Of a stretch of DNA of 64,000 nucleotides, positions 1 through 64,000 are shown in pieces. A program made the translations under genes and the position numbers. The notes beneath the pieces are model-generated. The model did no database searches. It saw only the letters and a list, made by a program, of their open reading frames with translations, and was not told the DNA's origin. Position 1 is the first letter of the stretch; each line of letters starts with the position of its first letter. This DNA is from Gemmatimonadaceae bacterium (GTDB lineage Bacteria; Gemmatimonadota; Gemmatimonadetes; Gemmatimonadales; Gemmatimonadaceae): the NCBI GenBank assembly GCA_020846935.1, contig JADLCY010000008.1:1-64000 (forward strand), written 5' to 3'.

Positions 1-211
1 CGTAGCCCGTGGACGCGACGGCGATGCCGGCCATGAAGTCGAGGTAACGGTTGCCGTCCACGTCCTCCACCATCACACCGGCGCCTCGCGCGATGGCGAG
101 CGGGTACTCCTTGATGTAGCAGTGCGAAGTGTACTCCCGGTCGCGATCGACGATGGCGCGCGCGAGCGGCCCGGGTGGCGGCGTCACGATGTGCGGGTAG
201 GGGCGCGTCAT
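1..211 (-). CDS. Class-III aminotransferase, N-terminal part (cut by window edge)
   Basis: The reverse strand from an ATG at 211 reads open to the window edge (about 70 codons). The translation begins MTRPYPHIVTPPPGPLARAI and continues with the segment YLDFMAGIAVASTGY. The pattern of a V/D-rich strand followed by GNRYLDFMAGIAV is typical of the N-terminus of PLP-dependent class-III aminotransferases (acetylornithine and 4-aminobutyrate type). Substrate cannot be told from this fragment; the catalytic lysine lies outside the window. No convincing Shine-Dalgarno precedes the ATG. It lies 83 bases downstream of the ABC-F gene on the same strand. Confidence 0.8.
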   Translation of the reverse strand, partial: MTRPYPHIVTPPPGPLARAIVDRDREYTSHCYIKEYPLAIARGAGVMVEDVDGNRYLDFMAGIAVASTGY

Positions 212-294
212 GGGGCGAAGGTGCGACGGTTTGCGCTCCCGGGTAAGGTCGGCGAAGGGGCCGGCGACCGGCGCGCCCCCGGATCAGTCCCGAC

Positions 295-1929
295 TCACGC
301 GCCTGACCCGACCGTGCGCCGCGCGCGGTGCGCTTCCTGAGGGTCCCACTCGACGAACGGCCCGTCGAAGTCGGTGAGGTGCGTACCGTCGAAGGCCCAG
401 ACGCGAGTCGCGACCGCGCGCAGGAACGCGCGATCGTGACTCACCAGCAGCACCGACCCTTCAGACTCGTCGAGCGCGTCCTCGAGGACCTCGATGTTCT
501 CCACGTCGAGATGGTTGGTTGGCTCGTCGAGAATGAGCAGGTTCGCGTGGGAGAGTGTCATGAGCGCGAGCGCCATGCGGGCGCGCTCGCCACCGCTCAG
601 CGTCCGGATCTCGCGAAAGATCTCCTCACCGCTGAACCCGAAGGCGCCGAGGCAGTTCTGCACCTGGCCGCGGTTCCAGAGTGGCCGCTTGTCCTGAATC
701 GCGTCGGAGAGCGACTTGTCGAGCGGAAGGTCGGCCAGGTCCTGGCGGAACCACGCGGCCGTGATCGATCCGCCGATCCGCGCCTCGCCACCAGCGGGTG
801 CCCGGTCTCCGATGATGGTCGAGATGAATGACGATTTACCGGCGCCATTGGGTCCGACGAGCGCGACGAAGTCGTTCCGTCGCAGCACCGCCGAGAAGTC
901 TTTCACGAGCACTCGGCCGGGAACCTCCACCCGCAGATCCCTGATCGCGATCACCTGGTCGCCACCACGTTCGGCGGGCTCGAACTGCAGCGACATCGCT
1001 GCGGGGTCGCCGGGTGGAGGCGCGAGCCGCGGCAGGCGCTCCAGTCGCTTGCGCTTGCCCTTGGCCTGGAACGAGTTCACGCCGGCGATGTTGCGACGGA
1101 TGTACTCCTCCTCCTTCTTCACGTACGCGCGCTGCCGCTCCAGCTCGCGCTCCCTCGTCAGGCGACGCTCGGCACGCTGTGGGACAAACTGGGAGTAGTT
1201 CCCCTTGTACCACTCGCTCGTTCGCCCTTCCACGTGCACGATGTGCGTGGCAATCGCGTCGAGGAACGCACGGTCATGCGAGACCACGATGACCGTTTCA
1301 CTGGCGTCGAGCAGCCATTCCTGGAGCCACGTGGTCGTGTCCAGATCGAGGTGGTTCGTCGGTTCGTCGAGCAGCAGCAGGTCGGCCGGCGCGATGAGCT
1401 GGGCCGCGAGCCCGACGCGCCCGCGTTCGCCACCGGAGAGCGAAGCCACCGAGCGCACTTTCGATTCTTCGGCGTCGAAGCCCAGGCCCTGGAGCACCGC
1501 ATCGACGCGCGCGTGGTAGATGTAGCCACCCAGATCGGCAAAGCGCTCCTGGTCATGGCCGAACCGCTCGAGCAACGCCTCGGTGACGCGATCGCCGAGT
1601 TCACCCATCGCGATCGCCTGCTCCGCGATGCGCGCCTCCAGCGCGATGACGTCCCGCCACGCCGCGGCGCCCGCGTCCCAGACCGTCGTCGCCCCCTCGA
1701 ACGCGCGATGCTGGTCGAGCAACGCGTGCCGAAGGCCAGGCTTGCGCGCGACGCTGCCGGTCGTGGGCTTGAGTTCCCCGGTGATGAGCTTGAAGATCGA
1801 CGACTTGCCCGCGCCGTTGCGGCCGATGACGCCCCACCGTTCGCCCTGGGCGACGGTGAATGTGACGTTCGTGAAGAGTTCCGTGGCGCCGAAGGAGACG
1901 CCGACGCCGGCCAGAGAGAGAAGGGTCAC
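295..1929 (-). CDS. ABC-F family ATPase (ribosome-associated type)
   Basis: This 544-residue soluble protein has two ABC cassettes and no membrane segments, the ABC-F layout. Cassette 1 has Walker A GRNGAGKS (about 36-43), signature LSGGE (164-168) and Walker B LLLLDEPTNHLD (184-195). A charged linker, about 250-310, is rich in Arg, Glu and Lys. Cassette 2 has Walker A GPNGAGKS (about 359-366), a second LSGGERARM and LLILDEPTNHLD. ABC-F proteins bind the ribosomal E site to relieve stalls, or protect against ribosome-targeting antibiotics. The motifs do not say which subfamily this is. The start is GTG at 1929, without a clear ribosome binding site. It appears monocistronic. Confidence 0.92.
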   Translation of the reverse strand: MTLLSLAGVGVSFGATELFTNVTFTVAQGERWGVIGRNGAGKSSIFKLITGELKPTTGSVARKPGLRHALLDQHRAFEGATTVWDAGAAAWRDVIALEARIAEQAIAMGELGDRVTEALLERFGHDQERFADLGGYIYHARVDAVLQGLGFDAEESKVRSVASLSGGERGRVGLAAQLIAPADLLLLDEPTNHLDLDTTTWLQEWLLDASETVIVVSHDRAFLDAIATHIVHVEGRTSEWYKGNYSQFVPQRAERRLTRERELERQRAYVKKEEEYIRRNIAGVNSFQAKGKRKRLERLPRLAPPPGDPAAMSLQFEPAERGGDQVIAIRDLRVEVPGRVLVKDFSAVLRRNDFVALVGPNGAGKSSFISTIIGDRAPAGGEARIGGSITAAWFRQDLADLPLDKSLSDAIQDKRPLWNRGQVQNCLGAFGFSGEEIFREIRTLSGGERARMALALMTLSHANLLILDEPTNHLDVENIEVLEDALDESEGSVLLVSHDRAFLRAVATRVWAFDGTHLTDFDGPFVEWDPQEAHRARRTVGSGA

Positions 1930-2163
1930 GCGAAATCCGAGGTGATTCAGGAGCCATGCAGGTCACGCACGCTCGAGGCCGAAGGCGCGCGGAAGCGGGA
2001 AAGGTAACCGCTCCATGTGCACCCTCTCGACTGTGAACGCCTGGGAGCGCTGGAGGCGGCGGGAGGGGCACGAGGCAGCTTTCCGGTCGAGGTGCGTCAA
2101 CCGGCCAGGTCGGAGCCGGCACGATGGCGCTGGTCCGTCCCGGCGGCGGCTGGCATTTGACCG

Positions 2164-2817
2164 TTAGTCCTGGCGACCCCTCTCCTGCCGCCGGGCGATG
2201 GAGAGCGACGGCACCACGATGATCCGCCTGGAGTTGATTCCCAGCGCCGACCGATCGTAGAACACTCCCACCTCCGGCATGAAGGCATACGCCTCATTGC
2301 CGACCTTCGCCCCGAACGCCACGCCAATCGTCGGCCAGTCGGAGACCGCGCCCCGTCGTATGGGCACCACCTGGCTCATGCGCAGAGCCCCATACGGCGT
2401 GATCGGCTTCGGTACGAGCTCCGACGCCGACACGTGCAACATGAACTCCCCATACAGGTGGTCGCCGCCGTTCACGATCCCGCCGCCGAGGGTATAGGCT
2501 CGCCAGATGCTGCTTTCGTCGTCGAACTGACGCCGCTTCATGTTCACGATCAGGCCCGTCAGGCTCGGCACGCGGACGCCCACGTCCAGCGCCTCATCGA
2601 CACCGTATCGGTACTCAAAGTCGACGCCCGCACGCGGAGCGTACTTGCGGCCCGAGTCGCTGCGCAGCTCGAATCCCTGCGGCACCAGGAAGGTGGACTG
2701 GGCGAACACCATGCTGCCTGGCTCCACGGTCTGTGCCGTCTGGCCCACGGCATACGGGATGCACGCGGTCAGGGCCAGGAGGCCCAGCATGGCAAGGCGA
2801 GGGGACCGTGTTGGCAT
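2164..2817 (-). CDS. Lipoprotein of unknown function, beta-rich
   Basis: This is a 217-residue protein. The ATG at 2817 is chosen over an upstream in-frame codon because it directly begins a signal sequence, MPTRSPRLAMLGLLALTAC, with lipobox LTAC (Cys19). The mature part is rich in alternating short hydrophobic and polar stretches with Gly, Tyr and Phe (GVDFEYRYGV, GVAFGAKVG). That suggests a small beta-barrel or beta-sandwich at the outer membrane. I do not recognise a named family. A CGTTAGGC octamer (2827-2834) lies 10 bases upstream of the start. The downstream gene on the minus strand is the ABC-F ATPase, 234 bases away. Confidence 0.65.
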   Translation of the reverse strand: MPTRSPRLAMLGLLALTACIPYAVGQTAQTVEPGSMVFAQSTFLVPQGFELRSDSGRKYAPRAGVDFEYRYGVDEALDVGVRVPSLTGLIVNMKRRQFDDESSIWRAYTLGGGIVNGGDHLYGEFMLHVSASELVPKPITPYGALRMSQVVPIRRGAVSDWPTIGVAFGAKVGNEAYAFMPEVGVFYDRSALGINSRRIIVVPSLSIARRQERGRQD

Positions 2818-2877
2818 CGCGCTAGTCGTTAGGCTTGTGGCATGCGACGGGTAGGCGGGACTCTGCACTTCGCCAGA

Positions 2878-4029
2878 CTACTTCTTGATGGCGTAGGCGG
2901 CCTCCAGGCCGGCGTAGTACAGGCGGTCCATATCAACGGCGGCCGTGTAGTTGCAGAACCCTACTCTGTCGAGCGGGTTGCAAGCCCGCCACACGATTTC
3001 TCCGGTCTCGGCGCGGAGCGCGGCCAACTGCCCTCCCGCATGCGTAACAAATACGAGGCTATCGTCAGCCACGAGTGGTGCATCGGCGGAGCCTCGCTGC
3101 GTATCCGTGCGCCACCGTTCCGCACCGGTCGCGAGATCCAGCCCGACGACGGTGCCAGTCGACGACCCGACGACGAGCGTCCCTCCGACGATCACTCCAA
3201 AGCGCATGTCGCCTCCAGCTTGCGTTGCCGCAAGATTCGGCGCCGTCCATCGCTCAGCACCTGACTCTCGGTCCACCGCGTGGATGTAGCCATCGGTGAA
3301 GGACGTCACCACCACCAGATCGCGGCCAACCGCCGCCCAACCGATACAGCGCGACGACTGCAGCGGGCGCTGTTGCCGCAGCGGCGCCGCCCAGACGGTC
3401 CTTCCCGTCGCGCTCTCGAGGGCGACCAGGACGCCGGTCCGTGCGTTCGAGAGGCAGCCGTACAGGCGCCCACGGGCATACACTGGGTCATACGCGACGT
3501 TGGTATCGCCGAGGATGGGCTGGACCTTCCAGATGAGGCTCCCGCTCCGCGACTCGATGGCGACAAACTGTCCGTTGCTCGCCCCACCGAAGACTGTGTC
3601 CGCGTGGGCCGTCGGAATCGACTGGGCGAGCACGGCCCCTGGAATGCCGACTCGCCACGCCGGTGCGCCGGACCGCCGATCGAACGCGAACAGGTCGACG
3701 TCGGCGACGACGACATTGGGCCCGGCCACCACCGAGCCGAAGCCCAAGGTCGCGTCCCCCGGCGCGCCCGTCCGGCTCCGCCAGCGCTCGCGGCCGCTGC
3801 GTTTGTCAACCGCGAGCACGCTGTGGTCGCGACCGAGAAAGAACGCGGTCGAGTCATCGAACGACGCGAGGCCGCGACCGGGAAACGGGACGGTCCAGGT
3901 CACCTCCCCCGGCCTGAGTGCCGGGGTGCCATCCCCTCCAGTCGCCACACCGTCGTCGCGACAGCCGATGGCGAACATAAGGAACGGCAGCCAGGTCCAC
4001 CCGATCCCGACGCGGACGCGACGCCTCAC
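2878..4029 (-). CDS. PQQ-type beta-propeller lipoprotein
   Basis: 383 residues, GTG start, sharing GTGA with the stop of the preceding gene (4026-4029). The signal sequence ends in lipobox AIGC (Cys23). The body contains repeated blade signatures of the PQQ_2 / BamB-like kind: A/F-D-R-x-S-G-x-x-x-W repeated as VDKRSGRERW, FDRRSGAPAWRV, IESRSGSLIWKV, LESATGRTVW, VDRESGAERW and LDLATGAERW. Such propellers are scaffolds (BamB) or quinoprotein domains. No dehydrogenase catalytic residues can be assigned, so a binding or scaffold role in the envelope is inferred. It is the last gene of a three-gene operon with the lipase-like protein and a lipoprotein. Confidence 0.8.
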   Translation of the reverse strand: MRRRVRVGIGWTWLPFLMFAIGCRDDGVATGGDGTPALRPGEVTWTVPFPGRGLASFDDSTAFFLGRDHSVLAVDKRSGRERWRSRTGAPGDATLGFGSVVAGPNVVVADVDLFAFDRRSGAPAWRVGIPGAVLAQSIPTAHADTVFGGASNGQFVAIESRSGSLIWKVQPILGDTNVAYDPVYARGRLYGCLSNARTGVLVALESATGRTVWAAPLRQQRPLQSSRCIGWAAVGRDLVVVTSFTDGYIHAVDRESGAERWTAPNLAATQAGGDMRFGVIVGGTLVVGSSTGTVVGLDLATGAERWRTDTQRGSADAPLVADDSLVFVTHAGGQLAALRAETGEIVWRACNPLDRVGFCNYTAAVDMDRLYYAGLEAAYAIKK

Positions 4030-5135
4030 GGGATCGCAAGCGGAGCGCCGGCCCTAAAGAGCTCGGCAATGCGCTCGTGCACCTCGAGACTGGCCGTCTC
4101 GCCGAAGTGGTTCGGGCCGTTGTTGACCACACGCTGCGGCACGCCTGGATACATCGCCTTCTCCAGCCCCACCACCGAATCCCCGACACACGAGTACGGC
4201 ACACCCGTGTACAGCCCGCAGTACACCTCGTCCAGGTGCCAGAGCGCCATCGTCCCGTACATCCACTCGAACGCGAAGTAGTGCGCCTGATACTCCATCG
4301 CCGCATTCTGCGGATTGCTGTAGAGCAGGTAGTACCAATACGTCGCCTCGTACAGGTCGGCCAGCGCATACTGCGCGTAGGCGCAGCTCGACTGGCTCGC
4401 CCACAACCCGCACAGGTACCCACCGATCTGCGGCACGACCGACATGATCCCGAACCGCCCCTGCGGCATCTCGGCGGCCTCGCGCGTCAGCGTCGTATCG
4501 TGATTGAGGTTCGCGTTGAAGGCCGACCCCGGAGCCATTTGCGTGCGGAGTTCCCCGCTCATCAGTCCGAGAAATCCATCCACCACAAAGCTCGTCGCCT
4601 GCGCCAACAAGCCGGTGTAGGTCAGCGCTTCGATCCACACCAGCGTCGTCTGGTTGTCCGCGCCACCCAGAATGGTATTGAAGTGGCTGATCGGATGGGC
4701 CAGCTCCACCCCCGTCTGCATCACGAGCCCGGCCACCGCACCCGCGTTGCCAAACAGCGGTGCCCCACCGTGCGGCGTGCCCACCGTTACGATACCCCGG
4801 TGCGTGGCCGGCGCGTACCGACTTGCCATGCGGCTCGCGATCCCGCCGTTGCTGTGCCCCACGAAGATGCCCCCGTTCGGCCACCCGGCGGTATTGTACG
4901 CCAGCACCACCCCCTGCGCCTCGTATGTCGAATTGTCCGGCAGGTTCGGCCGATACACCTGGATGCGCGAGCCAAACTCCTGCACCAGGCGCTGCTCGGT
5001 GAGTTGCCACGTGCTGCCTGACGAGTTGAACCCATGAATCAGGCCAATGCGCTGCTGCGCAAGGGCCGCCGTCGACGCCAGCATTGCCGTGAGTGCGCTC
5101 GTGACGCTGGCGCGCCACACGCTCCGAGTGGTCAT
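4026..5135 (-). CDS. Secreted alpha/beta hydrolase, lipase-like
   Basis: 369 residues from the ATG at 5135. The open frame extends further upstream, but residues before this ATG overlap the previous gene and look like shadow. The N-terminal 26 residues form a Sec signal peptide ending in ALA-QQ. The oxyanion-loop motif LIHGFNSSGSTW and nucleophile elbow GHSNG (93-97, Ser95), followed by VTVGTPHGG, place it with triacylglycerol lipases and PGAP1-like esterases. It overlaps its upstream neighbour (ATGA, 5132-5135) and its downstream neighbour (GTGA), so translational coupling is likely. It probably hydrolyses lipids or esters in the periplasm or outside the cell; the substrate is unknown. Confidence 0.85.
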   Translation of the reverse strand: MTTRSVWRASVTSALTAMLASTAALAQQRIGLIHGFNSSGSTWQLTEQRLVQEFGSRIQVYRPNLPDNSTYEAQGVVLAYNTAGWPNGGIFVGHSNGGIASRMASRYAPATHRGIVTVGTPHGGAPLFGNAGAVAGLVMQTGVELAHPISHFNTILGGADNQTTLVWIEALTYTGLLAQATSFVVDGFLGLMSGELRTQMAPGSAFNANLNHDTTLTREAAEMPQGRFGIMSVVPQIGGYLCGLWASQSSCAYAQYALADLYEATYWYYLLYSNPQNAAMEYQAHYFAFEWMYGTMALWHLDEVYCGLYTGVPYSCVGDSVVGLEKAMYPGVPQRVVNNGPNHFGETASLEVHERIAELFRAGAPLAIP

Positions 5136-6025
5136 TGGTAGTCTCCCGAGACGCGGCGAAGCACCGGGTTGATCAGGCGGATCTCGATGGTGCGTCGACC
5201 GGAACCTCCGCCGGGATCCGCGGTCTCGTGGCGGGAATACGTTCGCACGAGATCTCCGCCGCGAATCGTCTGATAGCCGTACTGCGTTCTGGCCACCAGC
5301 TTCTGCTGATCGATCAGGTTCTCCTCCACGACCATGCCGCTCCCGGGATCGATGGACACTTCCAGCAGGCGGGATGCCAGCGGCAACACGTAGCGGTCGT
5401 AGCCACCGCGCGCCGTGGCGCGCGAGGCGCCAGCAGCCAGCAGCGCCCGCGCCGACTCTCCCGATCCCGCTCGGTACACCAGACTGCCTAACCACGCATT
5501 GGGGTCGCCCGCTTTGCCCGACGGCGTGCGTGCGGCTGGCGATGTCCTGAAGACCGGGGGTATGTACTTCGTCGCGGAGGGGCTGGCGGCATCCATCGGC
5601 GTCTGCGACGATGCAGAGGGGAGGCTGAGCGCGTCGCCCTTGGCATTGCGCACCACCACGCCTCCGTGGAGATCGCTCAGTTCGATGCTTGCGGGCAACG
5701 AGTCCGACGTGGCAGTCACGGCCCACGTGGCCGACGCATGATGGATGACGGTCAGCCACCCGCCGCGAGGGTCGCGACGACGTGTCATCTTCAATCGTCG
5801 GGCCGGGCTCGAGTCGCTGCGCGCACCCAGGGTCCGGATCAGTCGCACTTCGTATTCCGTCGCAAACTCGAGGACGGAATCCGCACTCATCAAGACGGTC
5901 GCCGGATCAACGGCCAGCGGGCGCTGCTGCGCCACGTCGCCGACGCACGCCATCGCGCCGAGGAGCAGAAGGGGCCAATGGCGCTGCTCGCTGCCCCCCC
6001 CCAATGCCGAGTCCGCTCGCACCAC
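5132..6025 (-). CDS. Lipoprotein of unknown function
   Basis: 297 residues, GTG start at 6025 with a GGAGAGATGAAG stretch upstream. The N-terminus is unusually long before the hydrophobic core LLLLGAMAC, where Cys27 would be the lipidated residue. The true start could therefore be different. The mature protein has an N-terminal domain with many strands, a Ser/Pro/Ala-rich middle (about 125-165) and a C-terminal part that again looks beta-rich. No known domain is recognised. It is the first gene of an operon with the lipase-like hydrolase and the PQQ propeller lipoprotein, so it may chaperone or anchor the hydrolase; that is only context. Confidence 0.6.
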   Translation of the reverse strand: MVRADSALGGGSEQRHWPLLLLGAMACVGDVAQQRPLAVDPATVLMSADSVLEFATEYEVRLIRTLGARSDSSPARRLKMTRRRDPRGGWLTVIHHASATWAVTATSDSLPASIELSDLHGGVVVRNAKGDALSLPSASSQTPMDAASPSATKYIPPVFRTSPAARTPSGKAGDPNAWLGSLVYRAGSGESARALLAAGASRATARGGYDRYVLPLASRLLEVSIDPGSGMVVEENLIDQQKLVARTQYGYQTIRGGDLVRTYSRHETADPGGGSGRRTIEIRLINPVLRRVSGDYQ

Positions 6026-6627
6026 TCTCGCGTCTTCATCTCTCCACCCTAACGAAGCGACGCGCCGAGTGTAGGCAGGAGGGCGCGATCTGTCAACGTT
6101 GATCTGTGGATGAGGGCGGCATGGATGTCAGGAGTCTTCTGACGGCTGGCTCGGGTCCCCACCGCGAGCCGGGCGCCGCCACACCATGTTCGGCGCGGGC
6201 GGCAGGATGCCTTCTCCGTGCAGCCGAGGTACCTGCTGCGCCCGCGCGCTGGTGCGTCCTCGGACGGTGAAGCGCGATCGCAGGGGAGCGTCGTGACCAT
6301 CGACCCACCCGCGGCTAACGCTCAAGAGAGTCCGCACGCGTCGTGACCGAAGCCGCTGTGGCGGGCCAGCAACGGTACGACCGATGCCAGTGTTCTCTGC
6401 CGCGCAGAGAGTCCAACCGGGGATCCCAGGGGTCCGTGAGTCGCGAGGGCGCTACGACGGCCGCCGCTGCAAGTCCGGAACCTGTGCTGTCGCATCGACA
6501 CGAGGTTCACCTTCCCGTCCTCGTGCGCTGCCTCGGCCAGGAGCGAGGAGCCCGGGATACCGTCCTCATGCACGTGAGGTACATTCTGCGCGATGCGCTC
6601 CGATCATTGCCCCGGCCTCAACCCACT
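6026..6627 (+). other. Divergent intergenic region, about 600 bases
   Basis: This gap separates the minus-strand lipoprotein operon from the plus-strand metalloprotease. The metalloprotease frame stays open back to 6343, but that extension lacks a signal peptide and is not credible as coding. The region holds one CCTAACG motif (6048-6054) and an imperfect 40-base direct repeat (6201-6240 and 6551-6590). It must contain promoters for both operons, but I cannot place them with confidence. Confidence 0.5.
6201..6590. repeat. Imperfect direct repeat, two 40-base copies
   Basis: Copies at 6201-6240 and 6551-6590 match at 27 of 40 positions without gaps; the last 16 bases are the best conserved (GAGGTACNTNCTGCG core). 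Read on the minus strand, both encode similar peptides (AQQVPRLHGEGIL and AQNVPHVHEDGIP), with several differences at third positions. This could be a decayed coding duplication or a duplicated regulatory element. Confidence 0.4.
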
Positions 6628-9195
6628 ATGACGCACCTTCGCACGGCCATCGTCCTCGCCACCTCAGCCCTGCTGATCGGCGGGTGCCGCGGCGCCCAAA
6701 CACCTCCCACGCCAGCGCCGCGTCCGACAAACAACGCCGCGCCGCAACCCGGTGACAGCGCCGCGCGCGCCCAACAGGCCGGCCAGCCGCCCGCCGGAGC
6801 GCAGCAACAGGGAGCGGCACCAGGTGAACCGGCGCCCCGTCCCTACAATCGCGTCGTGACGCCAAATGCGAAGAGCCGCAATGGTCTCTTCCGCACGCAC
6901 CAGGTCGGGAGCCGTCTTCTGTTCGAGATCCCGCGAGCGGCCCTCGACAAGGAGCTGCTCCTCGTGGTCCGGGGACGGGCGGTGCCTGTCAACGCGGGCT
7001 ACGGCGGCCAGGAGATCGGCCAGCGTCGCGTGGTGAAGTGGGAGCGTCGCGACAATCGCATTCTCCTCCGTGGAATCTCGTACGCGACCGTGGCCGATTC
7101 GGCGCATCCCATGTCGGTCGCCGTACGCAACTCCAACAACAACGTCGTGCTCGCCGCGTTCAACGTCGACGCCTACGGCCCGGACAGCGCCGCCGTGATC
7201 GACGTGACGCGCCTCTACACGAACCCGCCCACGGAGATCGGGGGCGGCAACCAGTTCCGCGGGACGCCGGACCCGACGCGTTCGTTCATCGAGAAGGTGC
7301 TGTCGTTCCCCGAGAACGTCGAAGTCGAGGCGCTACTCACGCTGCCGCCGCCACCGGGCGCGGCACCGGCCGCGGCCAACCCGTTCCAGCAGGCGGCCAC
7401 CGGCACGGCGTCGGTTGTGCTGCACTGGTCGATGGTCAAGCTGCCCGAGCGGCCGATGATGCCTCGGCTGGCCGACAAGCGCATCGGCTTCTTCTCGCTC
7501 TCACAGCTCGACTACAGCCGACCCGAGCAGCGGGCGCAGGAACGCGAGTACATCGTGCGCTGGCGCCTGGAGAAGAAGGATCCTAACGCCGCAAAGTCGG
7601 AGCCGATCAAGCCGATCACGTACTACGTGGACCCGGCCACGCCGGACTGGCTCAAGCCCTACGTGAAGAAGGGCATCGAAGCGTGGCAGCCGGCGTTCGA
7701 GGAAGCGGGCTTCATCCGCGGCATCGTGGCGGCCGACGCGCCGCGCAACGATCCGGACTGGGCGCCCGAAGACGCGCGCTACTCCGTCGTCCGCTGGCTC
7801 CCGTCCACGGTGGAGAACGCCCAGGGCCCCAACGTGAACGACCCGCGCACGGGCGAGATCCTGGAGTCGGACATCTACATGTACCACAACATCATGACGC
7901 TGCAGCGCTGGTGGTACTTCTCGCAGGTCGGACACCTCGACCCACGGGCGCGCATGTGGCCGTTCCCGGACTCGCTCATGGGTCGCCTCGTGGAGTTCGT
8001 CGTGGCGCACGAGGTGGGCCACACGCTCGGCTATCAGCACGACCAGAAGGGCAGCGCCACGTATCCGGTCGACTCGGTGCGGTCGCGCACGTGGGTGGCG
8101 CGCATGGGCCACTCGCCGTCGATCATGGACTACTCGCGGTTCAACTACACCGCCCAACCGAGCGACAACATCCCGCTCGAGGATCTGATCCCGCGCATCG
8201 GGCCATGGGACCGCTACATCACGCGCTGGGGCTACACGCCGATCCCCTCGGCGCGGTCCTCGGACGATGAGTGGGCAACGCTCGACCGGTGGTCGCGCGA
8301 GCAGGATGCCTCGCCCTGGCTGCGCTTCAACATGTCGGACTCACGCGGCGCCGATCCCGGTGATCACAGCGAGGCGGTGGGCGACGCCGATGCGGTGAAG
8401 GCCACCGGATGGGGTATCCAGAGCATCAAGCAGGTCGTCCCGCTGCTCGTCCCGGCCACCGTGCGCGACGGTCAGAACTACGACGACCTCACCGACGGGT
8501 ACGGCCGCGTCATCGGACAGTGGGCCACCGAGCTGACGCACGTCGCCGACGTGATCGCGTCCACCGAGGCGCAGGAGAAGTATGCCGGACAGAGCGGGCC
8601 GCGGTACCGGCCGCTCTCGCGCACGCGCCAGGCCGACGCGGTGCGGTTCCTCAACGAACACGCGTTCGCCACACCGACGTATTTCCTGCTGCCGGACATC
8701 CTCCGGGTCATCGAGGTCGAGGGCGCCATTCGCCGCATCAACCAGGCGCAGAGCCGCGTGCTCAACTCCGTCTTCAACGACCGAAAGCTGGAGCGGCTCA
8801 TCGAGTTCGAGGCCCTGGCCACCAACAAGGCCGATGCCTACGCGCTCACCGACCTCGTGCGTGACGTGCGGCGCGGCATCTTCTCCGAGCTCTCGCAGGG
8901 CAACGTGCAGATCGATGCCTATCGTCGTGAGCTGCAGCGTTCGCTCATCACCGCGATGGGCAACAAGGTGAACCCGCCGCCGGTCACGCTCCCGGCCGGA
9001 CTGCCGGCGAACCTGGCGGCGAACTTCGGACCGGCGCGCGCCACGAGTGATATTCGTGCGGTCTTTCGCGCAGAGCTCGCCGCGCTCGACGCCGACCTGC
9101 GCGCGGCGTTGGGCCGTGCGCGCGACGCGATCACGCGTGCGCACATCGACGATGCGCGCAACCGCATTGCCCTGATCCTCGACCCGAACGGCTGA
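6628..9195 (+). CDS. Zinc-dependent metalloprotease lipoprotein (DUF5117/DUF5118 type)
   Basis: 855 residues. The ATG at 6628 is chosen because it starts a lipoprotein signal (MTHLRTAIVLATSALLIGGC, Cys20); the frame is open upstream but lacks signal-like sequence. After a Pro/Ala/Gln-rich tether (about 21-75) come the N-terminal domains typical of the DUF5118-DUF5117 family. The metzincin-like zinc site HEVGHTLGYQH is at 461-471, with SIMDYSRF as the probable Met-turn region downstream. The family is common in Gemmatimonadota and Bacteroidetes and is thought to act as an envelope or secreted peptidase; substrates are unknown. It stands alone, followed by a 9-base-pair hairpin terminator at 9213-9240. 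Confidence 0.88.
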   Translation: MTHLRTAIVLATSALLIGGCRGAQTPPTPAPRPTNNAAPQPGDSAARAQQAGQPPAGAQQQGAAPGEPAPRPYNRVVTPNAKSRNGLFRTHQVGSRLLFEIPRAALDKELLLVVRGRAVPVNAGYGGQEIGQRRVVKWERRDNRILLRGISYATVADSAHPMSVAVRNSNNNVVLAAFNVDAYGPDSAAVIDVTRLYTNPPTEIGGGNQFRGTPDPTRSFIEKVLSFPENVEVEALLTLPPPPGAAPAAANPFQQAATGTASVVLHWSMVKLPERPMMPRLADKRIGFFSLSQLDYSRPEQRAQEREYIVRWRLEKKDPNAAKSEPIKPITYYVDPATPDWLKPYVKKGIEAWQPAFEEAGFIRGIVAADAPRNDPDWAPEDARYSVVRWLPSTVENAQGPNVNDPRTGEILESDIYMYHNIMTLQRWWYFSQVGHLDPRARMWPFPDSLMGRLVEFVVAHEVGHTLGYQHDQKGSATYPVDSVRSRTWVARMGHSPSIMDYSRFNYTAQPSDNIPLEDLIPRIGPWDRYITRWGYTPIPSARSSDDEWATLDRWSREQDASPWLRFNMSDSRGADPGDHSEAVGDADAVKATGWGIQSIKQVVPLLVPATVRDGQNYDDLTDGYGRVIGQWATELTHVADVIASTEAQEKYAGQSGPRYRPLSRTRQADAVRFLNEHAFATPTYFLLPDILRVIEVEGAIRRINQAQSRVLNSVFNDRKLERLIEFEALATNKADAYALTDLVRDVRRGIFSELSQGNVQIDAYRRELQRSLITAMGNKVNPPPVTLPAGLPANLAANFGPARATSDIRAVFRAELAALDADLRAALGRARDAITRAHIDDARNRIALILDPNG

Positions 9196-9212
9196 AATGC
9201 AGGTTTTCCCGT

Positions 9213-9240
9213 GCCGCTCGCCACAGTGAGAGCGAGCGGC
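9213..9240 (+). terminator. Hairpin after the metalloprotease gene
   Basis: GCCGCTCGC (9213-9221) and GCGAGCGGC (9232-9240) form a perfect 9-base-pair stem with a 10-base loop, 17 bases after the TGA. No T-run follows, as is common for hairpins in high-GC genomes. Confidence 0.6.
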
Positions 9241-9439
9241 GCGCGGGGCGGGCGTCCGTGCACAGGCGAGAACGCACGTTGGCATGTCTCGCAATTCAGG
9301 ATGCTCCTGAGCGGAGCAACCCGCGCATTGGTGCCGCTCCCAAGCGGCAGGATCCGTGCCTGTTAGGCGATCCATGAGCGCTGCCATTGCCCGAACTGTT
9401 GCGGCTGGCGCATGGTCGCTTGCCTATTGACAAGATGAT

Positions 9440-9451
9440 GGGGGGGGGGGG
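9440..9451 (+). repeat. Run of 12 G upstream of the Cys-rich protein gene
   Basis: Twelve consecutive G residues lie 39 bases before the ATG of the small secreted protein and 7 bases after a TTGACA hexamer (9427-9432). If TTGACA is a -35 box, the tract lies in the spacer, and length changes by slipped-strand mispairing would alter promoter geometry. No good -10 can be seen, so the promoter itself is uncertain. The tract length may also be a sequencing artefact. Confidence 0.6.
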
Positions 9452-9490
9452 CAGGTTGCGTCCGCATTCGATTCTCTGCGGAGCCTACAC

Positions 9491-9787
9491 ATGAAGCGCA
9501 AGCGGATCTGGTGGCTGAATTTGCTAAGCGTCGGAGTTGTGCTCTCCCTCGCGTTGGTCGCCCCGGCGGGCGCCTGCTGCGTAGAGGATGACGACACATA
9601 TTGCCCCGGCCAGGATGGCACGCCGCAATGCGGCGACCTCACGTTGACTGAGGAATGCAATGACATCGCCCCAAAGCCAGACTGCTGTATGAAGAGCGGC
9701 TCGCGGATCTGCCCTGGCATTTTCCTGCACTGCAGCTACTTCAGGAACGCTGGCGGGGGCGACTGCCCCGAGCAGCCTCCCCAATGA
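9491..9787 (+). CDS. Small secreted cysteine-rich protein, function unknown
   Basis: 98 residues, ATG at 9491 preceded by a weak GGAG. A classical Sec signal peptide (Lys/Arg-rich start, hydrophobic core LLSVGVVLSLALVAPAGA) precedes a mature part of about 70 residues. That part contains ten cysteines, including two CC pairs (one at the mature N-terminus, one in DCCMKSG). An even count and a secreted location suggest five disulfides. The next genes on the strand are a DsbA-like thioredoxin and a propeller lipoprotein, so it is a plausible DsbA client. No homologue family is recognised. A compact fold, toxin, inhibitor or peptide precursor are all possible. Confidence 0.7.
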   Translation: MKRKRIWWLNLLSVGVVLSLALVAPAGACCVEDDDTYCPGQDGTPQCGDLTLTEECNDIAPKPDCCMKSGSRICPGIFLHCSYFRNAGGGDCPEQPPQ

Positions 9788-9926
9788 GAGGCGCCTCGGT
9801 GATCGACGATCCCCGCAGGTGTCCCGGCGCTGTTGGCGAGACTCGTCTGGCAGGACGCGCGGTTGGGAGCGTCTGTGCCGAACATGGTCGGTGCTTCCGG
9901 GCGAACTATAGCTGAGGAGACCCGCA

Positions 9927-10580
9927 ATGCGGATCGTTGAATGGTCTGCCGCCGTTAGTGCGATCTGTGCCGTCCTTGTTACGGGACTGGTTGTAAGAGA
10001 GCGGTTGGCGGATCCGGAACCTCAGCGGCCTGAGACACAGGATCTGGAGATCTTGAGATCATGGGGCCAATACGCCGAAACGGGGCACTCCCGCGGGCCT
10101 CGTGCGGCGCCCGCAACACTCGTGGAGTTTTCGGACTTCGAATGTCCGTTCTGTCGCGAGCTCTCCGCGCTGGTGCGCGTGCTGGAGACGAGGGAGCCAG
10201 GACGGATCAGACGAGTATTCCGGCATTATCCGCTACGGACGCATCCTTACGCGCGCACCGCTGCGCTCGCATCCGAGTGCGCTGCCGAGGATGGGCGATT
10301 CTGGGAGTACCATGACTCCGTGTTCGCGAGCGCCGGCCCGCTTGATTTCGCTGCGCTCACCAGAATTGCGCGCGACATCGGAGTGAGGGATGTGCGCCTG
10401 TTCACGCAGTGCCTTCGCACACAGAAGCACGCCGGCCGAATCTCGCAGGACAGTGCGGCAGCGGCTACGCTGGCCATCACCGGGACGCCGCTGGTGATTG
10501 TGAATGGCCGAATCGTCCGCGGAGCTCCAAGCCTCCCCGTGCTGGACAGTTTGCTGCGCCTCGGCCCTCCCAGCCGGTGA
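9927..10580 (+). CDS. Membrane-anchored or exported DsbA-like thiol oxidoreductase
   Basis: 217 residues, with a good Shine-Dalgarno (GAGGAGA, 6 bases before ATG). An N-terminal hydrophobic segment (about 5-23) serves as signal or anchor. The thioredoxin-fold domain starts near 60 with the active site FECPFC (CPFC, 73-76) and a cis-Pro motif GTPLVIVNG near the C-terminus. Two further cysteines (ASEC, TQC) are present. The DSBA/thioredoxin_4 family forms or isomerises disulfides outside the cytoplasm. It overlaps the downstream propeller lipoprotein by GTGA and follows the ten-cysteine secreted protein by 139 bases, which suggests a dedicated folding partner; this is inferred. Confidence 0.87.
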   Translation: MRIVEWSAAVSAICAVLVTGLVVRERLADPEPQRPETQDLEILRSWGQYAETGHSRGPRAAPATLVEFSDFECPFCRELSALVRVLETREPGRIRRVFRHYPLRTHPYARTAALASECAAEDGRFWEYHDSVFASAGPLDFAALTRIARDIGVRDVRLFTQCLRTQKHAGRISQDSAAAATLAITGTPLVIVNGRIVRGAPSLPVLDSLLRLGPPSR

Positions 10581-11716
10581 TCAACCGAGCGCCTCTCTTT
10601 TGGGGCCGACTCCTCACGCTGGCAGCATTGTGCTGTGTGACCGCTCAAGGCTGCAGCGGAAGAGAGCACGCACCAAGGTCGGCGCATGAACTCCCGGGTC
10701 TGTTGCTGGGGCCTGCCGCGTTTGTGTTCGAGACTTCGCCAACGACCGCGGGAAGTGTCGTCGAGATCGGCGAGGATGAGGTCCTGGTGAGTGACTGGGG
10801 CGAGAGATCCGTTCGCAGGTTCCGGCGCCGCGGCGCCGCGATCCAGGTGGGACGCATGGGGCGCGGGCCCGCCGAGTATCCCTGCAGGCCGGAGCTGCAT
10901 GCGATCGCTCGTGACACGGCCCTGGCCGTGTGCTCCTCGGCGCGTCGATGGCTCGTCGTTAGTTCATCCGGGGTGGAACGCACCGTCGACCAACGGGATA
11001 GCGCCCTGCGCGCCGCGCGTGGGTTGGTTCACGGAACGGACTTTCGGGGCCACACCCTTGAGTTGCGAAAGCCACCTGGGAGCGCCGCTCACCCGGAGTC
11101 CCTCGAAGTACTGCTGACCGATCGTGGTTCAGGTGTGACGCGAGAGATCGCACGTATCAGCACGCGTCGTCAGATGGCCGTGGGTCCTTCGCGCGGGAGC
11201 AACGGCGCTGGCGCGGTCGAGCTTTCGAGAATCGTCGATCGCATGGGAGGGCGATCGGAGGCGGCCCGGCTGTTTCCCGACGGATGGGTAGCCGTCGTGA
11301 GACTGGACCCGCTGCGCGTCGTGTGGCGACAGCCGAGCGGCGAATGGGCAGGACCGTTCCCCCTACCGGAGGAACGCCGAAAAGTCGATCGGGCCGAGCG
11401 ACTGTGGTACCTCAGGTTCCAGGGGGAGGATGCGATCGAGGCGGACCGGGGTGGCTGGCCGGACACGTATCCGGAAATGACCGGGACCGTCGCGGCATCC
11501 GACGGCCGACTCCTGATCGCACGACCGTACTCAGCGGGTCATCCCGAAGCTCGCTACCTCGTCGTGAGGCGCGACGGGACGGTGGACGGACACCTGTCGC
11601 TGGCGCCTGGCGAACGTATTGTCGCTTTCGGGCGCCGCAATGTGTACGTGCTCGCGAAGGATCGAGAAGACGTCGAGACAATTCGGGCGCATCGCTGGAA
11701 CCCGACGACGCGCTGA
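10577..11716 (+). CDS. 6-bladed beta-propeller lipoprotein
   Basis: 379 residues, GTG start embedded in the TGA of the DsbA-like gene (GTGA). The signal sequence ends in lipobox AQGC (Cys26). The motif IQVGRMGRGPAEY near residue 90 is the G-R-x-G-x-G-P-x-E-Y signature of the 6-bladed propeller family frequent in Gemmatimonadota and Bacteroidetes, and the rest is beta-rich. No catalytic residues can be named. Coupled translation with the thiol oxidoreductase suggests that the two work on the same exported substrate, possibly the Cys-rich protein. The downstream gene is convergent. Confidence 0.75.
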   Translation: MINRAPLFWGRLLTLAALCCVTAQGCSGREHAPRSAHELPGLLLGPAAFVFETSPTTAGSVVEIGEDEVLVSDWGERSVRRFRRRGAAIQVGRMGRGPAEYPCRPELHAIARDTALAVCSSARRWLVVSSSGVERTVDQRDSALRAARGLVHGTDFRGHTLELRKPPGSAAHPESLEVLLTDRGSGVTREIARISTRRQMAVGPSRGSNGAGAVELSRIVDRMGGRSEAARLFPDGWVAVVRLDPLRVVWRQPSGEWAGPFPLPEERRKVDRAERLWYLRFQGEDAIEADRGGWPDTYPEMTGTVAASDGRLLIARPYSAGHPEARYLVVRRDGTVDGHLSLAPGERIVAFGRRNVYVLAKDREDVETIRAHRWNPTTR

Positions 11717-11798
11717 GCCTCGATCCCGCAGCCGATTCTCGCTTCGGACGGGAGGATCGACGCAAGAAGCGCCCGTCTTCCGTGATGTACCCTAAGTC

Positions 11799-12608
11799 TC
11801 AGCAGCCGGTCGCCGAGTTCACCACCGCGCAACTGAACGTCAGTTTGTAGCCCGCGACCTTCTGGTCCCCCGGCCACCAGAAGCGACGCACTTCACCCCC
11901 GGCAATCACCTCGTAGGGCCGGCGCTGCACGGCCTGCATGGTGACGTCGAAGCGCACGTTGTATTGCGCCTGCTGGCACGTGATCCCCTTGAACGCGGCG
12001 GCTGACGAAGGCCGCGGACACGCCGCACCCGTCAGCACCTCGCGAATCATCACCACGCCCCGGGTCGCAAGAAAGAACACGTCCGACGACGCGCCGCTCG
12101 CCCCATTGTTGAGCTTGCGCCGCTCCTGGTAGAGCGCGCTGGCGCCAGCGAACGCCGCCGCGAGCGGGCCGGCGGGATTGAGCGACATGGGATTGAGCAC
12201 GGCCGCCGAGTCGCTGGGCGTGGTCATGCTGAGGATCCGCGTGACCCCGTCGGGCGTCCGACGCCAGGCAGTCACCGACCGATGCGCGGGCACGCGGAGC
12301 GCAACGGCGCCGCTCACCTGCCAACTGATCGCGCTCACGAAGGCCTCATACGCCTCGACGCCACTGCCGGTGCGCACCTCGAAGCGCGACGGGGCGATAC
12401 CGCTCCGCGCGGCAATCGCCGCGTAGGTGAAGCCCTCGGCACGACTGGCGTCGCCCGACGCGGCTGCCTGCTGTGCCAGTTCGTCGAACGTCAACGCGAG
12501 CGGGTCGCCGTTGTCAGCGGACGATGCAAAGCTTTCCGGCGAATCGACGCAGGCCGCCAGCGCCATCAGCGCGCAGCCCGCCGCGATCGCCCTCCAGGTA
12601 GTTGTCAT
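11799..12608 (-). CDS. Lipoprotein of unknown function
   Basis: 269 residues from the ATG at 12608. GGAGG lies ten bases upstream; a GTG one codon earlier is equally placed. The signal sequence ends in LAAC (Cys20). The mature protein is mixed alpha/beta, Ala- and Ser-rich, with four further cysteines in the last third (GAACPRP, GITC, TFSC and the terminal Cys), which could pair in the periplasm. No family is recognised. It lies downstream of an ECF sigma gene on the same strand (84 bases apart) and could be cotranscribed with it. Confidence 0.6.
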   Translation of the reverse strand: MTTTWRAIAAGCALMALAACVDSPESFASSADNGDPLALTFDELAQQAAASGDASRAEGFTYAAIAARSGIAPSRFEVRTGSGVEAYEAFVSAISWQVSGAVALRVPAHRSVTAWRRTPDGVTRILSMTTPSDSAAVLNPMSLNPAGPLAAAFAGASALYQERRKLNNGASGASSDVFFLATRGVVMIREVLTGAACPRPSSAAAFKGITCQQAQYNVRFDVTMQAVQRRPYEVIAGGEVRRFWWPGDQKVAGYKLTFSCAVVNSATGC

Positions 12609-12692
12609 CACGGTTCTGCCTCCTGCTCACTGGACACGTGCCGACCTCCCCCTACCCCGACAGCAACCCCGACAACGCCGATGTTACTTCGG

Positions 12693-13385
12693 CTATTCTG
12701 ACCGGAACTGGCGCAGGGACAACCGGAGCGACTTGAGCGCGCGCCCCATCTGGGTCTCCACCGTCTTGACCGAAATCCCCAGCTCCGCGGCAATCTCCAC
12801 GTAGGTCAGCCCCCCGTCGCGGCTCATGAGGAAGATCTCACGGCAGCGCGCGGGGAGCCGATCGATCGCCGCCCGAACCGCGTCCGCAAGCTCACCGGTG
12901 GTCGCCGAATCGTCCGTCGCATCCGTAGTGGCCGGCTCACCCTTGGCCGCCTCGCGCTCCTCATGCGCCTGCTCGAGCTTGAGCCGCCGGAGATGGTTGA
13001 GCGCCGTGTTGCGGGCCGCCCGGTAGAGATAGGTCTTGAGCGCATCGATCTCGGCGAGCTGCTCGCGCTTGGTCCACAGCTTGAAGAACACATCCTGGAC
13101 CAGTTCCTCGGACACGTCCGGCGCAAACACGATGCGGCGGACCACCGCGACCATGGACGGGTAGTGGGCGCGAAACACCACCTCGAGCGCGCGCTCATCG
13201 CCCTGGCGCAGCCGACGGAGCAACTCCGCGTCTGCCGCCCGGTCAGCAGCAGCCGCTCCCTCGGTGAGGGGGGTGTCCGGCAGGCTCGGCGCTCCGTGAA
13301 CGAGGGAATCCACCGCGCCCGGCTCCCGAACGCGGTGGGGGAGGTTAACATCGGTCGGTTTTGACGAGTAAGGGGGCGCCGCCAC
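12693..13385 (-). CDS. ECF RNA polymerase sigma factor (FecI-like)
   Basis: About 230 residues if GTG at 13385 is used; the sigma core only begins near residue 52 (DAELLRRLRQGD), so a later start is possible. Region 2 is seen as DVFFKLWTKR and TYLYRAARNTALNHLRR. Region 4 is LPARCREIFLMSRDGGLTYVEIA with the helix-turn-helix ELGISVKTVETQMGRAL. The factor is divergent from a FecR-like gene 37 bases away, which is followed by a TonB receptor with an STN domain. Together they look like a surface-signalling (FecIRA-type) circuit controlling uptake of some large ligand. Confidence 0.9.
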   Translation of the reverse strand: MAAPPYSSKPTDVNLPHRVREPGAVDSLVHGAPSLPDTPLTEGAAAADRAADAELLRRLRQGDERALEVVFRAHYPSMVAVVRRIVFAPDVSEELVQDVFFKLWTKREQLAEIDALKTYLYRAARNTALNHLRRLKLEQAHEEREAAKGEPATTDATDDSATTGELADAVRAAIDRLPARCREIFLMSRDGGLTYVEIAAELGISVKTVETQMGRALKSLRLSLRQFRSE

Positions 13386-13422
13386 GTTGGTGTCTCTCGA
13401 ATGAACCCCTGAATAGCGAACC

Positions 13423-14520
13423 GTGCAGTCTCCCGATCAGGACGACACCGCATTCGAGCGCATAGCCCGACACCTCGCAGGTGAGGCGACCGTGGAGGAA
13501 CGTGCGTCGCTGTCGGGACTCCTGACCACACCCGGTGAGCGCGCCCGATATGAAGCGGCCCAGACCGTATGGGACGCGTCCGGGGCTCCCGCGGTAGACG
13601 TGGATGCTGCATGGAATGCGGTCCGAGCCCGACTGGACTCTGCGGCCGTCACACCCTTGACTGTCGGTCACATTGGGCCAGAGCAGGCTCATAAGTGGCG
13701 CCTGAGTGGTGGCTTACTGCGCGCTGCTGTTGTGGGCTTCGTGCTGGTGACTGGGTCGGTCATCTGGTCGACCGTTCGCGCGATCCGAGGAGCGGAACCG
13801 GCCGCGGGTACCGTCGCAAGCGTCGCTGCCAGGACAGGCATCGCGGAGCGAGCGGTCGTCAAGCTGCCGGACGGCTCCGAAGTTCAGCTCGGGCCAGCCA
13901 GTTCGCTCGAGACTCGCTCAGGGTTCGGACAGGGCGCCCGCGACGTCGAGCTCACCGGCGAAGCGGTCTTCACGGTCACGCACGACGCCTCCCGACCGTT
14001 CCGGGTGCACTCGGGCGAGGCGGTGATCGAGGACCTCGGAACCCGGTTCGTGGTACGAGCCGTGATGGATGAGCCACTCCGCGTCGCGGTGAGCGAGGGA
14101 TCGGTTTCGATTGGTCGAGCCGATTCGCCCAGGGCCCGCCACGCGGTGCTGAATCCCCGTGACGTCGCGGTGCTCGGTAGCACGGGCGACGCGGTGGTCA
14201 CGCGCGGCGTCGACGTCGAGCGATACAGCACATGGGCCGGCGAGCGCGCCGAGTTGGTCTTTGACAACGTGCCGTTGCGCGCGGTGTTCAGGGAGCTGGA
14301 GCGGTGGTACGACGTGCGGTTCGACGTCACCGACGCGTCGGTACTCGACCGGACGTTTACTGCACCGGTCACGGGACTCTCGATCGACGCCGTCCTGCAG
14401 GTGATGAGCACGGCGCTCGCGCTTCCGTTCGAGCGAGAGGGCAAGGTCGTGCGTCTCTCGCCGCCGGTGCGTACGGGCCTGGCGGTGCAGGAAGGTGCGC
14501 AGGTCGGGGGCGGTGCGTGA
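13423..14520 (+). CDS. FecR-type anti-sigma factor, DUF4974-like C-terminus
   Basis: 365 residues, GTG start. The cytoplasmic N-terminal part (1-95) includes ARHLAGEATVEERASLSGLL, like FecR anti-sigma domains. A single membrane segment lies near 102-122 (VVGFVLVTGSVIWS). The periplasmic FecR domain follows (LPDGSEVQLGPASSLE, FRVHSGEAVIEDLGTRFVV). The C-terminal domain (about 275-350; LRAVFRELERWYDVRFDV) resembles DUF4974/STN, as in Bacteroidetes FecR proteins. It would hold the divergent sigma factor inactive until the TonB receptor signals. Its TGA overlaps the ATG of that receptor gene by one base. Confidence 0.9.
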   Translation: MQSPDQDDTAFERIARHLAGEATVEERASLSGLLTTPGERARYEAAQTVWDASGAPAVDVDAAWNAVRARLDSAAVTPLTVGHIGPEQAHKWRLSGGLLRAAVVGFVLVTGSVIWSTVRAIRGAEPAAGTVASVAARTGIAERAVVKLPDGSEVQLGPASSLETRSGFGQGARDVELTGEAVFTVTHDASRPFRVHSGEAVIEDLGTRFVVRAVMDEPLRVAVSEGSVSIGRADSPRARHAVLNPRDVAVLGSTGDAVVTRGVDVERYSTWAGERAELVFDNVPLRAVFRELERWYDVRFDVTDASVLDRTFTAPVTGLSIDAVLQVMSTALALPFEREGKVVRLSPPVRTGLAVQEGAQVGGGA

Positions 14521-17006
14521 TGACGCGCCCTGGCGCGCTCGCCGCGGCGCGCGCGCTGGCGGGCCGGCTGCTCGTGGCGTGGGTCGCCACGGCGACGACG
14601 CTGGGAGCCCAGGAACGCCAGGTCGTTTCCACCGATAGCCTGCCGCGCGCCGCCGCGCACAGCGGCATCCTCTCGCGCGTGATCAGCGTGCGCGTGAGCG
14701 ACGCCACGGTCGAACAGGCCCTCCGGTTGGTTGCCGCCGCGGGCTCGGCGCGCCTTGCCTACTCCAGTGACATCCTGCCGGGGCACGTGCGTGTGAGTTT
14801 CGAGCGCGAACGCGTCGCCATGGGCGAAGCCTTCCACGAGGTGCTCCGCGAGACGGACCTCGATGTGGTGGTGAGTCCCTCGGGGTACGTGATCGTGGTG
14901 CGCGCACCCATCCAGCGCTCGCCCGCCGCGTCAGGGCTCGACAGTGTCACCATCCTTCGGCCCCCGCTGCGCACGAGCCGCGCACAGGTGATGGATCGGA
15001 TCCTCGTCATGGGGACACCGGCGGCTGGCGCCTCCGAGCGTTCGCTCGCCAGTGCCGTGAGCGTGCGCACCCAGGGTCAGCTCACGCAGCTCGGCCTCAC
15101 GAGCATGAGCCAGGTCTTTCGCACGGGCATTCCGGGCATCGTCGCGTGGGATCTCGGGATCGCGGGCCCGCTGGCGCAGATCGGATCGGTGCGCGGATCG
15201 AGTTCCTTCACCTCGAACTATCTCAAGACGTACGTCGACGGAGTGGAGCTCGCGAGTCCGTACCTGTTGTTCGCCATCGATCCGTTCAGCATCGACCGTG
15301 TAGAGGTGATTCGCGGGCCGCAGGGCTCGGCCATGTATGGCTCCGATGCGATCAGCGGCGTGGTGCAGGTCGTCACGCGCAAGGGCACGCCGTCCGCCCA
15401 GTGGCGCCCACAGGTCGACGCGGTCGCGTCGCTCGGACGCCAGGAGAGCCGTTTCACAGCCAACCCGTCGGCGACGCAGCGGCACTCGGCGATGGGGTTC
15501 ACGGGTGGCGGCACCACGTCATTTGGGTTTGGGGGCACGTACGAAGACCTGGGCCCCGTAGTGACCGGTGGCTCGTCGGGCACGCGCGGCGCATACGGGG
15601 GCGCGCGCACGATGCTGGGTGCGCTTCGGCTCGACGCTACCGCGCGCTACGCCGACATCCGCTTCACCGCGCCGGACAACCCGCTGCTGCGCAACGTCGT
15701 CAACACGTCGACCGCCGAAGTGCGGCCGCTGCTCCGGCAGCAGCGCATCGAGAATGAGACGTACGGCGTCACGGCCGATTTCCAGCCGCGGGAATGGTGG
15801 CGGCAGACGTTGGTGGTGGGGATCGACCGCCACTCGGGATCGATTCCCGCGCAGCGCGAACCCGCGACCGTCGCCGACGCGTTGCTCGGCGCCACGCAGG
15901 AGGCCGCGAGCAAGGCGTCGCTGCGCTACAGCATGGCCGCCCGTGTGATCGCATCGCCGCACGGCTCAGCCACACTCACACTGGGCGCCGAGCGCGCGGA
16001 CCTCGACCGCGAGCGGCTGGGGAATCGATCCGACCTGGTGGGCAACGGTCCGGGCCTCACGTCACTCTATCGGGAACGCGTCCGCAACACCGGCGTCTTT
16101 GGCCAGCTCAAGGTCGACGTCGCGAACACGCTGTTCCTGAGTGCCGGGTTGCGCGGTGAGCGGAACTCGAACTTCGGCCAGAACGTGAGCACGGCATATT
16201 CGCCCATGGTGGGTCTCGCGCTCACTCGCGACGTGGGCGAGGCGACGGTCAAGGTGCGCACGGCATACGGCAAGGGCATTCGCCCCCCAGCTCCGTCGAT
16301 GCGGCGGGCGATTCGCACGTTGGGCTTCCGCCAGCAGGCCAACCCGGAACTCGAGCCCGAAGTCCAGTCGGGGACCGAAGGCGGCATCGAGATCTACGCC
16401 GGTGATCGACTCAACCTCTCGCTCACCCTGTATGCGCAGGACGCCGACGGATTGATCCAGCAGGTTGTACCGAATCCGCTGGAGCGCGCACGCACGATCC
16501 AGTACCAGAACGTGGGTCGGATCCACAACAGCGGGGTCGAGATCGAAGGCAGCGCGCGCGCGGGCATGGTGCGTGGCGATGTGGTCTACTCGTTCACCAA
16601 CAGCCGGGTGCGCCGCCTGTCGCCGACGTACACGGGCGACCTGGCCGTCGGTGATCGGGTTCCCGAGGTGCCGAGGGCGTCCGGGCTCGCGTCTCTCACC
16701 CTTGAACGCGGTCGTGGCCGGGCGACGCTGGGCGCGAGCTACGTGGGATCGTGGATGGGCTACGACTGGCTGGACTACTACGCCGGCGAGCTGGGGACGG
16801 CGCAGAGCAAGCCGCTGCTGCGGAACTACTGGGTGGAATATCCGTCGCTCACCAAGCCGTTCGCGGGGCTCGCGTGGACGTTCGGGCGGAGCGCGGAGTG
16901 GTACGTGCGGGTCGACAACCTGTCGAACGTGCAGCGGAACGAGCGCGACGATGTGCAGGTGACGGCGGGTCGCACGGCGATCATGGGGTTCCGCATCGCG
17001 CGCTGA
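14520..17006 (+). CDS. TonB-dependent outer-membrane receptor with STN signalling domain
   Basis: 828 residues from the ATG at 14520 (TGATG overlap with the FecR gene). The order is signal peptide, STN/secretin-like domain (about 50-125; [17 protein letters not shown] and [10 protein letters not shown]), plug domain (about 180-290; [11 protein letters not shown] and [20 protein letters not shown]) and a 22-strand-type barrel to the C-terminus. The barrel includes [11 protein letters not shown]-like and NPELEPE motifs typical of these receptors. The STN domain contacts FecR in the periplasm, so the receptor both imports and senses its ligand. The ligand is unknown; the barrel gives no obvious iron or vitamin clue. 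Confidence 0.92.
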
Positions 17007-17167
17007 GGCGGGAAGGCAGCGACCCACTGCCGGTGGACGAGGCCGTGCGCCTGGTGCAGGAGGTCGCGGCGTTGCGGGCGTTGCGCGCCTCTGGACGCAT
17101 TGCGCAGGTACGCACTCGGCCGGGTTCGAGGGCGCGCAGTGCGCGGCCGAATTACCTTTCGCCCCCC

Positions 17168-18382
17168 ATGCGCCACCGTGCCCCCGCTCTCGGCTTCATC
17201 CTCGTCACGCTCCTGATCGACGTCGCGGGGCTTGGCATCATCATCCCGGTGATGCCACGGCTGATTACCGGCCTCACCGGCCAGCCGATCAGCGACGCAG
17301 CCCGCTGGGGCGGGTGGATGACGTTTGCGTATGCGGCAATGCAGTTCCTGTGCGCACCGATCATGGGCGGGCTGAGTGACCGCTTTGGCCGGCGTCCCGT
17401 ACTCCTCGCATCGCTGTTCGGGTTTGGCATCGACTACCTGTTCATGGCCTTTGCGCCAACGATCTGGTGGCTGTTCCTGAGCCGGGTGATCGCGGGCGCC
17501 ATGGGTGCGAGCTTCACCACGGCCGCGGCCTACATTGCCGATGTATCACCACCGGAGAAGCGGGCGCAGAACTTCGGGATGATCGGCGCGGTCTTCGGGC
17601 TTGGCTTCATCCTCGGGCCCTTGCTTGGCGGCATGCTGGGCGGACTTGGGCCACGCGTTCCCTTCATGGCGTCCGCCGGCCTGACGCTGGTGAACTGGCT
17701 GTTCGGTTACTTCGTGCTGCCAGAGTCGCTCAAGCCCGAGCACCGGCGCGCCTTTGACTGGTCGCGCGCCAACCCGCTGGGTTCGCTCATGGGGATCAAG
17801 CGGCATCCCGTGGTCGTGGGCCTGGTGGGATCGCTGGTCCTCGTGCAGATCGCCGCACATGCGGTGCAGAGCAACTGGTCGTATTACACCATCGAGAAGT
17901 TTCACTGGAGTGAGCGGACCATTGGCGCGTCGCTGGCCGTGGTTGGGCTCGGGATCGGGCTCGTGCAGGGTGGGCTGATTCGCGTGATCATCCCGAGGCT
18001 TGGCCAGCGACGCAGCGTGTACGTCGGCCTCGCGCTCTACTCCATCGGCTTCTTCCTGTATGCGGCGGCGACGTCCACCTGGCAGATGTTTGCCTTCACG
18101 TTCGTCTACTGCCTCGGTGGCATCGCGGGCCCGGCGATCCAGGGTCTGATCTCCGGCACGGTGCCACCGAGCGAGCAGGGCGAGTTGCAGGGTGCGCTGA
18201 CGAGCATCATGAGCCTGACGACGATCGCGGGGCCGCTCATCATGGCCAACACGTTTGCCTGGTTCACGCGGCCGGGCGCCCCCGTGTACTTCCCAGGAGC
18301 CGCGATGACGTTAGGCGGCGTGCTGGCGCTGGTCAGCGCGGTGCTGGCCCGCAACGGGCTCAAGGCAACGACGACGCACTAG
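17168..18382 (+). CDS. MFS efflux transporter, TetA-like
   Basis: 404 residues from ATG at 17168; the long open frame upstream overlaps the TonB receptor and is shadow. About twelve hydrophobic helices are visible. MFS motif A is [11 protein letters not shown] between helices 2 and 3, and the [13 protein letters not shown] stretch in helix 5 matches motif C of drug antiporters. The N-terminal [17 protein letters not shown] is the D1 motif shared with TetA-class proton antiporters. A drug or metabolite exporter is likely; the substrate is not deducible. It is followed by a nested hairpin at 18446-18488 separating it from a convergent gene. Confidence 0.88.
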
Positions 18383-18445
18383 AGCCGTTCACATGGGAGA
18401 CGGGTCCGCGACGCATGCTTCGCCGCCTGGTACGATGAGACCGGT

Positions 18446-18488
18446 GCTCCGCACTGCCAGGCGCGCCTGAGCGAGGCGAGTGCGGAGC
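18446..18488. terminator. Nested hairpin between convergent genes
   Basis: GCTCCGCACT (18446-18455) pairs perfectly with AGTGCGGAGC (18479-18488). Inside the loop lies a perfect 12-base palindrome, CAGGCGCGCCTG (18458-18469). The structure sits in the 119 bases between the ends of the MFS gene and the convergent exported-protein gene, so it could serve both strands. Confidence 0.6.
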
Positions 18489-18501
18489 CCCGGGTGAGCG
18501 A

Positions 18502-19026
18502 TCAGCGCGCTGCGTACTTCGCCGCCCGCTGGTGGAGCGATGCCTCGATCTCGCTCATCGAGACTCTGGCCGGGACGGTCCAGCGATCCTGCTGTCGCGT
18601 CGGCACGTGGACGCGGGCGACGTCCCCCGCGCCATCGAGGTCGACGACCGCACTCACGGCGTCTTCGGGCCCCTGCGCGACCGTGATCACGAGCGACCAC
18701 GTGCCCTCCGACGGCCACTGCTTCGTCAGGGCATAGGCTCCGGTGCGGGACGTGGTCCTGAAGTCCAGCTTCAGCGTGCGACGCTGCCCGTTCACCAGGC
18801 CCTCGGCCGTGCCGCTCACCGGAAAGGCGGTGAGTGTGCCGTGATGAAAGGCGTGCACCACGAGAAACGCGCCACGGGTGGTCTGGTCGTACGGGTTCAC
18901 CGGGTGCTCGATGCTGATCCACGGCGGGCCAAGTGGAACGGCGGGGCTGACGACGACAGGAGCGAGTCGGACGGGCGCCGGGGCGGCAAGGGCGGCCGCA
19001 AGCGCCCCGAGGATGAATCGGGTCAT
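18502..19026 (-). CDS. Exported protein of unknown function
   Basis: 174 residues from the ATG at 19026, which starts a signal peptide (MTRFILGALAAALAAPAPV). The mature part looks like an immunoglobulin-like beta-sandwich (HGTLTAFPVSGTAEG, ALTKQWPSEGTWSLVITV), a little like YtkA/FixH-type copper or membrane-insertion accessory domains. No metal ligands are clear. It is the last gene of a sigma/anti-sigma/DUF4097 operon, 33 bases after the DUF4097 gene, and so is probably part of that sigma factor's envelope regulon. Confidence 0.6.
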   Translation of the reverse strand: MTRFILGALAAALAAPAPVRLAPVVVSPAVPLGPPWISIEHPVNPYDQTTRGAFLVVHAFHHGTLTAFPVSGTAEGLVNGQRRTLKLDFRTTSRTGAYALTKQWPSEGTWSLVITVAQGPEDAVSAVVDLDGAGDVARVHVPTRQQDRWTVPARVSMSEIEASLHQRAAKYAAR

Positions 19027-19059
19027 GGTGTCTCCGGATGGCAATGGGCGAGCACGGAC

Positions 19060-19938
19060 CTAACGATTGAGCCGGATGTTCCCCTTGAAGGAACGCAGCG
19101 TGGCGCGGGCGTCGCCAACGCCCAGGGCCAGGGTCAGCTCTTCCCCCCGCCCTTCCCGTCCCGGCGTGGGACGGCGCGCGGACACGCTGTTGATGATGGT
19201 CCCGGCGATGGTCGTCGCATCGATGTCGATCGACGGCGTGGCGCCGAGTTGCAGGCTGATGGTGCCGCTGTGCGAGTCGATGGTGAGGTTGCCGCCGTGG
19301 CGCATCGTTCCGCCAAACATCACGTCGCCGGTGACAGCTTCGATGCGCACGCGTTCCCACGTGCCGTCGCGCAGGGTGACGCCCCCGCCAACGGTCGTGA
19401 TGCCCACGTCGGACGACGAACCCCGGACGGTCACCTCACCGGTTGCGGTCTTCACCCGCAACCAGCCCGGTGACCCGGTGATGTCCACCGAACCGTCCAT
19501 CGACTCGACGTTGAGCTCGCGCGGCGCACCATTCACGGCGATCGCGCCGCCCACGAGGTTGAGGTCCAGGCTGCCCGTGATGCCGCTCACGTCGAAACGC
19601 GCGTTGCCGGCCTTGGCCCATACGGTCGCGCCGACGGGCACGAACAGCTCGAGCGTGCCCGACGCGCCGCCCTCGGTCGGCGGCTCGATGTAGAACTTTG
19701 CACCCTTCCTCGGCCCGTCGGCCGGCGCACCGAGTGCGGTCTCGACGCGCGTGCCTCGAGGCAGCGTTCCGGTGAGCACGAGGGAGTCCTTTTGCCAGCC
19801 AACGATCCGGAGCGCCGCGTATGCGCCGTTGATGCGGACGTACACGTCGCGCGTTACCGCGTAGCGCGCGTCCACTTTCTGCTGCGCGGCCAGGGGCGCG
19901 GCAGCGAGCATCAGAACGGCGAGCGAACGAACACGCAT
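19060..19938 (-). CDS. Exported DUF4097-family (adhesin-like) protein
   Basis: 292 residues from the ATG at 19938, which opens a signal peptide MRVRSLAVLMLAAAPLAAQQ. The mature protein is a right-handed beta-helix-like run of short strands: ITGSLDLNLVGGAIAVNG, ESMDGSVDITG, TATGEVTVRGSS and SHSGTISLQLG. This is the G-x-I/V-x-x-x-x-x-G ladder of DUF4097/bactofilin-like proteins. These often sit next to ECF sigma/anti-sigma pairs. It follows the anti-sigma gene by 7 bases. The stop codon TAG is part of a CGTTAGG motif (19059-19065). Confidence 0.8.
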   Translation of the reverse strand: MRVRSLAVLMLAAAPLAAQQKVDARYAVTRDVYVRINGAYAALRIVGWQKDSLVLTGTLPRGTRVETALGAPADGPRKGAKFYIEPPTEGGASGTLELFVPVGATVWAKAGNARFDVSGITGSLDLNLVGGAIAVNGAPRELNVESMDGSVDITGSPGWLRVKTATGEVTVRGSSSDVGITTVGGGVTLRDGTWERVRIEAVTGDVMFGGTMRHGGNLTIDSHSGTISLQLGATPSIDIDATTIAGTIINSVSARRPTPGREGRGEELTLALGVGDARATLRSFKGNIRLNR

Positions 19939-19945
19939 GATGGGC

Positions 19946-20740
19946 TCAGGTGGTGGCATCGAGCAGGGTCGCTCGACGCAGCAGTTCGACTTTCTGTCGG
20001 TAGTTGGATGCCAGCAGCTCGGCCAGTGCTGCACTCGCCGGATCGCGCAGCAGCGCCTCGCGCGCCTCCGCGATCGCGGCGTCGATCGTGACCAGGGAGC
20101 GCTCCACGGCCGCCGCCGTGGCCGGATCGAGGCCGGCGCGTTGAGTGTCGAGCTGCGCTCGCAGCTCGACGACGCTGGCCTGGTACCCGCGCTCCGCCGC
20201 CTGCCATTGCGCCGGCAGCATGCTCGCGCCAGCGTCGGCCCGCGTCACGGTCACACGCGCCGCCGAGCCTCGCACGATGAGCAGGGTGAGTCCCGAGGAC
20301 ACGCTCACGAGCGCAACGGCGGCAGCCGCAAGCCAGCGCGGCGACATCCACCACGTGACCCTGGACCGCGCCGGCGACACCGTGAACGCGTCCGTGTTCG
20401 CCGACGCTGGCGCGTCCGTATCGGTCGATGCCCGGGAGACGCCAGCGTTCATCGCGGCCCCGAGCACCTCGGCGTTCGTCCCGGCGATGGACGCGTCAGC
20501 GCCCGCGACGATCGGCGTCACCTTGCGCGCTTCGATCGCATGGCGAACATCGTCCCAGAGACCGATCGGAGGTGCGGCCTCACGGGGCAGCGCCGCGGCT
20601 GCGCCCAGCGTGGCGCGCAGGGCCGTCAACACGTCGTGGCACTCACCGCAATCGCGAACGTGCGCCTCGACCCGCGCGCTCGCGCGCGCGCGATCCTCGG
20701 CGATGTCATTCAGCTGGTCCCAGCCCGGGTGGTCGATCAT
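19946..20740 (-). CDS. Zinc-finger anti-sigma factor
   Basis: 264 residues, ATG overlapping the sigma gene stop (ATGA, 20737-20740). The N-terminal ZAS domain has HVRDCGEC (His27, Cys31, Cys34), the H-x3-C-x2-C zinc motif. A membrane segment (WLAAAAVALVSVSSGLTLLIV) lies near residues 125-147. The periplasmic C-terminus is helical and probably coiled coil (ERSLVTIDAAIAEAREALL). It is expected to hold the adjacent sigma factor at the membrane and release it upon envelope stress. Confidence 0.88.
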   Translation of the reverse strand: MIDHPGWDQLNDIAEDRARASARVEAHVRDCGECHDVLTALRATLGAAAALPREAAPPIGLWDDVRHAIEARKVTPIVAGADASIAGTNAEVLGAAMNAGVSRASTDTDAPASANTDAFTVSPARSRVTWWMSPRWLAAAAVALVSVSSGLTLLIVRGSAARVTVTRADAGASMLPAQWQAAERGYQASVVELRAQLDTQRAGLDPATAAAVERSLVTIDAAIAEAREALLRDPASAALAELLASNYRQKVELLRRATLLDATT

Positions 20741-21303
20741 CGGTGCAGCTTCCTCATGAGCAGTTGACGGGCGCGGTGCAGATGCGCACGCACCGTACCG
20801 GCGGCGAGGTGCATACGCTCGGCGATTTCGTCGTGCCGGAACCCTTCGACGTCGTGAAGCACGAAGACGGCGCGCGCGTTCGGAGGCAATGCGGCGATCG
20901 CGCGTTCGAGGTCGATGCGCTCGAGCACGTCGTCGGGACCATGTGCCCCCGCCACGTCCCCCGTGGTCGCGGTCCCCTCGTCGTCGGCCAGGGCCACCCG
21001 GGCCTCGCGCCGGCGGTCGCTCCTGGCCTGCTCCAGCACGACGTTGACGGTCAGCCGGTGCATCCAGGTGTCGAAGTGCGACTCTCCACGAAAGCCGGGC
21101 AGCCGCTCCCACGCCCGCACGAACGCGTCATGCGAGAGCTCACGCGCCCGCTGGGCATCGGCCGTCATCCGCAGGCAGAGCCCGAAAACCCGCGAGGCAC
21201 TGCGCTCGTAGAGCCGCTGGAACGCGGCCACGTCTCCGGCAGACGCACGGGCGACCCACATTCCCACGTCGTCGGTCGAGCCGACCGGAGACGCGTCGTT
21301 CAT
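20737..21303 (-). CDS. ECF RNA polymerase sigma factor (RpoE-like)
   Basis: 188 residues, using the ATG at 21303 rather than the upstream in-frame codon (the extra residues are Pro/Ala-rich and not sigma-like). Region 2 is ELSHDAFVRAWERLPGFRG and TWMHRLTVNVVLEQARSDRRR. Region 4 is LPPNARAVFVLHDVEGFRHDEIA with AAGTVRAHLHRAR as recognition helix. It is the first gene of a four-gene operon with its anti-sigma factor, a DUF4097 protein and an exported protein. A perfect dyad (GGCATC/GATGCC, 21341-21361) 38 bases upstream marks the likely control region. Confidence 0.92.
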   Translation of the reverse strand: MNDASPVGSTDDVGMWVARASAGDVAAFQRLYERSASRVFGLCLRMTADAQRARELSHDAFVRAWERLPGFRGESHFDTWMHRLTVNVVLEQARSDRRREARVALADDEGTATTGDVAGAHGPDDVLERIDLERAIAALPPNARAVFVLHDVEGFRHDEIAERMHLAAGTVRAHLHRARQLLMRKLHR

Positions 21304-21340
21304 GCGCGGGGCGGGTGCGAGGGCACGAGGGCTCGTCGGA

Positions 21341-21361
21341 GGCATCCGGGTAATAGATGCC
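21341..21361 (-). promoter_or_regulatory. Dyad upstream of the sigma operon
   Basis: GGCATC (21341-21346) and GATGCC (21356-21361) are perfect inverted arms around a nine-base AT-richer centre. On the minus strand this centre contains TATTAC, a possible -10 element. It lies 38 bases upstream of the sigma ATG, so it could be an operator over the promoter. No protein can be assigned. Confidence 0.35.
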
Positions 21362-21524
21362 GATCGGCGTCGGGGCGTTTAGGGAGACCGCGCCCTGGAT
21401 AGGGGATGGGCTGCCGGCCCGCCCCGCGCAAGAGGTGCCACCGGGGTCCGGTCGGCGCAGATTCTTCCTCGGCGGTCCCGCAGGGGACCGCTCGCCCGAC
21501 GCTCAGCAAACCCTCGCCTTTCGA

Positions 21525-22562
21525 ATGCCACCACTCCGCTGGTTTCTCACCTTCCTGTCGTTCGCCACGGCGATCGGCGTGTCGGTGTACGTGATCGCGT
21601 CGAGCTGGCCGGCAGCGGGGGGAGCGCCGCTCGGGCTGCCCTGGTGGACGCACCTGTTGCTGCTCGGCGCCGTAGGGTTCGAGATCCTGTGTCGAGTGCT
21701 CAAGATCGTGTTCAGCGCACGGGCGATCGGCGTACACACACCGTTCGGCGTGGCGGCGCGCACCATCCTCGGTGGTGACTTTGCGGCCTCGATCACGCCC
21801 TCGCGCTCGGGCGCCGAACCGGCGCGCTTTCTCGTGCTCAGCGAGGCAGGAACGGCCGTCGCGAACGTCTTGCTGATCCTCTTTCTGGAGCTTTTTCTCG
21901 AGATGATTTCGCTCGCGGTCATCGCCGTGGGCTTTGGCGTCGTGTGGCGCGAGGAGTCGGGGATGATCCGCGGACTCCTGGCCACGGTGGCGCTGTATGC
22001 GATCGGCGTGCTCGGTGCGGGGGCGGCCTGCTACGTGATTGCGCGGCGTGGGGCCAACGGGCCTCCGCCTGCGCTCGTGCGCGTGCTTGGCATCAACGCC
22101 GGCATCTGGCGCCGGGTGCAGCTCGCGCTCCGCAGCCTTCGATCGAGCATCGGCTCGCTCCGCACGGCGCGTCCTGGGCTCATGGCCACGGCCCTGGCGT
22201 TTTCGATCCTGCACGTGCTGGCGCGACTGCTGGCGTTGCCGATCATCGTCTACACCTACGGCGAACGCGCACCGCTTTCGGCGCTCGTGTTGTGGCCCAT
22301 GGCGCTGCTCTACGGGGCGGCGGTCGCACCAGCGCCGGGCGGCGGCGGCGTGGTGGAGATCGCCTTCAAGGCGGCGCTGGACGGCGTCCTGCCCGGACGC
22401 CTCATGGCGGCCTCGCTGATCTGGTGGCGCGTCTACTCGTTCTACATCTACATCCTGATCGGCGCGGTCGCGGCCGGCCGCACCGTCATGCGTGCGTTGC
22501 GCACCCGCGACGACGGCACCAGCGCCGCGACGGCTGGCTCGGTGGCCACACCCACCGCCTGA
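21525..22562 (+). CDS. Flippase-like integral membrane protein (LPG synthase TM / YbhN type)
   Basis: 345 residues from the ATG at 21525; the frame is open to 21357, but the extra 56 residues are Pro/Gly/Arg-rich and lack a membrane signal. Eight or so hydrophobic helices are visible. The motifs RVLKIVFSARAIG, GGDFAASITPSRSGAEPARF and APAPGGGGVVEIAF are the conserved features of the lysylphosphatidylglycerol synthetase transmembrane/UPF0104 family. The catalytic acyltransferase domain of MprF is absent, so a lipid flippase or lipid transport role is more likely than synthesis. Its TGA overlaps the ATG of the TfoX-like gene by one base. Confidence 0.82.
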   Translation: MPPLRWFLTFLSFATAIGVSVYVIASSWPAAGGAPLGLPWWTHLLLLGAVGFEILCRVLKIVFSARAIGVHTPFGVAARTILGGDFAASITPSRSGAEPARFLVLSEAGTAVANVLLILFLELFLEMISLAVIAVGFGVVWREESGMIRGLLATVALYAIGVLGAGAACYVIARRGANGPPPALVRVLGINAGIWRRVQLALRSLRSSIGSLRTARPGLMATALAFSILHVLARLLALPIIVYTYGERAPLSALVLWPMALLYGAAVAPAPGGGGVVEIAFKAALDGVLPGRLMAASLIWWRVYSFYIYILIGAVAAGRTVMRALRTRDDGTSAATAGSVATPTA

Positions 22563-22942
22563 TGACCTGGGACGCTGGTCTTGCCGAACGCATGCGCGAC
22601 GTGCTGCCGCGGCTCGCCGGCGGCGCCGCGTTGATCCGCGAGAAGAATGTCTTTGGAGGCCGCGGGTTCCTGCTCGGCAAGAGCGCGTTCCTCATCGTGT
22701 GGGGGCCGGGAGTGCTCGTGAAGTGCCCGTCGGCCGAATACAACGCGGCCCTCGCGACCCGCGGGGTGACGCCGTTTGCGCCTATGGGCGGACGAGCGAT
22801 GGGCACGTGGGTGGTCGTCACCGCGGACGAGGTCGCAGACGATCCGGAACTGCTCGAGTGGACCGAGCGCGGACTGCGCGGCGTGCGCGACGTACCAGAC
22901 AAACCACGAAAAGCTCCACGGCCGCGCGGCCGGTCGCGCTGA
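22562..22942 (+). CDS. TfoX N-terminal domain protein
   Basis: 126 residues, starting within the stop of the membrane protein gene (TGATG). It has the TfoX_N core: the REKNVFGGRGFLLGKSAFLIV stretch, VLVKCPSAEYNAALATRG and FAPMGGRAMGTWVVV. The N-terminal TfoX domain alone, without the C-terminal helix-hairpin-helix part, is common as a stand-alone protein of unknown biochemical role; competence regulation should not be assumed. The C-terminus is Arg/Lys/Pro-rich. The TGA sits in the loop of a perfect hairpin (22932-22954). Confidence 0.85.
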   Translation: MTWDAGLAERMRDVLPRLAGGAALIREKNVFGGRGFLLGKSAFLIVWGPGVLVKCPSAEYNAALATRGVTPFAPMGGRAMGTWVVVTADEVADDPELLEWTERGLRGVRDVPDKPRKAPRPRGRSR

Positions 22943-22954
22943 CCACGCGCGACC
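22932..22954 (+). terminator. Hairpin with the TGA stop in its loop
   Basis: GGTCGCGC (22932-22939) pairs perfectly with GCGCGACC (22947-22954); the seven-base loop begins with the TGA (22940-22942) of the TfoX-like gene. The convergent anti-sigma gene ends at 22996. The location fits transcription termination. Confidence 0.55.
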
Positions 22955-22995
22955 CCTGGGGGCGGGCCGCGCGGCACGAAACGACGGATGCGCGC

Positions 22996-24198
22996 TCAGG
23001 GCACCGTACAGGGCACACGGGTTGCCCGTACCGCGGCACGGTCGCCGGTTGGTGAGATCGTGACCGGCTGGCGTGGGCTGGCCGGCGTCCCATCTGCGCG
23101 CGCGAGCTGAACGAGGTCGCCCTCGCCGGGTGCCCAGATCCACGCGTTCACCACGTTCGAGCCCGGGTCGCGTGCGGCATACCAGGCACGATCGCCGGCG
23201 ATGGGCGCGCGTTGCGGCAGCAGCACGATGCGCTCCGGAACGCCGAGCTGCTGAGTGAGCGGCGTGCGCGCCAACTCGTAGCACAGGGGGGCGCGGGACG
23301 CGTCGACCTCGGCGCGCCGCCGTTCCACGGACGATGCCGCGCCGGTGGCGGCGACCTGCATCGGCTGAAGGTTTGCCTTGCGCTCGCCCTCGAGGCGCCT
23401 TGCTTCGGCGGCCACGACCGAATCCGCCCTGGGAGCGGCGCGGGGCACGGGAGCCGCCGCGATGGTCGTCGGCGCAGGTGGCGTCGAGTCCGCCGTGGTT
23501 CGCGCGAGGCGATCCACCTTCGCTTCCGCGGCCACCGCCTCCTGCGCGATCTCCCTTCTCGGAGCGTCCGCGGCGAGTGTGCGGATGGCGCCCACGGTGC
23601 CCGCCGCGTCCACGCCACTTGATGCGCTGGCCTCGCCGCGCCTGGCGCCGCCTTCCGGACCTGCATCCCGCAGCGAACGCTTTTCAGATGCCGGTGTTGC
23701 CGTGACGGCGACGGATTTCGGTGATGCAGGCACGCCGGCCGCCACGGCTCCGGTCCCGACCTCGGGGCCGGCCGGCGCTGGAGGCGGCGCCGTCCCCAGT
23801 GCCGCCGAGTCCATGCGTTGGGCCGCGACCGGCGCGGGCGCCTCGCTCACCGCGCCGGGGCTCCGGCGCAACACGGTCATCGTACCCACGGCAAGCACCG
23901 CGACCGCCGCCGCGGCGGCAAACTGTGGATGGCGGTAGAACGGCCGACGCCGGCGCAGCCCCGCGTTCGTCGGCCTGGGCGAACGCGTCGCTCTGCGCGA
24001 GGTCGGGCTGACGTCGCGGGGCACGTCGTCCAGCGCGTTGAGGATGCGAGCCGACGCGGCCACGAGTCCGCGGGCCTCGGCGACCGTCGCCGCGCAGGTC
24101 GCACACTCGGCGACGTGCGCCGCGAGCGCCGCGGCCTCGTCGGGCGCAAGCTCCCCGTCGAGCCAGGCGTGGATGGTGCCTTCGTCAGGATGCCGCAT
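22996..24198 (-). CDS. Zinc-finger anti-sigma factor with long periplasmic domain
   Basis: 400 residues. The ATG at 24198 follows GGAGG by five bases and is preferred to the GTG at 24210. The N-terminal zf-HC2 motif is HVAECATC (His28, Cys32, Cys35). A membrane segment lies near 92-110 (FAAAAAVAVLAVGTMTVL), followed by a long Ala/Pro/Ser-rich stalk. The C-terminal part (about 290-400) contains PERIVLLPQRAP and looks like a small folded beta domain. The gene overlaps the upstream sigma gene by 14 bases. The large extracytoplasmic part suggests it senses or binds something in the periplasm. Confidence 0.83.
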   Translation of the reverse strand: MRHPDEGTIHAWLDGELAPDEAAALAAHVAECATCAATVAEARGLVAASARILNALDDVPRDVSPTSRRATRSPRPTNAGLRRRRPFYRHPQFAAAAAVAVLAVGTMTVLRRSPGAVSEAPAPVAAQRMDSAALGTAPPPAPAGPEVGTGAVAAGVPASPKSVAVTATPASEKRSLRDAGPEGGARRGEASASSGVDAAGTVGAIRTLAADAPRREIAQEAVAAEAKVDRLARTTADSTPPAPTTIAAAPVPRAAPRADSVVAAEARRLEGERKANLQPMQVAATGAASSVERRRAEVDASRAPLCYELARTPLTQQLGVPERIVLLPQRAPIAGDRAWYAARDPGSNVVNAWIWAPGEGDLVQLARADGTPASPRQPVTISPTGDRAAVRATRVPCTVP

Positions 24199-24712
24199 GA
24201 CTTCCTCCACCGCCCGAGTCGGCGGCCTGCAGGGCTTCGTACGACTCGGCGAGACGGCGTCGCGCCCGCGCGAGCGTCGTCCCGATCGAACCGACGCTCA
24301 TGCCTAACGCTTCGGCAATCTCACCGTAGTTCAGGCCTTCCTCCTTCATCAGCAGGGCGAGGCGATCGCGCTCGGCGAGGCCGTCCACCGCGCGGCGCGC
24401 GAGGGCCTGCTCGCGCGCGCGGTCCGCATCGGGCACCACCGGCTCCACGACGCGGTCCCGCTCCTCCTCGGCCAGCAACTGCAGGTGACGACGCCGTCGC
24501 TCGTCCTTCCGTGCCTCGTCCCGCACGAGGTTGGTCGCGACCGCAAACAGCCACGACCGCTCACTCGTCAGGCGCTCCTGGCGAAGGGCGCGCAGGAAGG
24601 TCTCCTGCGCGACCTCTTCGGCCCAGTCGCGGTCACCCAGCCGTCGCGTGAGATACCGCACGAGCGGAGTGTGGTAGAGGTGAAAGAGTCGTTCGAGCTC
24701 GTCGTCGCGCAT
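24185..24712 (-). CDS. ECF RNA polymerase sigma factor
   Basis: 175 residues. Region 2 is LFHLYHTPLVRYLTRRLGD and AEEVAQETFLRAL, with SWLFAVATNLVRDEARKDERRRR. Region 4 is LAERDRLALLMKEEGLNYGEIA with ALGMSVGSIGTTLARARRRL. It lies 6 bases after a VIT-VWA gene and overlaps the anti-sigma gene by 14 bases, so the three are an operon. The Gly-rich C-terminal tail (DSGGGGSHAAS) is not conserved sigma sequence. Leu in EALGMS is a TTA codon in a CGTTAGGC motif. Confidence 0.92.
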   Translation of the reverse strand: MRDDELERLFHLYHTPLVRYLTRRLGDRDWAEEVAQETFLRALRQERLTSERSWLFAVATNLVRDEARKDERRRRHLQLLAEEERDRVVEPVVPDADRAREQALARRAVDGLAERDRLALLMKEEGLNYGEIAEALGMSVGSIGTTLARARRRLAESYEALQAADSGGGGSHAAS

Positions 24713-24718
24713 CCGCCG

Positions 24719-27019
24719 CTACCAGTCGCGCATCACGGTCGCCAGTTCGGCCGCCGTGAGGCGCTCCACCCCGGTCGGCGCGAGGGCGACCGCCACCGCG
24801 CGGCCAGCAACCACCACGCGCTCGCCGAGCGCAAAGGGGGCGGCCAGCTGGTCGAGGCGTTGCAGCAACGCGAAGTACGCGGGAGAGAAGGGCTTGACGG
24901 TCACGGTGCGCAGGCTCGCGACGAAACGTGTATCGGTCCATACACCGTTGGCGAGGGTGAAGAGCCGCCCACCGGCCCGGCGCGGACCCGCCGTGCCCGC
25001 GACCTCATCCAGCTCGGCCGTCGATTTCGCTTCTCGCTGCCTCGCGGCGGCGCGCGCTTCCTCGAACCGGCGCTCGCTGGCGCTGGGCGCCGCGGGCATC
25101 GCGCCCGCGCCGCTCGCGGCCTGGGCGGTGGGGACGGCGTTGCCCAGCGACGCGCGGTCGCGACGCAGCCCGGCGTCCCGCGGGAGACTGGCCGGCCCGT
25201 CACGCATCGCGGCGACCGTCGTGCCCGGCTCCACGACCAGGTACGACGTGAACTCGGTCGGGATGCCGTACCGCTCGCCTAACGAACGGATCTCGGCGTC
25301 CATCTCCTGGCTGGCGCCGCCTCGGCGCTTCTCGGCGGCCAGCCAGCCGATGCGCTGGGCCGCCCAGAGGCGCGCGACGAACGGGTTGTCGCGGTCGTGG
25401 TCCGCGAAGCGGGCGCGCGTTGACCACGTCACCGGGCCGTCCACCGACTCTCCCTCGAGGCGCACGCTCGCGTCGCCGTGGCCCTCGTAGCGGGCGAGCA
25501 CCACCATGTCCTGGCCCGCGAACAGGTCGATCGGTCCCGACGGCAGCACCTGGTGGAGCCGCACACCGTCCACCCGCAGCCGCACGTTGGTCAGCACCGG
25601 CGCGGTGAGGCGCGAGGCGAGGAGCGACACCGTGCGCTCCACGGATTCGCTGTCCCTCACGAAGTGCGCCGTGCCGCGGCCTTCGATGGCCAGTTGTTCG
25701 ATGAGGCCGGCGTTCACGTCGGCACTCACGCCGATGGCAAAGAGCCGCGCCTTTCCCCGCTGGCGCGCCGCCATCGCCGCGATGCGATCCGGATTGCGTT
25801 CACCGATGGTCGGTTCGCCGTCCGTCATGAAGACCACGAGCGGCAACCGCTCGCCGTCGCTCCGCGCCTCGAGCGCGGCCTCGAGCGCCCCGGAGATGTT
25901 GGTCGAGCCGTCGGCCTGCAACGCGTCGAGGTAGCGACCCGCCTCGCGCACGTTGTCGCGCGTGGCCGAGGTAAAGCCGTCGCGGAAGCTGCGGACGTCG
26001 GTGGAGAAGTCCACGATGCGGAAACGATCCTCGGCGCGGAGTGACGCAAGGAGCACGTGGCCCGCCTCGCGCGCCTGTTCCATCTTGCGACCGCGCATCG
26101 AACCCGATACGTCGATCACGAGCGTCACGTCCCGCGGCAACGTGCGCTGCGCCGTCGCCGGCGGACTAATGGTAAAAAGCGCGAACCCGGCGTCGTCGTC
26201 AGGGTCGTGAGTGAGGACGCTGATCGCCGCGGTGTTGGGTCGCCGAAGCGGGAGGAGGATCGTCACGTCCGCGGCGCTGCCCCGCGCCTCCACGACGTGT
26301 TCGCGACCGGCGTCGCGCTCGCGCAGGGTGTGGGTCGGCGAATACGGATCGCCGTAGGCATTGCCCGGCTGGTACCGCAGCGTGAACGCCGTCCAGCCGC
26401 CAGTTTCCGCGGCCAATCCGCGCGGTTCCACCGCAGGTCGGACGAGCGCGGGCGCGCCGGACGCGTTGGGATCGCTGCCGCGTCGGTAGTCCACGCGGAG
26501 CGCGTCGCCTTCGCGGGATGCAACCGCCTGAAAGCGGACGACGACCTTCTTCTCCTCACCCGGTGCAATCGGAAAGATCCGCGTCCGCAACATCCCGCTT
26601 CCCATCCACTCGACCAGGGCCGGATCGCGCTGACGCCGCACGATCTCTTCGTAGATGCTGCGCGCCCGATCCGCCGTCATGGTTTCGCCAGCGACCAATT
26701 CCCCGTTGATCGACAGTTTGAGGTCCTCGAACGCGGCCCCGGCCGGCAGGGGAAAGATGTAGTCGGCCTCGGCCACACTTCGGCCTCGATTCACGAACGT
26801 CTCCGTGACCTCATAGCGCAGCACGCGGTCGGTGAGCGCGACCTGCACCGTGCTTCCCGACCGAACGAGCGTCGGGCCGCAGTCGGTCACGGCGACTCGC
26901 CCGCATTCCGCATCTGGCCGGCATGCCGGTGGTGGAGCGCAGCGGGAGATCAGGCGGCCCTGTGCCAACGCAAGGGTGGGTGACAGGGCAAGGAGCAGCG
27001 GGACGAGTCGGCGGTGCAT
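24719..27019 (-). CDS. Secreted VIT and von Willebrand A domain protein
   Basis: 766 residues, ATG with GGAGA six bases upstream. The order is signal peptide (to about 19), a short Cys-containing segment (RCAPPPACRPDAECG), VIT domain (about 50-180; VTETFVNRGRSVAEADYIFPLPAGAAF), VWA domain (about 298-470) with the MIDAS motif DVSGS (303-307), and an Ala/Arg-rich stretch followed by a small C-terminal domain (VWTDTRFVASLRTVTVKPFS). This is the layout of bacterial inter-alpha-trypsin inhibitor heavy-chain-like proteins. It probably binds metal-dependent ligands at the cell surface. It is the first gene of an operon with a sigma factor and its anti-sigma factor, an unusual order that ties the protein to the signalling. 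Confidence 0.9.
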   Translation of the reverse strand: MHRRLVPLLLALSPTLALAQGRLISRCAPPPACRPDAECGRVAVTDCGPTLVRSGSTVQVALTDRVLRYEVTETFVNRGRSVAEADYIFPLPAGAAFEDLKLSINGELVAGETMTADRARSIYEEIVRRQRDPALVEWMGSGMLRTRIFPIAPGEEKKVVVRFQAVASREGDALRVDYRRGSDPNASGAPALVRPAVEPRGLAAETGGWTAFTLRYQPGNAYGDPYSPTHTLRERDAGREHVVEARGSAADVTILLPLRRPNTAAISVLTHDPDDDAGFALFTISPPATAQRTLPRDVTLVIDVSGSMRGRKMEQAREAGHVLLASLRAEDRFRIVDFSTDVRSFRDGFTSATRDNVREAGRYLDALQADGSTNISGALEAALEARSDGERLPLVVFMTDGEPTIGERNPDRIAAMAARQRGKARLFAIGVSADVNAGLIEQLAIEGRGTAHFVRDSESVERTVSLLASRLTAPVLTNVRLRVDGVRLHQVLPSGPIDLFAGQDMVVLARYEGHGDASVRLEGESVDGPVTWSTRARFADHDRDNPFVARLWAAQRIGWLAAEKRRGGASQEMDAEIRSLGERYGIPTEFTSYLVVEPGTTVAAMRDGPASLPRDAGLRRDRASLGNAVPTAQAASGAGAMPAAPSASERRFEEARAAARQREAKSTAELDEVAGTAGPRRAGGRLFTLANGVWTDTRFVASLRTVTVKPFSPAYFALLQRLDQLAAPFALGERVVVAGRAVAVALAPTGVERLTAAELATVMRDW

Positions 27020-27163
27020 GGCGGTCTCCGGGGAGGTTCACCGGGGAGACGTCGGCGGTCCGAAAACTTGCACACGAGGGGGCTACCCTCCCCCCAGGAC
27101 CCTGAGCCACCGCTCGGCGAGGGCCGACGCGCGCGTGGCGCGCTATGGGACCCCGAACCGTGT

Positions 27164-27634
27164 CTACCTCGCCACGCGAAACCCCTTCCGCACCGTGGCA
27201 AGGGCCACGCGCAGCGAGTCAAAGGCGCGGAAGTCGCGGCTCCCTTCGGCGAATGGGTTGCCTGGCGCCACCGAGGCCGCGAACACCTGGCCACCGGCAC
27301 TCGCAAGAGAGTCCAGCCCGGGGACGCGCTCACCGACCGCCGCCGCCGACCATGCGGCGGAGTCAAAGACGAAGATGCCAAGCAGCGGCTGTCGTCCCGT
27401 GCCTGAATCGCGCGGTGTGTAGATGAACGTTCGCGCCGAGCGGGTACCTGGGACAGACCCGGAGTCCTCGAGCGTCACGCGATCATCCCACGTTGCCGGC
27501 GCATCGAACGCCCAGCCGATGGGCGCCGGCGGCAGCGTTATCGACGTCGTGTCGGACTCGGGCGCGGGGCGCGCGTCGCACGCGGCGAGCAGGATCGGAA
27601 CGACAAGGAGGGTGAACAGGATCTGACGGAGCAT
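27164..27634 (-). CDS. Lipoprotein of unknown function
   Basis: 156 residues with a lipoprotein signal ending LLAAC (Cys19). The mature part is short and mixed, with LPPAPIGWAFDAPATWDDRVTLED at its start; this phrase is typical of small lipoproteins with a PsbP/Mog1-like fold, but I cannot confirm the family. No catalytic motif is visible. It lies between an M20 peptidase gene (36 bases upstream) and the VIT-VWA gene (144 bases downstream), all on the minus strand. Confidence 0.65.
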   Translation of the reverse strand: MLRQILFTLLVVPILLAACDARPAPESDTTSITLPPAPIGWAFDAPATWDDRVTLEDSGSVPGTRSARTFIYTPRDSGTGRQPLLGIFVFDSAAWSAAAVGERVPGLDSLASAGGQVFAASVAPGNPFAEGSRDFRAFDSLRVALATVRKGFRVAR

Positions 27635-27670
27635 GCGAGGATCGCGGATGGTGGACGTGCCCGGAGCGGA

Positions 27671-29122
27671 CTACATCGTGCGTGCCTGCCCCGAGGTGAG
27701 GGCCTTCACGAGTTCGTACCAGTACTCCCGCGCGCGGTAGAGGGCCTGCACGGGCACGGTTTCGTCCAGGCCGTGCGAGCGATCGCGCGCGGGGTCCATG
27801 AGGATGGCACCTGCCCCATACACCGGCACGCCCGCATTCCTGAGGTAGAGGCCATCCGTGGCGCCTGCCGACATCCCCGGCACGACCACCGCGCCCGGCC
27901 AGAAGCGCTCGGCCATCGCTTCGATCGTCGGCAGCACGTCAGCGCGGAGCGGCGACGCCGGGCTCGGCGTGGGCGGGGCGGTGAGACGTACGGTGACGCT
28001 GGTGTCCGCGACGAGGTCCGCGAGCGTGCGCTCGACCTCCGCGATCGGCACCCCTGGCATGACGCGGCAGTTCACTGTGGCCGTGGCTGACTGAGCGAGC
28101 GCGTTTTCGGCGTGCCCGCCACTCAGCATCGTCGCGACGCAGGTGGTGTGGAGCTGGTTCGCGAGCACCGGGTTCTGCAGCAGTCGATCGATCGCCGCTC
28201 CCGTCGTTTCGCCGCGACCGGCCGCTCGCATGTCCTCGGCGAGCTGGCCCGTCTCCAGGTCGGCGCCACGCGTGAATGCCCCGCGCGTGACGTCGTTGTA
28301 GAGGATGGGAAAGCGGTGGTTCGCCAGGCGCGTGAGGGCAGCGGCCAGGGCGTAGACGGCGTTGTCCGGACGCGGAACCGAAGAATGTCCGCCCGGATTG
28401 CGCGCGACAAACTCGAACGTGGCGTACATCTTCTCCGCCGCCGGCAGGTCGAAGGCGACGCGGCCACTCTGCGAATCGCTGGCCCCGCCGGCGTCGGTGT
28501 TGAGCGCGTAGTCGGCGGCGCGCAGTCGCGGCTCGTGCTCGAGGAGCCAGCCAATGCCACCGGCGGCAGTGGTCTCTTCGTCGCAGGTCAGCACCATGAT
28601 GACGTCGCGCTGTGGTACAAAGCGCTCCCGCTTCCATCGGATCATGTTCGCGACCAGCACGGACGCACCGGCCTTGTTGTCCATGACGCCGCGTCCGTAG
28701 AACCAGCCGTCGGCCTCCCGGAGCACATAGGGATCGTGCGTCCAGTCGGCGCGTCGCGCACCGACCACGTCCAGATGGGCCATGAGCAGCAACGGCCTGG
28801 CTGTCGCATCGCGGCCGCGCAGGGTGGCCACCACGTTGAGGCAGCTCGGCGCGCCACCCACCACGCGCGCGTCACGCGCGGAGTAGCCCGCCCCCAGCAG
28901 CCGTCGCTGCACGGCACGTGAGGCGCGACTCACGTTGCCTCCGAGCGGTGAGGTGTTGATCTCCACCAGTTCGCGGAAGATGGCGCGGTGCAGCGAGTCT
29001 TCGCGCGGTGTGGGCGCCTGCGCCGCTGCGGCGACGCTGCCCAGGGCCACGATCGCCACGGCGCGCCACAGGCGCCGGAGGGCAGCAACGGAGCGTCGTC
29101 TGGCTGGAACGGGTCGGGTCAT
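27671..29122 (-). CDS. Exported M20-family metallopeptidase
   Basis: 483 residues with a signal peptide (about 1-35, after an Arg-rich start). M20 zinc-site motifs appear in order: [11 protein letters not shown] (zinc His and general Asp), GRGVMDNKA (bridging Asp), [12 protein letters not shown] (catalytic Glu and zinc Glu), and the late His in RDRSHGLDE. The dimerisation domain in the middle contains the conserved His region [13 protein letters not shown]. The length and motifs match CPS1-like carboxypeptidases and aminoacylases. It would hydrolyse peptides or N-acyl amino acids in the periplasm; the substrate is unknown. Confidence 0.88.
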
Positions 29123-29209
29123 CTGCGGAATGTGCTGTCAGTCGCGTGAAATCTCGACCTGCCCCCTCGATGTCTGCGCTCATACCTCCACCTCGTCGGG
29201 AGCGATCAC

Positions 29210-29247
29210 TAACTTTGACAAGGAACGAGGCGCGACCCCCACAGGAG
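29210..29247 (+). promoter_or_regulatory. Candidate transketolase promoter element and ribosome binding site
   Basis: TAACTTTG (29210-29217) matches the TAnnTTTG -7 element of Bacteroidetes sigma-A promoters, and AGGAG (29243-29247) is 8 bases before the TTG start of the transketolase gene. The Shine-Dalgarno decides that start. The promoter call is weak: no -33 TTTG is seen at the right distance. Confidence 0.35.
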
Positions 29248-29255
29248 CTCTGCCG

Positions 29256-31280
29256 TTGACCCCCTCCGCCGACGCGACGACGACGTCGCTCGACGCGCTG
29301 TGCATCAATACCGTGCGCACGCTGGCCATGGACGCCGTCCAGCAGGCCGACAGCGGCCACCCGGGCGCCCCGATGGGGCTCGCGCCCCTCGCCTACGCCC
29401 TGTTCACCCGACACCTGCGCCACAATCCGGCGGATCCGGCCTGGCCCAATCGCGACCGCTTCGTGCTGTCCAACGGTCACGCGTCGATGCTCCTGTACGC
29501 GTCGCTGTTCATGAGCGGTTACGACGTGACCCTCGACGACCTCAAGCAGTTCCGTCAGTGGGGGAGCCGCACTCCCGGGCACCCGGAACACGGTCACACG
29601 CCCGGCGTCGAGACGACCACCGGCCCGCTCGGCCAGGGGCTGGCCAATGCCGTCGGGATGGCGGTGGCTGAGGCGCACCTCGCCGCCGAGTTCAATCGCG
29701 ATGGTCACGCCATCGTCGATCACCACACCTGGTTCATCGTCGGCGACGGATGCCTGATGGAGGGTATCTCGCACGAAGCCGCCTCGTTTGCGGGCCACTT
29801 TGGTCTCGGCAAGCTGATCGGCTTCTACGACGACAATCGCATCTCGATCGACGGCAGCACCGACCTGACGTTCACCGACGACACGCAGCGACGTTTCGAA
29901 GCCTACGGGTGGCAGGTGCTGCGCATCGAGGACGTGAACGACCTCGACGCCATCGATCGCGCGGTCGGGGCGGCGAAGGCCGACCCCACGCGCCCCACGC
30001 TCATCATCACCCGCACCCATATCGGCTACGGGTCGCCCAATCGGCAGGACAGCGCCAAGGCGCACGGCGAACCGTTAGGCGCCGCCGAGATCGCGCTCAC
30101 GAAGCAGTCCTATGGCTGGGAGTACCCGGAACCCTTCACCGTGCCCGACGAGGCCCGCGCCCACTGGCAGAGCCTCACGGCGCGTGGGGCATCCGGGCAC
30201 GACGCCTGGCGCAGGCAGGTGATCGCGTACACAAAGGCGTTCCCCGCCGAGGCGATGGAGTTCGGCCGTCGGACGCAGGGTGACCTGCCCGGTGGATGGG
30301 CGCAGGCGATCCCGACATTCACCGCGGAGAACGGCAACGTCGCAAGCCGTGCGGCCTCGGGCGTCGTGCTCAACGCACTGGCGGGCAAGGTTCCCGAGCT
30401 GTTCGGCGGATCGGCGGACCTGAGCGGCTCCAACCTGACGACGATCAAGGACGCGCCGTTGCTCGGCGCGCACGCGTTCGCCGGCCGCAACGTGCCGTTT
30501 GGGGTCCGTGAGCACGGCATGGCGGCCATGATGAACGGCATGGCGCTCCACGGCGGAGTCATTCCATACGGCGGCACGTTCCTGGTGTTCTCGGACTACA
30601 TGCGCCCGGCCGTTCGACTGGCCGCGCTCATGTGCCAGCGCGTGATCTACGTGTTCACGCACGACTCGATCGGCCTTGGCGAAGACGGCCCGACGCACCA
30701 GCCTGTCGAGCATCTCTCCGCGCTTCGCTGCATTCCGAACCTGGTGGTGCTTCGTCCCGCCGATGCGCACGAGGTGGCCGAGTCGTGGAAGTTCGCCCTC
30801 ACGCACCGCACCGGGCCGACGGCCCTGGTGCTCACGCGCCAGAAGCTGCCTCTCATCGACCGCGCCCTGCCCGGCCGCGGGGCCGCAAGCGGGCTGGCCC
30901 GCGGTGGATACGTGATCTCCGAGAGCGCGGGCGGGCCGGCGCAGCTCGTCGTGATGTCCAGCGGATCCGAGGTTTCGCTGGCGCTCGAGGCGCAAACCAC
31001 GCTCGCCGCGAAGGGTGTGCGCACCCGCGTGGTGAGCGTGCCGAGCATGGAGCTGTTCGCGCAGCAGGACGCGGCGTGGCGAGCGTCCGTGCTGCCGCCC
31101 GGCGTGCCGCGCATCGCGATCGAGGCCGCGCATCCCATGCCCTGGTACCGACTGGTCGGAGACCACGGCACCGTGATCGGCATCGAGAAGTTTGGTGCGA
31201 GCGCGCCGTACCAGCGGATCTACCAGGAGTACGGCATCACGGCCGAGCACATCGTGCGCGCCGCAGCAGCACTCGTGTAG
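29256..31280 (+). CDS. tkt: Transketolase
   Basis: 674 residues with a TTG start at 29256, selected because AGGAG lies 8 bases upstream and the length fits transketolases (about 660-680). The upstream open frame is a shadow of the M20 gene. N-terminal [17 protein letters not shown] and the thiamine-pyrophosphate motif [18 protein letters not shown] through [11 protein letters not shown] are clear. The pyrimidine domain has [19 protein letters not shown], and [12 protein letters not shown] follows. It transfers two-carbon ketol units in the non-oxidative pentose phosphate pathway. It is monocistronic; the 3' hairpin is shared with the convergent decarboxylase gene. Confidence 0.97.
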
Positions 31281-31382
31281 GACGGGGCCGCGCGAGTTCA
31301 GCAGTGGATATCACACCCGGCGTTCGCGCTGTCCGGTGAAGCGCCGACCTGTCCTGAACGGGGCCTCCGGTAAGTTCGTGAA

Positions 31383-31412
31383 CGTCAGCCGGCGCTTACG
31401 CGCCGGCTGACG
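31383..31412. terminator. Perfect 13-bp hairpin between convergent genes, stop codon in the loop
   Basis: CGTCAGCCGGCGC (31383-31395) pairs perfectly with GCGCCGGCTGACG (31400-31412) around a TTAC loop. The right arm encodes the last residues of the minus-strand decarboxylase, and its TAA stop (complement of 31396-31398) lies in the loop. The hairpin is 103 bases past the transketolase stop, so it can terminate both genes. Confidence 0.75.
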
Positions 31413-32862
31413 ACCCCACGGCCAAAGCCGCCGCCTCAGAGAACACGCTCAAGCGACGCACGGTCTCGCGAATTTCACCCGCGTTCGTGCCGGGGTGGAT
31501 CGGGCAGAGGCGCAGCGCAGCCCGCCCACGGAGCGACGTCGACATGACGAGGGCGTACCCGTCGTGGCGCATGGCGTCGACCGAGCGCGCCGTGATGGCC
31601 TCGATCTCCTCCGCCGTGTGCGTGCCATCACCGCGCCATCGGAACGACACGACCCCCATCTGCGGTGGCGTCACCACCTCCCAGCGTCCGTCCTCGTCCA
31701 GCGCGCGCGCCGCCTCCTCGGCCATGTCGAAGCCAACGTCGATGGCGCGACGGAATGCATCCAGGCCAAAGGTCCGCAGCGAGAGCCAGAGCTTGAGCGC
31801 CTTGAACGATCGCGTGAGCTGCGGCCCCATCTCGTAGAAGTTGACCTCCGACTCGACGTGTCGCGTGACGTCGGCGAGGTAGTCGGCGTGGTCGTCGTGC
31901 TCGAGCGCGAAGGCGTCGCGCAAGCGGCGCGCGTCCCGCACGAGCAGACAGCCCAGCTCGTACGGCTGAAACAGCCACTTGTGCGGATCGAGCGTGATGG
32001 AGTCGGCGAGCCCGAGCCCGTCGAGGGCGACGCGTCCGCGTTCGGTGATGACCGCTGCCGCACCGTACGCGCCGTCGACGTGGAGCCACAGGCCCTCGCG
32101 GGCGCAGAGTGCGGCGAGTTCGCGCAACGGGTCCACCGCGCCGGTGTTGGTCGTGCCGCCGTTTGCCACGACACAGAATGGCCGTCGACCGGCCGCGCGA
32201 TCCTCGGCAATCATGCGCTCGAGCGCGGGGACCGAGAGGCGCAGCTGATCGTCGGTGGGCACGGTGCGACGCTGCTCGCGCCGAAAGCCGATCAGACGTA
32301 CACCCTTGGCGAGCGATGAGTGCGTCTGGTCCGAGCAGTAGAGCGTCCCACGGTCGTCCGGTCCGCGGAGGATCGCCTCGCGCGCCGTGGCCACCGCGCA
32401 CAGGTTGGCCATGGAGCCGCCGCTCACCATGATCCCGCCGCCCTCCGCCGGCAGCCCGCACAGCTCCCTCAGCCAGTCGACCACGATCAGCTCGATCTGC
32501 GACGCCGTGCTCGAGGCCATCCAATGGCCCATGAACACGTTGTGGGCGCTCGTGAGCAGGTCGGCCGCGGCGCTCACGAAGTTCGACGGACTCGGAACGA
32601 AGGCGTAGAAGCGCGGATGGTCGCTGTGGAGCGGCGGGCCAAAGACATGGTCCGCGAGCCATTGCACCAGCGCGTGCGGGTCTTCGCCGTGCTGCGGAAT
32701 AGGCGTGCGCAGCAGGGCCTCGGTGGTGGCACGCGACAGCATCGGCGTGGAGACGGGCCGATCGCGCAGCGTCTCGAAGTGACGAACCGAGACCTCGACG
32801 ACCTGCGCGCCTAACGCACGCATGGCGTCGCCGGAGAGTTCCAGCGGATGACGGGGTGACAT
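31396..32862 (-). CDS. PLP-dependent group II decarboxylase-like enzyme
   Basis: 488 residues from the ATG at 32862, rather than an upstream in-frame codon in divergent promoter DNA. It has the hallmarks of aromatic-L-amino-acid and glutamate decarboxylases: HPRFYAFVPSPSNF, MVSGGSMANLCAVATARE, GTTNTGAVDPL, WLHVDGAYGAAA (Asp that pairs with the pyridine nitrogen) and LDPHKWLFQPYELG with PLP lysine 295. It likely decarboxylates an aromatic or acidic amino acid; substrate cannot be assigned. The last codons and stop form part of a perfect hairpin. TTA codon 16 (RALGAQ) lies in a CGTTAGGC motif. Confidence 0.88.
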   Translation of the reverse strand: MSPRHPLELSGDAMRALGAQVVEVSVRHFETLRDRPVSTPMLSRATTEALLRTPIPQHGEDPHALVQWLADHVFGPPLHSDHPRFYAFVPSPSNFVSAAADLLTSAHNVFMGHWMASSTASQIELIVVDWLRELCGLPAEGGGIMVSGGSMANLCAVATAREAILRGPDDRGTLYCSDQTHSSLAKGVRLIGFRREQRRTVPTDDQLRLSVPALERMIAEDRAAGRRPFCVVANGGTTNTGAVDPLRELAALCAREGLWLHVDGAYGAAAVITERGRVALDGLGLADSITLDPHKWLFQPYELGCLLVRDARRLRDAFALEHDDHADYLADVTRHVESEVNFYEMGPQLTRSFKALKLWLSLRTFGLDAFRRAIDVGFDMAEEAARALDEDGRWEVVTPPQMGVVSFRWRGDGTHTAEEIEAITARSVDAMRHDGYALVMSTSLRGRAALRLCPIHPGTNAGEIRETVRRLSVFSEAAALAVGSSAGA

Positions 32863-33092
32863 GAGGTACGGGGAAGACGGGTGCGGATCGCAGACACCTA
32901 CCTCGATCCCGGCACCGCAGGGAGCGGCAAGATAACGTGCGCGGCAGGGTCCGATCAGGCGCCGTACCGCCACGGGCGGGGCCCGGGCTCATCCCACGCA
33001 CCGCGACGCGCGCGGTGCAAGTTCGCCGGCATGGCGGCGCCAGCGCCCGATGCGCCAACTTATGGGCCGTTTCCAACGCTCCACCGGCCGGT

Positions 33093-34649
33093 ATGCCCAT
33101 GAATCCCGACGTCATCGCTTCCGCTGCCTCTGCCTTTGGCAGCTCTGGCCCCTCGATCACCCTTGGCGCCGTGGTGCACGAAGGGGAGTGCCACCCGTCG
33201 CCCACCGTCCGCATCCCGCTCGCCATGATGAATCGCCACGGCCTCATCGCCGGCGCGACGGGAACGGGAAAGACCAAGTCGCTGCAACTCATCGCCGAGC
33301 AACTTTCGGCACAGGGAGTCCCTGTTTTTCTGGCCGACATCAAGGGTGACGTCGCGGGCATCGCGGTTCCGGGCGAAGCGTCGGCCAAGGTCACCGCGCG
33401 AGCGACGGACACGGGGTACGCCTGGCACGCTCAGGGCTTCCCCGTGGAGTTCCTGAGCCTGAGTGGCACGCGGGGCGCCCAGCTCCGGGCCACCGTGTCG
33501 AGCTTCGGACCGTTGCTGCTGAGCAAGGCGCTCGGCCTCAACGAGACTCAGGCCAGCGTGCTGGCGATGGTGTTCAAGTACTGCGACGACAAGAGCCTGC
33601 TCCTGCTCGACCTGAGTGACCTGCGGGCCGCCTTGCAGTACCTGAGCGACGAGGGTGCCGACGAACTGCGTGAGTACGGCGGGATGTCGAAGGCCACCGT
33701 GGGCGTGCTCCTGCGCGAAATGGTGGAGCTGGAGCAGCAGGGCGCCGGGAGCTTCTTCGGTGAGCCGGCCTTCGAGCTCGACGATCTGCTCGCGGTCGAG
33801 CGCGACGGGCGAGGCCTGGTGAGCGTACTCGCCCTGCAGGACGCCCAGCAGAAGCCCGCCCTGTTCTCCACGTTCATGTTGTGGATGCTGGCCAGCTTGT
33901 TCAACGAGATGCCCGAGATCGGCGATGTCGACAAGCCCAGGCTCGTGTTCTTCTTCGACGAAGCCCACCTGCTGTTCAAGGACGCATCCCCCGCGCTGCT
34001 GGCGCAGATCGAGCAGACGGTGCGCCTGATCCGTTCCAAGGGCGTGGGCGTGTTCTTCATCACGCAGAGTCCGAAAGACATCCCCGAGACCGTGCTCGCG
34101 CAGCTCGGCAACCGCGTGCAGCATGCCCTGCGCGCCTTCACTCCCGACGACGAGAAGGACCTGCGCGCCGCGGCGCGGACCTTTCCGAAGACCACGTTCT
34201 ATGACATCCCGGCCACACTCACCTCGTTAGGTATCGGCGAAGCGCTCGTGGTGTCCCTGCAACCGAGCGGCGCGCCGACGCCGCCGTTTGCCGCACGCAT
34301 GATCCCGCCGCAGTCGCGGATGGGGCCGCTCACCGACGCCGAACTGGCACAACGGATCCAGACGCCGCAGGTGAAGCGCTACGCCCAGGCGATCGACCGG
34401 GAGAGCGCGAGAGAGATGCTGGCCGCGCGCCATGCCGCCGAAGCGACCGCGCCGACCGCCGAGGACGAGGCCCCGAGGAGGCGAGGATCGGCCGCATCGT
34501 CGGAAGCGCCGGGCGGCGTGCTGGGCCAGATCCTTGGCAGCAGCGTGGGCAAGAGTGTGCTGCGCACTGCCGCCGTCGCCGTGACCGGAACGTTGGTGCG
34601 CGGTGTGCTCGGCGCACTGGTCGGGTCGTCGCGCCGCCGCCGGCGATGA
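33093..34649 (+). CDS. HerA-like ATPase, DUF853 family
   Basis: 518 residues if started at ATG 33093 (another ATG two codons later is equally plausible). Walker A GATGTGKT (54-61) is followed by LADIKGD, and Walker B is LVFFFDEAH (Asp289). An RNA polymerase- or HerA-like sensor region FFITQSPKDIPETVLAQLGNRVQHALRAF follows. DUF853/YjgR proteins resemble HerA/FtsK translocases and are thought to be NTPases of unknown role. The C-terminus (about 470-518) is Gly/Ala-rich with a small hydrophobic stretch. The stop overlaps the ATG of the Nudix gene (ATGA). Confidence 0.9.
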   Translation: MPMNPDVIASAASAFGSSGPSITLGAVVHEGECHPSPTVRIPLAMMNRHGLIAGATGTGKTKSLQLIAEQLSAQGVPVFLADIKGDVAGIAVPGEASAKVTARATDTGYAWHAQGFPVEFLSLSGTRGAQLRATVSSFGPLLLSKALGLNETQASVLAMVFKYCDDKSLLLLDLSDLRAALQYLSDEGADELREYGGMSKATVGVLLREMVELEQQGAGSFFGEPAFELDDLLAVERDGRGLVSVLALQDAQQKPALFSTFMLWMLASLFNEMPEIGDVDKPRLVFFFDEAHLLFKDASPALLAQIEQTVRLIRSKGVGVFFITQSPKDIPETVLAQLGNRVQHALRAFTPDDEKDLRAAARTFPKTTFYDIPATLTSLGIGEALVVSLQPSGAPTPPFAARMIPPQSRMGPLTDAELAQRIQTPQVKRYAQAIDRESAREMLAARHAAEATAPTAEDEAPRRRGSAASSEAPGGVLGQILGSSVGKSVLRTAAVAVTGTLVRGVLGALVGSSRRRRR

Positions 34650-35230
34650 CCGTCCGCGTGCTCACCGCGGACCCTCGCGGGATGCGGACGCTGGAACTCC
34701 TCGACGACTTCCCCCTGGCCGATGCGCGCGACGCGCGAGACCACGCGCGCATGATCGAACTGCTTGCCACAACGACGGACCCGTTCTCGCGCGAGCAGTT
34801 CATTCCGGGGCATTTTACCGCCAGCGCGTTCGTGGTCTCGCGCACGCACGATCGGGTGCTGCTCATTGCCCACCCTACGCTCTCGCTGTGGCTTCAGCCC
34901 GGTGGCCACATCGAGCCCGAAGACGTCGAGCCCGTGGCCGCGGCTCGGCGCGAGGTCCGTGAGGAGACGGGCCTCGACGCCGCGATGTCCGACGCGCTGT
35001 TCGACCTCGACATCCATAAGATTCCAGCGCGCGGGAGTGCGCCACCACATCAGCACTTCGACCTCAGATTTCTCGCTGAAGTCGATGGACTTCCGCAACC
35101 AGGGAGCACGGAACTGGTCGACGCGCGATGGCTCACGCCCGAGGCCGCGCTCGCGCTCAGCTTGGACGCCAGCGTGCATCGCATGGTGTCCCTGTGGCGG
35201 AGGCGAGCGCGGAGCGGCACGGTTGATTGA
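34646..35230 (+). CDS. Nudix hydrolase
   Basis: 194 residues, translationally coupled to the HerA-like gene by ATGA. The Nudix box starts at Gly87 and reads GHIEPEDVEPVAAARREV followed by REETGL, matching G-x5-E-x7-R-E-x2-E-E-x-G. It would hydrolyse a nucleoside diphosphate linked to another group; which one is not visible. The N-terminal 50 residues (LDDFPLADARDARDHARM) form a helical extension before the fold and may contribute to specificity. The gene is convergent with a TonB gene 18 bases away, with no strong hairpin between. Confidence 0.93.
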   Translation: MTVRVLTADPRGMRTLELLDDFPLADARDARDHARMIELLATTTDPFSREQFIPGHFTASAFVVSRTHDRVLLIAHPTLSLWLQPGGHIEPEDVEPVAAARREVREETGLDAAMSDALFDLDIHKIPARGSAPPHQHFDLRFLAEVDGLPQPGSTELVDARWLTPEAALALSLDASVHRMVSLWRRRARSGTVD

Positions 35231-35248
35231 ATCACCCGGCGCGGGCTT

Positions 35249-35950
35249 TCACCGCTTGAGCGCAAACGAGAAGGCCTGTTCCACCAGTTGGCGCACGCGG
35301 TGCTCGCCGACTTCGGCCGGTCGATAGCGCGAACGCACGAGAACGTCGCGAACGGCGCGCTCGAACAGAACGTGATCGCTCTTTGGGAACCGGATCGATG
35401 CGGGCTCCACGCGGCCCATCGTATCGACGACGAACTGCGCGTAGACCACGCCTTCGATGCCGGTGTTGGCCAGCAGTGACGGGTAGCGCGGCACGGGGTT
35501 CCCGCCGAGGGGTTGGACGACGCGTTCGACCATCGTCTCGGTGAGCGGCTGGTCCGAGGGAGGCATGGCTGGGCCCACAGGCGTCGAGTCACGCGGCACC
35601 CGGCGAAAGAGCGCTTCGCTGATCGTCCCGATGGTCGAGGTCGTGGCCGGGAGCGAGGGCGGGACCACGGAGAGATCGATCGTGCGCGGCACCGCCGGAA
35701 CCACCGGCTCGAGGTTGGTGGGGATCCGCGGCGTCGACGACTCCGGGGGCCTGGCCGCGGTGACGCGATCCGGTGGCGGTGCGACGTATACCACGCGACT
35801 CGGCGTCTCGGGTTCACGCTGGCGCTGCACTTCGGCGCCGGTGGCGACCACGGTGCCGCCCACGACAACGGCGTGGACGAGCGTACTGAGCAGAGTGCCA
35901 CCGAACGAGCGCTTGCGATTCCGTGCGGACTCGGGGAGCTTGACGTACAT
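35249..35950 (-). CDS. tonB: Energy transducer TonB
   Basis: 233 residues, ATG with GGAGG six bases upstream. An N-terminal membrane anchor follows a basic start (about 15-38; TLLSTLVHAVVVGGTVVATGA). A Pro/Ser/Thr-rich periplasmic spacer comes next (VYVAPPPDRV and following). The C-terminal TonB_C domain is seen from about 150, with the sequence PVPRYPSLLANTGIEGVVYAQFVVD and YRPAEV. It transmits proton-motive force to outer-membrane receptors. It is divergent from the CarboxypepD_reg-like gene at 36020 across 69 bases containing a CCTAACG motif. A TonB-dependent receptor is encoded about 18 kb away. Confidence 0.9.
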   Translation of the reverse strand: MYVKLPESARNRKRSFGGTLLSTLVHAVVVGGTVVATGAEVQRQREPETPSRVVYVAPPPDRVTAARPPESSTPRIPTNLEPVVPAVPRTIDLSVVPPSLPATTSTIGTISEALFRRVPRDSTPVGPAMPPSDQPLTETMVERVVQPLGGNPVPRYPSLLANTGIEGVVYAQFVVDTMGRVEPASIRFPKSDHVLFERAVRDVLVRSRYRPAEVGEHRVRQLVEQAFSFALKR

Positions 35951-36019
35951 GGTCGCCTCCGGCGGGAACGGGTGGGTGTCGCTTCGCCTAACGTCGGCGT
36001 GCCAGATGACGAGGCCGTG

Positions 36020-37753
36020 ATGGACGGATTGCGCGCGCATTACGCTCTGGTGAGGGTTCGATGGGTGCTCGCCGCGGTCGCTGGGCTGCTGGGCATCCCG
36101 CTCGGCGCTCAGGTCGTGCGTGGTGTGGTGCGGGACACGCGCTCCGGCGCCCCGATTCCCGGGGTCCTCGTTTCGCTGGAGGTCGTGGCGGACACCGCTG
36201 CCGGCGACGCTGAAGGCCAGGCCTCGCTGGCGCGTTCCGTCCTGAGCGACGATCACGGGGAGTACACGGTGCGAGCCGGAACGGCCGGTCGCTGGATCGT
36301 AAGCGCCAGACGCGTGGGACTGCGGCGATGGGTGTCTGCGCCGTTTGACCTTGGCACGGGCGAAACGCGCCGACTGGACATCACCCTCGCGGCGATCGAC
36401 TTCACGGCCACGCTGCCGGTGGTCGCGGTCAGCGGCGTCACGGCCTGCGATGTCGAGCCGGGCGACCGTGAGCGTATCGCCGCGCTTTGGGACGAAGCGC
36501 GCACCGCGCTCGTCTCCGCACAATTGGCGCTGCGCGATCGGCGTTTCACGGCGTCGGTCGTGCGCTACACGCGGGAGCTTGCGCCGGTGAGCCTGCGCGT
36601 GCTGCGCGAGGAGTTGGCCACCCGACGTGGCGTCGCGGAGCGCGCGTTTGTGTCAGAGTCAACCTCGCTGCTGTCGTCCGACGGGTATGTTCGACCGGAC
36701 GACGACGGCGGCTACACCTTCAGCGCGCCCGACGCCGAGGTGCTCACGTCGACCGCGTTCGTGCGCGAGCACTGCTTTGGCCTCGGCCCGCGGACCCGGG
36801 CGCGGCCCGGGCTGTCAGGACTGGCGTTCAGGCCCACCCGCGAGCGGCGCGCGCCCGACATCGAGGGCACCGTCTGGCTTGACTCTGCCACCCATGCCCT
36901 GCGCCTGGTCGAGTTCCGATATGTGAACCTTCCGGAGGAACTTCGCGAGGGCTTCGCCAACGGCGAGGTGCAGTTTGGTCACCTCGACAATGGCACGTGG
37001 TACGTCTCGAAGTGGTACATCCGCACGCCGGTGTGGCGCGCGCCGGTCGCCACGAGCCGGATGCCGGTGAACACGCGCCCCGAGCTGGCGTACTTCCGCG
37101 AACACGGCGGCGATGTCGCGCTGGCCGGCCGCGCGGCGGCGACGCCGGTCGCCAAACTGGCCGGCGTGGCTATGGACAGCACGGGCCGGGTGGCGCTGCG
37201 AGGCGCAACGGTGCGGTTGGCCGGGATCTCGCATCGCGCTCCCGTGCGCCCCGACGGGACGTTTACGCTCGACTCCCTGCGCGCCGGCGCTTACACGCTT
37301 GAGTTGGTGCATCCCGACTATGATGCTCTCGGCGTTCTCGCGGCCGAACAGGATCTCGACGTGTCGGAGGGTCGGGCCGCCAGGACGGCCGTGCAGGCGC
37401 TGGGCACGCGTCAGGTGCTGCGAGTGTTATGTGGCTTTGGCGAGTTTGGTGACCGTGATGTTGCCGCCATTCGCGTGCGGGTCACCGACAGCACGAACAC
37501 GGCGGTCCCAGGCGCCATGGTGCACGTTCGCTACACCAGCTTCGACGTCGTGCGCACCTCGGGCGCCGCGCTCGTCCAGCGTCCCATCCTGGTGAAGCTG
37601 GCCGCCGACGCCAACGGCGTTGCGCTCTTCTGCGATGTGCCCGCTCGGCAGCCGGTGCGCATCGAGGTGCTCGGCGTCGACGACAAGGTGGCGACGCGAC
37701 ACACGCTGACCCTGCCAAGACACGCCCTGGTCCCACTGATGCTGCGTCGATGA
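36020..37753 (+). CDS. Exported CarboxypepD_reg-like protein, long paralogue
   Basis: 577 residues from the ATG at 36020 (the frame is open upstream but includes the TonB antisense shadow). A signal peptide (about 15-36, ending PLGAQ) precedes a CarboxypepD_reg-like domain (about 37-125; VVRGVVRDTRSGAPIPGVLVSLE and GEYTVRAGTAGRW). A family-specific middle part contains ALWDEARTALVSAQLALRDR and IEGTVWLDSATHALRLVEF. A second prealbumin-like domain follows (about 375-450; GVAMDSTGRVALRGATVRLAG), and then a C-terminal domain with Cys residues. The function is unknown; such domains occur fused to outer-membrane receptors. It is coupled to the shorter paralogue by ATGA. Confidence 0.75.
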   Translation: MDGLRAHYALVRVRWVLAAVAGLLGIPLGAQVVRGVVRDTRSGAPIPGVLVSLEVVADTAAGDAEGQASLARSVLSDDHGEYTVRAGTAGRWIVSARRVGLRRWVSAPFDLGTGETRRLDITLAAIDFTATLPVVAVSGVTACDVEPGDRERIAALWDEARTALVSAQLALRDRRFTASVVRYTRELAPVSLRVLREELATRRGVAERAFVSESTSLLSSDGYVRPDDDGGYTFSAPDAEVLTSTAFVREHCFGLGPRTRARPGLSGLAFRPTRERRAPDIEGTVWLDSATHALRLVEFRYVNLPEELREGFANGEVQFGHLDNGTWYVSKWYIRTPVWRAPVATSRMPVNTRPELAYFREHGGDVALAGRAAATPVAKLAGVAMDSTGRVALRGATVRLAGISHRAPVRPDGTFTLDSLRAGAYTLELVHPDYDALGVLAAEQDLDVSEGRAARTAVQALGTRQVLRVLCGFGEFGDRDVAAIRVRVTDSTNTAVPGAMVHVRYTSFDVVRTSGAALVQRPILVKLAADANGVALFCDVPARQPVRIEVLGVDDKVATRHTLTLPRHALVPLMLRR

Positions 37754-38841
37754 ACGTGCGCCGGGCTCTTCTCGCTGCGATCCTGCTGTGCCTCGCCGCG
37801 CCGCTGCGCTCCCAGGTCGTCCGGGGCCGCGTGAACGAACGTGCGACCGGCGCCGCGCTCGCGGGCGTTCTCGTCGAGCTGACCGACAGCGCGAGTGCGG
37901 ATGGACTGGCTTCTGCGTTGACGGACGCGGACGGGACGTACGCGATGCGTGCGCCGCGAGCCGGGCGCTTCGTGGTTTCGGCCAAGCGCACTGGCATGCG
38001 ACGGTATGTCTCGCCCGCGTTGCAGATCGAAGCGTCCGAGACTGTCGTACATGACCTCGTGCTCGACCGCACGGCCGTCATGCTCCCCGAGGTCGCGGTC
38101 ACGATGGTGCGTCTCTGCGACGTATCGCCCCGCAGCGCGCGCGTGCCGGCACTCTGGGAGGAGGCACGCACGGCGCTCCTCGCCGCGCAGATTTCGCTCC
38201 GCGACCGACGCTACTCGGCGACCGTCGTGCGCTACGTGCGCGAGCTCGACCCGCGGACTCGCCGCGTGCGGAGCGAAACGCGGTCCCAGGCCGTTGGCGT
38301 CGTTTCGCGACCCTTCACCGCGATTGATCCGGAGTCGCTCTCCGTCAATGGATACCGGGCGCCGAGGTCGGATGGGGGCGTCATCTACCATGGGCTCGAC
38401 GCCGAGGTTCTGCTCTCGGACGCCTTCGTGAGGGATCATTGCTTTGAAGAGGTAAGCGGCCGTCGCGATCGGCGTGGCCTGGCGGGCATCGGGTTCCGTC
38501 CGGTTGCCTCGCGGTCCCTCCCTGATGTGGCCGGCACGCTGTGGCTCGACGCGGCAACGATGGAGCTGCGTTTCGTCGAGTTTGCGTGGTCGCGCATGGC
38601 CACCGGCGCCGACTCGGCTGGCGTGGGGGGCGAGGTGCACTTCGCCAGGTTGGACGACGGCGCGTGGTTCGTGCGGCGATGGTTCGTCAGACTGCCTGTC
38701 GTAGGTCGCGTGGGCGCTCCGGTGGCGACCGACGCCACGAGCGCTCCATGGGTGCTCGTGCGTCCGGGCGACCTGCGATTGCGCGAGGAGGGTGGCGAGG
38801 TCACCGGCGTGAAGCGGTCCACCGGGCGGCCGGACGCGTAG
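37750..38841 (+). CDS. Exported CarboxypepD_reg-like protein, short paralogue
   Basis: 363 residues, ATGA overlap with the preceding paralogue. It matches residues about 15-360 of that protein: signal peptide, VVRGRVNERATGAALAGVLVEL, then ALWEEARTALLAAQISLRDR and VAGTLWLDAATMELRFVEF. It ends before the second prealbumin-like domain of the long paralogue. The two are a tandem duplication with later loss or gain of about 200 C-terminal residues. Function is unknown, and a strong hairpin follows (38852-38882). Confidence 0.75.
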   Translation: MNVRRALLAAILLCLAAPLRSQVVRGRVNERATGAALAGVLVELTDSASADGLASALTDADGTYAMRAPRAGRFVVSAKRTGMRRYVSPALQIEASETVVHDLVLDRTAVMLPEVAVTMVRLCDVSPRSARVPALWEEARTALLAAQISLRDRRYSATVVRYVRELDPRTRRVRSETRSQAVGVVSRPFTAIDPESLSVNGYRAPRSDGGVIYHGLDAEVLLSDAFVRDHCFEEVSGRRDRRGLAGIGFRPVASRSLPDVAGTLWLDAATMELRFVEFAWSRMATGADSAGVGGEVHFARLDDGAWFVRRWFVRLPVVGRVGAPVATDATSAPWVLVRPGDLRLREEGGEVTGVKRSTGRPDA

Positions 38842-38851
38842 CCGGACCAGC

Positions 38852-38882
38852 GCCGGGTCGGGGGAACGGTCCCCGGCCCGGC
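38852..38882. terminator. Long GC hairpin between convergent genes
   Basis: The left arm GCCGGGTCGGGGGA and right arm TCCCCGGCCCGGC pair with one G-T type mismatch and one bulged G around an ACGG loop. It lies 10 bases after the stop of the short paralogue and 8 bases before the end of the convergent lipoprotein gene, so it could terminate both. Confidence 0.7.
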
Positions 38883-38890
38883 ACCGATGG

Positions 38891-39658
38891 TCATGGCTTG
38901 ACCGGCTCGCTGAAGAAGAAGTCGTCGGCCACGACCAGGTCCACGGTACTCCCGTCGCTCACGTCTTTCGCCGCACCTAACGACCCCAGGCCAGCGATGA
39001 TACGGATGCGCGCGATGATGGGATCGGTGAAGGCGATGCTCACGAGCGAGTGACCCTTGGCGTCACTGCGGATGGGCGCGGCCACCTTGCCGATGAGACG
39101 GTTCGTCGCGTCGTAGGCCTCGATGAATGAGGTGTTGGCCACGTCGACGTCGCTCAGGATCACGCCGAACGCGCGGACGGTGGCCACCTGCGTGGTATCG
39201 CCGGCCACGCGAAAGGTCAGGTTGATGGCGTTGCTGCCGATGGCCATGAACGTCTTGGCCGGACTGAAGTCCTCGAAGGCGGCATCGTACGTGGGATTGA
39301 CATCGTTGAAGTCGTTGTCGCTCACCCGGAGTCCGGTGCCTGGCGTCGTCATCATCAGCCCGCGGCCACGAAAGCCGTCGCCGGGAAAGGCGTTGGTGTT
39401 GGTGTTGGCGGCGCCCACCGCGTCCCAGTTGACCTCGCGCCGGCCCGACGGCTGCTGGCCGGCCGTCACGCCATTGTTGGGCTCCCCGAGTCGCGAGCGC
39501 AGCTCGACGAGTTTCGCCGAGAGATCGCCGGAGGCGGTGATCGCGGTGAACGTGGGCAGGTTCTGTCCGGGACTGTCGTTTCCATAGGCGTCGTCGCACG
39601 CGGCGGCGAGCGGGAGAAGCAGGATGCCGGCGGTACGGCGGAAGAGCGTGGCGTACAT
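38891..39658 (-). CDS. Lipoprotein of unknown function
   Basis: 255 residues from the ATG at 39658. The signal ends LAAAC (Cys21). The mature part starts with an N-terminal stretch containing LRSRLGEPNNG and GRREVNWDAVG, then FPGDGFRGRGLMMTTPGTGLRVS. This pattern recalls secreted hypothetical proteins of Acidobacteria and other phyla, but I do not know a function. The rest is strand-rich (IEAYDATNRLIGKV). Leu in LGSLGAAKD is a TTA codon in a CGTTAGG motif. The start region is followed upstream by a non-coding stretch with a palindrome (39733-39753). Confidence 0.6.
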   Translation of the reverse strand: MYATLFRRTAGILLLPLAAACDDAYGNDSPGQNLPTFTAITASGDLSAKLVELRSRLGEPNNGVTAGQQPSGRREVNWDAVGAANTNTNAFPGDGFRGRGLMMTTPGTGLRVSDNDFNDVNPTYDAAFEDFSPAKTFMAIGSNAINLTFRVAGDTTQVATVRAFGVILSDVDVANTSFIEAYDATNRLIGKVAAPIRSDAKGHSLVSIAFTDPIIARIRIIAGLGSLGAAKDVSDGSTVDLVVADDFFFSEPVKP

Positions 39659-40015
39659 GGAGTGATCTCCGGGTCTCGTCAGGTGTCGGCCGCGATGGCC
39701 GTCGCTGTTGGCTGAGGCGCCCAGTGGAGGCGCACACCGTCGTTGACGGCGTGACACCAATTAGGTGGAACAGCCGCGCCGCATCGAGCTGACGTTATGG
39801 GGGGATCGCGTGGTCCTTTCGCAGGCCGCGTCGTCATGCCGGGCGGCGGGATGGGGCTACCCCCGGTTGGGAGGCTGCCGACGTCAGGTGTCAGGCGCCA
39901 ACGCGCAGCGACCTGCCTTGCCGTGCGCAACACATCGGCATCGTGTGCGATGGGTTCCACGGTGCGCCCCCGTGATGGCCAACGCGGCCGCGGCCGGCGC
40001 GCCCGGGGTGAGTCG
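39659..40015. other. Non-coding gap with a palindrome upstream of the lipoprotein gene
   Basis: In the 357 bases between the lipoprotein start and the end of the response-regulator gene, no credible ORF is seen. CACACCGTC (39733-39741) and GACGGCGTG (39745-39753) form an inverted repeat with one mismatch and a GTT centre, followed by CACC-AATTA-GGTG (39755-39767). These are candidate operator or promoter elements for the minus-strand lipoprotein. Confidence 0.35.
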
Positions 40016-40669
40016 CTACGCGTCGGGCCAGGCGTCGAGCCCGTGCCGCACGGCGAGCAGGGCCGCCTGCGTGCGATCACCGACCCCCAGCTTCTCGAAG
40101 ATCTCGCTCACATAGCCTTTGACCGTCCCGGCGCTGAGCGAAAGCCGGCCGGCAATCTGCTTGTTGCCGAGCCCGGCGACGATCAGACGCAGCACGTCGC
40201 GTTCGCGTGGCGTGAGCACCTCGAGCGGCGAACGCTCGACCGGTGTTGCGACCTCGAGCATGAGCTGACGCTGCGCGTACGGGTGCAGTGTCGGGATCCC
40301 GGCGGCCGCGTTGCGGATCGCCGCGATCAGCTCCGCCGACAGCACGTCCTTCATCAGATAGCCCATCACGCCGGCACGCACCGCATCGCCGATCCCCTGG
40401 CCGTCCGTGGCGCTCGTCAGGATCAGGATCCTGGCCGGACTGCCCGCGGCCGCCAGCGCCCTGGCGGCCCCCACACCGTCGAGCTTTGGCATCATCAGGT
40501 CCATCAACACGACGTCCGGCTTCACCTGTTGAACCACGCGAACGGCCTCCTCGCCGTCACGCGCCTCGCCGACGACGTGTATGCCGTCCGCTTCGGCGAG
40601 GATGAGGCGCAGGCCTTCACGCACCACGTTGTGATCGTCGGCAATGACGACGCGCAGCCTCCCGGTCAT
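40016..40669 (-). CDS. NarL/FixJ-type response regulator
   Basis: 217 residues. The receiver domain (1-120) has the phospho-acceptor Asp in VVLMDLMMPKLDG, acidic pair in VVIADDH and Lys in YLMKDV. The C-terminal LuxR helix-turn-helix (about 150-210) reads LTPRERDVLRLIVAGLGNKQIA, then LSAGTVKGYVSEIFEKLGV. It overlaps the histidine kinase gene (ATGA, 40666-40669), forming a two-component pair. It is the distal end of the minus-strand run that includes the ATP-grasp cluster; control of that cluster is only a guess. Confidence 0.95.
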   Translation of the reverse strand: MTGRLRVVIADDHNVVREGLRLILAEADGIHVVGEARDGEEAVRVVQQVKPDVVLMDLMMPKLDGVGAARALAAAGSPARILILTSATDGQGIGDAVRAGVMGYLMKDVLSAELIAAIRNAAAGIPTLHPYAQRQLMLEVATPVERSPLEVLTPRERDVLRLIVAGLGNKQIAGRLSLSAGTVKGYVSEIFEKLGVGDRTQAALLAVRHGLDAWPDA

Positions 40670-42420
40670 GTCGGCGGGGTTCGAAGGGGAATGCGGGCCA
40701 GCACGCGCGTACCACGCGAGACACCGCGGATGAGTTCGAGCGATCCGCCGAGCACTTCGGCGCGCTCCTTCATGAAGGCGACGCCCATCCCGCCCCGCTT
40801 CCCCGACGTCCGGATCGCCTTCACCACACCAATGCCGTCGTCATCCACCAGCAATCGCACCTCGTCGGCCATGCACTCGAGTACGATTCGCACCCGCGTG
40901 GCTCTTGCGTGTTTGGCCACGTTGTTCAGGGCCTCCTGTGCAATGCGGTAGACCGCGTCGGCCACGCGCGCCTCCACCGGCTCGGTGCCGCTCGTGCGGA
41001 TACGCACGCCGAGCCCCTCGCCACCGATCGCCCGGGCCAGCGCTCGCAACGCCGCAAACAGGCCCTGGTCGCGGACCTGCGGAATGCGACGCGCCGCCTC
41101 GGCGGGCGAGATGCGGCTCGTCGCGTCTTCGGCCGACCGCAGCTCGACCAGCAGCGCCCGCATCTCGGCGAGCGCTTGCTGGCTCAGCTCAAGGAGTCGA
41201 TGACCGCGTCGAGCGCCCTCGTCGGGATCGCGTCGCCAGGCCGGCTCGAGCGACTGTGCGACCAGCGTCATGCTGAAGAGGATCTGCGTGACAGAGTCGT
41301 GCAGGTCCCGCGCCAGGTGATGCCGCTCCTCCACCGCGGCGATGTTGCGCGCCGACGCGTGGAGTCGCGCGTTCTCGATCGCGATCGCAAGCTGGTCGGC
41401 CACGATGCGCAGCACGTCCACGTCGTTCTGCGTGAACCGGTTGTCGCTCTCGACGTTGAGCACGCCGAGGCAGCGGTCGCCGAGCAGGATGGGCACCGCC
41501 AGCTCGGCCACGATGCCCTGTGACCCCGGCACGACGATATAGCGTGGGTCGCTCGCCACGTCGTTCACGAGCACAGGGCGCTGATCAACGGCAGCCGCGC
41601 CCATGATGCCCGTGTGGATGGATTGCCGGTGCTCACCGCGCACGATGCCCTTGTAGCTCCCGCCGGTCACCCGCAGTCTGAGCACCTCGGGATCGGCCGG
41701 TTCGATCAGCGGGATCGCCGTGTTCGGATAGCCGAGGATCTCGTGCACCGCGTCGGCCGCACGCTGGAGGAGTTCTTCGAGGTTGAGGTCCGCCGTCACG
41801 ATGCGGCCGACGCGCGTGACCAGCGCAAACCGCTCCGCGCGTTCCTGCTCGGCCCGGTATTGTCGTGCCGACGTGATGGCGATCGCGGCGTAGCGTGCAA
41901 ACGTCCGCAGCGTGGTGAAGTCGGCCCGCGTGAACACTGGGGCGGCGCGCCCTTTTCGTGGCGCGCGACCGATCCCGAATACGCCGATCAACCCCTGATG
42001 CCACACGATGGGCATACCCACGACGGCGTGATCGAGCATATCCGGCTGCGTAGGCGTAGGCACGTCGCCGTACCGCGCGAAGGCCAGCGCACGTCCTGTG
42101 CGCAGCACCTCGCCTGCGATCCCGACGCCCACCGCCATCTCCGCACCGACCTCCGAGGCCGGCATGTTGTGCCCCGCCCGGGTGCGAACGACGCCGGCCT
42201 CTTCGTCCAGCAGGCCGATGGTCCCGTGATCCGCATCGAGGAGCTGGCACGCGGCGCGGACGATGCGGTCGAGCAGCGGAGCCAGCTCCGTCTCCGCGCC
42301 GAGCGCGGCGAGGACGGTGCGCACCGCGCGATTCTCCCGGTCGGCCCTGCTGACCTCCCGGGAGCGACGACGATGATGCGCGGTGGGCGGGATCATGGAG
42401 GAGTACGATAGCCTCCTCAT
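40666..42420 (-). CDS. Cytosolic GAF-domain histidine kinase
   Basis: 584 residues if the ATG at 42420 is used; an in-frame ATG at 42396 gives 576 and is as likely. No membrane segment is visible. Two GAF domains (about 40-185 and 205-355; QLLDADHGTIGLLDEE, ADAVHEILGYPNTAIPLIE) are followed by a HisKA_3 dimerisation helix with the phospho-acceptor in HHLARDLHDSVTQ, and a HATPase_c domain with NNVAKHA, VDDDGIGV and GKRGGMGV. The kinase senses a soluble signal in the cytoplasm. It is coupled to the response-regulator gene by ATGA. An inverted AGGAGG/CTCCTCC pair lies at its 5' end. Confidence 0.93.
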   Translation of the reverse strand: MRRLSYSSMIPPTAHHRRRSREVSRADRENRAVRTVLAALGAETELAPLLDRIVRAACQLLDADHGTIGLLDEEAGVVRTRAGHNMPASEVGAEMAVGVGIAGEVLRTGRALAFARYGDVPTPTQPDMLDHAVVGMPIVWHQGLIGVFGIGRAPRKGRAAPVFTRADFTTLRTFARYAAIAITSARQYRAEQERAERFALVTRVGRIVTADLNLEELLQRAADAVHEILGYPNTAIPLIEPADPEVLRLRVTGGSYKGIVRGEHRQSIHTGIMGAAAVDQRPVLVNDVASDPRYIVVPGSQGIVAELAVPILLGDRCLGVLNVESDNRFTQNDVDVLRIVADQLAIAIENARLHASARNIAAVEERHHLARDLHDSVTQILFSMTLVAQSLEPAWRRDPDEGARRGHRLLELSQQALAEMRALLVELRSAEDATSRISPAEAARRIPQVRDQGLFAALRALARAIGGEGLGVRIRTSGTEPVEARVADAVYRIAQEALNNVAKHARATRVRIVLECMADEVRLLVDDDGIGVVKAIRTSGKRGGMGVAFMKERAEVLGGSLELIRGVSRGTRVLARIPLRTPPT

Positions 42421-42481
42421 GGTGCCAACGCGGCCGGTCGCTGGGCCGGAATCAGGCCCGCCGGATGGCAGGGTCAGCGGT

Positions 42482-42512
42482 GCGCCGGGTTGCCCTCACC
42501 GGGCGCCGGCGC
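42482..42512 (-). terminator. Hairpin at the end of the ligase run
   Basis: GCGCCGG (42482-42488) and CCGGCGC (42506-42512) form a perfect 7-base-pair stem with a 17-base loop, just past the stop of the C26 hydrolase gene (42527, minus strand). It could end the upstream transcription unit before the two-component genes. Confidence 0.4.
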
Positions 42513-42526
42513 GTCCTGCGGGCCGG

Positions 42527-43288
42527 CTACTTACCGCCGAAGCGGGCCGACGACTCGATGAACTCCCGGAAGACGTGCCGCGTGTGCGGGTCGGTCATCT
42601 CGAAGACCTCTGGGTGCCATTGTACGCCGAGGCAGAACTGGTCCGCGTCCAGCTCGGCGGCTTCGATCAGGCCATCCGGCGCGACCGCGCACGGCGCGAG
42701 ACCCTGCGCCAGCACCTTGATCCCCTGGTGGTGCATGCTGTTCACCGGGATGCGCTCGAGTTCCATCATGCTGCGCAACTTTGATCCGCGTGTGAGGACG
42801 ACCTCGTGCGCGAGGTGATCGCGCTCGAACCCGAAGTTGGGGAAGTAGTCGTGCTTGATCGCGCCCGCGTACTGATCTTCGAGATCCTGCCAGAGCGTGC
42901 CGCCCAGCGCGACGTTGATGACCTGCAGGCCTCGGCAGAGGCCGAGCAGCGGCTTTCGGTCTTCGACGGACCAACGCGCGAGCTGCAGCTCAACGCGATC
43001 GCGTGCGCCGTCGGTGCGGCCGAGTCGCGGATGCGGATCCTCGTTGAAGTACCTGGGGTCGATGTCGACGCCGCCGGGGATGAGCACGCCATCACAGGCC
43101 TCATAGGCGCCACGCAGCGCGTCGGGCTCATCATCGAGCAGCGGCACCAGGACCGGCGCACCTCCGGCGAGGGCGACGGCGATGTAGTACCGCTGGTTCA
43201 TCACGTCCGACGTGGGCAGCCCCGACGGGATGCCGTCGATGGCCTGCAACGTCTGCGTGGTGACACCGATGATGGGGCGTTTGGACAT
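42527..43288 (-). CDS. Peptidase C26 / class-I amidotransferase-like gamma-glutamyl hydrolase
   Basis: 253 residues. The class-I glutamine amidotransferase fold is shown by IPGGVDIDPRYFNEDPHP and the nucleophile elbow GLCRGLQVIN (Cys118). The catalytic His and Glu are in QWHPE (His225, Glu227). Members related to PuuD cleave gamma-glutamyl bonds, for example gamma-glutamyl-GABA. It lies last in a co-directional run with a GCS2-type ligase and four ATP-grasp genes, 128 bases from the GCS2 gene. It is a plausible hydrolase for whatever those ligases make, though an amidotransferase role is also possible. Confidence 0.88.
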   Translation of the reverse strand: MSKRPIIGVTTQTLQAIDGIPSGLPTSDVMNQRYYIAVALAGGAPVLVPLLDDEPDALRGAYEACDGVLIPGGVDIDPRYFNEDPHPRLGRTDGARDRVELQLARWSVEDRKPLLGLCRGLQVINVALGGTLWQDLEDQYAGAIKHDYFPNFGFERDHLAHEVVLTRGSKLRSMMELERIPVNSMHHQGIKVLAQGLAPCAVAPDGLIEAAELDADQFCLGVQWHPEVFEMTDPHTRHVFREFIESSARFGGK

Positions 43289-43416
43289 TGGAGTCTGGTA
43301 AGGCAGTAGAACGAAAGGAGTTACAGCGCGCTAACGAACAACGAGCAAGGCGACGTAGAGGTCACGGCGCCCTGAACGGTACTCGGCGACACGTCCGGTG
43401 GGAACGGCCAGGACGT

Positions 43417-44526
43417 CTACAGAACCCCTTCTTCGGTCTCCCGAATCAGCAGGTCGACCACGGCCTTTGTGTCCTTGCCGGCGGCGTGGTAGGCGCGGAT
43501 CTGCCGGTCGGCGCTCGAGCCTTCGGCGAGGATCCGGAAGGCGTATTCGACTTCCTTGCGCGTGCCCAGCTCATCGAGGACGTCATCGAGGAACCATTCG
43601 ATGAGTTCGCGAATCAGCACGGGGGCGGGGAGTTCGGTGGCCTTGCCAAAATCGATGAGGTTGCCGTCGAGTCCGTAGCGCACCGCACGCCACTTGTTCT
43701 CATCGATCAACTCGGAGCCGTAGATGCGGAACGTGGTGTTGTCGCGGCGCATCTTGTACAGCTTGAACACGATCGCCTGCAGGATCGCAGCGATGCAGAC
43801 GGCTTCGTCGACGCGGGTGCACACATCGCAGATGCGGAACTCCAGCGTCGGGAACGTGTGGTGCGGCCGGACGTCCCACCAGATCTTGGATCCGTTCGGG
43901 ATGCAGCCGGTCGCGACGAGCGTCCTGAGGTAGTTCTCGTATTCGGCCCACGACGCAATGAAGCGAGGCACGCCGGTCCTCGGGAACGCGCGGAACACCG
44001 CGCTGCGATACGACTTGAGCCCCGTGAGGCGACCGATCCAGAACGGCGAACTGGTCGACAGGCAGAGGATGTGGGGCAGGAAGTAGCGCGACACGTTGCA
44101 TGCATCGATGAGGAAATCGCGGTCCTCGATCCCGATGTGCACGTGTGTGCCAAAGATGAGCAGCTGTTGGGCAAGCTGCTGCATCGCTTCCTTGGTGCCG
44201 ATGTAGCGATCGAGCTGCGTGATCTCCTGGTCGGCCCAGTGCGAGAAGGGGTGGGTACCGGCCGCGGCGATCTTGAAGCCGCGTCGTGCCGCCAGCTCCA
44301 TCACGCCGCGTCGAAGCTCGACGAGCTGCGCCCTCACCTCCTGGGGCGTCCGGCACACCGTCGTGCCGACTTCGACGATGCTCTGGTGCAGCTCCGGCTT
44401 CACCTGCCCGAGGATCAGGTGGTCGGCCTCGAGGATCTGCGTGATGTACGACGTGAGCGCACGCGTCGAGGGGTCGATGATCTGGTACTCCTCTTCGACG
44501 CCGATCGTGAGGCTCGGAGCTTTCAT
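43417..44526 (-). CDS. GCS2-family carboxylate-amine ligase (YbdK-like)
   Basis: 369 residues; the ATG at 44526 immediately precedes [15 protein letters not shown], the canonical N-terminus of the glutamate-cysteine ligase type-2 family (metal ligands in GVEEEY). GTHVHIGI (a G-x-H-x-H metal/nucleotide motif) and [16 protein letters not shown] follow, with FRICDV later. YbdK-type enzymes make gamma-glutamyl amides using ATP; the amine partner is unknown here. The gene is separated by 4 bases from the circularly permuted ATP-grasp gene, so the two are surely cotranscribed and probably act in sequence. Confidence 0.9.
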
Positions 44527-44530
44527 GTCG

Positions 44531-45877
44531 TCAGTTTCTCGGTTGCACCACGAACGTCGGCACCGTGCTGCCACCGCCAGCGGTGACATTGAGCAGGGCG
44601 GCCGTCGAGAGGCGCGTGAGGATGCCTTCCATGTAGTCGCCGTTGGTCACGAACGGCGCCGTGTCGATCATGCGATCCGCGAACACCACCGTCCCGTCCG
44701 CCCAGCTGGGATACGACTCCTTCGGGATCTCCACCTTTTCCTGGACGATGTGTGGTGCGGCGAGCGCCACCTTCACCGCCGCATCCCACGCTGCCGAGTC
44801 CACGGTCCAGCCGAGGACGATGCCCTTGCCTCCGTACTCATCGTTCGGTTTGAGCACCAGTCGGTCCTTGGCCTCGTGCATGAACGGGATGAGGTCCACC
44901 GGGCGCCCGCGGTAGGACGTCGAGCGCTCGGCGACCACGCGGGTCCACGGAATGCAGTCGTGAATGGCGGTGAGGTCGTCGGTGTCGAACGTGTCGGCGT
45001 TGGCCTCATCGCTCAGCACGGCGAGGGACGCCTTCTTGTGCAGGATCTTGGAGTGGAAGCCGTTGACCATGCACACCGCGCCATCGCGGACGGCGCGCAC
45101 CACGTCATGCTCCACGCCGCACGTCTCGATCAGCTCGCTGATGAGCACGCGCTTGTAGATCACGTCGATCGGCTTGCCGCCCGAATACAGCTTGCCGCCA
45201 CGGTACTCGCACTGCCGCGGATCGTCGATGATGGCGTCGATGTTGAGCTGGGCGAACTGCTGCCGGAACAGTTCGAACTCCGTGCGCGTGGGCACATCGT
45301 TCCAGTCGAGGATGCCGATGCGTGGTGCGCGCGACGATCGGCTGAACTCCCGCCACGCGTCGAGGATCGCGCCAATGACGCCGTGCCGCGCAGGGAGGGC
45401 GAACACCTCGTGGTGTCGCGAGAACTCCCGCATGGCACGCGTATCCAGAAAGGACTCGCTCAGCGCATCGTTGTAGCCCGGGCCCGCCGGCGTCTCGCCG
45501 TTGTATTCCGTGAGGCCGAGCGCCCCGGAGTGCGGCACGTAGAAGAAGTCGAGCCGCGACGTCGGGCTCACGTGGCGATAGCGGAGCGGTGAGGCGAGGA
45601 GCGATTCCTCCCAGTCGAGCAGGCCGAACTGCGCGCGAAAGGCGGAGTCACGAACGGCGCGATCGTAGGCTTTCCCGAACGCCCGCAGGAGCGGACGGAT
45701 GCGCCGCTGCAGCATCGCCACTTCGGCCGGCGTCGTGAGACGCGGGCGCAGCACGGTGCACAGGGCCCGCCCGCCAAAGACGAGCCCGCGCTGCGCGAGC
45801 TGCGACTCGAGGTGCGCGTGCGTCTCGGCCGCCACGTCCGGCGTGAGGACGTCGTTCCAGGCGTCGATCAGCGTCAT
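44531..45877 (-). CDS. Circularly permuted ATP-grasp ligase
   Basis: 448 residues from the ATG at 45877 (the frame is open further up, but that part overlaps the previous gene). The permuted order is visible: [11 protein letters not shown] (124-132 holds the metal-binding Glu-Asn-Glu) comes before the nucleotide-binding loop [12 protein letters not shown] (Lys343-Gly352). In normal ATP-grasp proteins the lysine/glycine loop comes first. This layout resembles the circularly permuted ATP-grasp and glutathionylspermidine-synthase-like families, which form amide bonds with ATP. It lies 4 bases before the GCS2 gene and 67 bases after a RimK-like ATP-grasp gene. Confidence 0.85.
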
Positions 45878-45944
45878 GTCGTGCTCCGGTGTGCTGGAAC
45901 CCGCGCGCGAATATCGGGTGCCCACGACTGCCAGGGGGACGACG

Positions 45945-46877
45945 TCATCGACTGGCAGCGAAGAGGGCACTCCACCTGGCCTCGACGACCGTCTTGCGTG
46001 GCTGCTTCGCGAACCGGATCGCCATGTCTGCCATGTGCGTCACCGCCCACTCGAAGTAGGTGGGCGTGAGCGAATAGATGTCCATGTCGGGCGCGCAGTT
46101 CATGAAGTCGATCGCGTAGGGCACGCCGCCCGTGATGCAGAACTCGAGTGAGTTCATGTCGTAGCCCAGGGCGCCGCACAACGTCCGACAGTCGCGGACC
46201 ACGCGATCCCTGAGCGTGGGCGTCAGGTAGTCGGGATCGACGATGTACTTCCGCGCCTTGGGGTCGTAGTGCATCACCAGCACCTCGTCCTGCCCCAGGC
46301 AGAGGCAGCGCACGAACTGCTCCCATTGCACCATCTCCTGCACGATCATGGTGAGGAGGCCCGACTGGTCGTAGTTGCGGATCAGCTCTTCCACCGTGTG
46401 GCAGACGTAGACCTCCTTCCAGCCGCCGCCGTGTGCGTCCTTGAGGATGCAGGGCAGCCCCACGTGCCTGGCGATGCCCTCCCAGTCGAGCGGGAATCGC
46501 AGGTTGCGCAACGATTCGCCGGGGACGATCCCGGGGACGTAGTCCTTGTTGGGCAGGAGCACGGTCTTGGGCGACACCACGCCGAGTTTCGCGGCAAGCG
46601 TGGCCCCGAAGAACTTGTCGTCGGCGGTCCACATGAACGGGTTGTTGATCACCGTCTTGCCTTCGAGCACCGCCTTCTTGAGCCACGAGCGGTACATCGG
46701 CACCTCGTGGGAGATGCGATCGATGAGGACGTCATACGGCACCGGCCCATCGTGCGGCTCACCGCCAATGACCGCGTACTCGGCGACCACGCCGACGTCG
46801 CGCTTGTTGACCTCCTCGATGAATGCCGGCGGCCAGCTCCATTCCCGGCCCACCACGAGACCCACGCGTTTCGTCAT
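45945..46877 (-). CDS. RimK-like ATP-grasp ligase
   Basis: 310 residues. The nucleotide-binding Lys and Gly loop is seen in LPCILKDAHGGGWKEV (Lys146, GGG 150-152). The adenine-contact strand is TMIVQEMVQWEQFVR, and the metal-binding end is VPYAIDFMNCAPDMD (Asp257, Asn260). The size fits glutathione-synthase or RimK-type peptide ligases. The substrate is unknown. The gene sits between an esterase gene (45 bases upstream) and the permuted ATP-grasp gene. Confidence 0.87.
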   Translation of the reverse strand: MTKRVGLVVGREWSWPPAFIEEVNKRDVGVVAEYAVIGGEPHDGPVPYDVLIDRISHEVPMYRSWLKKAVLEGKTVINNPFMWTADDKFFGATLAAKLGVVSPKTVLLPNKDYVPGIVPGESLRNLRFPLDWEGIARHVGLPCILKDAHGGGWKEVYVCHTVEELIRNYDQSGLLTMIVQEMVQWEQFVRCLCLGQDEVLVMHYDPKARKYIVDPDYLTPTLRDRVVRDCRTLCGALGYDMNSLEFCITGGVPYAIDFMNCAPDMDIYSLTPTYFEWAVTHMADMAIRFAKQPRKTVVEARWSALFAASR

Positions 46878-46922
46878 GTCTGCTCCGTACAGTTGGACCC
46901 GGGCAGCCCGGGCGTCGTCGTG

Positions 46923-47651
46923 TCAGTCGTGCCCCGGCAGGTAGCGAACGATCCAGTCCTCCCAGTACGGCCAGTCGTGCGCGTGGCCGTTCCAGACCCG
47001 GAGGGCGTTGCCGATTCCCCGCTCCCACAGCACCCCCGAGAACTCGCGATTCTGCTCGTAGTGCGGGTCGCCGTCGCCGACGACCATGATGATGTCTTGT
47101 CTCCGGAACGCCTCCAGGCGCGCGGGGTCGTGCTCGAAGCGCATGAAGTCGAACGGGTTCGCCGCATGCACGTTGCCGTCGGAGTATCCGCCGGTCATGC
47201 CCCGGATGTCATACGTCCCGCTCATGCCGATGAGGCGATGAAAGCGGTCAGGGTGCCGGAGCCCGATGCTCATGGCGTGAAACGCCCCGAAGCTCGCGCC
47301 GGTGCCGATCACGAAGCCGTTGCCGTTCACGTGCTGCGTGAAGGGCAGCAGCTCGTCGATCACGTAACGATCGTATTGCAGGTGCCTCCACGCGCGCGCG
47401 CCGGGATGGGCGGTCTTGTCGTACCAGCTCGCATCGTGGTTGTGGTCGAGGCACCAGAGCTGGATCCAGCCGCGCTCGATCTGGTGTCGCAAGACGTCCG
47501 GCATGCGACGGTTTGGCCACTCGTTGTGGTTGCCCATCGTCGTGGGGAACGCGAGCACGCGGGCGCCGCCCCGACCGAACCAGCGCACGTGCATCTGCCG
47601 TCCCACCGCGGGACTGTACCAGGAGTGATGATGCCCGTGAACCCGTGTCAT
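46923..47651 (-). CDS. Alpha/beta hydrolase, putative esterase
   Basis: 242 residues from the ATG at 47651, coupled to the upstream esterase gene by ATGA. The nucleophile elbow is GASFG (118-122, Ser120), with LWCLDHNHDASWYDK and VVGDGDPHYEQN (Asp) and HAHDWPYWED (His) as candidate triad surroundings. No signal peptide is present, so it acts in the cytoplasm. It resembles the esterase D/Fes-like putative esterase family. Its neighbours are ATP-grasp ligases. It may cleave an ester of the cluster product, or work in reverse as a transferase. Confidence 0.82.
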   Translation of the reverse strand: MTRVHGHHHSWYSPAVGRQMHVRWFGRGGARVLAFPTTMGNHNEWPNRRMPDVLRHQIERGWIQLWCLDHNHDASWYDKTAHPGARAWRHLQYDRYVIDELLPFTQHVNGNGFVIGTGASFGAFHAMSIGLRHPDRFHRLIGMSGTYDIRGMTGGYSDGNVHAANPFDFMRFEHDPARLEAFRRQDIIMVVGDGDPHYEQNREFSGVLWERGIGNALRVWNGHAHDWPYWEDWIVRYLPGHD

Positions 47652-48457
47652 TCCGTTCCGTCGTCGAGCAGAAAGGGCAGGGCCTTGCGCAGCCGCCGCC
47701 CCCACGCTGCCTCGTTATGCATGCCCTGCCGGTCCTCCACCCACATCAGGTCCCGGCCCGGCCGGTAGCCCTTGCGCTCGAGCAGGTCGCGCATGGCCCG
47801 TGCGTTGGCCAGCGTCCCCTCCCCTTCACGCATCCCCACGTCCAGGTAGATCCGCCCGCCTACGTTGGCTGCGGCCTCGATGCATGGGAAGATCCCCCCG
47901 TGCGCGAACCAGAGCGCCGGGCTCATCGCGCCGACGAACCCGAAATGCGACGGCTGCCGGAAAAACCCGTACAACGAGATCAGCGCGCCGAGCGACGAAC
48001 CGAGCAGCCCGGTCGACTCGCGCTCCGGCCGTGTGCGAAAGCGCGCGTCGATCATCGGCTTGAGCGTATTGATCAGAAAGTCGAGGTAGGCGTCCCCGCC
48101 CCCGCCCCCGTGCCGGGCGTCGACGAACGGGGAGTACTCCTTCATCCGGTCGATCCCCATGTTGGGAATGCCCACCACGATCGCCCGACGCCCGCGCCGC
48201 GGAGCCCGTGCCATCGAGGCGTCGACCCCCCACTCCCCGGCAAAGCTCGTCATCGGGTCGAACAGGTTCTGCCCGTCGTGCATGTAGAGCACCGGGAACG
48301 GGCGGTCCGACTTCTCGTAACTCGACGGCAGGTACACGAGAATGTCGCGCCGATTCCCCAGTTCGGGGCTGTGCACGTCGTGGATGATCTCGAGCGTGCC
48401 CGGCGGACTGCGGTGGCGGGCCATCCACTTCTGGTAGAAACCGCTGCTGATCGTCAT
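47648..48457 (-). CDS. Alpha/beta hydrolase, Fes/IroE-like putative esterase
   Basis: 269 residues from the ATG at 48457. The N-terminal strand IIHDVHSPELGNRRDILVYLP and oxyanion motif YMHDGQNLFDP are typical of the esterase (Fes, IroE, PF00756) family. The nucleophile elbow is GSSLG (Ser155), and GDxxxH-like residues follow in RQGMHNEAAW. No signal peptide is seen. A strong hairpin (48508-48541) lies just upstream of the gene, between it and the preceding ATP-grasp gene, so expression of the esterase part may be separately controlled. Confidence 0.87.
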   Translation of the reverse strand: MTISSGFYQKWMARHRSPPGTLEIIHDVHSPELGNRRDILVYLPSSYEKSDRPFPVLYMHDGQNLFDPMTSFAGEWGVDASMARAPRRGRRAIVVGIPNMGIDRMKEYSPFVDARHGGGGGDAYLDFLINTLKPMIDARFRTRPERESTGLLGSSLGALISLYGFFRQPSHFGFVGAMSPALWFAHGGIFPCIEAAANVGGRIYLDVGMREGEGTLANARAMRDLLERKGYRPGRDLMWVEDRQGMHNEAAWGRRLRKALPFLLDDGTE

Positions 48458-48507
48458 GCGGGACGGGAGCTTAGCGGCGCCCGCACTCCGCCGAAAGCGG
48501 CGCCACA

Positions 48508-48541
48508 CGCGCGGCCGGGCCCAGGGCGACCGGGCCGCGCG
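48508..48541 (-). terminator. Perfect 9-bp hairpin inside the ligase run
   Basis: CGCGCGGCC (48508-48516) pairs perfectly with GGCCGCGCG (48533-48541); the loop holds further GC pairing. It sits in the 105 bases between the ATP-grasp gene ending at 48563 and the esterase start at 48457. It could partly terminate the upstream transcript or act as an attenuator. Confidence 0.5.
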
Positions 48542-48562
48542 ACCCAGGTGGACCCGCGCAGA

Positions 48563-49780
48563 CTACTGCGCGAAGAGGCGCAGGTCCGTCCCGAACGCAT
48601 CCGCGATATCGAAACACGCCTGCTGATCGGGATGGCGCACGGTCACGTAGCCGTCGGACACCAGCGTCAGGATCCAGTTGCGACGCTCGGCGCCCACGGG
48701 GAGCAGGTCCACGTGGACCACGTGTTCGCCGTACCGCTCGAGCAGGCGCTGCAGTCCCTCGATGCGCGTGATGCGTCCGCGACCTTCGGCTCGCTTGAAA
48801 ACGTTCGCGACGTTGTACTTGCGATCCGTCGACGCCGAGAATGTGCCCTTGAGTTCGGCTTCCGCCGCGCCGGTGAACAGGTCCACGTCGCCGACGTAGT
48901 TCATCAGGTCCACGGTGTGCGCACCGGGAGGCCGCGCGGCTATCTCGCCGAAGATCGGTTCGCCCCTGGCCGTATAGAACCACTCCATGTGCGTCATGCC
49001 GGTCTGGAACCCCATCGCCTTGAGCACCTCGTGCCCCTGCTGCACGCCCTTGGCAACGATCGGCGTGTCGAGGTCGCGCAGGGCAATCGTCTGCGGCGAA
49101 ATCCATTCGGTGGAGCGCGCCACCAGCGGGTTCGGCCGATAGTAGCACACGTTTTCGTACACGATCTTTCCGTCGATGCAGATCGTGTCATAGGTGTATT
49201 CATCGCCCTCGATGAACTCCTCGACGTTCACCTCGTCGTAGCTCGTCACACGCGAGAGCGCGGCGTCGAGCTCCTGCATCGACGCGGCGCGGATGGTGTC
49301 CATCGAGCCCGCGCCGGCGATGGGCTTCACGATCACGGGGAATCCGATCTTCTCCGTTGCTTCGCGTACCTGCGCGATCGACGTCGCCGAGGCGTGCCGT
49401 GCGGTGCGAATGCCCGCCTGGTTGATGACCTGCTTCATCAGGTCCTTGTTGCGGAACGTCTCCGCCTGCGCCACGCGCATCCCGGGCACGTCGAGTGCTT
49501 CGCGGATCTTTGCGGCGAGCACCACGCCAGGCTCCCAGTAGCAGGCCACGCGATCGATGGTGTTTCGACCGACCGCCGCCACCACCTGCTTCACCACCGC
49601 CTCTTCGTCGGTGAAGTTGGGCACGCGCAGGTAGCCGCTGAGGTGCTGACGGGTGAGTGCCGGCAGGTCCTTCTCCGGCACATCGCTCAGGCCGTAGACC
49701 TTGCCGCCCATGAGCGACAGGCCGCGGCAGAAATAGGGCATCTCACCGGGATATCCCGGCGCGAGCATGATGACGTTCAT
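48563..49780 (-). CDS. ATP-grasp ligase, carboxylase/BacD-like, paralogue A
   Basis: 405 residues. The preceding-strand N-domain (MNVIMLAPGYPGEMP) is followed by VIVKPIAGAGSM (KP 152-153, GAG 156-158), the acidic EEFIEGDEYTYDTI (187-200) and the metal-binding end GEIAARPPGAH (278-288). The last motif has Ala where many ATP-grasp enzymes have Asn, as in some L-amino-acid ligases and PurK-like enzymes. The architecture fits formation of an acyl phosphate and amide bond. Its paralogue B follows on the upstream side 61 bases away; the two align almost end to end. Confidence 0.88.
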   Translation of the reverse strand: MNVIMLAPGYPGEMPYFCRGLSLMGGKVYGLSDVPEKDLPALTRQHLSGYLRVPNFTDEEAVVKQVVAAVGRNTIDRVACYWEPGVVLAAKIREALDVPGMRVAQAETFRNKDLMKQVINQAGIRTARHASATSIAQVREATEKIGFPVIVKPIAGAGSMDTIRAASMQELDAALSRVTSYDEVNVEEFIEGDEYTYDTICIDGKIVYENVCYYRPNPLVARSTEWISPQTIALRDLDTPIVAKGVQQGHEVLKAMGFQTGMTHMEWFYTARGEPIFGEIAARPPGAHTVDLMNYVGDVDLFTGAAEAELKGTFSASTDRKYNVANVFKRAEGRGRITRIEGLQRLLERYGEHVVHVDLLPVGAERRNWILTLVSDGYVTVRHPDQQACFDIADAFGTDLRLFAQ

Positions 49781-49841
49781 GGCATCACGAACGTGAAGGG
49801 TGGACGGACACGAACACGGCGAAGCTGGCGCAGGATCATGT

Positions 49842-51053
49842 TCACCCCAGCTCCACGCGTACAGTGCTGATGATCTTCATCACGGCGTCCTCGACGCGGC
49901 TCGTGGTGGGATGCCTGACAATGATGAAGCCGTCGCCCTCGTAGCTGGTCGACGGAGTCGCCCCGATGCCCGGCATTTTGAAGTCCACCACCAGGTCGCC
50001 GAGTTGGCGCTGAATGGCCTCGAGGCCGTGGATTGCCGTGATGCGTCCTTCGCCCTGGCCACGGAGGTAGGCCGCGCCGACGGCGTACTTTCGTTCGGGC
50101 ACGGTGAACTCGCCCACGATCATCGCGCGCGACCACTCCCTCAGCAGGTCGAAGTCGTGCGCCCGCGACATGAGCGTCGTGATCTGCGCGCCGGGCGGGC
50201 GCGCGGCGACCTCGGAGATCGCGATCGTGCCATCGGCGCGACGGAACCACTCCATGTGCGAGATGCCGGTCGACATGCCAAGCACGTCGAGGGCCTTCCG
50301 GGCCGCCGTGCGAATGTCGTCGTAACGCGCGTCGTCGACCTCGCGCGGCAGGACGACGCTCCACTGGATCCACTTGTTCTCGACCACCGTGAGCGGCGTC
50401 GGGTAGTAGTGCGTCAGCGAATGCCACACGTGGCGGCCGTCGAGCGTGATGGTCTCGAACGAGTGCTCCTCCCCCACCACGAACTCCTCGAGCAGCACCG
50501 GCGCCCGTGGCGTGGGCGGTGAGCCCGCGAGTGCGCCCAGGAGCTGCGCCATGTTGTCCACGCGATACGTGGACACCGCACCGGCCCCGGTCGGTGGCTT
50601 GACCACGAGCGGGAACCCGGAGTGCTCGGCGAACGCGACGGCATCATCGGCGCTGCCGGCGAGGCGATGACGCGCGCACGGCAGCCCCGCACCGCGCAAC
50701 AGCGTCTTCATCCGCGCCTTGTCCCGGAAGTTCGTGGCCGCCTCGCGGCTCAGCCCGGGGATGCCTAACGTGGTACGCACCGACGCCAGCGGCTCCTGCA
50801 GCTGTTCGTACGCGCCGTACAGTCGATGGATCGCGCCGTGGTGCTCCTGCAGCCCGCGCGCCGCCCAGAGGAGCTGCGACTCATCCAGGATGTTTGTCAC
50901 CTTCCAGTGCGCGGCGTGGCCGTGCAGATGCCTCAGCTTCTCCGGTCCATCGTGCGTGATCACACCAAGATGCACACCGGGCAGCGACGCGGCCGCCTGG
51001 ATCATGCCGAACGCGTTGTCAGACAGGAGCGGCGCAGCGAAGACGACAAACAT
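49842..51053 (-). CDS. ATP-grasp ligase, carboxylase/BacD-like, paralogue B
   Basis: 403 residues from the ATG at 51053; the open frame upstream is not sequence-like for this fold. The motif set parallels paralogue A: LVVKPPTGAGAV (KP 152-153), LLEEFVVGEEHSFETI (188-202) and SEVAARPPGAQ (280-290). The N-terminal domain differs most (MFVVFAAPLLSDNAF), so the two may use different carboxyl substrates. Upstream, 82 bases away, is the DUF3536 GH57 gene, linking the ligases to the alpha-glucan genes. TTA codon in TTLGIPG lies in a CGTTAGGC motif. Confidence 0.88.
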   Translation of the reverse strand: MFVVFAAPLLSDNAFGMIQAAASLPGVHLGVITHDGPEKLRHLHGHAAHWKVTNILDESQLLWAARGLQEHHGAIHRLYGAYEQLQEPLASVRTTLGIPGLSREAATNFRDKARMKTLLRGAGLPCARHRLAGSADDAVAFAEHSGFPLVVKPPTGAGAVSTYRVDNMAQLLGALAGSPPTPRAPVLLEEFVVGEEHSFETITLDGRHVWHSLTHYYPTPLTVVENKWIQWSVVLPREVDDARYDDIRTAARKALDVLGMSTGISHMEWFRRADGTIAISEVAARPPGAQITTLMSRAHDFDLLREWSRAMIVGEFTVPERKYAVGAAYLRGQGEGRITAIHGLEAIQRQLGDLVVDFKMPGIGATPSTSYEGDGFIIVRHPTTSRVEDAVMKIISTVRVELG

Positions 51054-51135
51054 CGGACGAAGGGAGGGGACCGAAGAGCAGACGAGGGTCAGCGGGCGAG
51101 TCTCATGCGAAGCTGTCACCCCGGCGCGAGGTTCG

Positions 51136-53160
51136 CTACGGGAGGACGCCCTCGGCAAATCCAAGCCGACGGCCAAGGTCGCGCAGGGGCTCCCGTTCGG
51201 CGGGCGCCAGCGCGGAGGCCACCTCCCACCACGCGGTCTGGGCATCGAACGGCACGCTGACCTCCAGTTGCTCAAACAAGTCCAGCGTTCCGTGCGCGAG
51301 GTCTCTGGCCGCCTGGCCCTGATCGGCCGCGAGGTGACGAATGGCGCGCGTGAGGGCCACCGCCACCAGCCCGCGCAGGCTCGCCTCTCCCGAGGCCAGG
51401 TGCTCGAGCTCGGTGGGCGTGAGAAACCGCGGGAGCAGGGCCTGACGCAGCGCCGTTCGCACGCCGTGGCGAGCGCGCTCGGGAAACGCGCTGAGCGGGA
51501 CCGCGTGCCCTGTCGACGACGCCGCCGACCCGCGGACCATGTACGAGAGGTCGGACGGCGTGCGCTGCTGGAGCGCGACCACGAATCGGTGCCGTCGCCC
51601 CGTCGCTCGAACCGCCACCTCGACGGCGTCGTCCTCGACCGTGGCCGCCATGCCCGACGGAAGGTGAGGCGCGGGGTCGAGGTTCAGGTCATGCAGGGCC
51701 TTCGCCGCAGCCGCCACGCGCTCCGCTGCGGTGGCCGGGTGTTGCAGCGAGCGCCACACGTCGGCCCCGGTGCCCACCGATGCGTGGTTGCTGCGTGCAT
51801 TGCCTAACGTGCGCGAGAGCGCGCGTTCGAGCCGGCCCGTGTCGCCCGACAGCGCCAGCGCCCGCGCCGCATAGCGCAGCACCTGGCGGACTTCGAGACC
51901 ACCGATGTCGTCAAAGAACCAGGCGCACGACGTCACCGCACGCATGGCATCGCGCTCCATTTCCAGCAGCTCGAGGGCGCGGGACACGCCCGCGGCGTTG
52001 GCGCCGGGCCTCAGCCACGTCGCGACGTGTCGCTCGCGCTCCACCGCATCCGCTGACGCCACCACCTCGCCCCAGGCGTCGCGCGCGCCCCAGGAGTCGG
52101 TGAACAGCGACGCACCCTCGCGCTGGAACACAGCGTGGATCCCCGCCTGCAATCCGGTCATCGCGTTCCGAAGGGGCGTGCGCCAGGCCTGGTTCGGGTT
52201 CGACTGACCATCGATCCGGCAGCCGCAGTTCGATCGCCACCGTTCCACGCCATGCGCGCAGCTCCACGCCGACGGCGCGACGAGTTCCACGTCGTGGGTG
52301 GCCGGGTGCCGTGCCAGGAAACTCGCGTGGTTCTCCACCGTCATCCCGCCCTCGCGTGCGCGCTCGAGCACGCGCGCCAGCGCCATCTCGGCAAACTTGT
52401 GGTGATGCCCGTAGGTCTCGCCGTCGGTCGCCGCGCTCACGAGCATCGGGAGCGCCGGATCTGTCTGTGGCACGCTGCCCAGCGCGCGCGCCCACGCATC
52501 GGCATCGCGCACGAACCCACCGAAGGCGATCCCGTGCGAGATGTCGCCGTGATACGGCACAACGGCGATCGCGCGCCCTGCATTCGTCACGTAGCGACCC
52601 GGGAGCCCATTGGGCGGCGCGCCGACGACCTGGTACGGCGCGAGTACGGTGAAGCGCATGCCTTCCTGCGCCAGCACGTCGAGCGTCTCGTCATCCACCG
52701 CGGTTTCCGGCAACCACATGCCCTCGGGGTCGCGCCCGTACCGTCGGCGAAAATCGGCGATGCCCCAGCGCACCTCGCTCACCTTGTCGCGACGCGAGGC
52801 GAGCGGAAGGATCACGTGATGGTACGGCTGGGCCATCGCGTTGCCGTGGCCGAGTCGCGCCACGCTGGCCCGGTCCGCCGCGAGGAAGGCCTGGTAGGTG
52901 GCCGGGGCCTCGACCTCCATCCACTCGAACAGCGTCGCGCCCACGTTGTATGAGATCCACTCCAGCGTGTTCACGAGCCGCAGGATACGACCGCGGTCTC
53001 CGGTGACCCGCGCCGCCACGACCGTGCGATAGCACTCGCGTTCGATGCGCTGGTTCCAGTCATGGAAGGGTGCCGCACCCGCCTCGGCGTCCACATCACC
53101 AAAGAACGGATCTTCGCGCGGCGGCTGGTAGAAATGCGCGTGCAGGATGAGACTGCGCAT
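51136..53160 (-). CDS. GH57-family glycoside hydrolase with DUF3536
   Basis: 674 residues. The N-terminal GH57 barrel starts LILHAHFYQPPRED (His-x-His region) and contains GMWLPETAVD (Glu as candidate nucleophile) and later VVPYHGDISHG with ATDGETYGHHHKF (candidate acid region). The C-terminal half (about 400-674) corresponds to DUF3536. The family probably acts on alpha-glucans, but no member's specificity can be transferred from sequence alone. It overlaps the upstream GH57 gene by one base (TGATG), so the two are coupled. Confidence 0.87.
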   Translation of the reverse strand: MRSLILHAHFYQPPREDPFFGDVDAEAGAAPFHDWNQRIERECYRTVVAARVTGDRGRILRLVNTLEWISYNVGATLFEWMEVEAPATYQAFLAADRASVARLGHGNAMAQPYHHVILPLASRRDKVSEVRWGIADFRRRYGRDPEGMWLPETAVDDETLDVLAQEGMRFTVLAPYQVVGAPPNGLPGRYVTNAGRAIAVVPYHGDISHGIAFGGFVRDADAWARALGSVPQTDPALPMLVSAATDGETYGHHHKFAEMALARVLERAREGGMTVENHASFLARHPATHDVELVAPSAWSCAHGVERWRSNCGCRIDGQSNPNQAWRTPLRNAMTGLQAGIHAVFQREGASLFTDSWGARDAWGEVVASADAVERERHVATWLRPGANAAGVSRALELLEMERDAMRAVTSCAWFFDDIGGLEVRQVLRYAARALALSGDTGRLERALSRTLGNARSNHASVGTGADVWRSLQHPATAAERVAAAAKALHDLNLDPAPHLPSGMAATVEDDAVEVAVRATGRRHRFVVALQQRTPSDLSYMVRGSAASSTGHAVPLSAFPERARHGVRTALRQALLPRFLTPTELEHLASGEASLRGLVAVALTRAIRHLAADQGQAARDLAHGTLDLFEQLEVSVPFDAQTAWWEVASALAPAEREPLRDLGRRLGFAEGVLP

Positions 53161-54845
53161 CAGACGAAGGGAAGGTCCAGTGTTTCGGCGATCGCCGGCC
53201 GAACGGTGCGAAAGACGTCATCGCGACGCTGCATTTGCTCCGCGATCGCCGCGCCACGCTCGACGCCTTCGCCGCGTGCAGCACGATCGAGGATGCCGAT
53301 CAGCTCGCGACAGTCGCGCGCATGTCCGTGAAAGCGCTGCGCAGCGTAGTCCTCCACCTCACCGGTGGTCATGATGAACGCCCAGTCGGACGCCTGCAGG
53401 AGCAACAGCTCGCGCGCCGCCTGATCGAGCACGGGACCCAGCTCCCGGCGCCCGAGCGCATCGGGCGCCAGATCCCAGAACCGGTGCTCGAGTTCCCACA
53501 CGATCGGCCACGTCCACGACGATCGATCGCTCAGCCACATGCCGAAGTCACCGTCGCGGCCCCACGAGCCTTCGAGCAGGTCGATCGTGGCCGGCGCTCC
53601 GTGGCTATCGATGTGCTCGCTGGCGGTCACGGCGCGGAGCCCGCGGTGCAACGGAAACGTCGCGTACACGTCGCGCAGAAAGTCGGTGCCTTCGAACCAC
53701 CAGTGCCCAAACAGTTCGGTGTAGGGCGCGGCGATCACGGTGGGGAGCGCACCGGATGGCTCCCTCGTACGCGCCAGTGTGCCGACGAACTCGCGCGCAT
53801 GGCGCCTGGCCGTGCGCCGCGCAGCGAGCGGATCGTAGGGCAGCTTGCTCCCGAGGTCTCCGGTGCGCGAGGTGACGCGCCAGAGCCGGAGCCCGCCGGG
53901 CCAGCGCTGTTTGTGGAACTCGAGGTAGTCGTCGTGCCCGGGGTAGCCGGCGTGCCGATTCCACACCCTGGCCGACGCCACGGGATCGCGCACGAACGCA
54001 GCGAGCGATGCTGATGACTCGTCCGTGCCGACACGCCAGGCCCGGTACGGCGATCCCTCGCCGGTCAGGCGCGTCGGGCGCGGCAGCACCGCATGTTCGG
54101 GCTCGCCGCCGAACATGGTGCCGTACACGCCGAGTGGTTCTCCGGCTTTCGCCATGTGGGCATCGACGAACACGTAGCGATAGCCCGTGTACGCGACATG
54201 GGCTTCGATCCCGCGGCGCCAGCCCGCGCCTCGCGAATCGCGCAGGGGGTTCCACGGCCCGGCCGGTCGGTAGGCGCACTCCGGCAGCCAGCACCCCTCG
54301 GCGTCGCGACCAAACAGACGCCGATGCTCGGAGCGCCCAACGAGCAACTGCAGGCGAATACTCTCGTCGCGGCCGAGCAGCGGCAGGATCGCATGTGTGG
54401 CGGCGGACGACGTGAGCTCGAGTCGCTCGCGATCCTGCAGCGCGCGCAGCTGACCCAGGATGTCGCCGCCAATGTCGTGAAAGAGGGCGTGCAGCCGCCG
54501 CAGGCGTCGTTGCCAGCCACGGACGAGCGGAATGAGCGGCGCATCGGCGCTCCCGCGCATCGCACCGAGCGAGGTGTGGCAGTCGGCAAAGCGCTGGTCG
54601 ACCCAGGTTTCCACCTCGGCGGCGAAATCCGCGTGGTCGAGCATGGCGGCCAGCACCGGGGTGACGCCGAGGGTGACCGGGGCGGCGACATTCGCGCGAT
54701 CGAGGGCACGCAACGCCTCGAGCAGCGGGAGGTAGGTGTCGAACGCCGCCTCGCAGAGCCAGTCGGAGCCGTGCGGCCACCGGCCGTGGTGCAACACGTA
54801 CGGCAGGTGGCTGTGGAGCATCAGGACCACGTCGGTCTGGTGCAC
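53160..54845 (-). CDS. GH57 1,4-alpha-glucan branching enzyme-like protein
   Basis: 561 residues, GTG start at 54845. N-terminal VVLMLHSHLPYVLHHGRWPHG is the GH57 branching-enzyme signature, and the nucleophile Glu is in GCWLPECAYRP. YTELFGHWWFEGTDFL marks the region of the acid/base Asp. The C-terminal helical region contains SWTWPIVWELEHRFWDLAP, typical of DUF1957-containing branching enzymes. It would introduce alpha-1,6 branches into glycogen. It sits 7 bases after the glycogen synthase gene and overlaps the DUF3536 gene. Confidence 0.9.
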   Translation of the reverse strand: MHQTDVVLMLHSHLPYVLHHGRWPHGSDWLCEAAFDTYLPLLEALRALDRANVAAPVTLGVTPVLAAMLDHADFAAEVETWVDQRFADCHTSLGAMRGSADAPLIPLVRGWQRRLRRLHALFHDIGGDILGQLRALQDRERLELTSSAATHAILPLLGRDESIRLQLLVGRSEHRRLFGRDAEGCWLPECAYRPAGPWNPLRDSRGAGWRRGIEAHVAYTGYRYVFVDAHMAKAGEPLGVYGTMFGGEPEHAVLPRPTRLTGEGSPYRAWRVGTDESSASLAAFVRDPVASARVWNRHAGYPGHDDYLEFHKQRWPGGLRLWRVTSRTGDLGSKLPYDPLAARRTARRHAREFVGTLARTREPSGALPTVIAAPYTELFGHWWFEGTDFLRDVYATFPLHRGLRAVTASEHIDSHGAPATIDLLEGSWGRDGDFGMWLSDRSSWTWPIVWELEHRFWDLAPDALGRRELGPVLDQAARELLLLQASDWAFIMTTGEVEDYAAQRFHGHARDCRELIGILDRAARGEGVERGAAIAEQMQRRDDVFRTVRPAIAETLDLPFV

Positions 54846-54852
54846 CGCCGCG

Positions 54853-56511
54853 CTACCGCCTCCACCGTGGCGACGCGATGGCCCGGCGGTACAGCTCGCG
54901 ATATCGCGCTTCCGATCGGTGCCACCCGAAGTCCCGGGCCATCGCTTCCCTCACCATCGCGGTCCACACCTGCGGATGCCGGTAGTGGTCGATGGCGCGG
55001 GCACAGGCGGCGATGAACGCAGCCTGCGTGTAGTCATCGAACAGGAAGCCGGTGACGTTGTCCTCGATCGTGTCGGCGAGCCCGCCCACGCGGCGCGCGA
55101 CCGGCAGCGTCCCGTAGCGCTGCGCGCGCATCTGGGTCAGGCCACACGGTTCGTATTGCGACGGCATGACGATCATGTCCGCGCCGGCCAGTAGCCGGTG
55201 CTCCTGCTCCACCGTGAAGTTGGTCTGCACGCCGATGCGACCCGGGGCGATCGCCGCGAGATCGCGGAGGATGTCGACGTAGCGCTTCTCTCCCTGACCA
55301 AGGAAGACGAACTGCGCATCCAGTGACAGGAACGCCGGCGAGCCAAGGATCAGGTCCAGCCCCTTCTGCGCCACCATGCGGGCGCTCATGCCGATGATCG
55401 GCGTGCCCGATCGCTGCGGCAGACCAAAGAGATTCTGCAGGGCGGTCTTGTTCTTTCGCTTGTTGCCGAGGGCGGCCAGCGAATAGGTGTGCGCGATGTG
55501 ACTGTCGGTGGCCGGATCCCAGTCGGCGTTGTCGATGCCGTTCAGCACGCCGACGAAGCGCTCGCGCATCGTGACGAACACGTCGTGCAGGCCAAAGCCT
55601 CCGGCCGGCGTGCGCAGCTCGAGGGCGTGAGTGGGACTCACGGTGGTGGCCACGTCCGCGCAGGCAAGGCCGCCCTTGAGCAGGTTCACGCGCCCGTACC
55701 ACTCGAACATGTGATGGTTGTAGAACTCCCACGGCAGCCCGATTTCGGGGATGGTCGACGTGGGGAAGTGGCCCTGGAACCCGGCATTGTGCACGGTGAG
55801 CGTGGACCACGTCTTCCGGTAGAACGGGCGCCCCACGTCGCGGGCGCGCAGGTACGCCGGCGCGAGCGCCGCGTGCCAGTCGTGAACGTGCATCATCACC
55901 GGCGCCGTGGCGATCGCCGGCAGCGCCGACAGCGCGGCAAGCGCAAAGAAGGCCCAGCGCTGCGCGTTGTCGCCGTAGTCGCCGTACCGATCGCCGTAGA
56001 TGCCGTCGCGATCGAAGTAGTGCGCGTTGGCAATGAAGTATACGCGCGGCTTGCCCTCCGCCTGGCGGGCGCGCAGCGACGCCGACTCGTACAGCTGCGC
56101 CTCCTCGCGCCGTGGTCCCACCTGCACCGGAAACGGATCGCCCACCGCCACGAAGTCGCTGACCACGTCGTGCACCTGGCGATACAGCGGCATGATGATC
56201 GCGACCGTGAGACCGGCGCGGATCTGCTCGAGCGCGAGGTTGGCCACGGCCTCGCCCAGGCCACCGGTGCGGGCAAACGGTGCCAACTCTGCTGCGATGT
56301 GCACTACGGTGACCGGTTCGCCGGACGGCGTGGTCAGCGGATACGGGGCCGGTGGTGCTGCGGCTACGGGTGTGGCCGCGCGCGCGACGCGCGGCTTGCG
56401 AGGACGACGAACCTTGGGCGCCTTCGCCGCATCAGCGGCCGGCTGGAGCGGCGTGGCCTCAGCCCCCACGGTGTCCGATGACCCTGTCGCCGTACGCTTG
56501 CGCGCGGCCAT
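54853..56511 (-). CDS. glgA: Glycogen synthase (GT5)
   Basis: 552 residues. The GT5 core begins at about 66 with VTVVHIAAELAPFARTGGLGE; the ADP-glucose-binding R/K-TGGL motif is Arg81-Leu85. TVHNAGFQGHFP, the conserved GILNGID-like VGVLNGIDNADWDP and a C-terminal MPSQYEPCGLTQM (nucleotide-binding Glu) follow. It adds ADP-glucose to growing alpha-1,4 glucan. The first 65 residues are an added, low-complexity Ala/Pro/Lys/Arg-rich extension (KAPKVRRPRKPRVARAATP) not part of GT5; it could be a tether or bind polyanions. It is 8 bases downstream of glgP. Confidence 0.93.
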   Translation of the reverse strand: MAARKRTATGSSDTVGAEATPLQPAADAAKAPKVRRPRKPRVARAATPVAAAPPAPYPLTTPSGEPVTVVHIAAELAPFARTGGLGEAVANLALEQIRAGLTVAIIMPLYRQVHDVVSDFVAVGDPFPVQVGPRREEAQLYESASLRARQAEGKPRVYFIANAHYFDRDGIYGDRYGDYGDNAQRWAFFALAALSALPAIATAPVMMHVHDWHAALAPAYLRARDVGRPFYRKTWSTLTVHNAGFQGHFPTSTIPEIGLPWEFYNHHMFEWYGRVNLLKGGLACADVATTVSPTHALELRTPAGGFGLHDVFVTMRERFVGVLNGIDNADWDPATDSHIAHTYSLAALGNKRKNKTALQNLFGLPQRSGTPIIGMSARMVAQKGLDLILGSPAFLSLDAQFVFLGQGEKRYVDILRDLAAIAPGRIGVQTNFTVEQEHRLLAGADMIVMPSQYEPCGLTQMRAQRYGTLPVARRVGGLADTIEDNVTGFLFDDYTQAAFIAACARAIDHYRHPQVWTAMVREAMARDFGWHRSEARYRELYRRAIASPRWRR

Positions 56512-56519
56512 GCCTCACC

Positions 56520-58676
56520 TCATGCCGTTGGCGGATCGTCCGGCTGCGGGTTCCCGCTCATCGCCGGGACGTAGTAGGAGCGGCTGTACGTCTGGAGCAT
56601 GCGCCGCGAGGTGAACTGTTGTCCAGCCACGCGGATCGCGTGTTTCATCTTCAGGATCCACGCGCGCGGCAGGCCGCGGTCATCTCGGCCATAGTAGAGC
56701 GGCACCACCTGTTCCTCGAGCAGACGATACAGCTGTTCGGCATCCCATTCGTCCGGGGTTGCCCGCGAGGAAGCAGGGGGAATCGCCCACCCATTGAGTC
56801 CGTCATACCCCTCATGCCACCAACCGTCGAGGGTCGAGAGCTGCGGCACTCCATTGAGGGCGGCCTTCATGCCGCTGGTGCCGCTCGCCTCCAGCGGCAC
56901 GCGCGGAAGGTTCATCCACAGGTCGACACCCTGCACCAGCCGGTGCGCCAGGTGCAGTTCGTAGTCCTCGATGAACGCCACGCGACCCTCGAAGCGCGAG
57001 TCCCGCGTGAACGCGTACACGCTCCGCAGCACTTCCTTGCCGGGATTGTCCGCCGGGTGCGCCTTGCCGGCAAAAATGATCTGAACCGGTCGTGCCGCGT
57101 CCACCAGCAGCGCGCGCAACCGCTCGGCGTCCTGGAAGATCAGGTTGGCGCGCTTGTACGTGGCAAATCGACGTGCGAACCCGATGGTCAGGGCCGTCGG
57201 ATTGAGCAAGGTGCCCGCGCCAACCACGTGTGAAGCCTCTTTCCAGTGGCGCGCCCACCGGCGTCGTGCTTCCTCGCGAATGAAGTTCATCATCCCCGTC
57301 TTCAGCTCGACGTGGATGTCCCAGATCCTTGCATCGTCGATATCGAGCACGCGCTCCCAGAACGCCGGGTCGCTCACCTGGTTCGGCCATTCGTGCCCGA
57401 ACTCGTGGTCGAAGAGGTCCATCAGCTCGCGCGCCATCCACGTCGCCTTGTGCACGCCGTTCGTGACGTGACCGATCGGCACCCTGGGACTGTCGCGGTC
57501 CGGCCAGAGCGGTGCCCAGATCTGCCGCGACACTTCGCCGTGCTTGCGGGCCACGCCGTTCACGTATCGCGAAAGGCGCAGCGCACACACGGTCATGTGG
57601 AACTGGCCGCGGTTCTCCGTGGGATGCCGGCCAATTTCGAGAAACGCGTCCCTGGTGATGCCCATCTCCTCCCACATCGGGCCGGCACACTGCTCGACCT
57701 TGGGAAAGTCGAACGCGTCGTGGCCGGCGGGGACGGGCGTGTGCGTGGTGAAGATGCTCGATGCACGCACCTGGTGCACGGCGTCCTCGAACGAGGTGCC
57801 GGTTGTGCACAGTTCGCGTACGCGCTCGACCAGCATGAACGCGGCGTGGCCTTCGTTGGCATGCCACGCGGCCGCGCGCGCACCCACCGCACGCAGCACG
57901 CGCACGCCGCCAACGCCCAGGATCCACTCCTGACGCAGCCGTACGTCCGGGCCGCCGGTATACAGCTTGGACGTCAGCTCGCGATCCTCGGGCGCATTGG
58001 CCTCGAGGTTCGTGTCGAGCAGGTACACCGTCACGCGCCCTACGCGCATCTGCCACGCGGCCACGCGGATGTCCCGGTCGAACGTGCGCACGGTGGCCAG
58101 ATAGGGCTCGCGCTGGGGGCCGTAGAGACGCTCGAGCGGCGTGTTGGCGATGTCGTATTGCTCGTCGGAGTCGACCTGGTGACCCTGGAGGTCGAGCTGC
58201 TGATCGAAATAGCCCTTCTGATAGAAGAGGCCGACACCAATCAGGGGTACGCCGAGGTCCGATGACGACTTGCAGTGATCCCCGGCCAGCACACCAAGGC
58301 CACCCGAGTAGATGGGGACCGAGTTGTGCAGGCCAAACTCGGCGCAGAAGTACGCGATCGAGCCGTTGTCCAATGCGCCGAACTGCTCGCGAAACCACGT
58401 CCCGTCGAAGGAGTCCTCGCGGGCGGTCTCGCGCGCCACGCGATCGTAGAGGTCGAGAAACCGCGGGTCACGCGCGAGTTCGCTCAGACGGCTCGGGTCG
58501 ATCCGCCGCAGCATCGCGATCGGATTGTGCCGCGTCAGGTGCCAAAGCGACTCGTCCAGCATCTGAAAGAGCTGGCGCGCGTTCCGGCTCCAGCTCCAGG
58601 ACAGGTTGGTGGCGATGGTGCCGAGCTGCACTATGCGCTCGGGCAGGTATGGAATCTTCTCGCGATTGGCCGACAT
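56520..58676 (-). CDS. glgP: Alpha-glucan phosphorylase (GT35) with DUF3417 N-terminus
   Basis: 718 residues, from the ATG at 58676 (a GTG nine codons upstream has no better site). The N-terminal 110 residues match DUF3417 (VQLGTIATNLSWSWSRNARQLF, then IAYFCAEFGLHNSVPIYSGGLGVLAGDH). Catalytic segments are WHANEGHAAFM and the PLP-lysine motif EASGTSGMKAALNG (Lys604). It phosphorolyses glycogen or maltodextrins to glucose-1-phosphate. It heads the glgP-glgA-GH57-GH57 group, with synthase, branching enzyme and phosphorylase in one unit. Confidence 0.93.
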   Translation of the reverse strand: MSANREKIPYLPERIVQLGTIATNLSWSWSRNARQLFQMLDESLWHLTRHNPIAMLRRIDPSRLSELARDPRFLDLYDRVARETAREDSFDGTWFREQFGALDNGSIAYFCAEFGLHNSVPIYSGGLGVLAGDHCKSSSDLGVPLIGVGLFYQKGYFDQQLDLQGHQVDSDEQYDIANTPLERLYGPQREPYLATVRTFDRDIRVAAWQMRVGRVTVYLLDTNLEANAPEDRELTSKLYTGGPDVRLRQEWILGVGGVRVLRAVGARAAAWHANEGHAAFMLVERVRELCTTGTSFEDAVHQVRASSIFTTHTPVPAGHDAFDFPKVEQCAGPMWEEMGITRDAFLEIGRHPTENRGQFHMTVCALRLSRYVNGVARKHGEVSRQIWAPLWPDRDSPRVPIGHVTNGVHKATWMARELMDLFDHEFGHEWPNQVSDPAFWERVLDIDDARIWDIHVELKTGMMNFIREEARRRWARHWKEASHVVGAGTLLNPTALTIGFARRFATYKRANLIFQDAERLRALLVDAARPVQIIFAGKAHPADNPGKEVLRSVYAFTRDSRFEGRVAFIEDYELHLAHRLVQGVDLWMNLPRVPLEASGTSGMKAALNGVPQLSTLDGWWHEGYDGLNGWAIPPASSRATPDEWDAEQLYRLLEEQVVPLYYGRDDRGLPRAWILKMKHAIRVAGQQFTSRRMLQTYSRSYYVPAMSGNPQPDDPPTA

Positions 58677-58755
58677 GAGGCGGAAAATAACGCGCCCCCA
58701 CACCGGGGGCGGCGCGCGCAGGGGCGACGACCGCGAGCAGCAGCGCGCATCCCCT

Positions 58756-58783
58756 GGACCGCGCGTTCAAGGGCGCGCGGTCC
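58756..58783. terminator. Perfect 10-bp hairpin between ActP and glgP
   Basis: GGACCGCGCG (58756-58765) pairs with CGCGCGGTCC (58774-58783) around an 8-base loop, in the 147 bases between the end of the symporter gene and the start of the phosphorylase gene, both on the minus strand. It fits termination of the symporter unit, and it is a good boundary for the 16-kb glycogen/ligase run. Confidence 0.65.
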
Positions 58784-58823
58784 TCCTGTGGCTCGCGACC
58801 GCCCGCGCGATGCGCCCTTGCGC

Positions 58824-60398
58824 TCAGGCCCCGACGTGCATACGACGCTGCACCTCGTCGTGACGCGCGAGCGCCACCGGGTCGCGCGACGCGAGTGAGA
58901 CGACGATACCGATGGCGAATGACAGCGGGATGGTCACCAGCGCCGGGTTCTTGAGCGCGAACCAGGCACCGTCGTGTTTGAGGATGTCGACCTGGATCGT
59001 CGGCGACAGCCAGATCAACACCAGCGTGGCCGTGGTGCCCAATACCATCGCCGAGACCACACCCGCGGTGGTTGCGCGCTTCCAGAAGATCGCGAGCACG
59101 AGCGCGGGAAAGTTCGAGCTGGCGGCGATCGCGAAGGCGAGCGACACCATGAATGCCACGTTCTGCCCCTTGAACGTGATGCCGAGCACCACCGCTACGA
59201 TGCCGAGCCCCACCGTGGCGAGCCGAGCCACGCGCAACTGCTCGTGCGGACTCGCGTCGCCCTTGCGCGCCACGTTCACCCAGAGGTCGTGCGACAGCGC
59301 GGCCGCACCGGAGAGCGTGAGACCAGCCACGACTGCCAGGATCGTTGCGAAGGCCACCGCCGCAATGAACCCCAGAAAGGGCGTGCCGCCCAGGGTTTCT
59401 GCCAGGAGCGGCGCCGCCATGTTGCCGCCGCGATCCACCGCGGTGATCGCGTCGGGACCGACGAGCACCATCGCGCCGAAGCCCAGGATGAACGTCATCA
59501 GGTAGAAGAACCCGATCAGGCCCGTCGCGTAAAACACCGACGTACGCGCCGCGCGCGCGTCAGGCACCGTGTAGAAACGCATGAGGATGTGCGGCAGGCC
59601 CGCCGTGCCGAACATGAGCGCCATGCCAAGGGACACGGCATCCCAGGGATTCGCCACCAACCGTCCCGGCGCCAGCACGCCGGAGCCATACCGCTCGGCG
59701 GCTGCGGCAAAGAGCGCACCGGGACTGAACCCGAACCGGGCGAGCACCAGTCCGGCGAGGATCGTGGCGCCCGCCAGCAGGAGCACCGCCTTCACGATCT
59801 GCACCCACGTCGTCGCGATCATGCCGCCGAACAGCACGTAGGCGATCATGGCCGCGCCAACGATCACGATCGCCGTTTCGTACGGCAGACCGAACATGAG
59901 ACGGATGAGACCGCCCGCGCCCACCATCTGCGCGATGAGGTAGAAGATCACCGTCGCGAGTGTACCGATGGCCGCGGCGATGCGCACGGGCACCTGCCGC
60001 AGGCGCGCCGCCACCACGTCGGCGAACGTGTATTTTCCGAGATTGCGCAGTGGCTCGGCGATGAGGAACAGCACGACCGGCCAGCCCACCAGCCAACCCG
60101 TGGAGTAGATCAGGCCGTCGAAGCCGGTGGTCGATACCAGGCCAGCGATGCCAAGGAACGACGCAGCACTCATGTAGTCGCCGGCGAGCGCGAATCCGTT
60201 CTGCCCGGCCGTGATCGAACGCGCGGCCGCGTAGAAGTCCTCGGTCGTGCGCGTGCGACGCGCTGCCCAGTAGGTGATGCCGAGCGTGACGCCAATGAAC
60301 GCGAAGAAGAAGAACATCGCCACCGCGTTCGGCTCGCCGATCCGCGTGGCGGTCCGGATCGTATCGGCGGCCGCCTGCGCCTGTGCCAGCAGGATCAT
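58824..60398 (-). CDS. actP: Sodium:solute symporter, acetate permease type
   Basis: 524 residues from the ATG at 60398, coupled to the DUF485 gene by ATGA. About 13 hydrophobic helices are seen, including the SSF motif region FYAAARSITAGQNGFALAGDYMSAASFLGI and the later GTAGLPHILMRFYTV. That stretch is conserved in ActP/acetate permeases. The partner DUF485 (YjcH-like) gene supports a short-chain monocarboxylate transporter, most likely acetate. The C-terminus is basic (HDEVQRRMHVGA). A second system may import other acids, so the symbol is by family. Confidence 0.87.
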   Translation of the reverse strand: MILLAQAQAAADTIRTATRIGEPNAVAMFFFFAFIGVTLGITYWAARRTRTTEDFYAAARSITAGQNGFALAGDYMSAASFLGIAGLVSTTGFDGLIYSTGWLVGWPVVLFLIAEPLRNLGKYTFADVVAARLRQVPVRIAAAIGTLATVIFYLIAQMVGAGGLIRLMFGLPYETAIVIVGAAMIAYVLFGGMIATTWVQIVKAVLLLAGATILAGLVLARFGFSPGALFAAAAERYGSGVLAPGRLVANPWDAVSLGMALMFGTAGLPHILMRFYTVPDARAARTSVFYATGLIGFFYLMTFILGFGAMVLVGPDAITAVDRGGNMAAPLLAETLGGTPFLGFIAAVAFATILAVVAGLTLSGAAALSHDLWVNVARKGDASPHEQLRVARLATVGLGIVAVVLGITFKGQNVAFMVSLAFAIAASSNFPALVLAIFWKRATTAGVVSAMVLGTTATLVLIWLSPTIQVDILKHDGAWFALKNPALVTIPLSFAIGIVVSLASRDPVALARHDEVQRRMHVGA

Positions 60399-60667
60399 CG
60401 CGTGGCCTCCCGGACGGCGTCGTCGTAGTGCCGGTTGGCCCAGCGCACGTAGACCCACGTGAGGATCCACGAGGCCACGATCACGAGGGCCCCCGCCACG
60501 ATCCCGACGCTCAGCCCGCGGCCGATCAGGCGCCCCATCATCGGCTTGTCGAACGCGATGAGGAGGATGAATCCGAAGTAGATCACGACCATCGCCGCGG
60601 TGAGCGTCGCGGCGAGGCGAAGGCGCCGGCGCGCAATGTCGCGCAGACGATGTTCACGGTCCGTCAT
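60395..60667 (-). CDS. yjcH: DUF485 (YjcH-like) membrane protein
   Basis: 90 residues from the ATG at 60667; upstream in-frame residues are Arg/Pro-rich and not membrane-like. Two hydrophobic segments (about 20-42, 52-75) with FGFILLIAFDKPMM between them match DUF485. YjcH is almost always the small partner of the acetate symporter ActP; the two share an ATGA overlap here. Its role in transport is not settled. Confidence 0.87.
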   Translation of the reverse strand: MTDREHRLRDIARRRLRLAATLTAAMVVIYFGFILLIAFDKPMMGRLIGRGLSVGIVAGALVIVASWILTWVYVRWANRHYDDAVREATR

Positions 60668-60784
60668 GTCGTGAAGGCAGGAGGCAACGGGCCGGGTGGC
60701 TCGCCGAGCACGGCCGTCACCGCATCGACGGCGCGGCCAAGCTGCCACCGGTGGGAGAACAGGGCAAGGGCGCGCACCGCACCG

Positions 60785-60803
60785 CACTGGTGAGATCCCA
60801 GTG
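60785..60803 (-). terminator. Short hairpin after the HD-GYP gene
   Basis: CACTGG (60785-60790) pairs with CCAGTG (60798-60803) around a 7-base loop in the 161-base gap between the end of the HD-GYP gene and the DUF485 gene. The small stem makes this only a candidate terminator. Confidence 0.3.
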
Positions 60804-60828
60804 GCAACGACGCACGCATCGCCGGGAG

Positions 60829-62223
60829 CTACAGCGAGTCTTCGCCGGCGTCGCGCGTGACCACGGCCGCGAGGGCATCGACGCACGATGCGTCGAGTCG
60901 CGTGCCCTTGTCCCGCTCCAGGATGCCCAGTGCCTTCTCCACCGACATGCCGTCGCGATACGGGCGCGAGGCGGTCAGGGCTTCATAGATGTCCGCCACC
61001 ACCAGCGCGCGCGACGGCAGGTCCAGTTCATCGGCGCCGAGGTTCCACGGATATCCCGTGCCGTCGAGCTTCTCGTGATGCGTCGCGGCCTGGCGCGCGA
61101 AGTCCGCGAACGCGCTGATGCGTCGCAGGATCTCCCACGTGTGCAGGGGATGCCGCTCGATGGCCGCGCGCTCATCGAGGTCGAGCGGCCCGTTCTTGTC
61201 GAGGATGCGGTTCGAGACGCCGACCTTGCCGATGTCGTGCAGCAACGCGGCCCGTCGCGTCCGCGTCATCGTCGCCGCGTCAAAACGCAGCTGCTCGCCG
61301 ATGGCGGTCGCGTACGCGGCCACCTGCGACGAGTGCCGGAACGTGAACGGGGACTTTGCGTCGATGATGTCCGCGTAGGCCCTGGCGATGTCGTCCAGGC
61401 CCCGGGCGCCGACGCGCCGCATCTCGGCCACCGGCTCCATCGCCACCACCAGGGCGTCGACGTCGGGACTCTGCACGCTCACCCACAGCGAGGGATCGGG
61501 CAGCATCGCCACCGCACGATCCGTGAGCGTGGGATCGAACCAGCGACCCCGCCGATCGCGAAGCATCGTGGCCGTCGCCTCGGGGCCTTCGCTGGCCCAG
61601 AAGACCTCGATCGTCTGCGCGATGTTCAGGATGCGCGACAGGAGCGGAATGGCCTCGCCGGAGCGACCTTCGGGATGCCCGTTGCCGTTCCAGTGCTCGT
61701 CGAGCGATCGGATCGCCTCGACCGTGCCCTTGGGAAACCCCAGGCGGCGCGCGATCTCGGCGCCGCGCTCGCACCGCGTCGCGATCACGTCGCGCGCCAT
61801 GTGCTCCTGACGGGCCACGCCCAGGAAGTAGCGCAGGCGCGAGCCTAACGACTGACGCATGCCGCTGGCGCGCCAGGTTTCCACGGCCAGGGCCATGCGA
61901 TCGTCCCAGTCCACGGTCTTCAGACGCGGCTTGACGGCGTGGTCGTCCGATCCGAACACCGACGCGAGGCGCGCCGCGTTGCTCGAACAGCCGGCGTCCT
62001 TGAGCAACAACGCGTAGTACAGCTCCGCGAGGTCGTCCTCCCCGAGCCCGGCTTCGCGGCCGAGCCTCATGCCGATCACGCAGGAACGCACGGAGTGCCC
62101 GAGCGGCTGCCCCTCGGTCAGGTCGAGCGCGCGCGAGAGCGACGCGAGCACCTCCGAGACGGGAACAGCCTGGTCGCCAGCATGGGGAACGGCCGGTGTG
62201 GACGGCTGAGTGGCGTCGGGCAT
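60829..62223 (-). CDS. Two-lobed HD-GYP protein, first lobe degenerate
   Basis: 464 residues. The C-terminal HD-GYP domain (about 290-440) is intact: HDIGKVGVSNRI (329-340), HHEKLDGTGYP (382-392) and LVVADIYEALTASRPYR. HD-GYP proteins hydrolyse cyclic di-GMP or related cyclic dinucleotides. The N-terminal half (about 35-215) has the same layout, but the HD pair is LLLKDAG (75-78) and the GYP motif is NGHP (181-184), so its metal site is probably lost and it may be a regulatory lobe. It is soluble. TTA in RQSLGSRL lies in a CGTTAGGC motif. Confidence 0.88.
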   Translation of the reverse strand: MPDATQPSTPAVPHAGDQAVPVSEVLASLSRALDLTEGQPLGHSVRSCVIGMRLGREAGLGEDDLAELYYALLLKDAGCSSNAARLASVFGSDDHAVKPRLKTVDWDDRMALAVETWRASGMRQSLGSRLRYFLGVARQEHMARDVIATRCERGAEIARRLGFPKGTVEAIRSLDEHWNGNGHPEGRSGEAIPLLSRILNIAQTIEVFWASEGPEATATMLRDRRGRWFDPTLTDRAVAMLPDPSLWVSVQSPDVDALVVAMEPVAEMRRVGARGLDDIARAYADIIDAKSPFTFRHSSQVAAYATAIGEQLRFDAATMTRTRRAALLHDIGKVGVSNRILDKNGPLDLDERAAIERHPLHTWEILRRISAFADFARQAATHHEKLDGTGYPWNLGADELDLPSRALVVADIYEALTASRPYRDGMSVEKALGILERDKGTRLDASCVDALAAVVTRDAGEDSL

Positions 62224-62643
62224 CGAGAACGTGGCGGGAAGGCCCCGAGGGGGACCGAAGCAGGGACGACCGCGTTGGCCGGCCCGACACCCGCGACATG
62301 ACAGAGTTCGTCGAGATCGTGAGGGTCGCCGGTCATTCCGTCGCGCCGCACGGCCCTCGGCCTGTCAGACCGGCCAACGTGACCGGCGCGCCGCGCGAGC
62401 GCGCACGCGTGTTCGTGTGCCTGGCACACCGTGGGTGTCCGCGTCGCACCTTCAGTTCAGAGCAGATGCGTCAGGCGCCACACCCGCAGGCCTGCGTGTC
62501 GCACGCATGCGCATGATGAGCACCGGGTGCGAGTCCGCAACCCGGGGCGTCGGCGCTGGTTGCTGGCCGTGTTGGCCGACCGTACGTTCCCGCCGCACGC
62601 GACCCGGCGAACCGCGGACAACCATGGGCGCGCGCAGGGCAAC
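62224..62643. other. Divergent intergenic region
   Basis: This 420-base gap lies between the HD-GYP start and the putative GMC small-subunit start. The frame of the small subunit is open across half of it, but with no good start or homology. A perfect dyad GTGTGC-CTG-GCACAC lies at 62415-62429, a possible operator. A sequence near 62524 resembles a tRNA T-arm only superficially. Confidence 0.35.
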
Positions 62644-63132
62644 GTGTCAGCTGCTGCGATCCTCGAGCCGGTACGCGCCACGTTCCGAGCGGTGGCGTCC
62701 ACGGTGATACCGGAAGTTTCGGCGCTCGACCACGAGGGCTGGTCGGCCCTCGAGGCCGCGGTGGAGCGCGCCCTCGCCAAACGCCCCGAAGCAATGCGCC
62801 GGCAACTGCTGACTCTGTTGCGGCTCATCGAGTACCTGCCGGTCGCGCGTCCGTTCGGGCGCTTCTCCCATCTCCGCGAGGACCGTCGGCTGGTGGTGTT
62901 GCGACGACTGGAGCGGTCACCGCTGCCGCTCATGCGACGCGGAATCTGGGGATTGCGCACGCTCGTCATGCTCGGCTACTACACGCAGCCCGCCATCCAG
63001 GACGCACTCGGCTATCGAGCGCACCGGGACGGATGGGCCGCACGCCGGCGCCTGGCGCCGATCGAGTCGCGCGGCGTACCGCCGATCACGCTGGACATGC
63101 CGGCGGTGCCTGACACGTCGACGACCACGTGA
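62644..63132 (+). CDS. Gluconate 2-dehydrogenase subunit 3-like protein
   Basis: 162 residues if GTG at 62644 is the start; upstream extension is unsupported. The segment VRATFRAVASTVIPEVSALD and the later LLRLIEYLPVARPFGRFSHL resemble the small subunits (subunit 3 or DUF7144-like) that precede GMC flavin dehydrogenases. Its stop overlaps the GTG of the GMC gene (GTGA), a firm sign of partnership. No Tat signal is visible, unlike many members, so the complex may stay cytoplasmic or the start may be wrong. Confidence 0.65.
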   Translation: MSAAAILEPVRATFRAVASTVIPEVSALDHEGWSALEAAVERALAKRPEAMRRQLLTLLRLIEYLPVARPFGRFSHLREDRRLVVLRRLERSPLPLMRRGIWGLRTLVMLGYYTQPAIQDALGYRAHRDGWAARRRLAPIESRGVPPITLDMPAVPDTSTTT

Positions 63133-64000
63133 TCGACCGCGCCTGCGACATCATCGTCGTCGGCTCGGGCGCCGGAGGTGGCGCCGTCGCGGCGTCGCTG
63201 GCACCGATGGTGGCCCAGGGTGTTCGCGTGCTGGTGCTCGAGCAGGGCCCGCGGCTCGACGACCATGAATACACGGGCCGCGAAGAGGAGATGGCCGATG
63301 TCCTCTATGAAGATGGCGGCGGCTTTCTCACGGCCGACGGCAGCATGACCCTCGCGTTCGGGCGGCTCTACGGCGGATCGACGGTGGTGTACACCGGCAC
63401 GTCGCTCATTGCGCCCGATCGCGTCATCCGCGGGTGGTGCGTGCCGGGCCTCGACCAAGCCGACCTGCAGCGTCGCAGCGAGAAGTACATGGCGCAGAAC
63501 CACGTGCACTACCTGCCGCGCGTGCTGCTCAACGAGAACAACAAGCTGTTCTTCAATGGCTGCTATCGGCTCGGATTCCGGGCCGAGCAGTTTCCGCTCA
63601 ACGTGAACGGGTGTCAGGGCTCGTCGCTCTGCAACCTGGGGTGCCCTAACGGCGCAAAGATGGGCACGCACCGCGTACAGCTGCCGGCCGCCGAGCGCCT
63701 GGGCGTCGAGGTCGTGACGCGTGCCGAGGTCCTGCGGCTGGAGCAGCGGGTGGCGGTCGTGCGCGTCCATGACAAGCCGCCAGGGGGCAAGGGCCGGCCC
63801 TCGGAGTGGGCGCCGGGCGAATACCGCGTGTCGGCTCGCCTCATCGTCGCGGCCGGAGGAGCCATCGGTACGAGCGCGCTGTTGCTGCGCTCACCGGTCA
63901 CGCAGCGCGTTCCCGGGCTCGGCGAAAGCTTCACGTGCCACCCGGCGCACATCCTGGTCGCCGAACACGATCGCGAGATCACCAACGACGTGGGCCACCC
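63129..64000 (+). CDS. GMC-family FAD oxidoreductase, N-terminal part
   Basis: The frame from GTG 63129 is open to the window end (290 codons). The FAD-binding motif VVGSGAGGGAVAA (12-18 core GSGAGGG) is at the N-terminus, followed by VLVLEQGPRLDD. GRLYGGSTVVYTGTSL is the GMC signature region. Cys-rich GCQGSSLCNLGCPNGAKMG matches the conserved segment of long-chain alcohol and gluconate-type GMC dehydrogenases. LIVAAGGAIGTSALLLRS is the second flavin-binding motif. The catalytic His/Asn region lies beyond the window. It pairs with the upstream small subunit. Confidence 0.9.
   Translation, partial: MIDRACDIIVVGSGAGGGAVAASLAPMVAQGVRVLVLEQGPRLDDHEYTGREEEMADVLYEDGGGFLTADGSMTLAFGRLYGGSTVVYTGTSLIAPDRVIRGWCVPGLDQADLQRRSEKYMAQNHVHYLPRVLLNENNKLFFNGCYRLGFRAEQFPLNVNGCQGSSLCNLGCPNGAKMGTHRVQLPAAERLGVEVVTRAEVLRLEQRVAVVRVHDKPPGGKGRPSEWAPGEYRVSARLIVAAGGAIGTSALLLRSPVTQRVPGLGESFTCHPAHILVAEHDREITNDVGH

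Follow-up and report, generated by a model that had tools for sequence, protein, structure and literature searches.

A conserved VIT-VWA, ECF sigma factor and membrane anti-sigma factor locus of Gemmatimonadota with a predicted autoregulatory promoter and a small predicted envelope regulon

Why should a gene for a VIT-VWA protein stand immediately ahead of a sigma/anti-sigma pair, and could its product take part in the control of that pair? This question is raised by a locus in the window, i.e., the whole stretch of 64,000 nucleotides of a Gemmatimonadaceae genome analyzed here. The ORF list and Pfam searches placed all three genes consecutively on the minus strand: VIT-VWA (24719..27019), an ECF sigma factor of 175 aa (24185..24712) and a zf-HC2 membrane anti-sigma factor of 400 aa (22996..24198). 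The initial annotation had described a VIT-VWA protein of 766 residues encoded 6 bases ahead of the sigma gene and an anti-sigma gene overlapping the latter, and the coordinates bear out both. The longest anti-sigma ORF (22996-24210, GTG start, 404 aa) would give an overlap of 26 bases; the ATG at 24198 gives 14 bases and agrees with the relatives, among which this offset (-14) is the commonest.

Both domains of the VIT-VWA protein were recognized above the Pfam cut-offs (VIT, E = 3.5e-21; VWA_3, 1.2e-21), with the VIT domain (PF08487; residues 57-162; 26534..26851, minus strand) preceding the VWA domain (PF00092/PF13768; residues 297-461; 25637..26131, minus strand). The latter contains D303, S305, S307, T373 and D400, which we take to be a complete MIDAS metal site, with T373 and D400 completing the DVSGS sequence (residues 303-307; 26099..26113, minus strand). 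All five residues were identical in 72 of 72 aligned sequences, the window protein included. Pfam matches were limited to VIT, VWA-type families and CobT_C, without a MucB/RseB fold. By eye, the N-terminus resembles a type-I signal peptide (...ALA|QG), and searches of the protein for a lipobox and for LPXTG found neither; therefore, it can only be called exported, and its earlier labeling as a surface protein is unsupported. Among solved structures, the whole model, which is of moderate confidence (mean pLDDT 61), matched inter-alpha-inhibitor heavy chain 1 best (6fpy, E = 4.2e-31). The two share the order of VIT and VWA folds, but the window protein is bacterial, lacks the DPH[FI] sequence and, in the Pfam search, showed no ITI C-terminal domain. 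The best NCBIfam match was the marine proteobacterial sortase target TIGR03788, of the same VIT plus VWA architecture, at 262.9 bits and thus under the cut-off of 551.65 bits.

In the sigma factor, Pfam detected regions 2 and 4 only (Sigma70_r2, 5.6e-11; Sigma70_r4_2, 6.3e-13; both over cut-offs). The adjoining anti-sigma factor has a zf-HC2 domain (PF13490, E = 4.9e-8, over cut-off; 24091..24174, minus strand) with an H-x3-C-x2-C pattern, followed by one membrane segment predicted from hydropathy (residues 92-110; 23869..23925, minus strand). Its periplasmic part had been described as unusually long and Ala/Pro-rich. The composition stands, with 27% Ala and 11% Pro in residues 114-305, whereas the length is ordinary, as the median for complete anti-sigma factors of the family is 379 aa (280-481, n = 58). 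The stretch ends in 95 residues with two Cys, and this C-terminal end is highly variable between families, which is odd for a fixed docking surface. In its sigma type, zf-HC2 membrane anti-sigma factor with one transmembrane segment and predicted autoregulatory promoter, the locus appears to belong among the ECF sigma/class I anti-sigma (ASDI) pairs. One paper, whose main text contains neither 'VWA' nor 'von Willebrand', puts the ASDI-associated share of Gemmatimonadetes ECFs at about 79% and states that ASDI groups retain their fused domains (PMC7406223).

Comparison with relatives revealed that the gene order is conserved. Among the VIT-VWA matches listed, the sigma gene follows in 64 of 68 family genomes (those that also belong to the sigma-search sample of 148; gap of up to 1500 bases allowed, 61 of the 64 within 254), and loci sampled from several families of the class had VIT-VWA followed by sigma, with anti-sigma, in 65 of 69 evaluable cases. 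Four duplicates (L018, L079, L080 and L084) were removed prior to counting, and adjacency could not be judged at three loci (L019, L020 and L033) because of contig ends. Such neighborhoods are therefore the rule in the family and in the loci sampled from the class, and not rare outside this locus, a rarity that the initial annotation had named as fatal to its proposal, and the conservation of three-gene order that it had asked about is what we found. A chance neighborhood in this one genome, where 39 Sigma70_r4_2 matches mean that genes beside a sigma gene are not rare generally, is refuted by this conservation. Coverage of other phyla was slight. One contig scan yielded seven loci, six from Gemmatimonadota and one from Chloroflexi (L038), the latter without a sigma gene within 1156 bases downstream. 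Several plasmid-borne relatives are annotated as TIGR03788-type sortase targets; none of the three plasmid regions opened among 39 matching records (H1, H7 and H10) had a sigma neighbor, and the two so annotated and opened adjoin a class GN sortase. In contrast, the window protein, without LPXTG, adjoins an ECF sigma factor and not a sortase.

A scan with the sigma-70 consensus found no promoter. Comparison of the relatives yielded a motif, TGTGCAAG-N15-CGTCTC (predicted -35 and -10 elements), which matches exactly at 27046..27074 on the minus strand, 26 bases ahead of the VIT-VWA start codon. With up to two mismatches, it occurred near the VIT-VWA start in 59 of 69 loci (window included), whereas only 4 of the 1515 other windows taken from these loci had it; L063 has the sigma gene but matches the motif poorly (4 mismatches), which may reflect a misplaced start. 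Across 148 family genomes, we found 132 exact sites versus 18 for the reversed control. When these sites were classified by contig and coordinates, 110 preceded genes for VIT-VWA (52, one of them, G230:C304, assigned on site likeness alone), DUF4349 (21), CarboxypepD_reg-VWA (12, 9 of them with YfbK_C as judged by position), SIMPL (12), DUF4139 (5) or the sigma factor itself (8 exact sites). Twenty remained unclassified, seven of them without fetched sequence (G399, G395 twice, G410 twice, G396 and G409).

The motif also tracked the presence of the sigma factor. A sigma orthologue (E < 1e-50) was found in 94 of the 148 genomes, and the exact motif occurred in 76 of these 94 versus 15 of the 54 others, compared with 10/94 and 6/54 for the reversed pattern; relatedness of the genomes is ignored in this test. 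Exceptions are thus 18 sigma-positive genomes without an exact motif and 15 sigma-negative ones with it. Within genera the association was also seen, most cleanly in g10, where four genomes have both and seven have neither, with exceptions in g2 and g9 (G182 and G263, G294, G307). Three genomes in which the search yielded no sigma orthologue, G252, G363 and G368, nevertheless have CarboxypepD_reg-VWA genes with the motif (with one mismatch in G252). Because the conserved motif precedes the operon and tracks sigma presence, we predict that VIT-VWA is among the targets of the adjoining sigma factor. That another ECF sigma factor or DNA-binding protein reads the motif, with the adjoining sigma factor unrelated to it, seems quite improbable. 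The 15 genomes that have a site but no sigma orthologue by the strict cut-off would fit such a regulator, but the tracking, within genera too, speaks against it, as does the position of the eight sites directly ahead of the sigma gene where VIT-VWA is not upstream; moreover, two VIT-VWA relatives without a neighboring sigma gene (L077 and L078, family f6) also lack the motif. We infer that the sigma factor of the locus reads this motif. Sequence comparison thus gives good support to a single unit of three genes, which the initial annotation had put forward as a possibility, and the unit is apparently self-regulated. That annotation contains neither the promoter nor the regulon, nor the fusion proteins described below.

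In the window's own genome, exactly two sites match without mismatch, one ahead of the VIT-VWA operon and the other ahead of a DUF4349 gene, which is followed by a Band_7 (flotillin-type) gene; sites with two mismatches numbered 20 versus 51 for the reversed control. A third near-match (C13:176294), on the strand opposite to an ORF that looks by eye like FtsH, was taken as chance. The core sigma-W regulon of Bacillus subtilis includes the flotillin operon yuaF-yuaG(floT)-yuaI (PMC3498285), which resembles the DUF4349/Band_7 gene set behind our second site, but the promoter and proteins differ and the Band_7 linkage was seen in only two genomes of the window's genus. A general DUF4349-flotillin linkage had been expected, but the middle ORF was found in 2 of 21 DUF4349 loci (L099 and L170, both of this genus), most of these loci being only about 2-3 kb long; Band_7 lies near DUF4349 in L170 and, with more sequence, in L223.

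The presumed VWA partner takes several forms. Most genomes encode VIT-VWA on its own, whereas others have a free-standing CarboxypepD_reg-vWF_A-VWA-YfbK_C protein. In one genus it is part of the anti-sigma factor: in nine of its genomes, the gene after sigma encodes anti-sigma and vWF_A-VWA-YfbK_C as one polypeptide. In three of these fusions, Pfam placed zf-HC2 and vWF_A-VWA-YfbK_C in one frame (CarboxypepD_reg under its cut-off in all three, zf-HC2 under it in L217); in the other six, the anti-sigma profile and DxSxS share one ORF, with YfbK_C in the same frame by coordinates. Among sigma-positive genomes, YfbK_C was found in 16 of 21 without VIT versus 4 of 64 with VIT, a comparison that ignores relatedness, counts G134 and G393 (weaker sigma matches beside VIT-VWA) as sigma-positive for this test only, and counts G332, G360 and G390 (contig-broken VIT-VWA) as VIT-negative; without these three the former figure is 15 of 18. 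YfbK_C also occurs in 6 of 42 sigma-negative genomes, and in one of the four genomes with both types (G004) the YfbK-type locus (L242) lacks the motif. The window's own genome has no YfbK_C match. This distribution suggests that YfbK-type proteins replace VIT-VWA as the VWA partner. Since the fused VWA is YfbK-type and the window protein VIT-type, the fusion evidence applies to VWA in general, and it suggests that a VWA part helps to control the sigma switch. Some genomes depart from this arrangement. In G342, VIT-VWA and sigma/anti-sigma lie on separate contigs, and sigma-positive G107, G199 and G244 have neither a VIT nor a YfbK_C match; the same holds for G332 and G390, but their VIT-VWA matches begin at contig ends.

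Taken together, we favor, with a probability of roughly 0.6, the reading that the locus is an autoregulated ECF sigma/membrane anti-sigma/exported VWA module of Gemmatimonadota with a small envelope regulon, in which the VWA protein most likely serves as a periplasmic modulator. Once released by the anti-sigma factor, the sigma factor would transcribe its own operon, VIT-VWA first, together with other exported-protein genes from TGTGCAAG-N15-CGTCTC promoters: DUF4349 in its own genome, joined in relatives by SIMPL, DUF4139 and a second VWA protein. The VWA protein would then act in the periplasm on the outer part of the anti-sigma factor, as sensor or feedback modulator, much as RseB acts on RseA. 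The RpoE-RseA-RseB system of Escherichia coli likewise comprises an ECF sigma factor, a membrane anti-sigma factor with a periplasmic part and an exported third protein in one autoregulated operon. In the present locus, however, the third protein is VIT-VWA without an RseB/MucB fold, and comes first in the operon, and relatives have a VWA protein fused to the anti-sigma factor. The contact between VWA protein and anti-sigma factor that had been proposed for this locus is supported only indirectly, by the nine-genome fusions and the exchange of VWA types. The signal may be envelope damage, and of the possible signs of control we think negative feedback the likelier.

Two other roles for the VIT-VWA protein need to be weighed. 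In one, close to the earlier proposal, it would bind an outside ligand at the MIDAS and then drive the anti-sigma factor into proteolysis. The invariant MIDAS residues and the fusions agree with this, but no ligand is known, no surface anchor was seen, and expression from the sigma factor's own promoter would be more natural for feedback, so that we consider such a positive sensor rather unlikely. An obligatory sensor would also be at odds with the unlinked genes of G342, with the pairs lacking a detected VWA partner (G107, G199 and G244) and with VIT-VWA being itself a predicted output. In the other, which is a serious if less probable competitor of the modulator, VIT-VWA would be an output only, an envelope-protecting protein under sigma control whose gene happens to lead the operon. 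This is favored by the same VWA-less pairs, by the motif ahead of VIT-VWA even where unlinked from sigma (G342), and by the DUF4349, SIMPL and DUF4139 genes behind the motif, which by eye also start with export signals. However, nine genomes with anti-sigma::VWA fusions would be unexpected for a mere effector, and so would genes that are so often adjacent and VWA types that replace one another.

Our literature search, with most subscription papers outside its scope, found no paper describing a VIT-VWA and sigma/anti-sigma combination. A related case is Azospirillum brasilense, where overexpression of the ECF sigma factor RpoE6 increased expression of a cluster that encodes two proteins with VWA domains; the neighbors described there are Sel1 repeat and hypothetical proteins, with no mention of a VIT domain or a fusion (PMC12826043).

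More broadly, the locus may represent a class of ECF systems across Gemmatimonadota whose anti-sigma factors are controlled in the periplasm by an interchangeable VWA protein with a MIDAS, whether as separate VIT-VWA, as separate CarboxypepD_reg-vWF_A-VWA-YfbK_C or, in one genus, fused to the anti-sigma factor; we give this generalization about even odds. To our knowledge, functions are for the most part unassigned in the bacterial VIT-VWA, YfbK, DUF4349, SIMPL and DUF4139 families, three of which carry 'unknown function' in their Pfam names. One promoter motif now ties these families to one ECF sigma factor and provides a sequence that is testable in a cultured relative, and the natural fusion proteins support a possible role of VWA domains in the regulation of anti-sigma factors.

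The operon of interest lies on the minus strand and encodes a VIT-VWA protein of 766 aa (24719-27019), an ECF sigma factor of 175 aa (24185-24712) and a membrane anti-sigma factor of 400 aa counted from ATG (22996-24198). The ORF coordinates agreed with the initial annotation, which had placed the 766-residue VIT-VWA protein before sigma with a 6-base gap and described the anti-sigma gene as overlapping sigma, the overlap being 14 bases. By eye, the VIT-VWA N-terminus resembled a type-I signal peptide, and five residues, which we take to be the MIDAS site, were identical in all 72 aligned sequences. An AlphaFold model from a six-sequence input was of moderate quality (mean pLDDT 61), and the closest solved structure to it was inter-alpha-inhibitor heavy chain 1. 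A second ECF sigma gene (20737-21345), an anti-sigma-like frame recognized by eye and a DUF4097 protein gene (19060-20034) form another minus-strand set (19060-21345) beyond a lysylphosphatidylglycerol-synthase-like gene (21357-22562, plus strand).

Named VIT-VWA relatives came from six Gemmatimonadota contigs (including Gemmatimonadaceae) and one Chloroflexi contig; among 395 sampled genomes of the phylum, the VWA protein was matched in 195, some matches being weak, and the VIT domain was present in 162. Gene neighbourhoods were taken from the best matches plus a spread over families picked by hand, and 69 loci were left once four duplicates and three loci at contig ends had been discarded. 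The three-gene order of the initial annotation was kept in 65 of them, with sigma and an anti-sigma profile match directly after VIT-VWA; the other four were L038 (Chloroflexi), L042 (genome G342), and L077 and L078 (family f6). On coordinates only, 64 of 68 genomes of the window's own family among the matches listed had a co-directional sigma orthologue no more than 1500 bases downstream of VIT-VWA, and in 61 of those 64 the distance was at most 254 bases. Three exceptions (G047, G182 and G291) were apparent contig breaks or fragments, and G342 carried sigma and anti-sigma on a different contig from VIT-VWA.

Comparison of upstream regions revealed a dyad, TGTGCAAG-N15-CGTCTC, a predicted promoter at 27074-27046 (minus strand) in the window. 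When positions -300 to +60 relative to the VIT-VWA start were scanned, the motif was found with at most two mismatches in 59 of the 69 loci (33 exact) versus 4 of 1515 windows taken elsewhere in these loci, a contrast that is partly circular because the motif was derived from the loci themselves. GTGCA plus C, T and C of CGTC were invariant in 60 sites (up to three mismatches, spacer 15), and in 35 of the 59 loci the distance from the end of the -10 element to the chosen start codon was 25-31 bases. The motif was absent in L077 and L078, whose VIT-VWA genes have no neighbouring sigma (4 and 6 mismatches), and in L063 although sigma was present (4 mismatches). Upstream of the window motif, a small gene (27164-27634, minus strand) showed a lipoprotein-signal-like N-terminus by eye and had no Pfam or NCBIfam match.

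Searches of whole genomes are free of this circularity. The exact motif (spacer 14-16) occurred 132 times in 91 of 148 family genomes, compared with 18 occurrences of the reversed control pattern (totals summed by hand). A clear sigma orthologue (E < 1e-50) was detected in 94 of the 148, and the motif was present in 76 of these 94 versus 15 of the 54 genomes without one (Fisher p 2e-10, only a guide because the genomes are related); the reversed pattern showed no association (10/94 and 6/54). Within genus g10, four genomes had both motif and sigma and seven had neither, and exceptions with the motif where sigma was not found occurred in genera g2 and g9 (G182 and G263, G294, G307). Sigma genes not preceded by VIT-VWA had motifs of their own, of which eight were exact and others deviated at one to three positions. 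Judged by the promoter motif, VIT-VWA is probably expressed under the control of the sigma factor encoded after it.

The genes directly after the 132 exact sites, whose representatives were identified by Pfam, were VIT-VWA (52), DUF4349 (21), CarboxypepD_reg-VWA (12, nine with YfbK_C by mapped positions), SIMPL (12), sigma itself (8), DUF4139 (5) and a small exported protein (2); 20 sites were unclassified, about the number expected from the control. Outside the family, by our own count, 22 f2 and f3 genomes carried the motif versus two with the reversed pattern; across the order as a whole, the motif was present in 123 of 288 genomes. The window's own genome has two exact sites, before the VIT-VWA operon and before a DUF4349 gene. 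Downstream of the DUF4349 gene lie an unnamed ORF and then a Band_7 gene of the flotillin type (L223:2226-5660, C1:340725), and L170 shows the start of the same order. Short proteins after the motif in L138 and L161 had an export-like N-terminus and repeated RMPxxRPDxxR-type segments, the L161 protein being without a Pfam match.

VWA domains also occur within the anti-sigma chain. In L217, L218 and L219 (genus g4), the anti-sigma frame runs from a zf-HC2 region (above the Pfam cut-off in L218 and L219, below it in L217) and a hydrophobic segment seen by eye into vWF_A, VWA with DVSGS, and YfbK_C, these three all above cut-offs, and also contains a CarboxypepD_reg region scoring just under the cut-off. 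Six more g4 genomes (L227-L232) have a single ORF after sigma with an anti-sigma profile match, a DxSxS site and YfbK_C mapped in frame. All nine appear as single-chain anti-sigmas with vWF_A-VWA-YfbK_C in the periplasmic part, and they are the g4 genomes of the sample positive for both sigma and YfbK_C; G111 and G383, also g4, have VIT-VWA directly before sigma instead. In G079 (L233), a gene after sigma and anti-sigma encodes a CarboxypepD_reg-VWA protein and is itself preceded by an exact motif; in other genomes such a gene is unlinked with the motif retained. Among the 85 sigma-positive genomes common to both samples, YfbK_C was found in 4 of 64 with VIT versus 16 of 21 without; it was found in 6 of 42 sigma-negative genomes.

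The H-x3-C-x2-C zinc ligands were not found in 15 of 65 anti-sigmas, which excludes zinc/thiol sensing through them as the general signal; apart from the ligands, these 15 retained the domain (L028, L029, L031, L040, L041, L043-L050, L093, L097). Taken together, fusion, adjacency and exchange of VWA types make it somewhat better than an even bet, on comparative sequence evidence, that the VWA protein acts on the anti-sigma side. Several results count against the overall picture of a sigma-controlled VWA modulator: the split module of G342, sigma-positive genomes without VIT or YfbK_C (G107, G199, G244), motif-bearing CarboxypepD_reg-VWA genes where sigma was not found (G252, G363, G368), a YfbK-type locus in G004 without the motif despite the presence of sigma, and the poor conservation of the anti-sigma C-terminal end between families.

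No description of the VIT-VWA and sigma/anti-sigma combination was found in the literature searched, including the portions covered of related papers (PMC12826043, PMC8103513, PMC7406223, PMC3498285, PMC7360373). Many subscription papers fall outside that coverage, and therefore the module may already be known under some ECF group number.

The initial annotation proposed that VIT-VWA, ligand-bound at DVSGS, may contact the anti-sigma factor; as a positive ligand sensor, this is possible but the less likely version. The favoured interpretation, by analogy with RseB, is that VIT-VWA would be a periplasmic modulator of the anti-sigma factor, probably by negative feedback, the sign being a guess.
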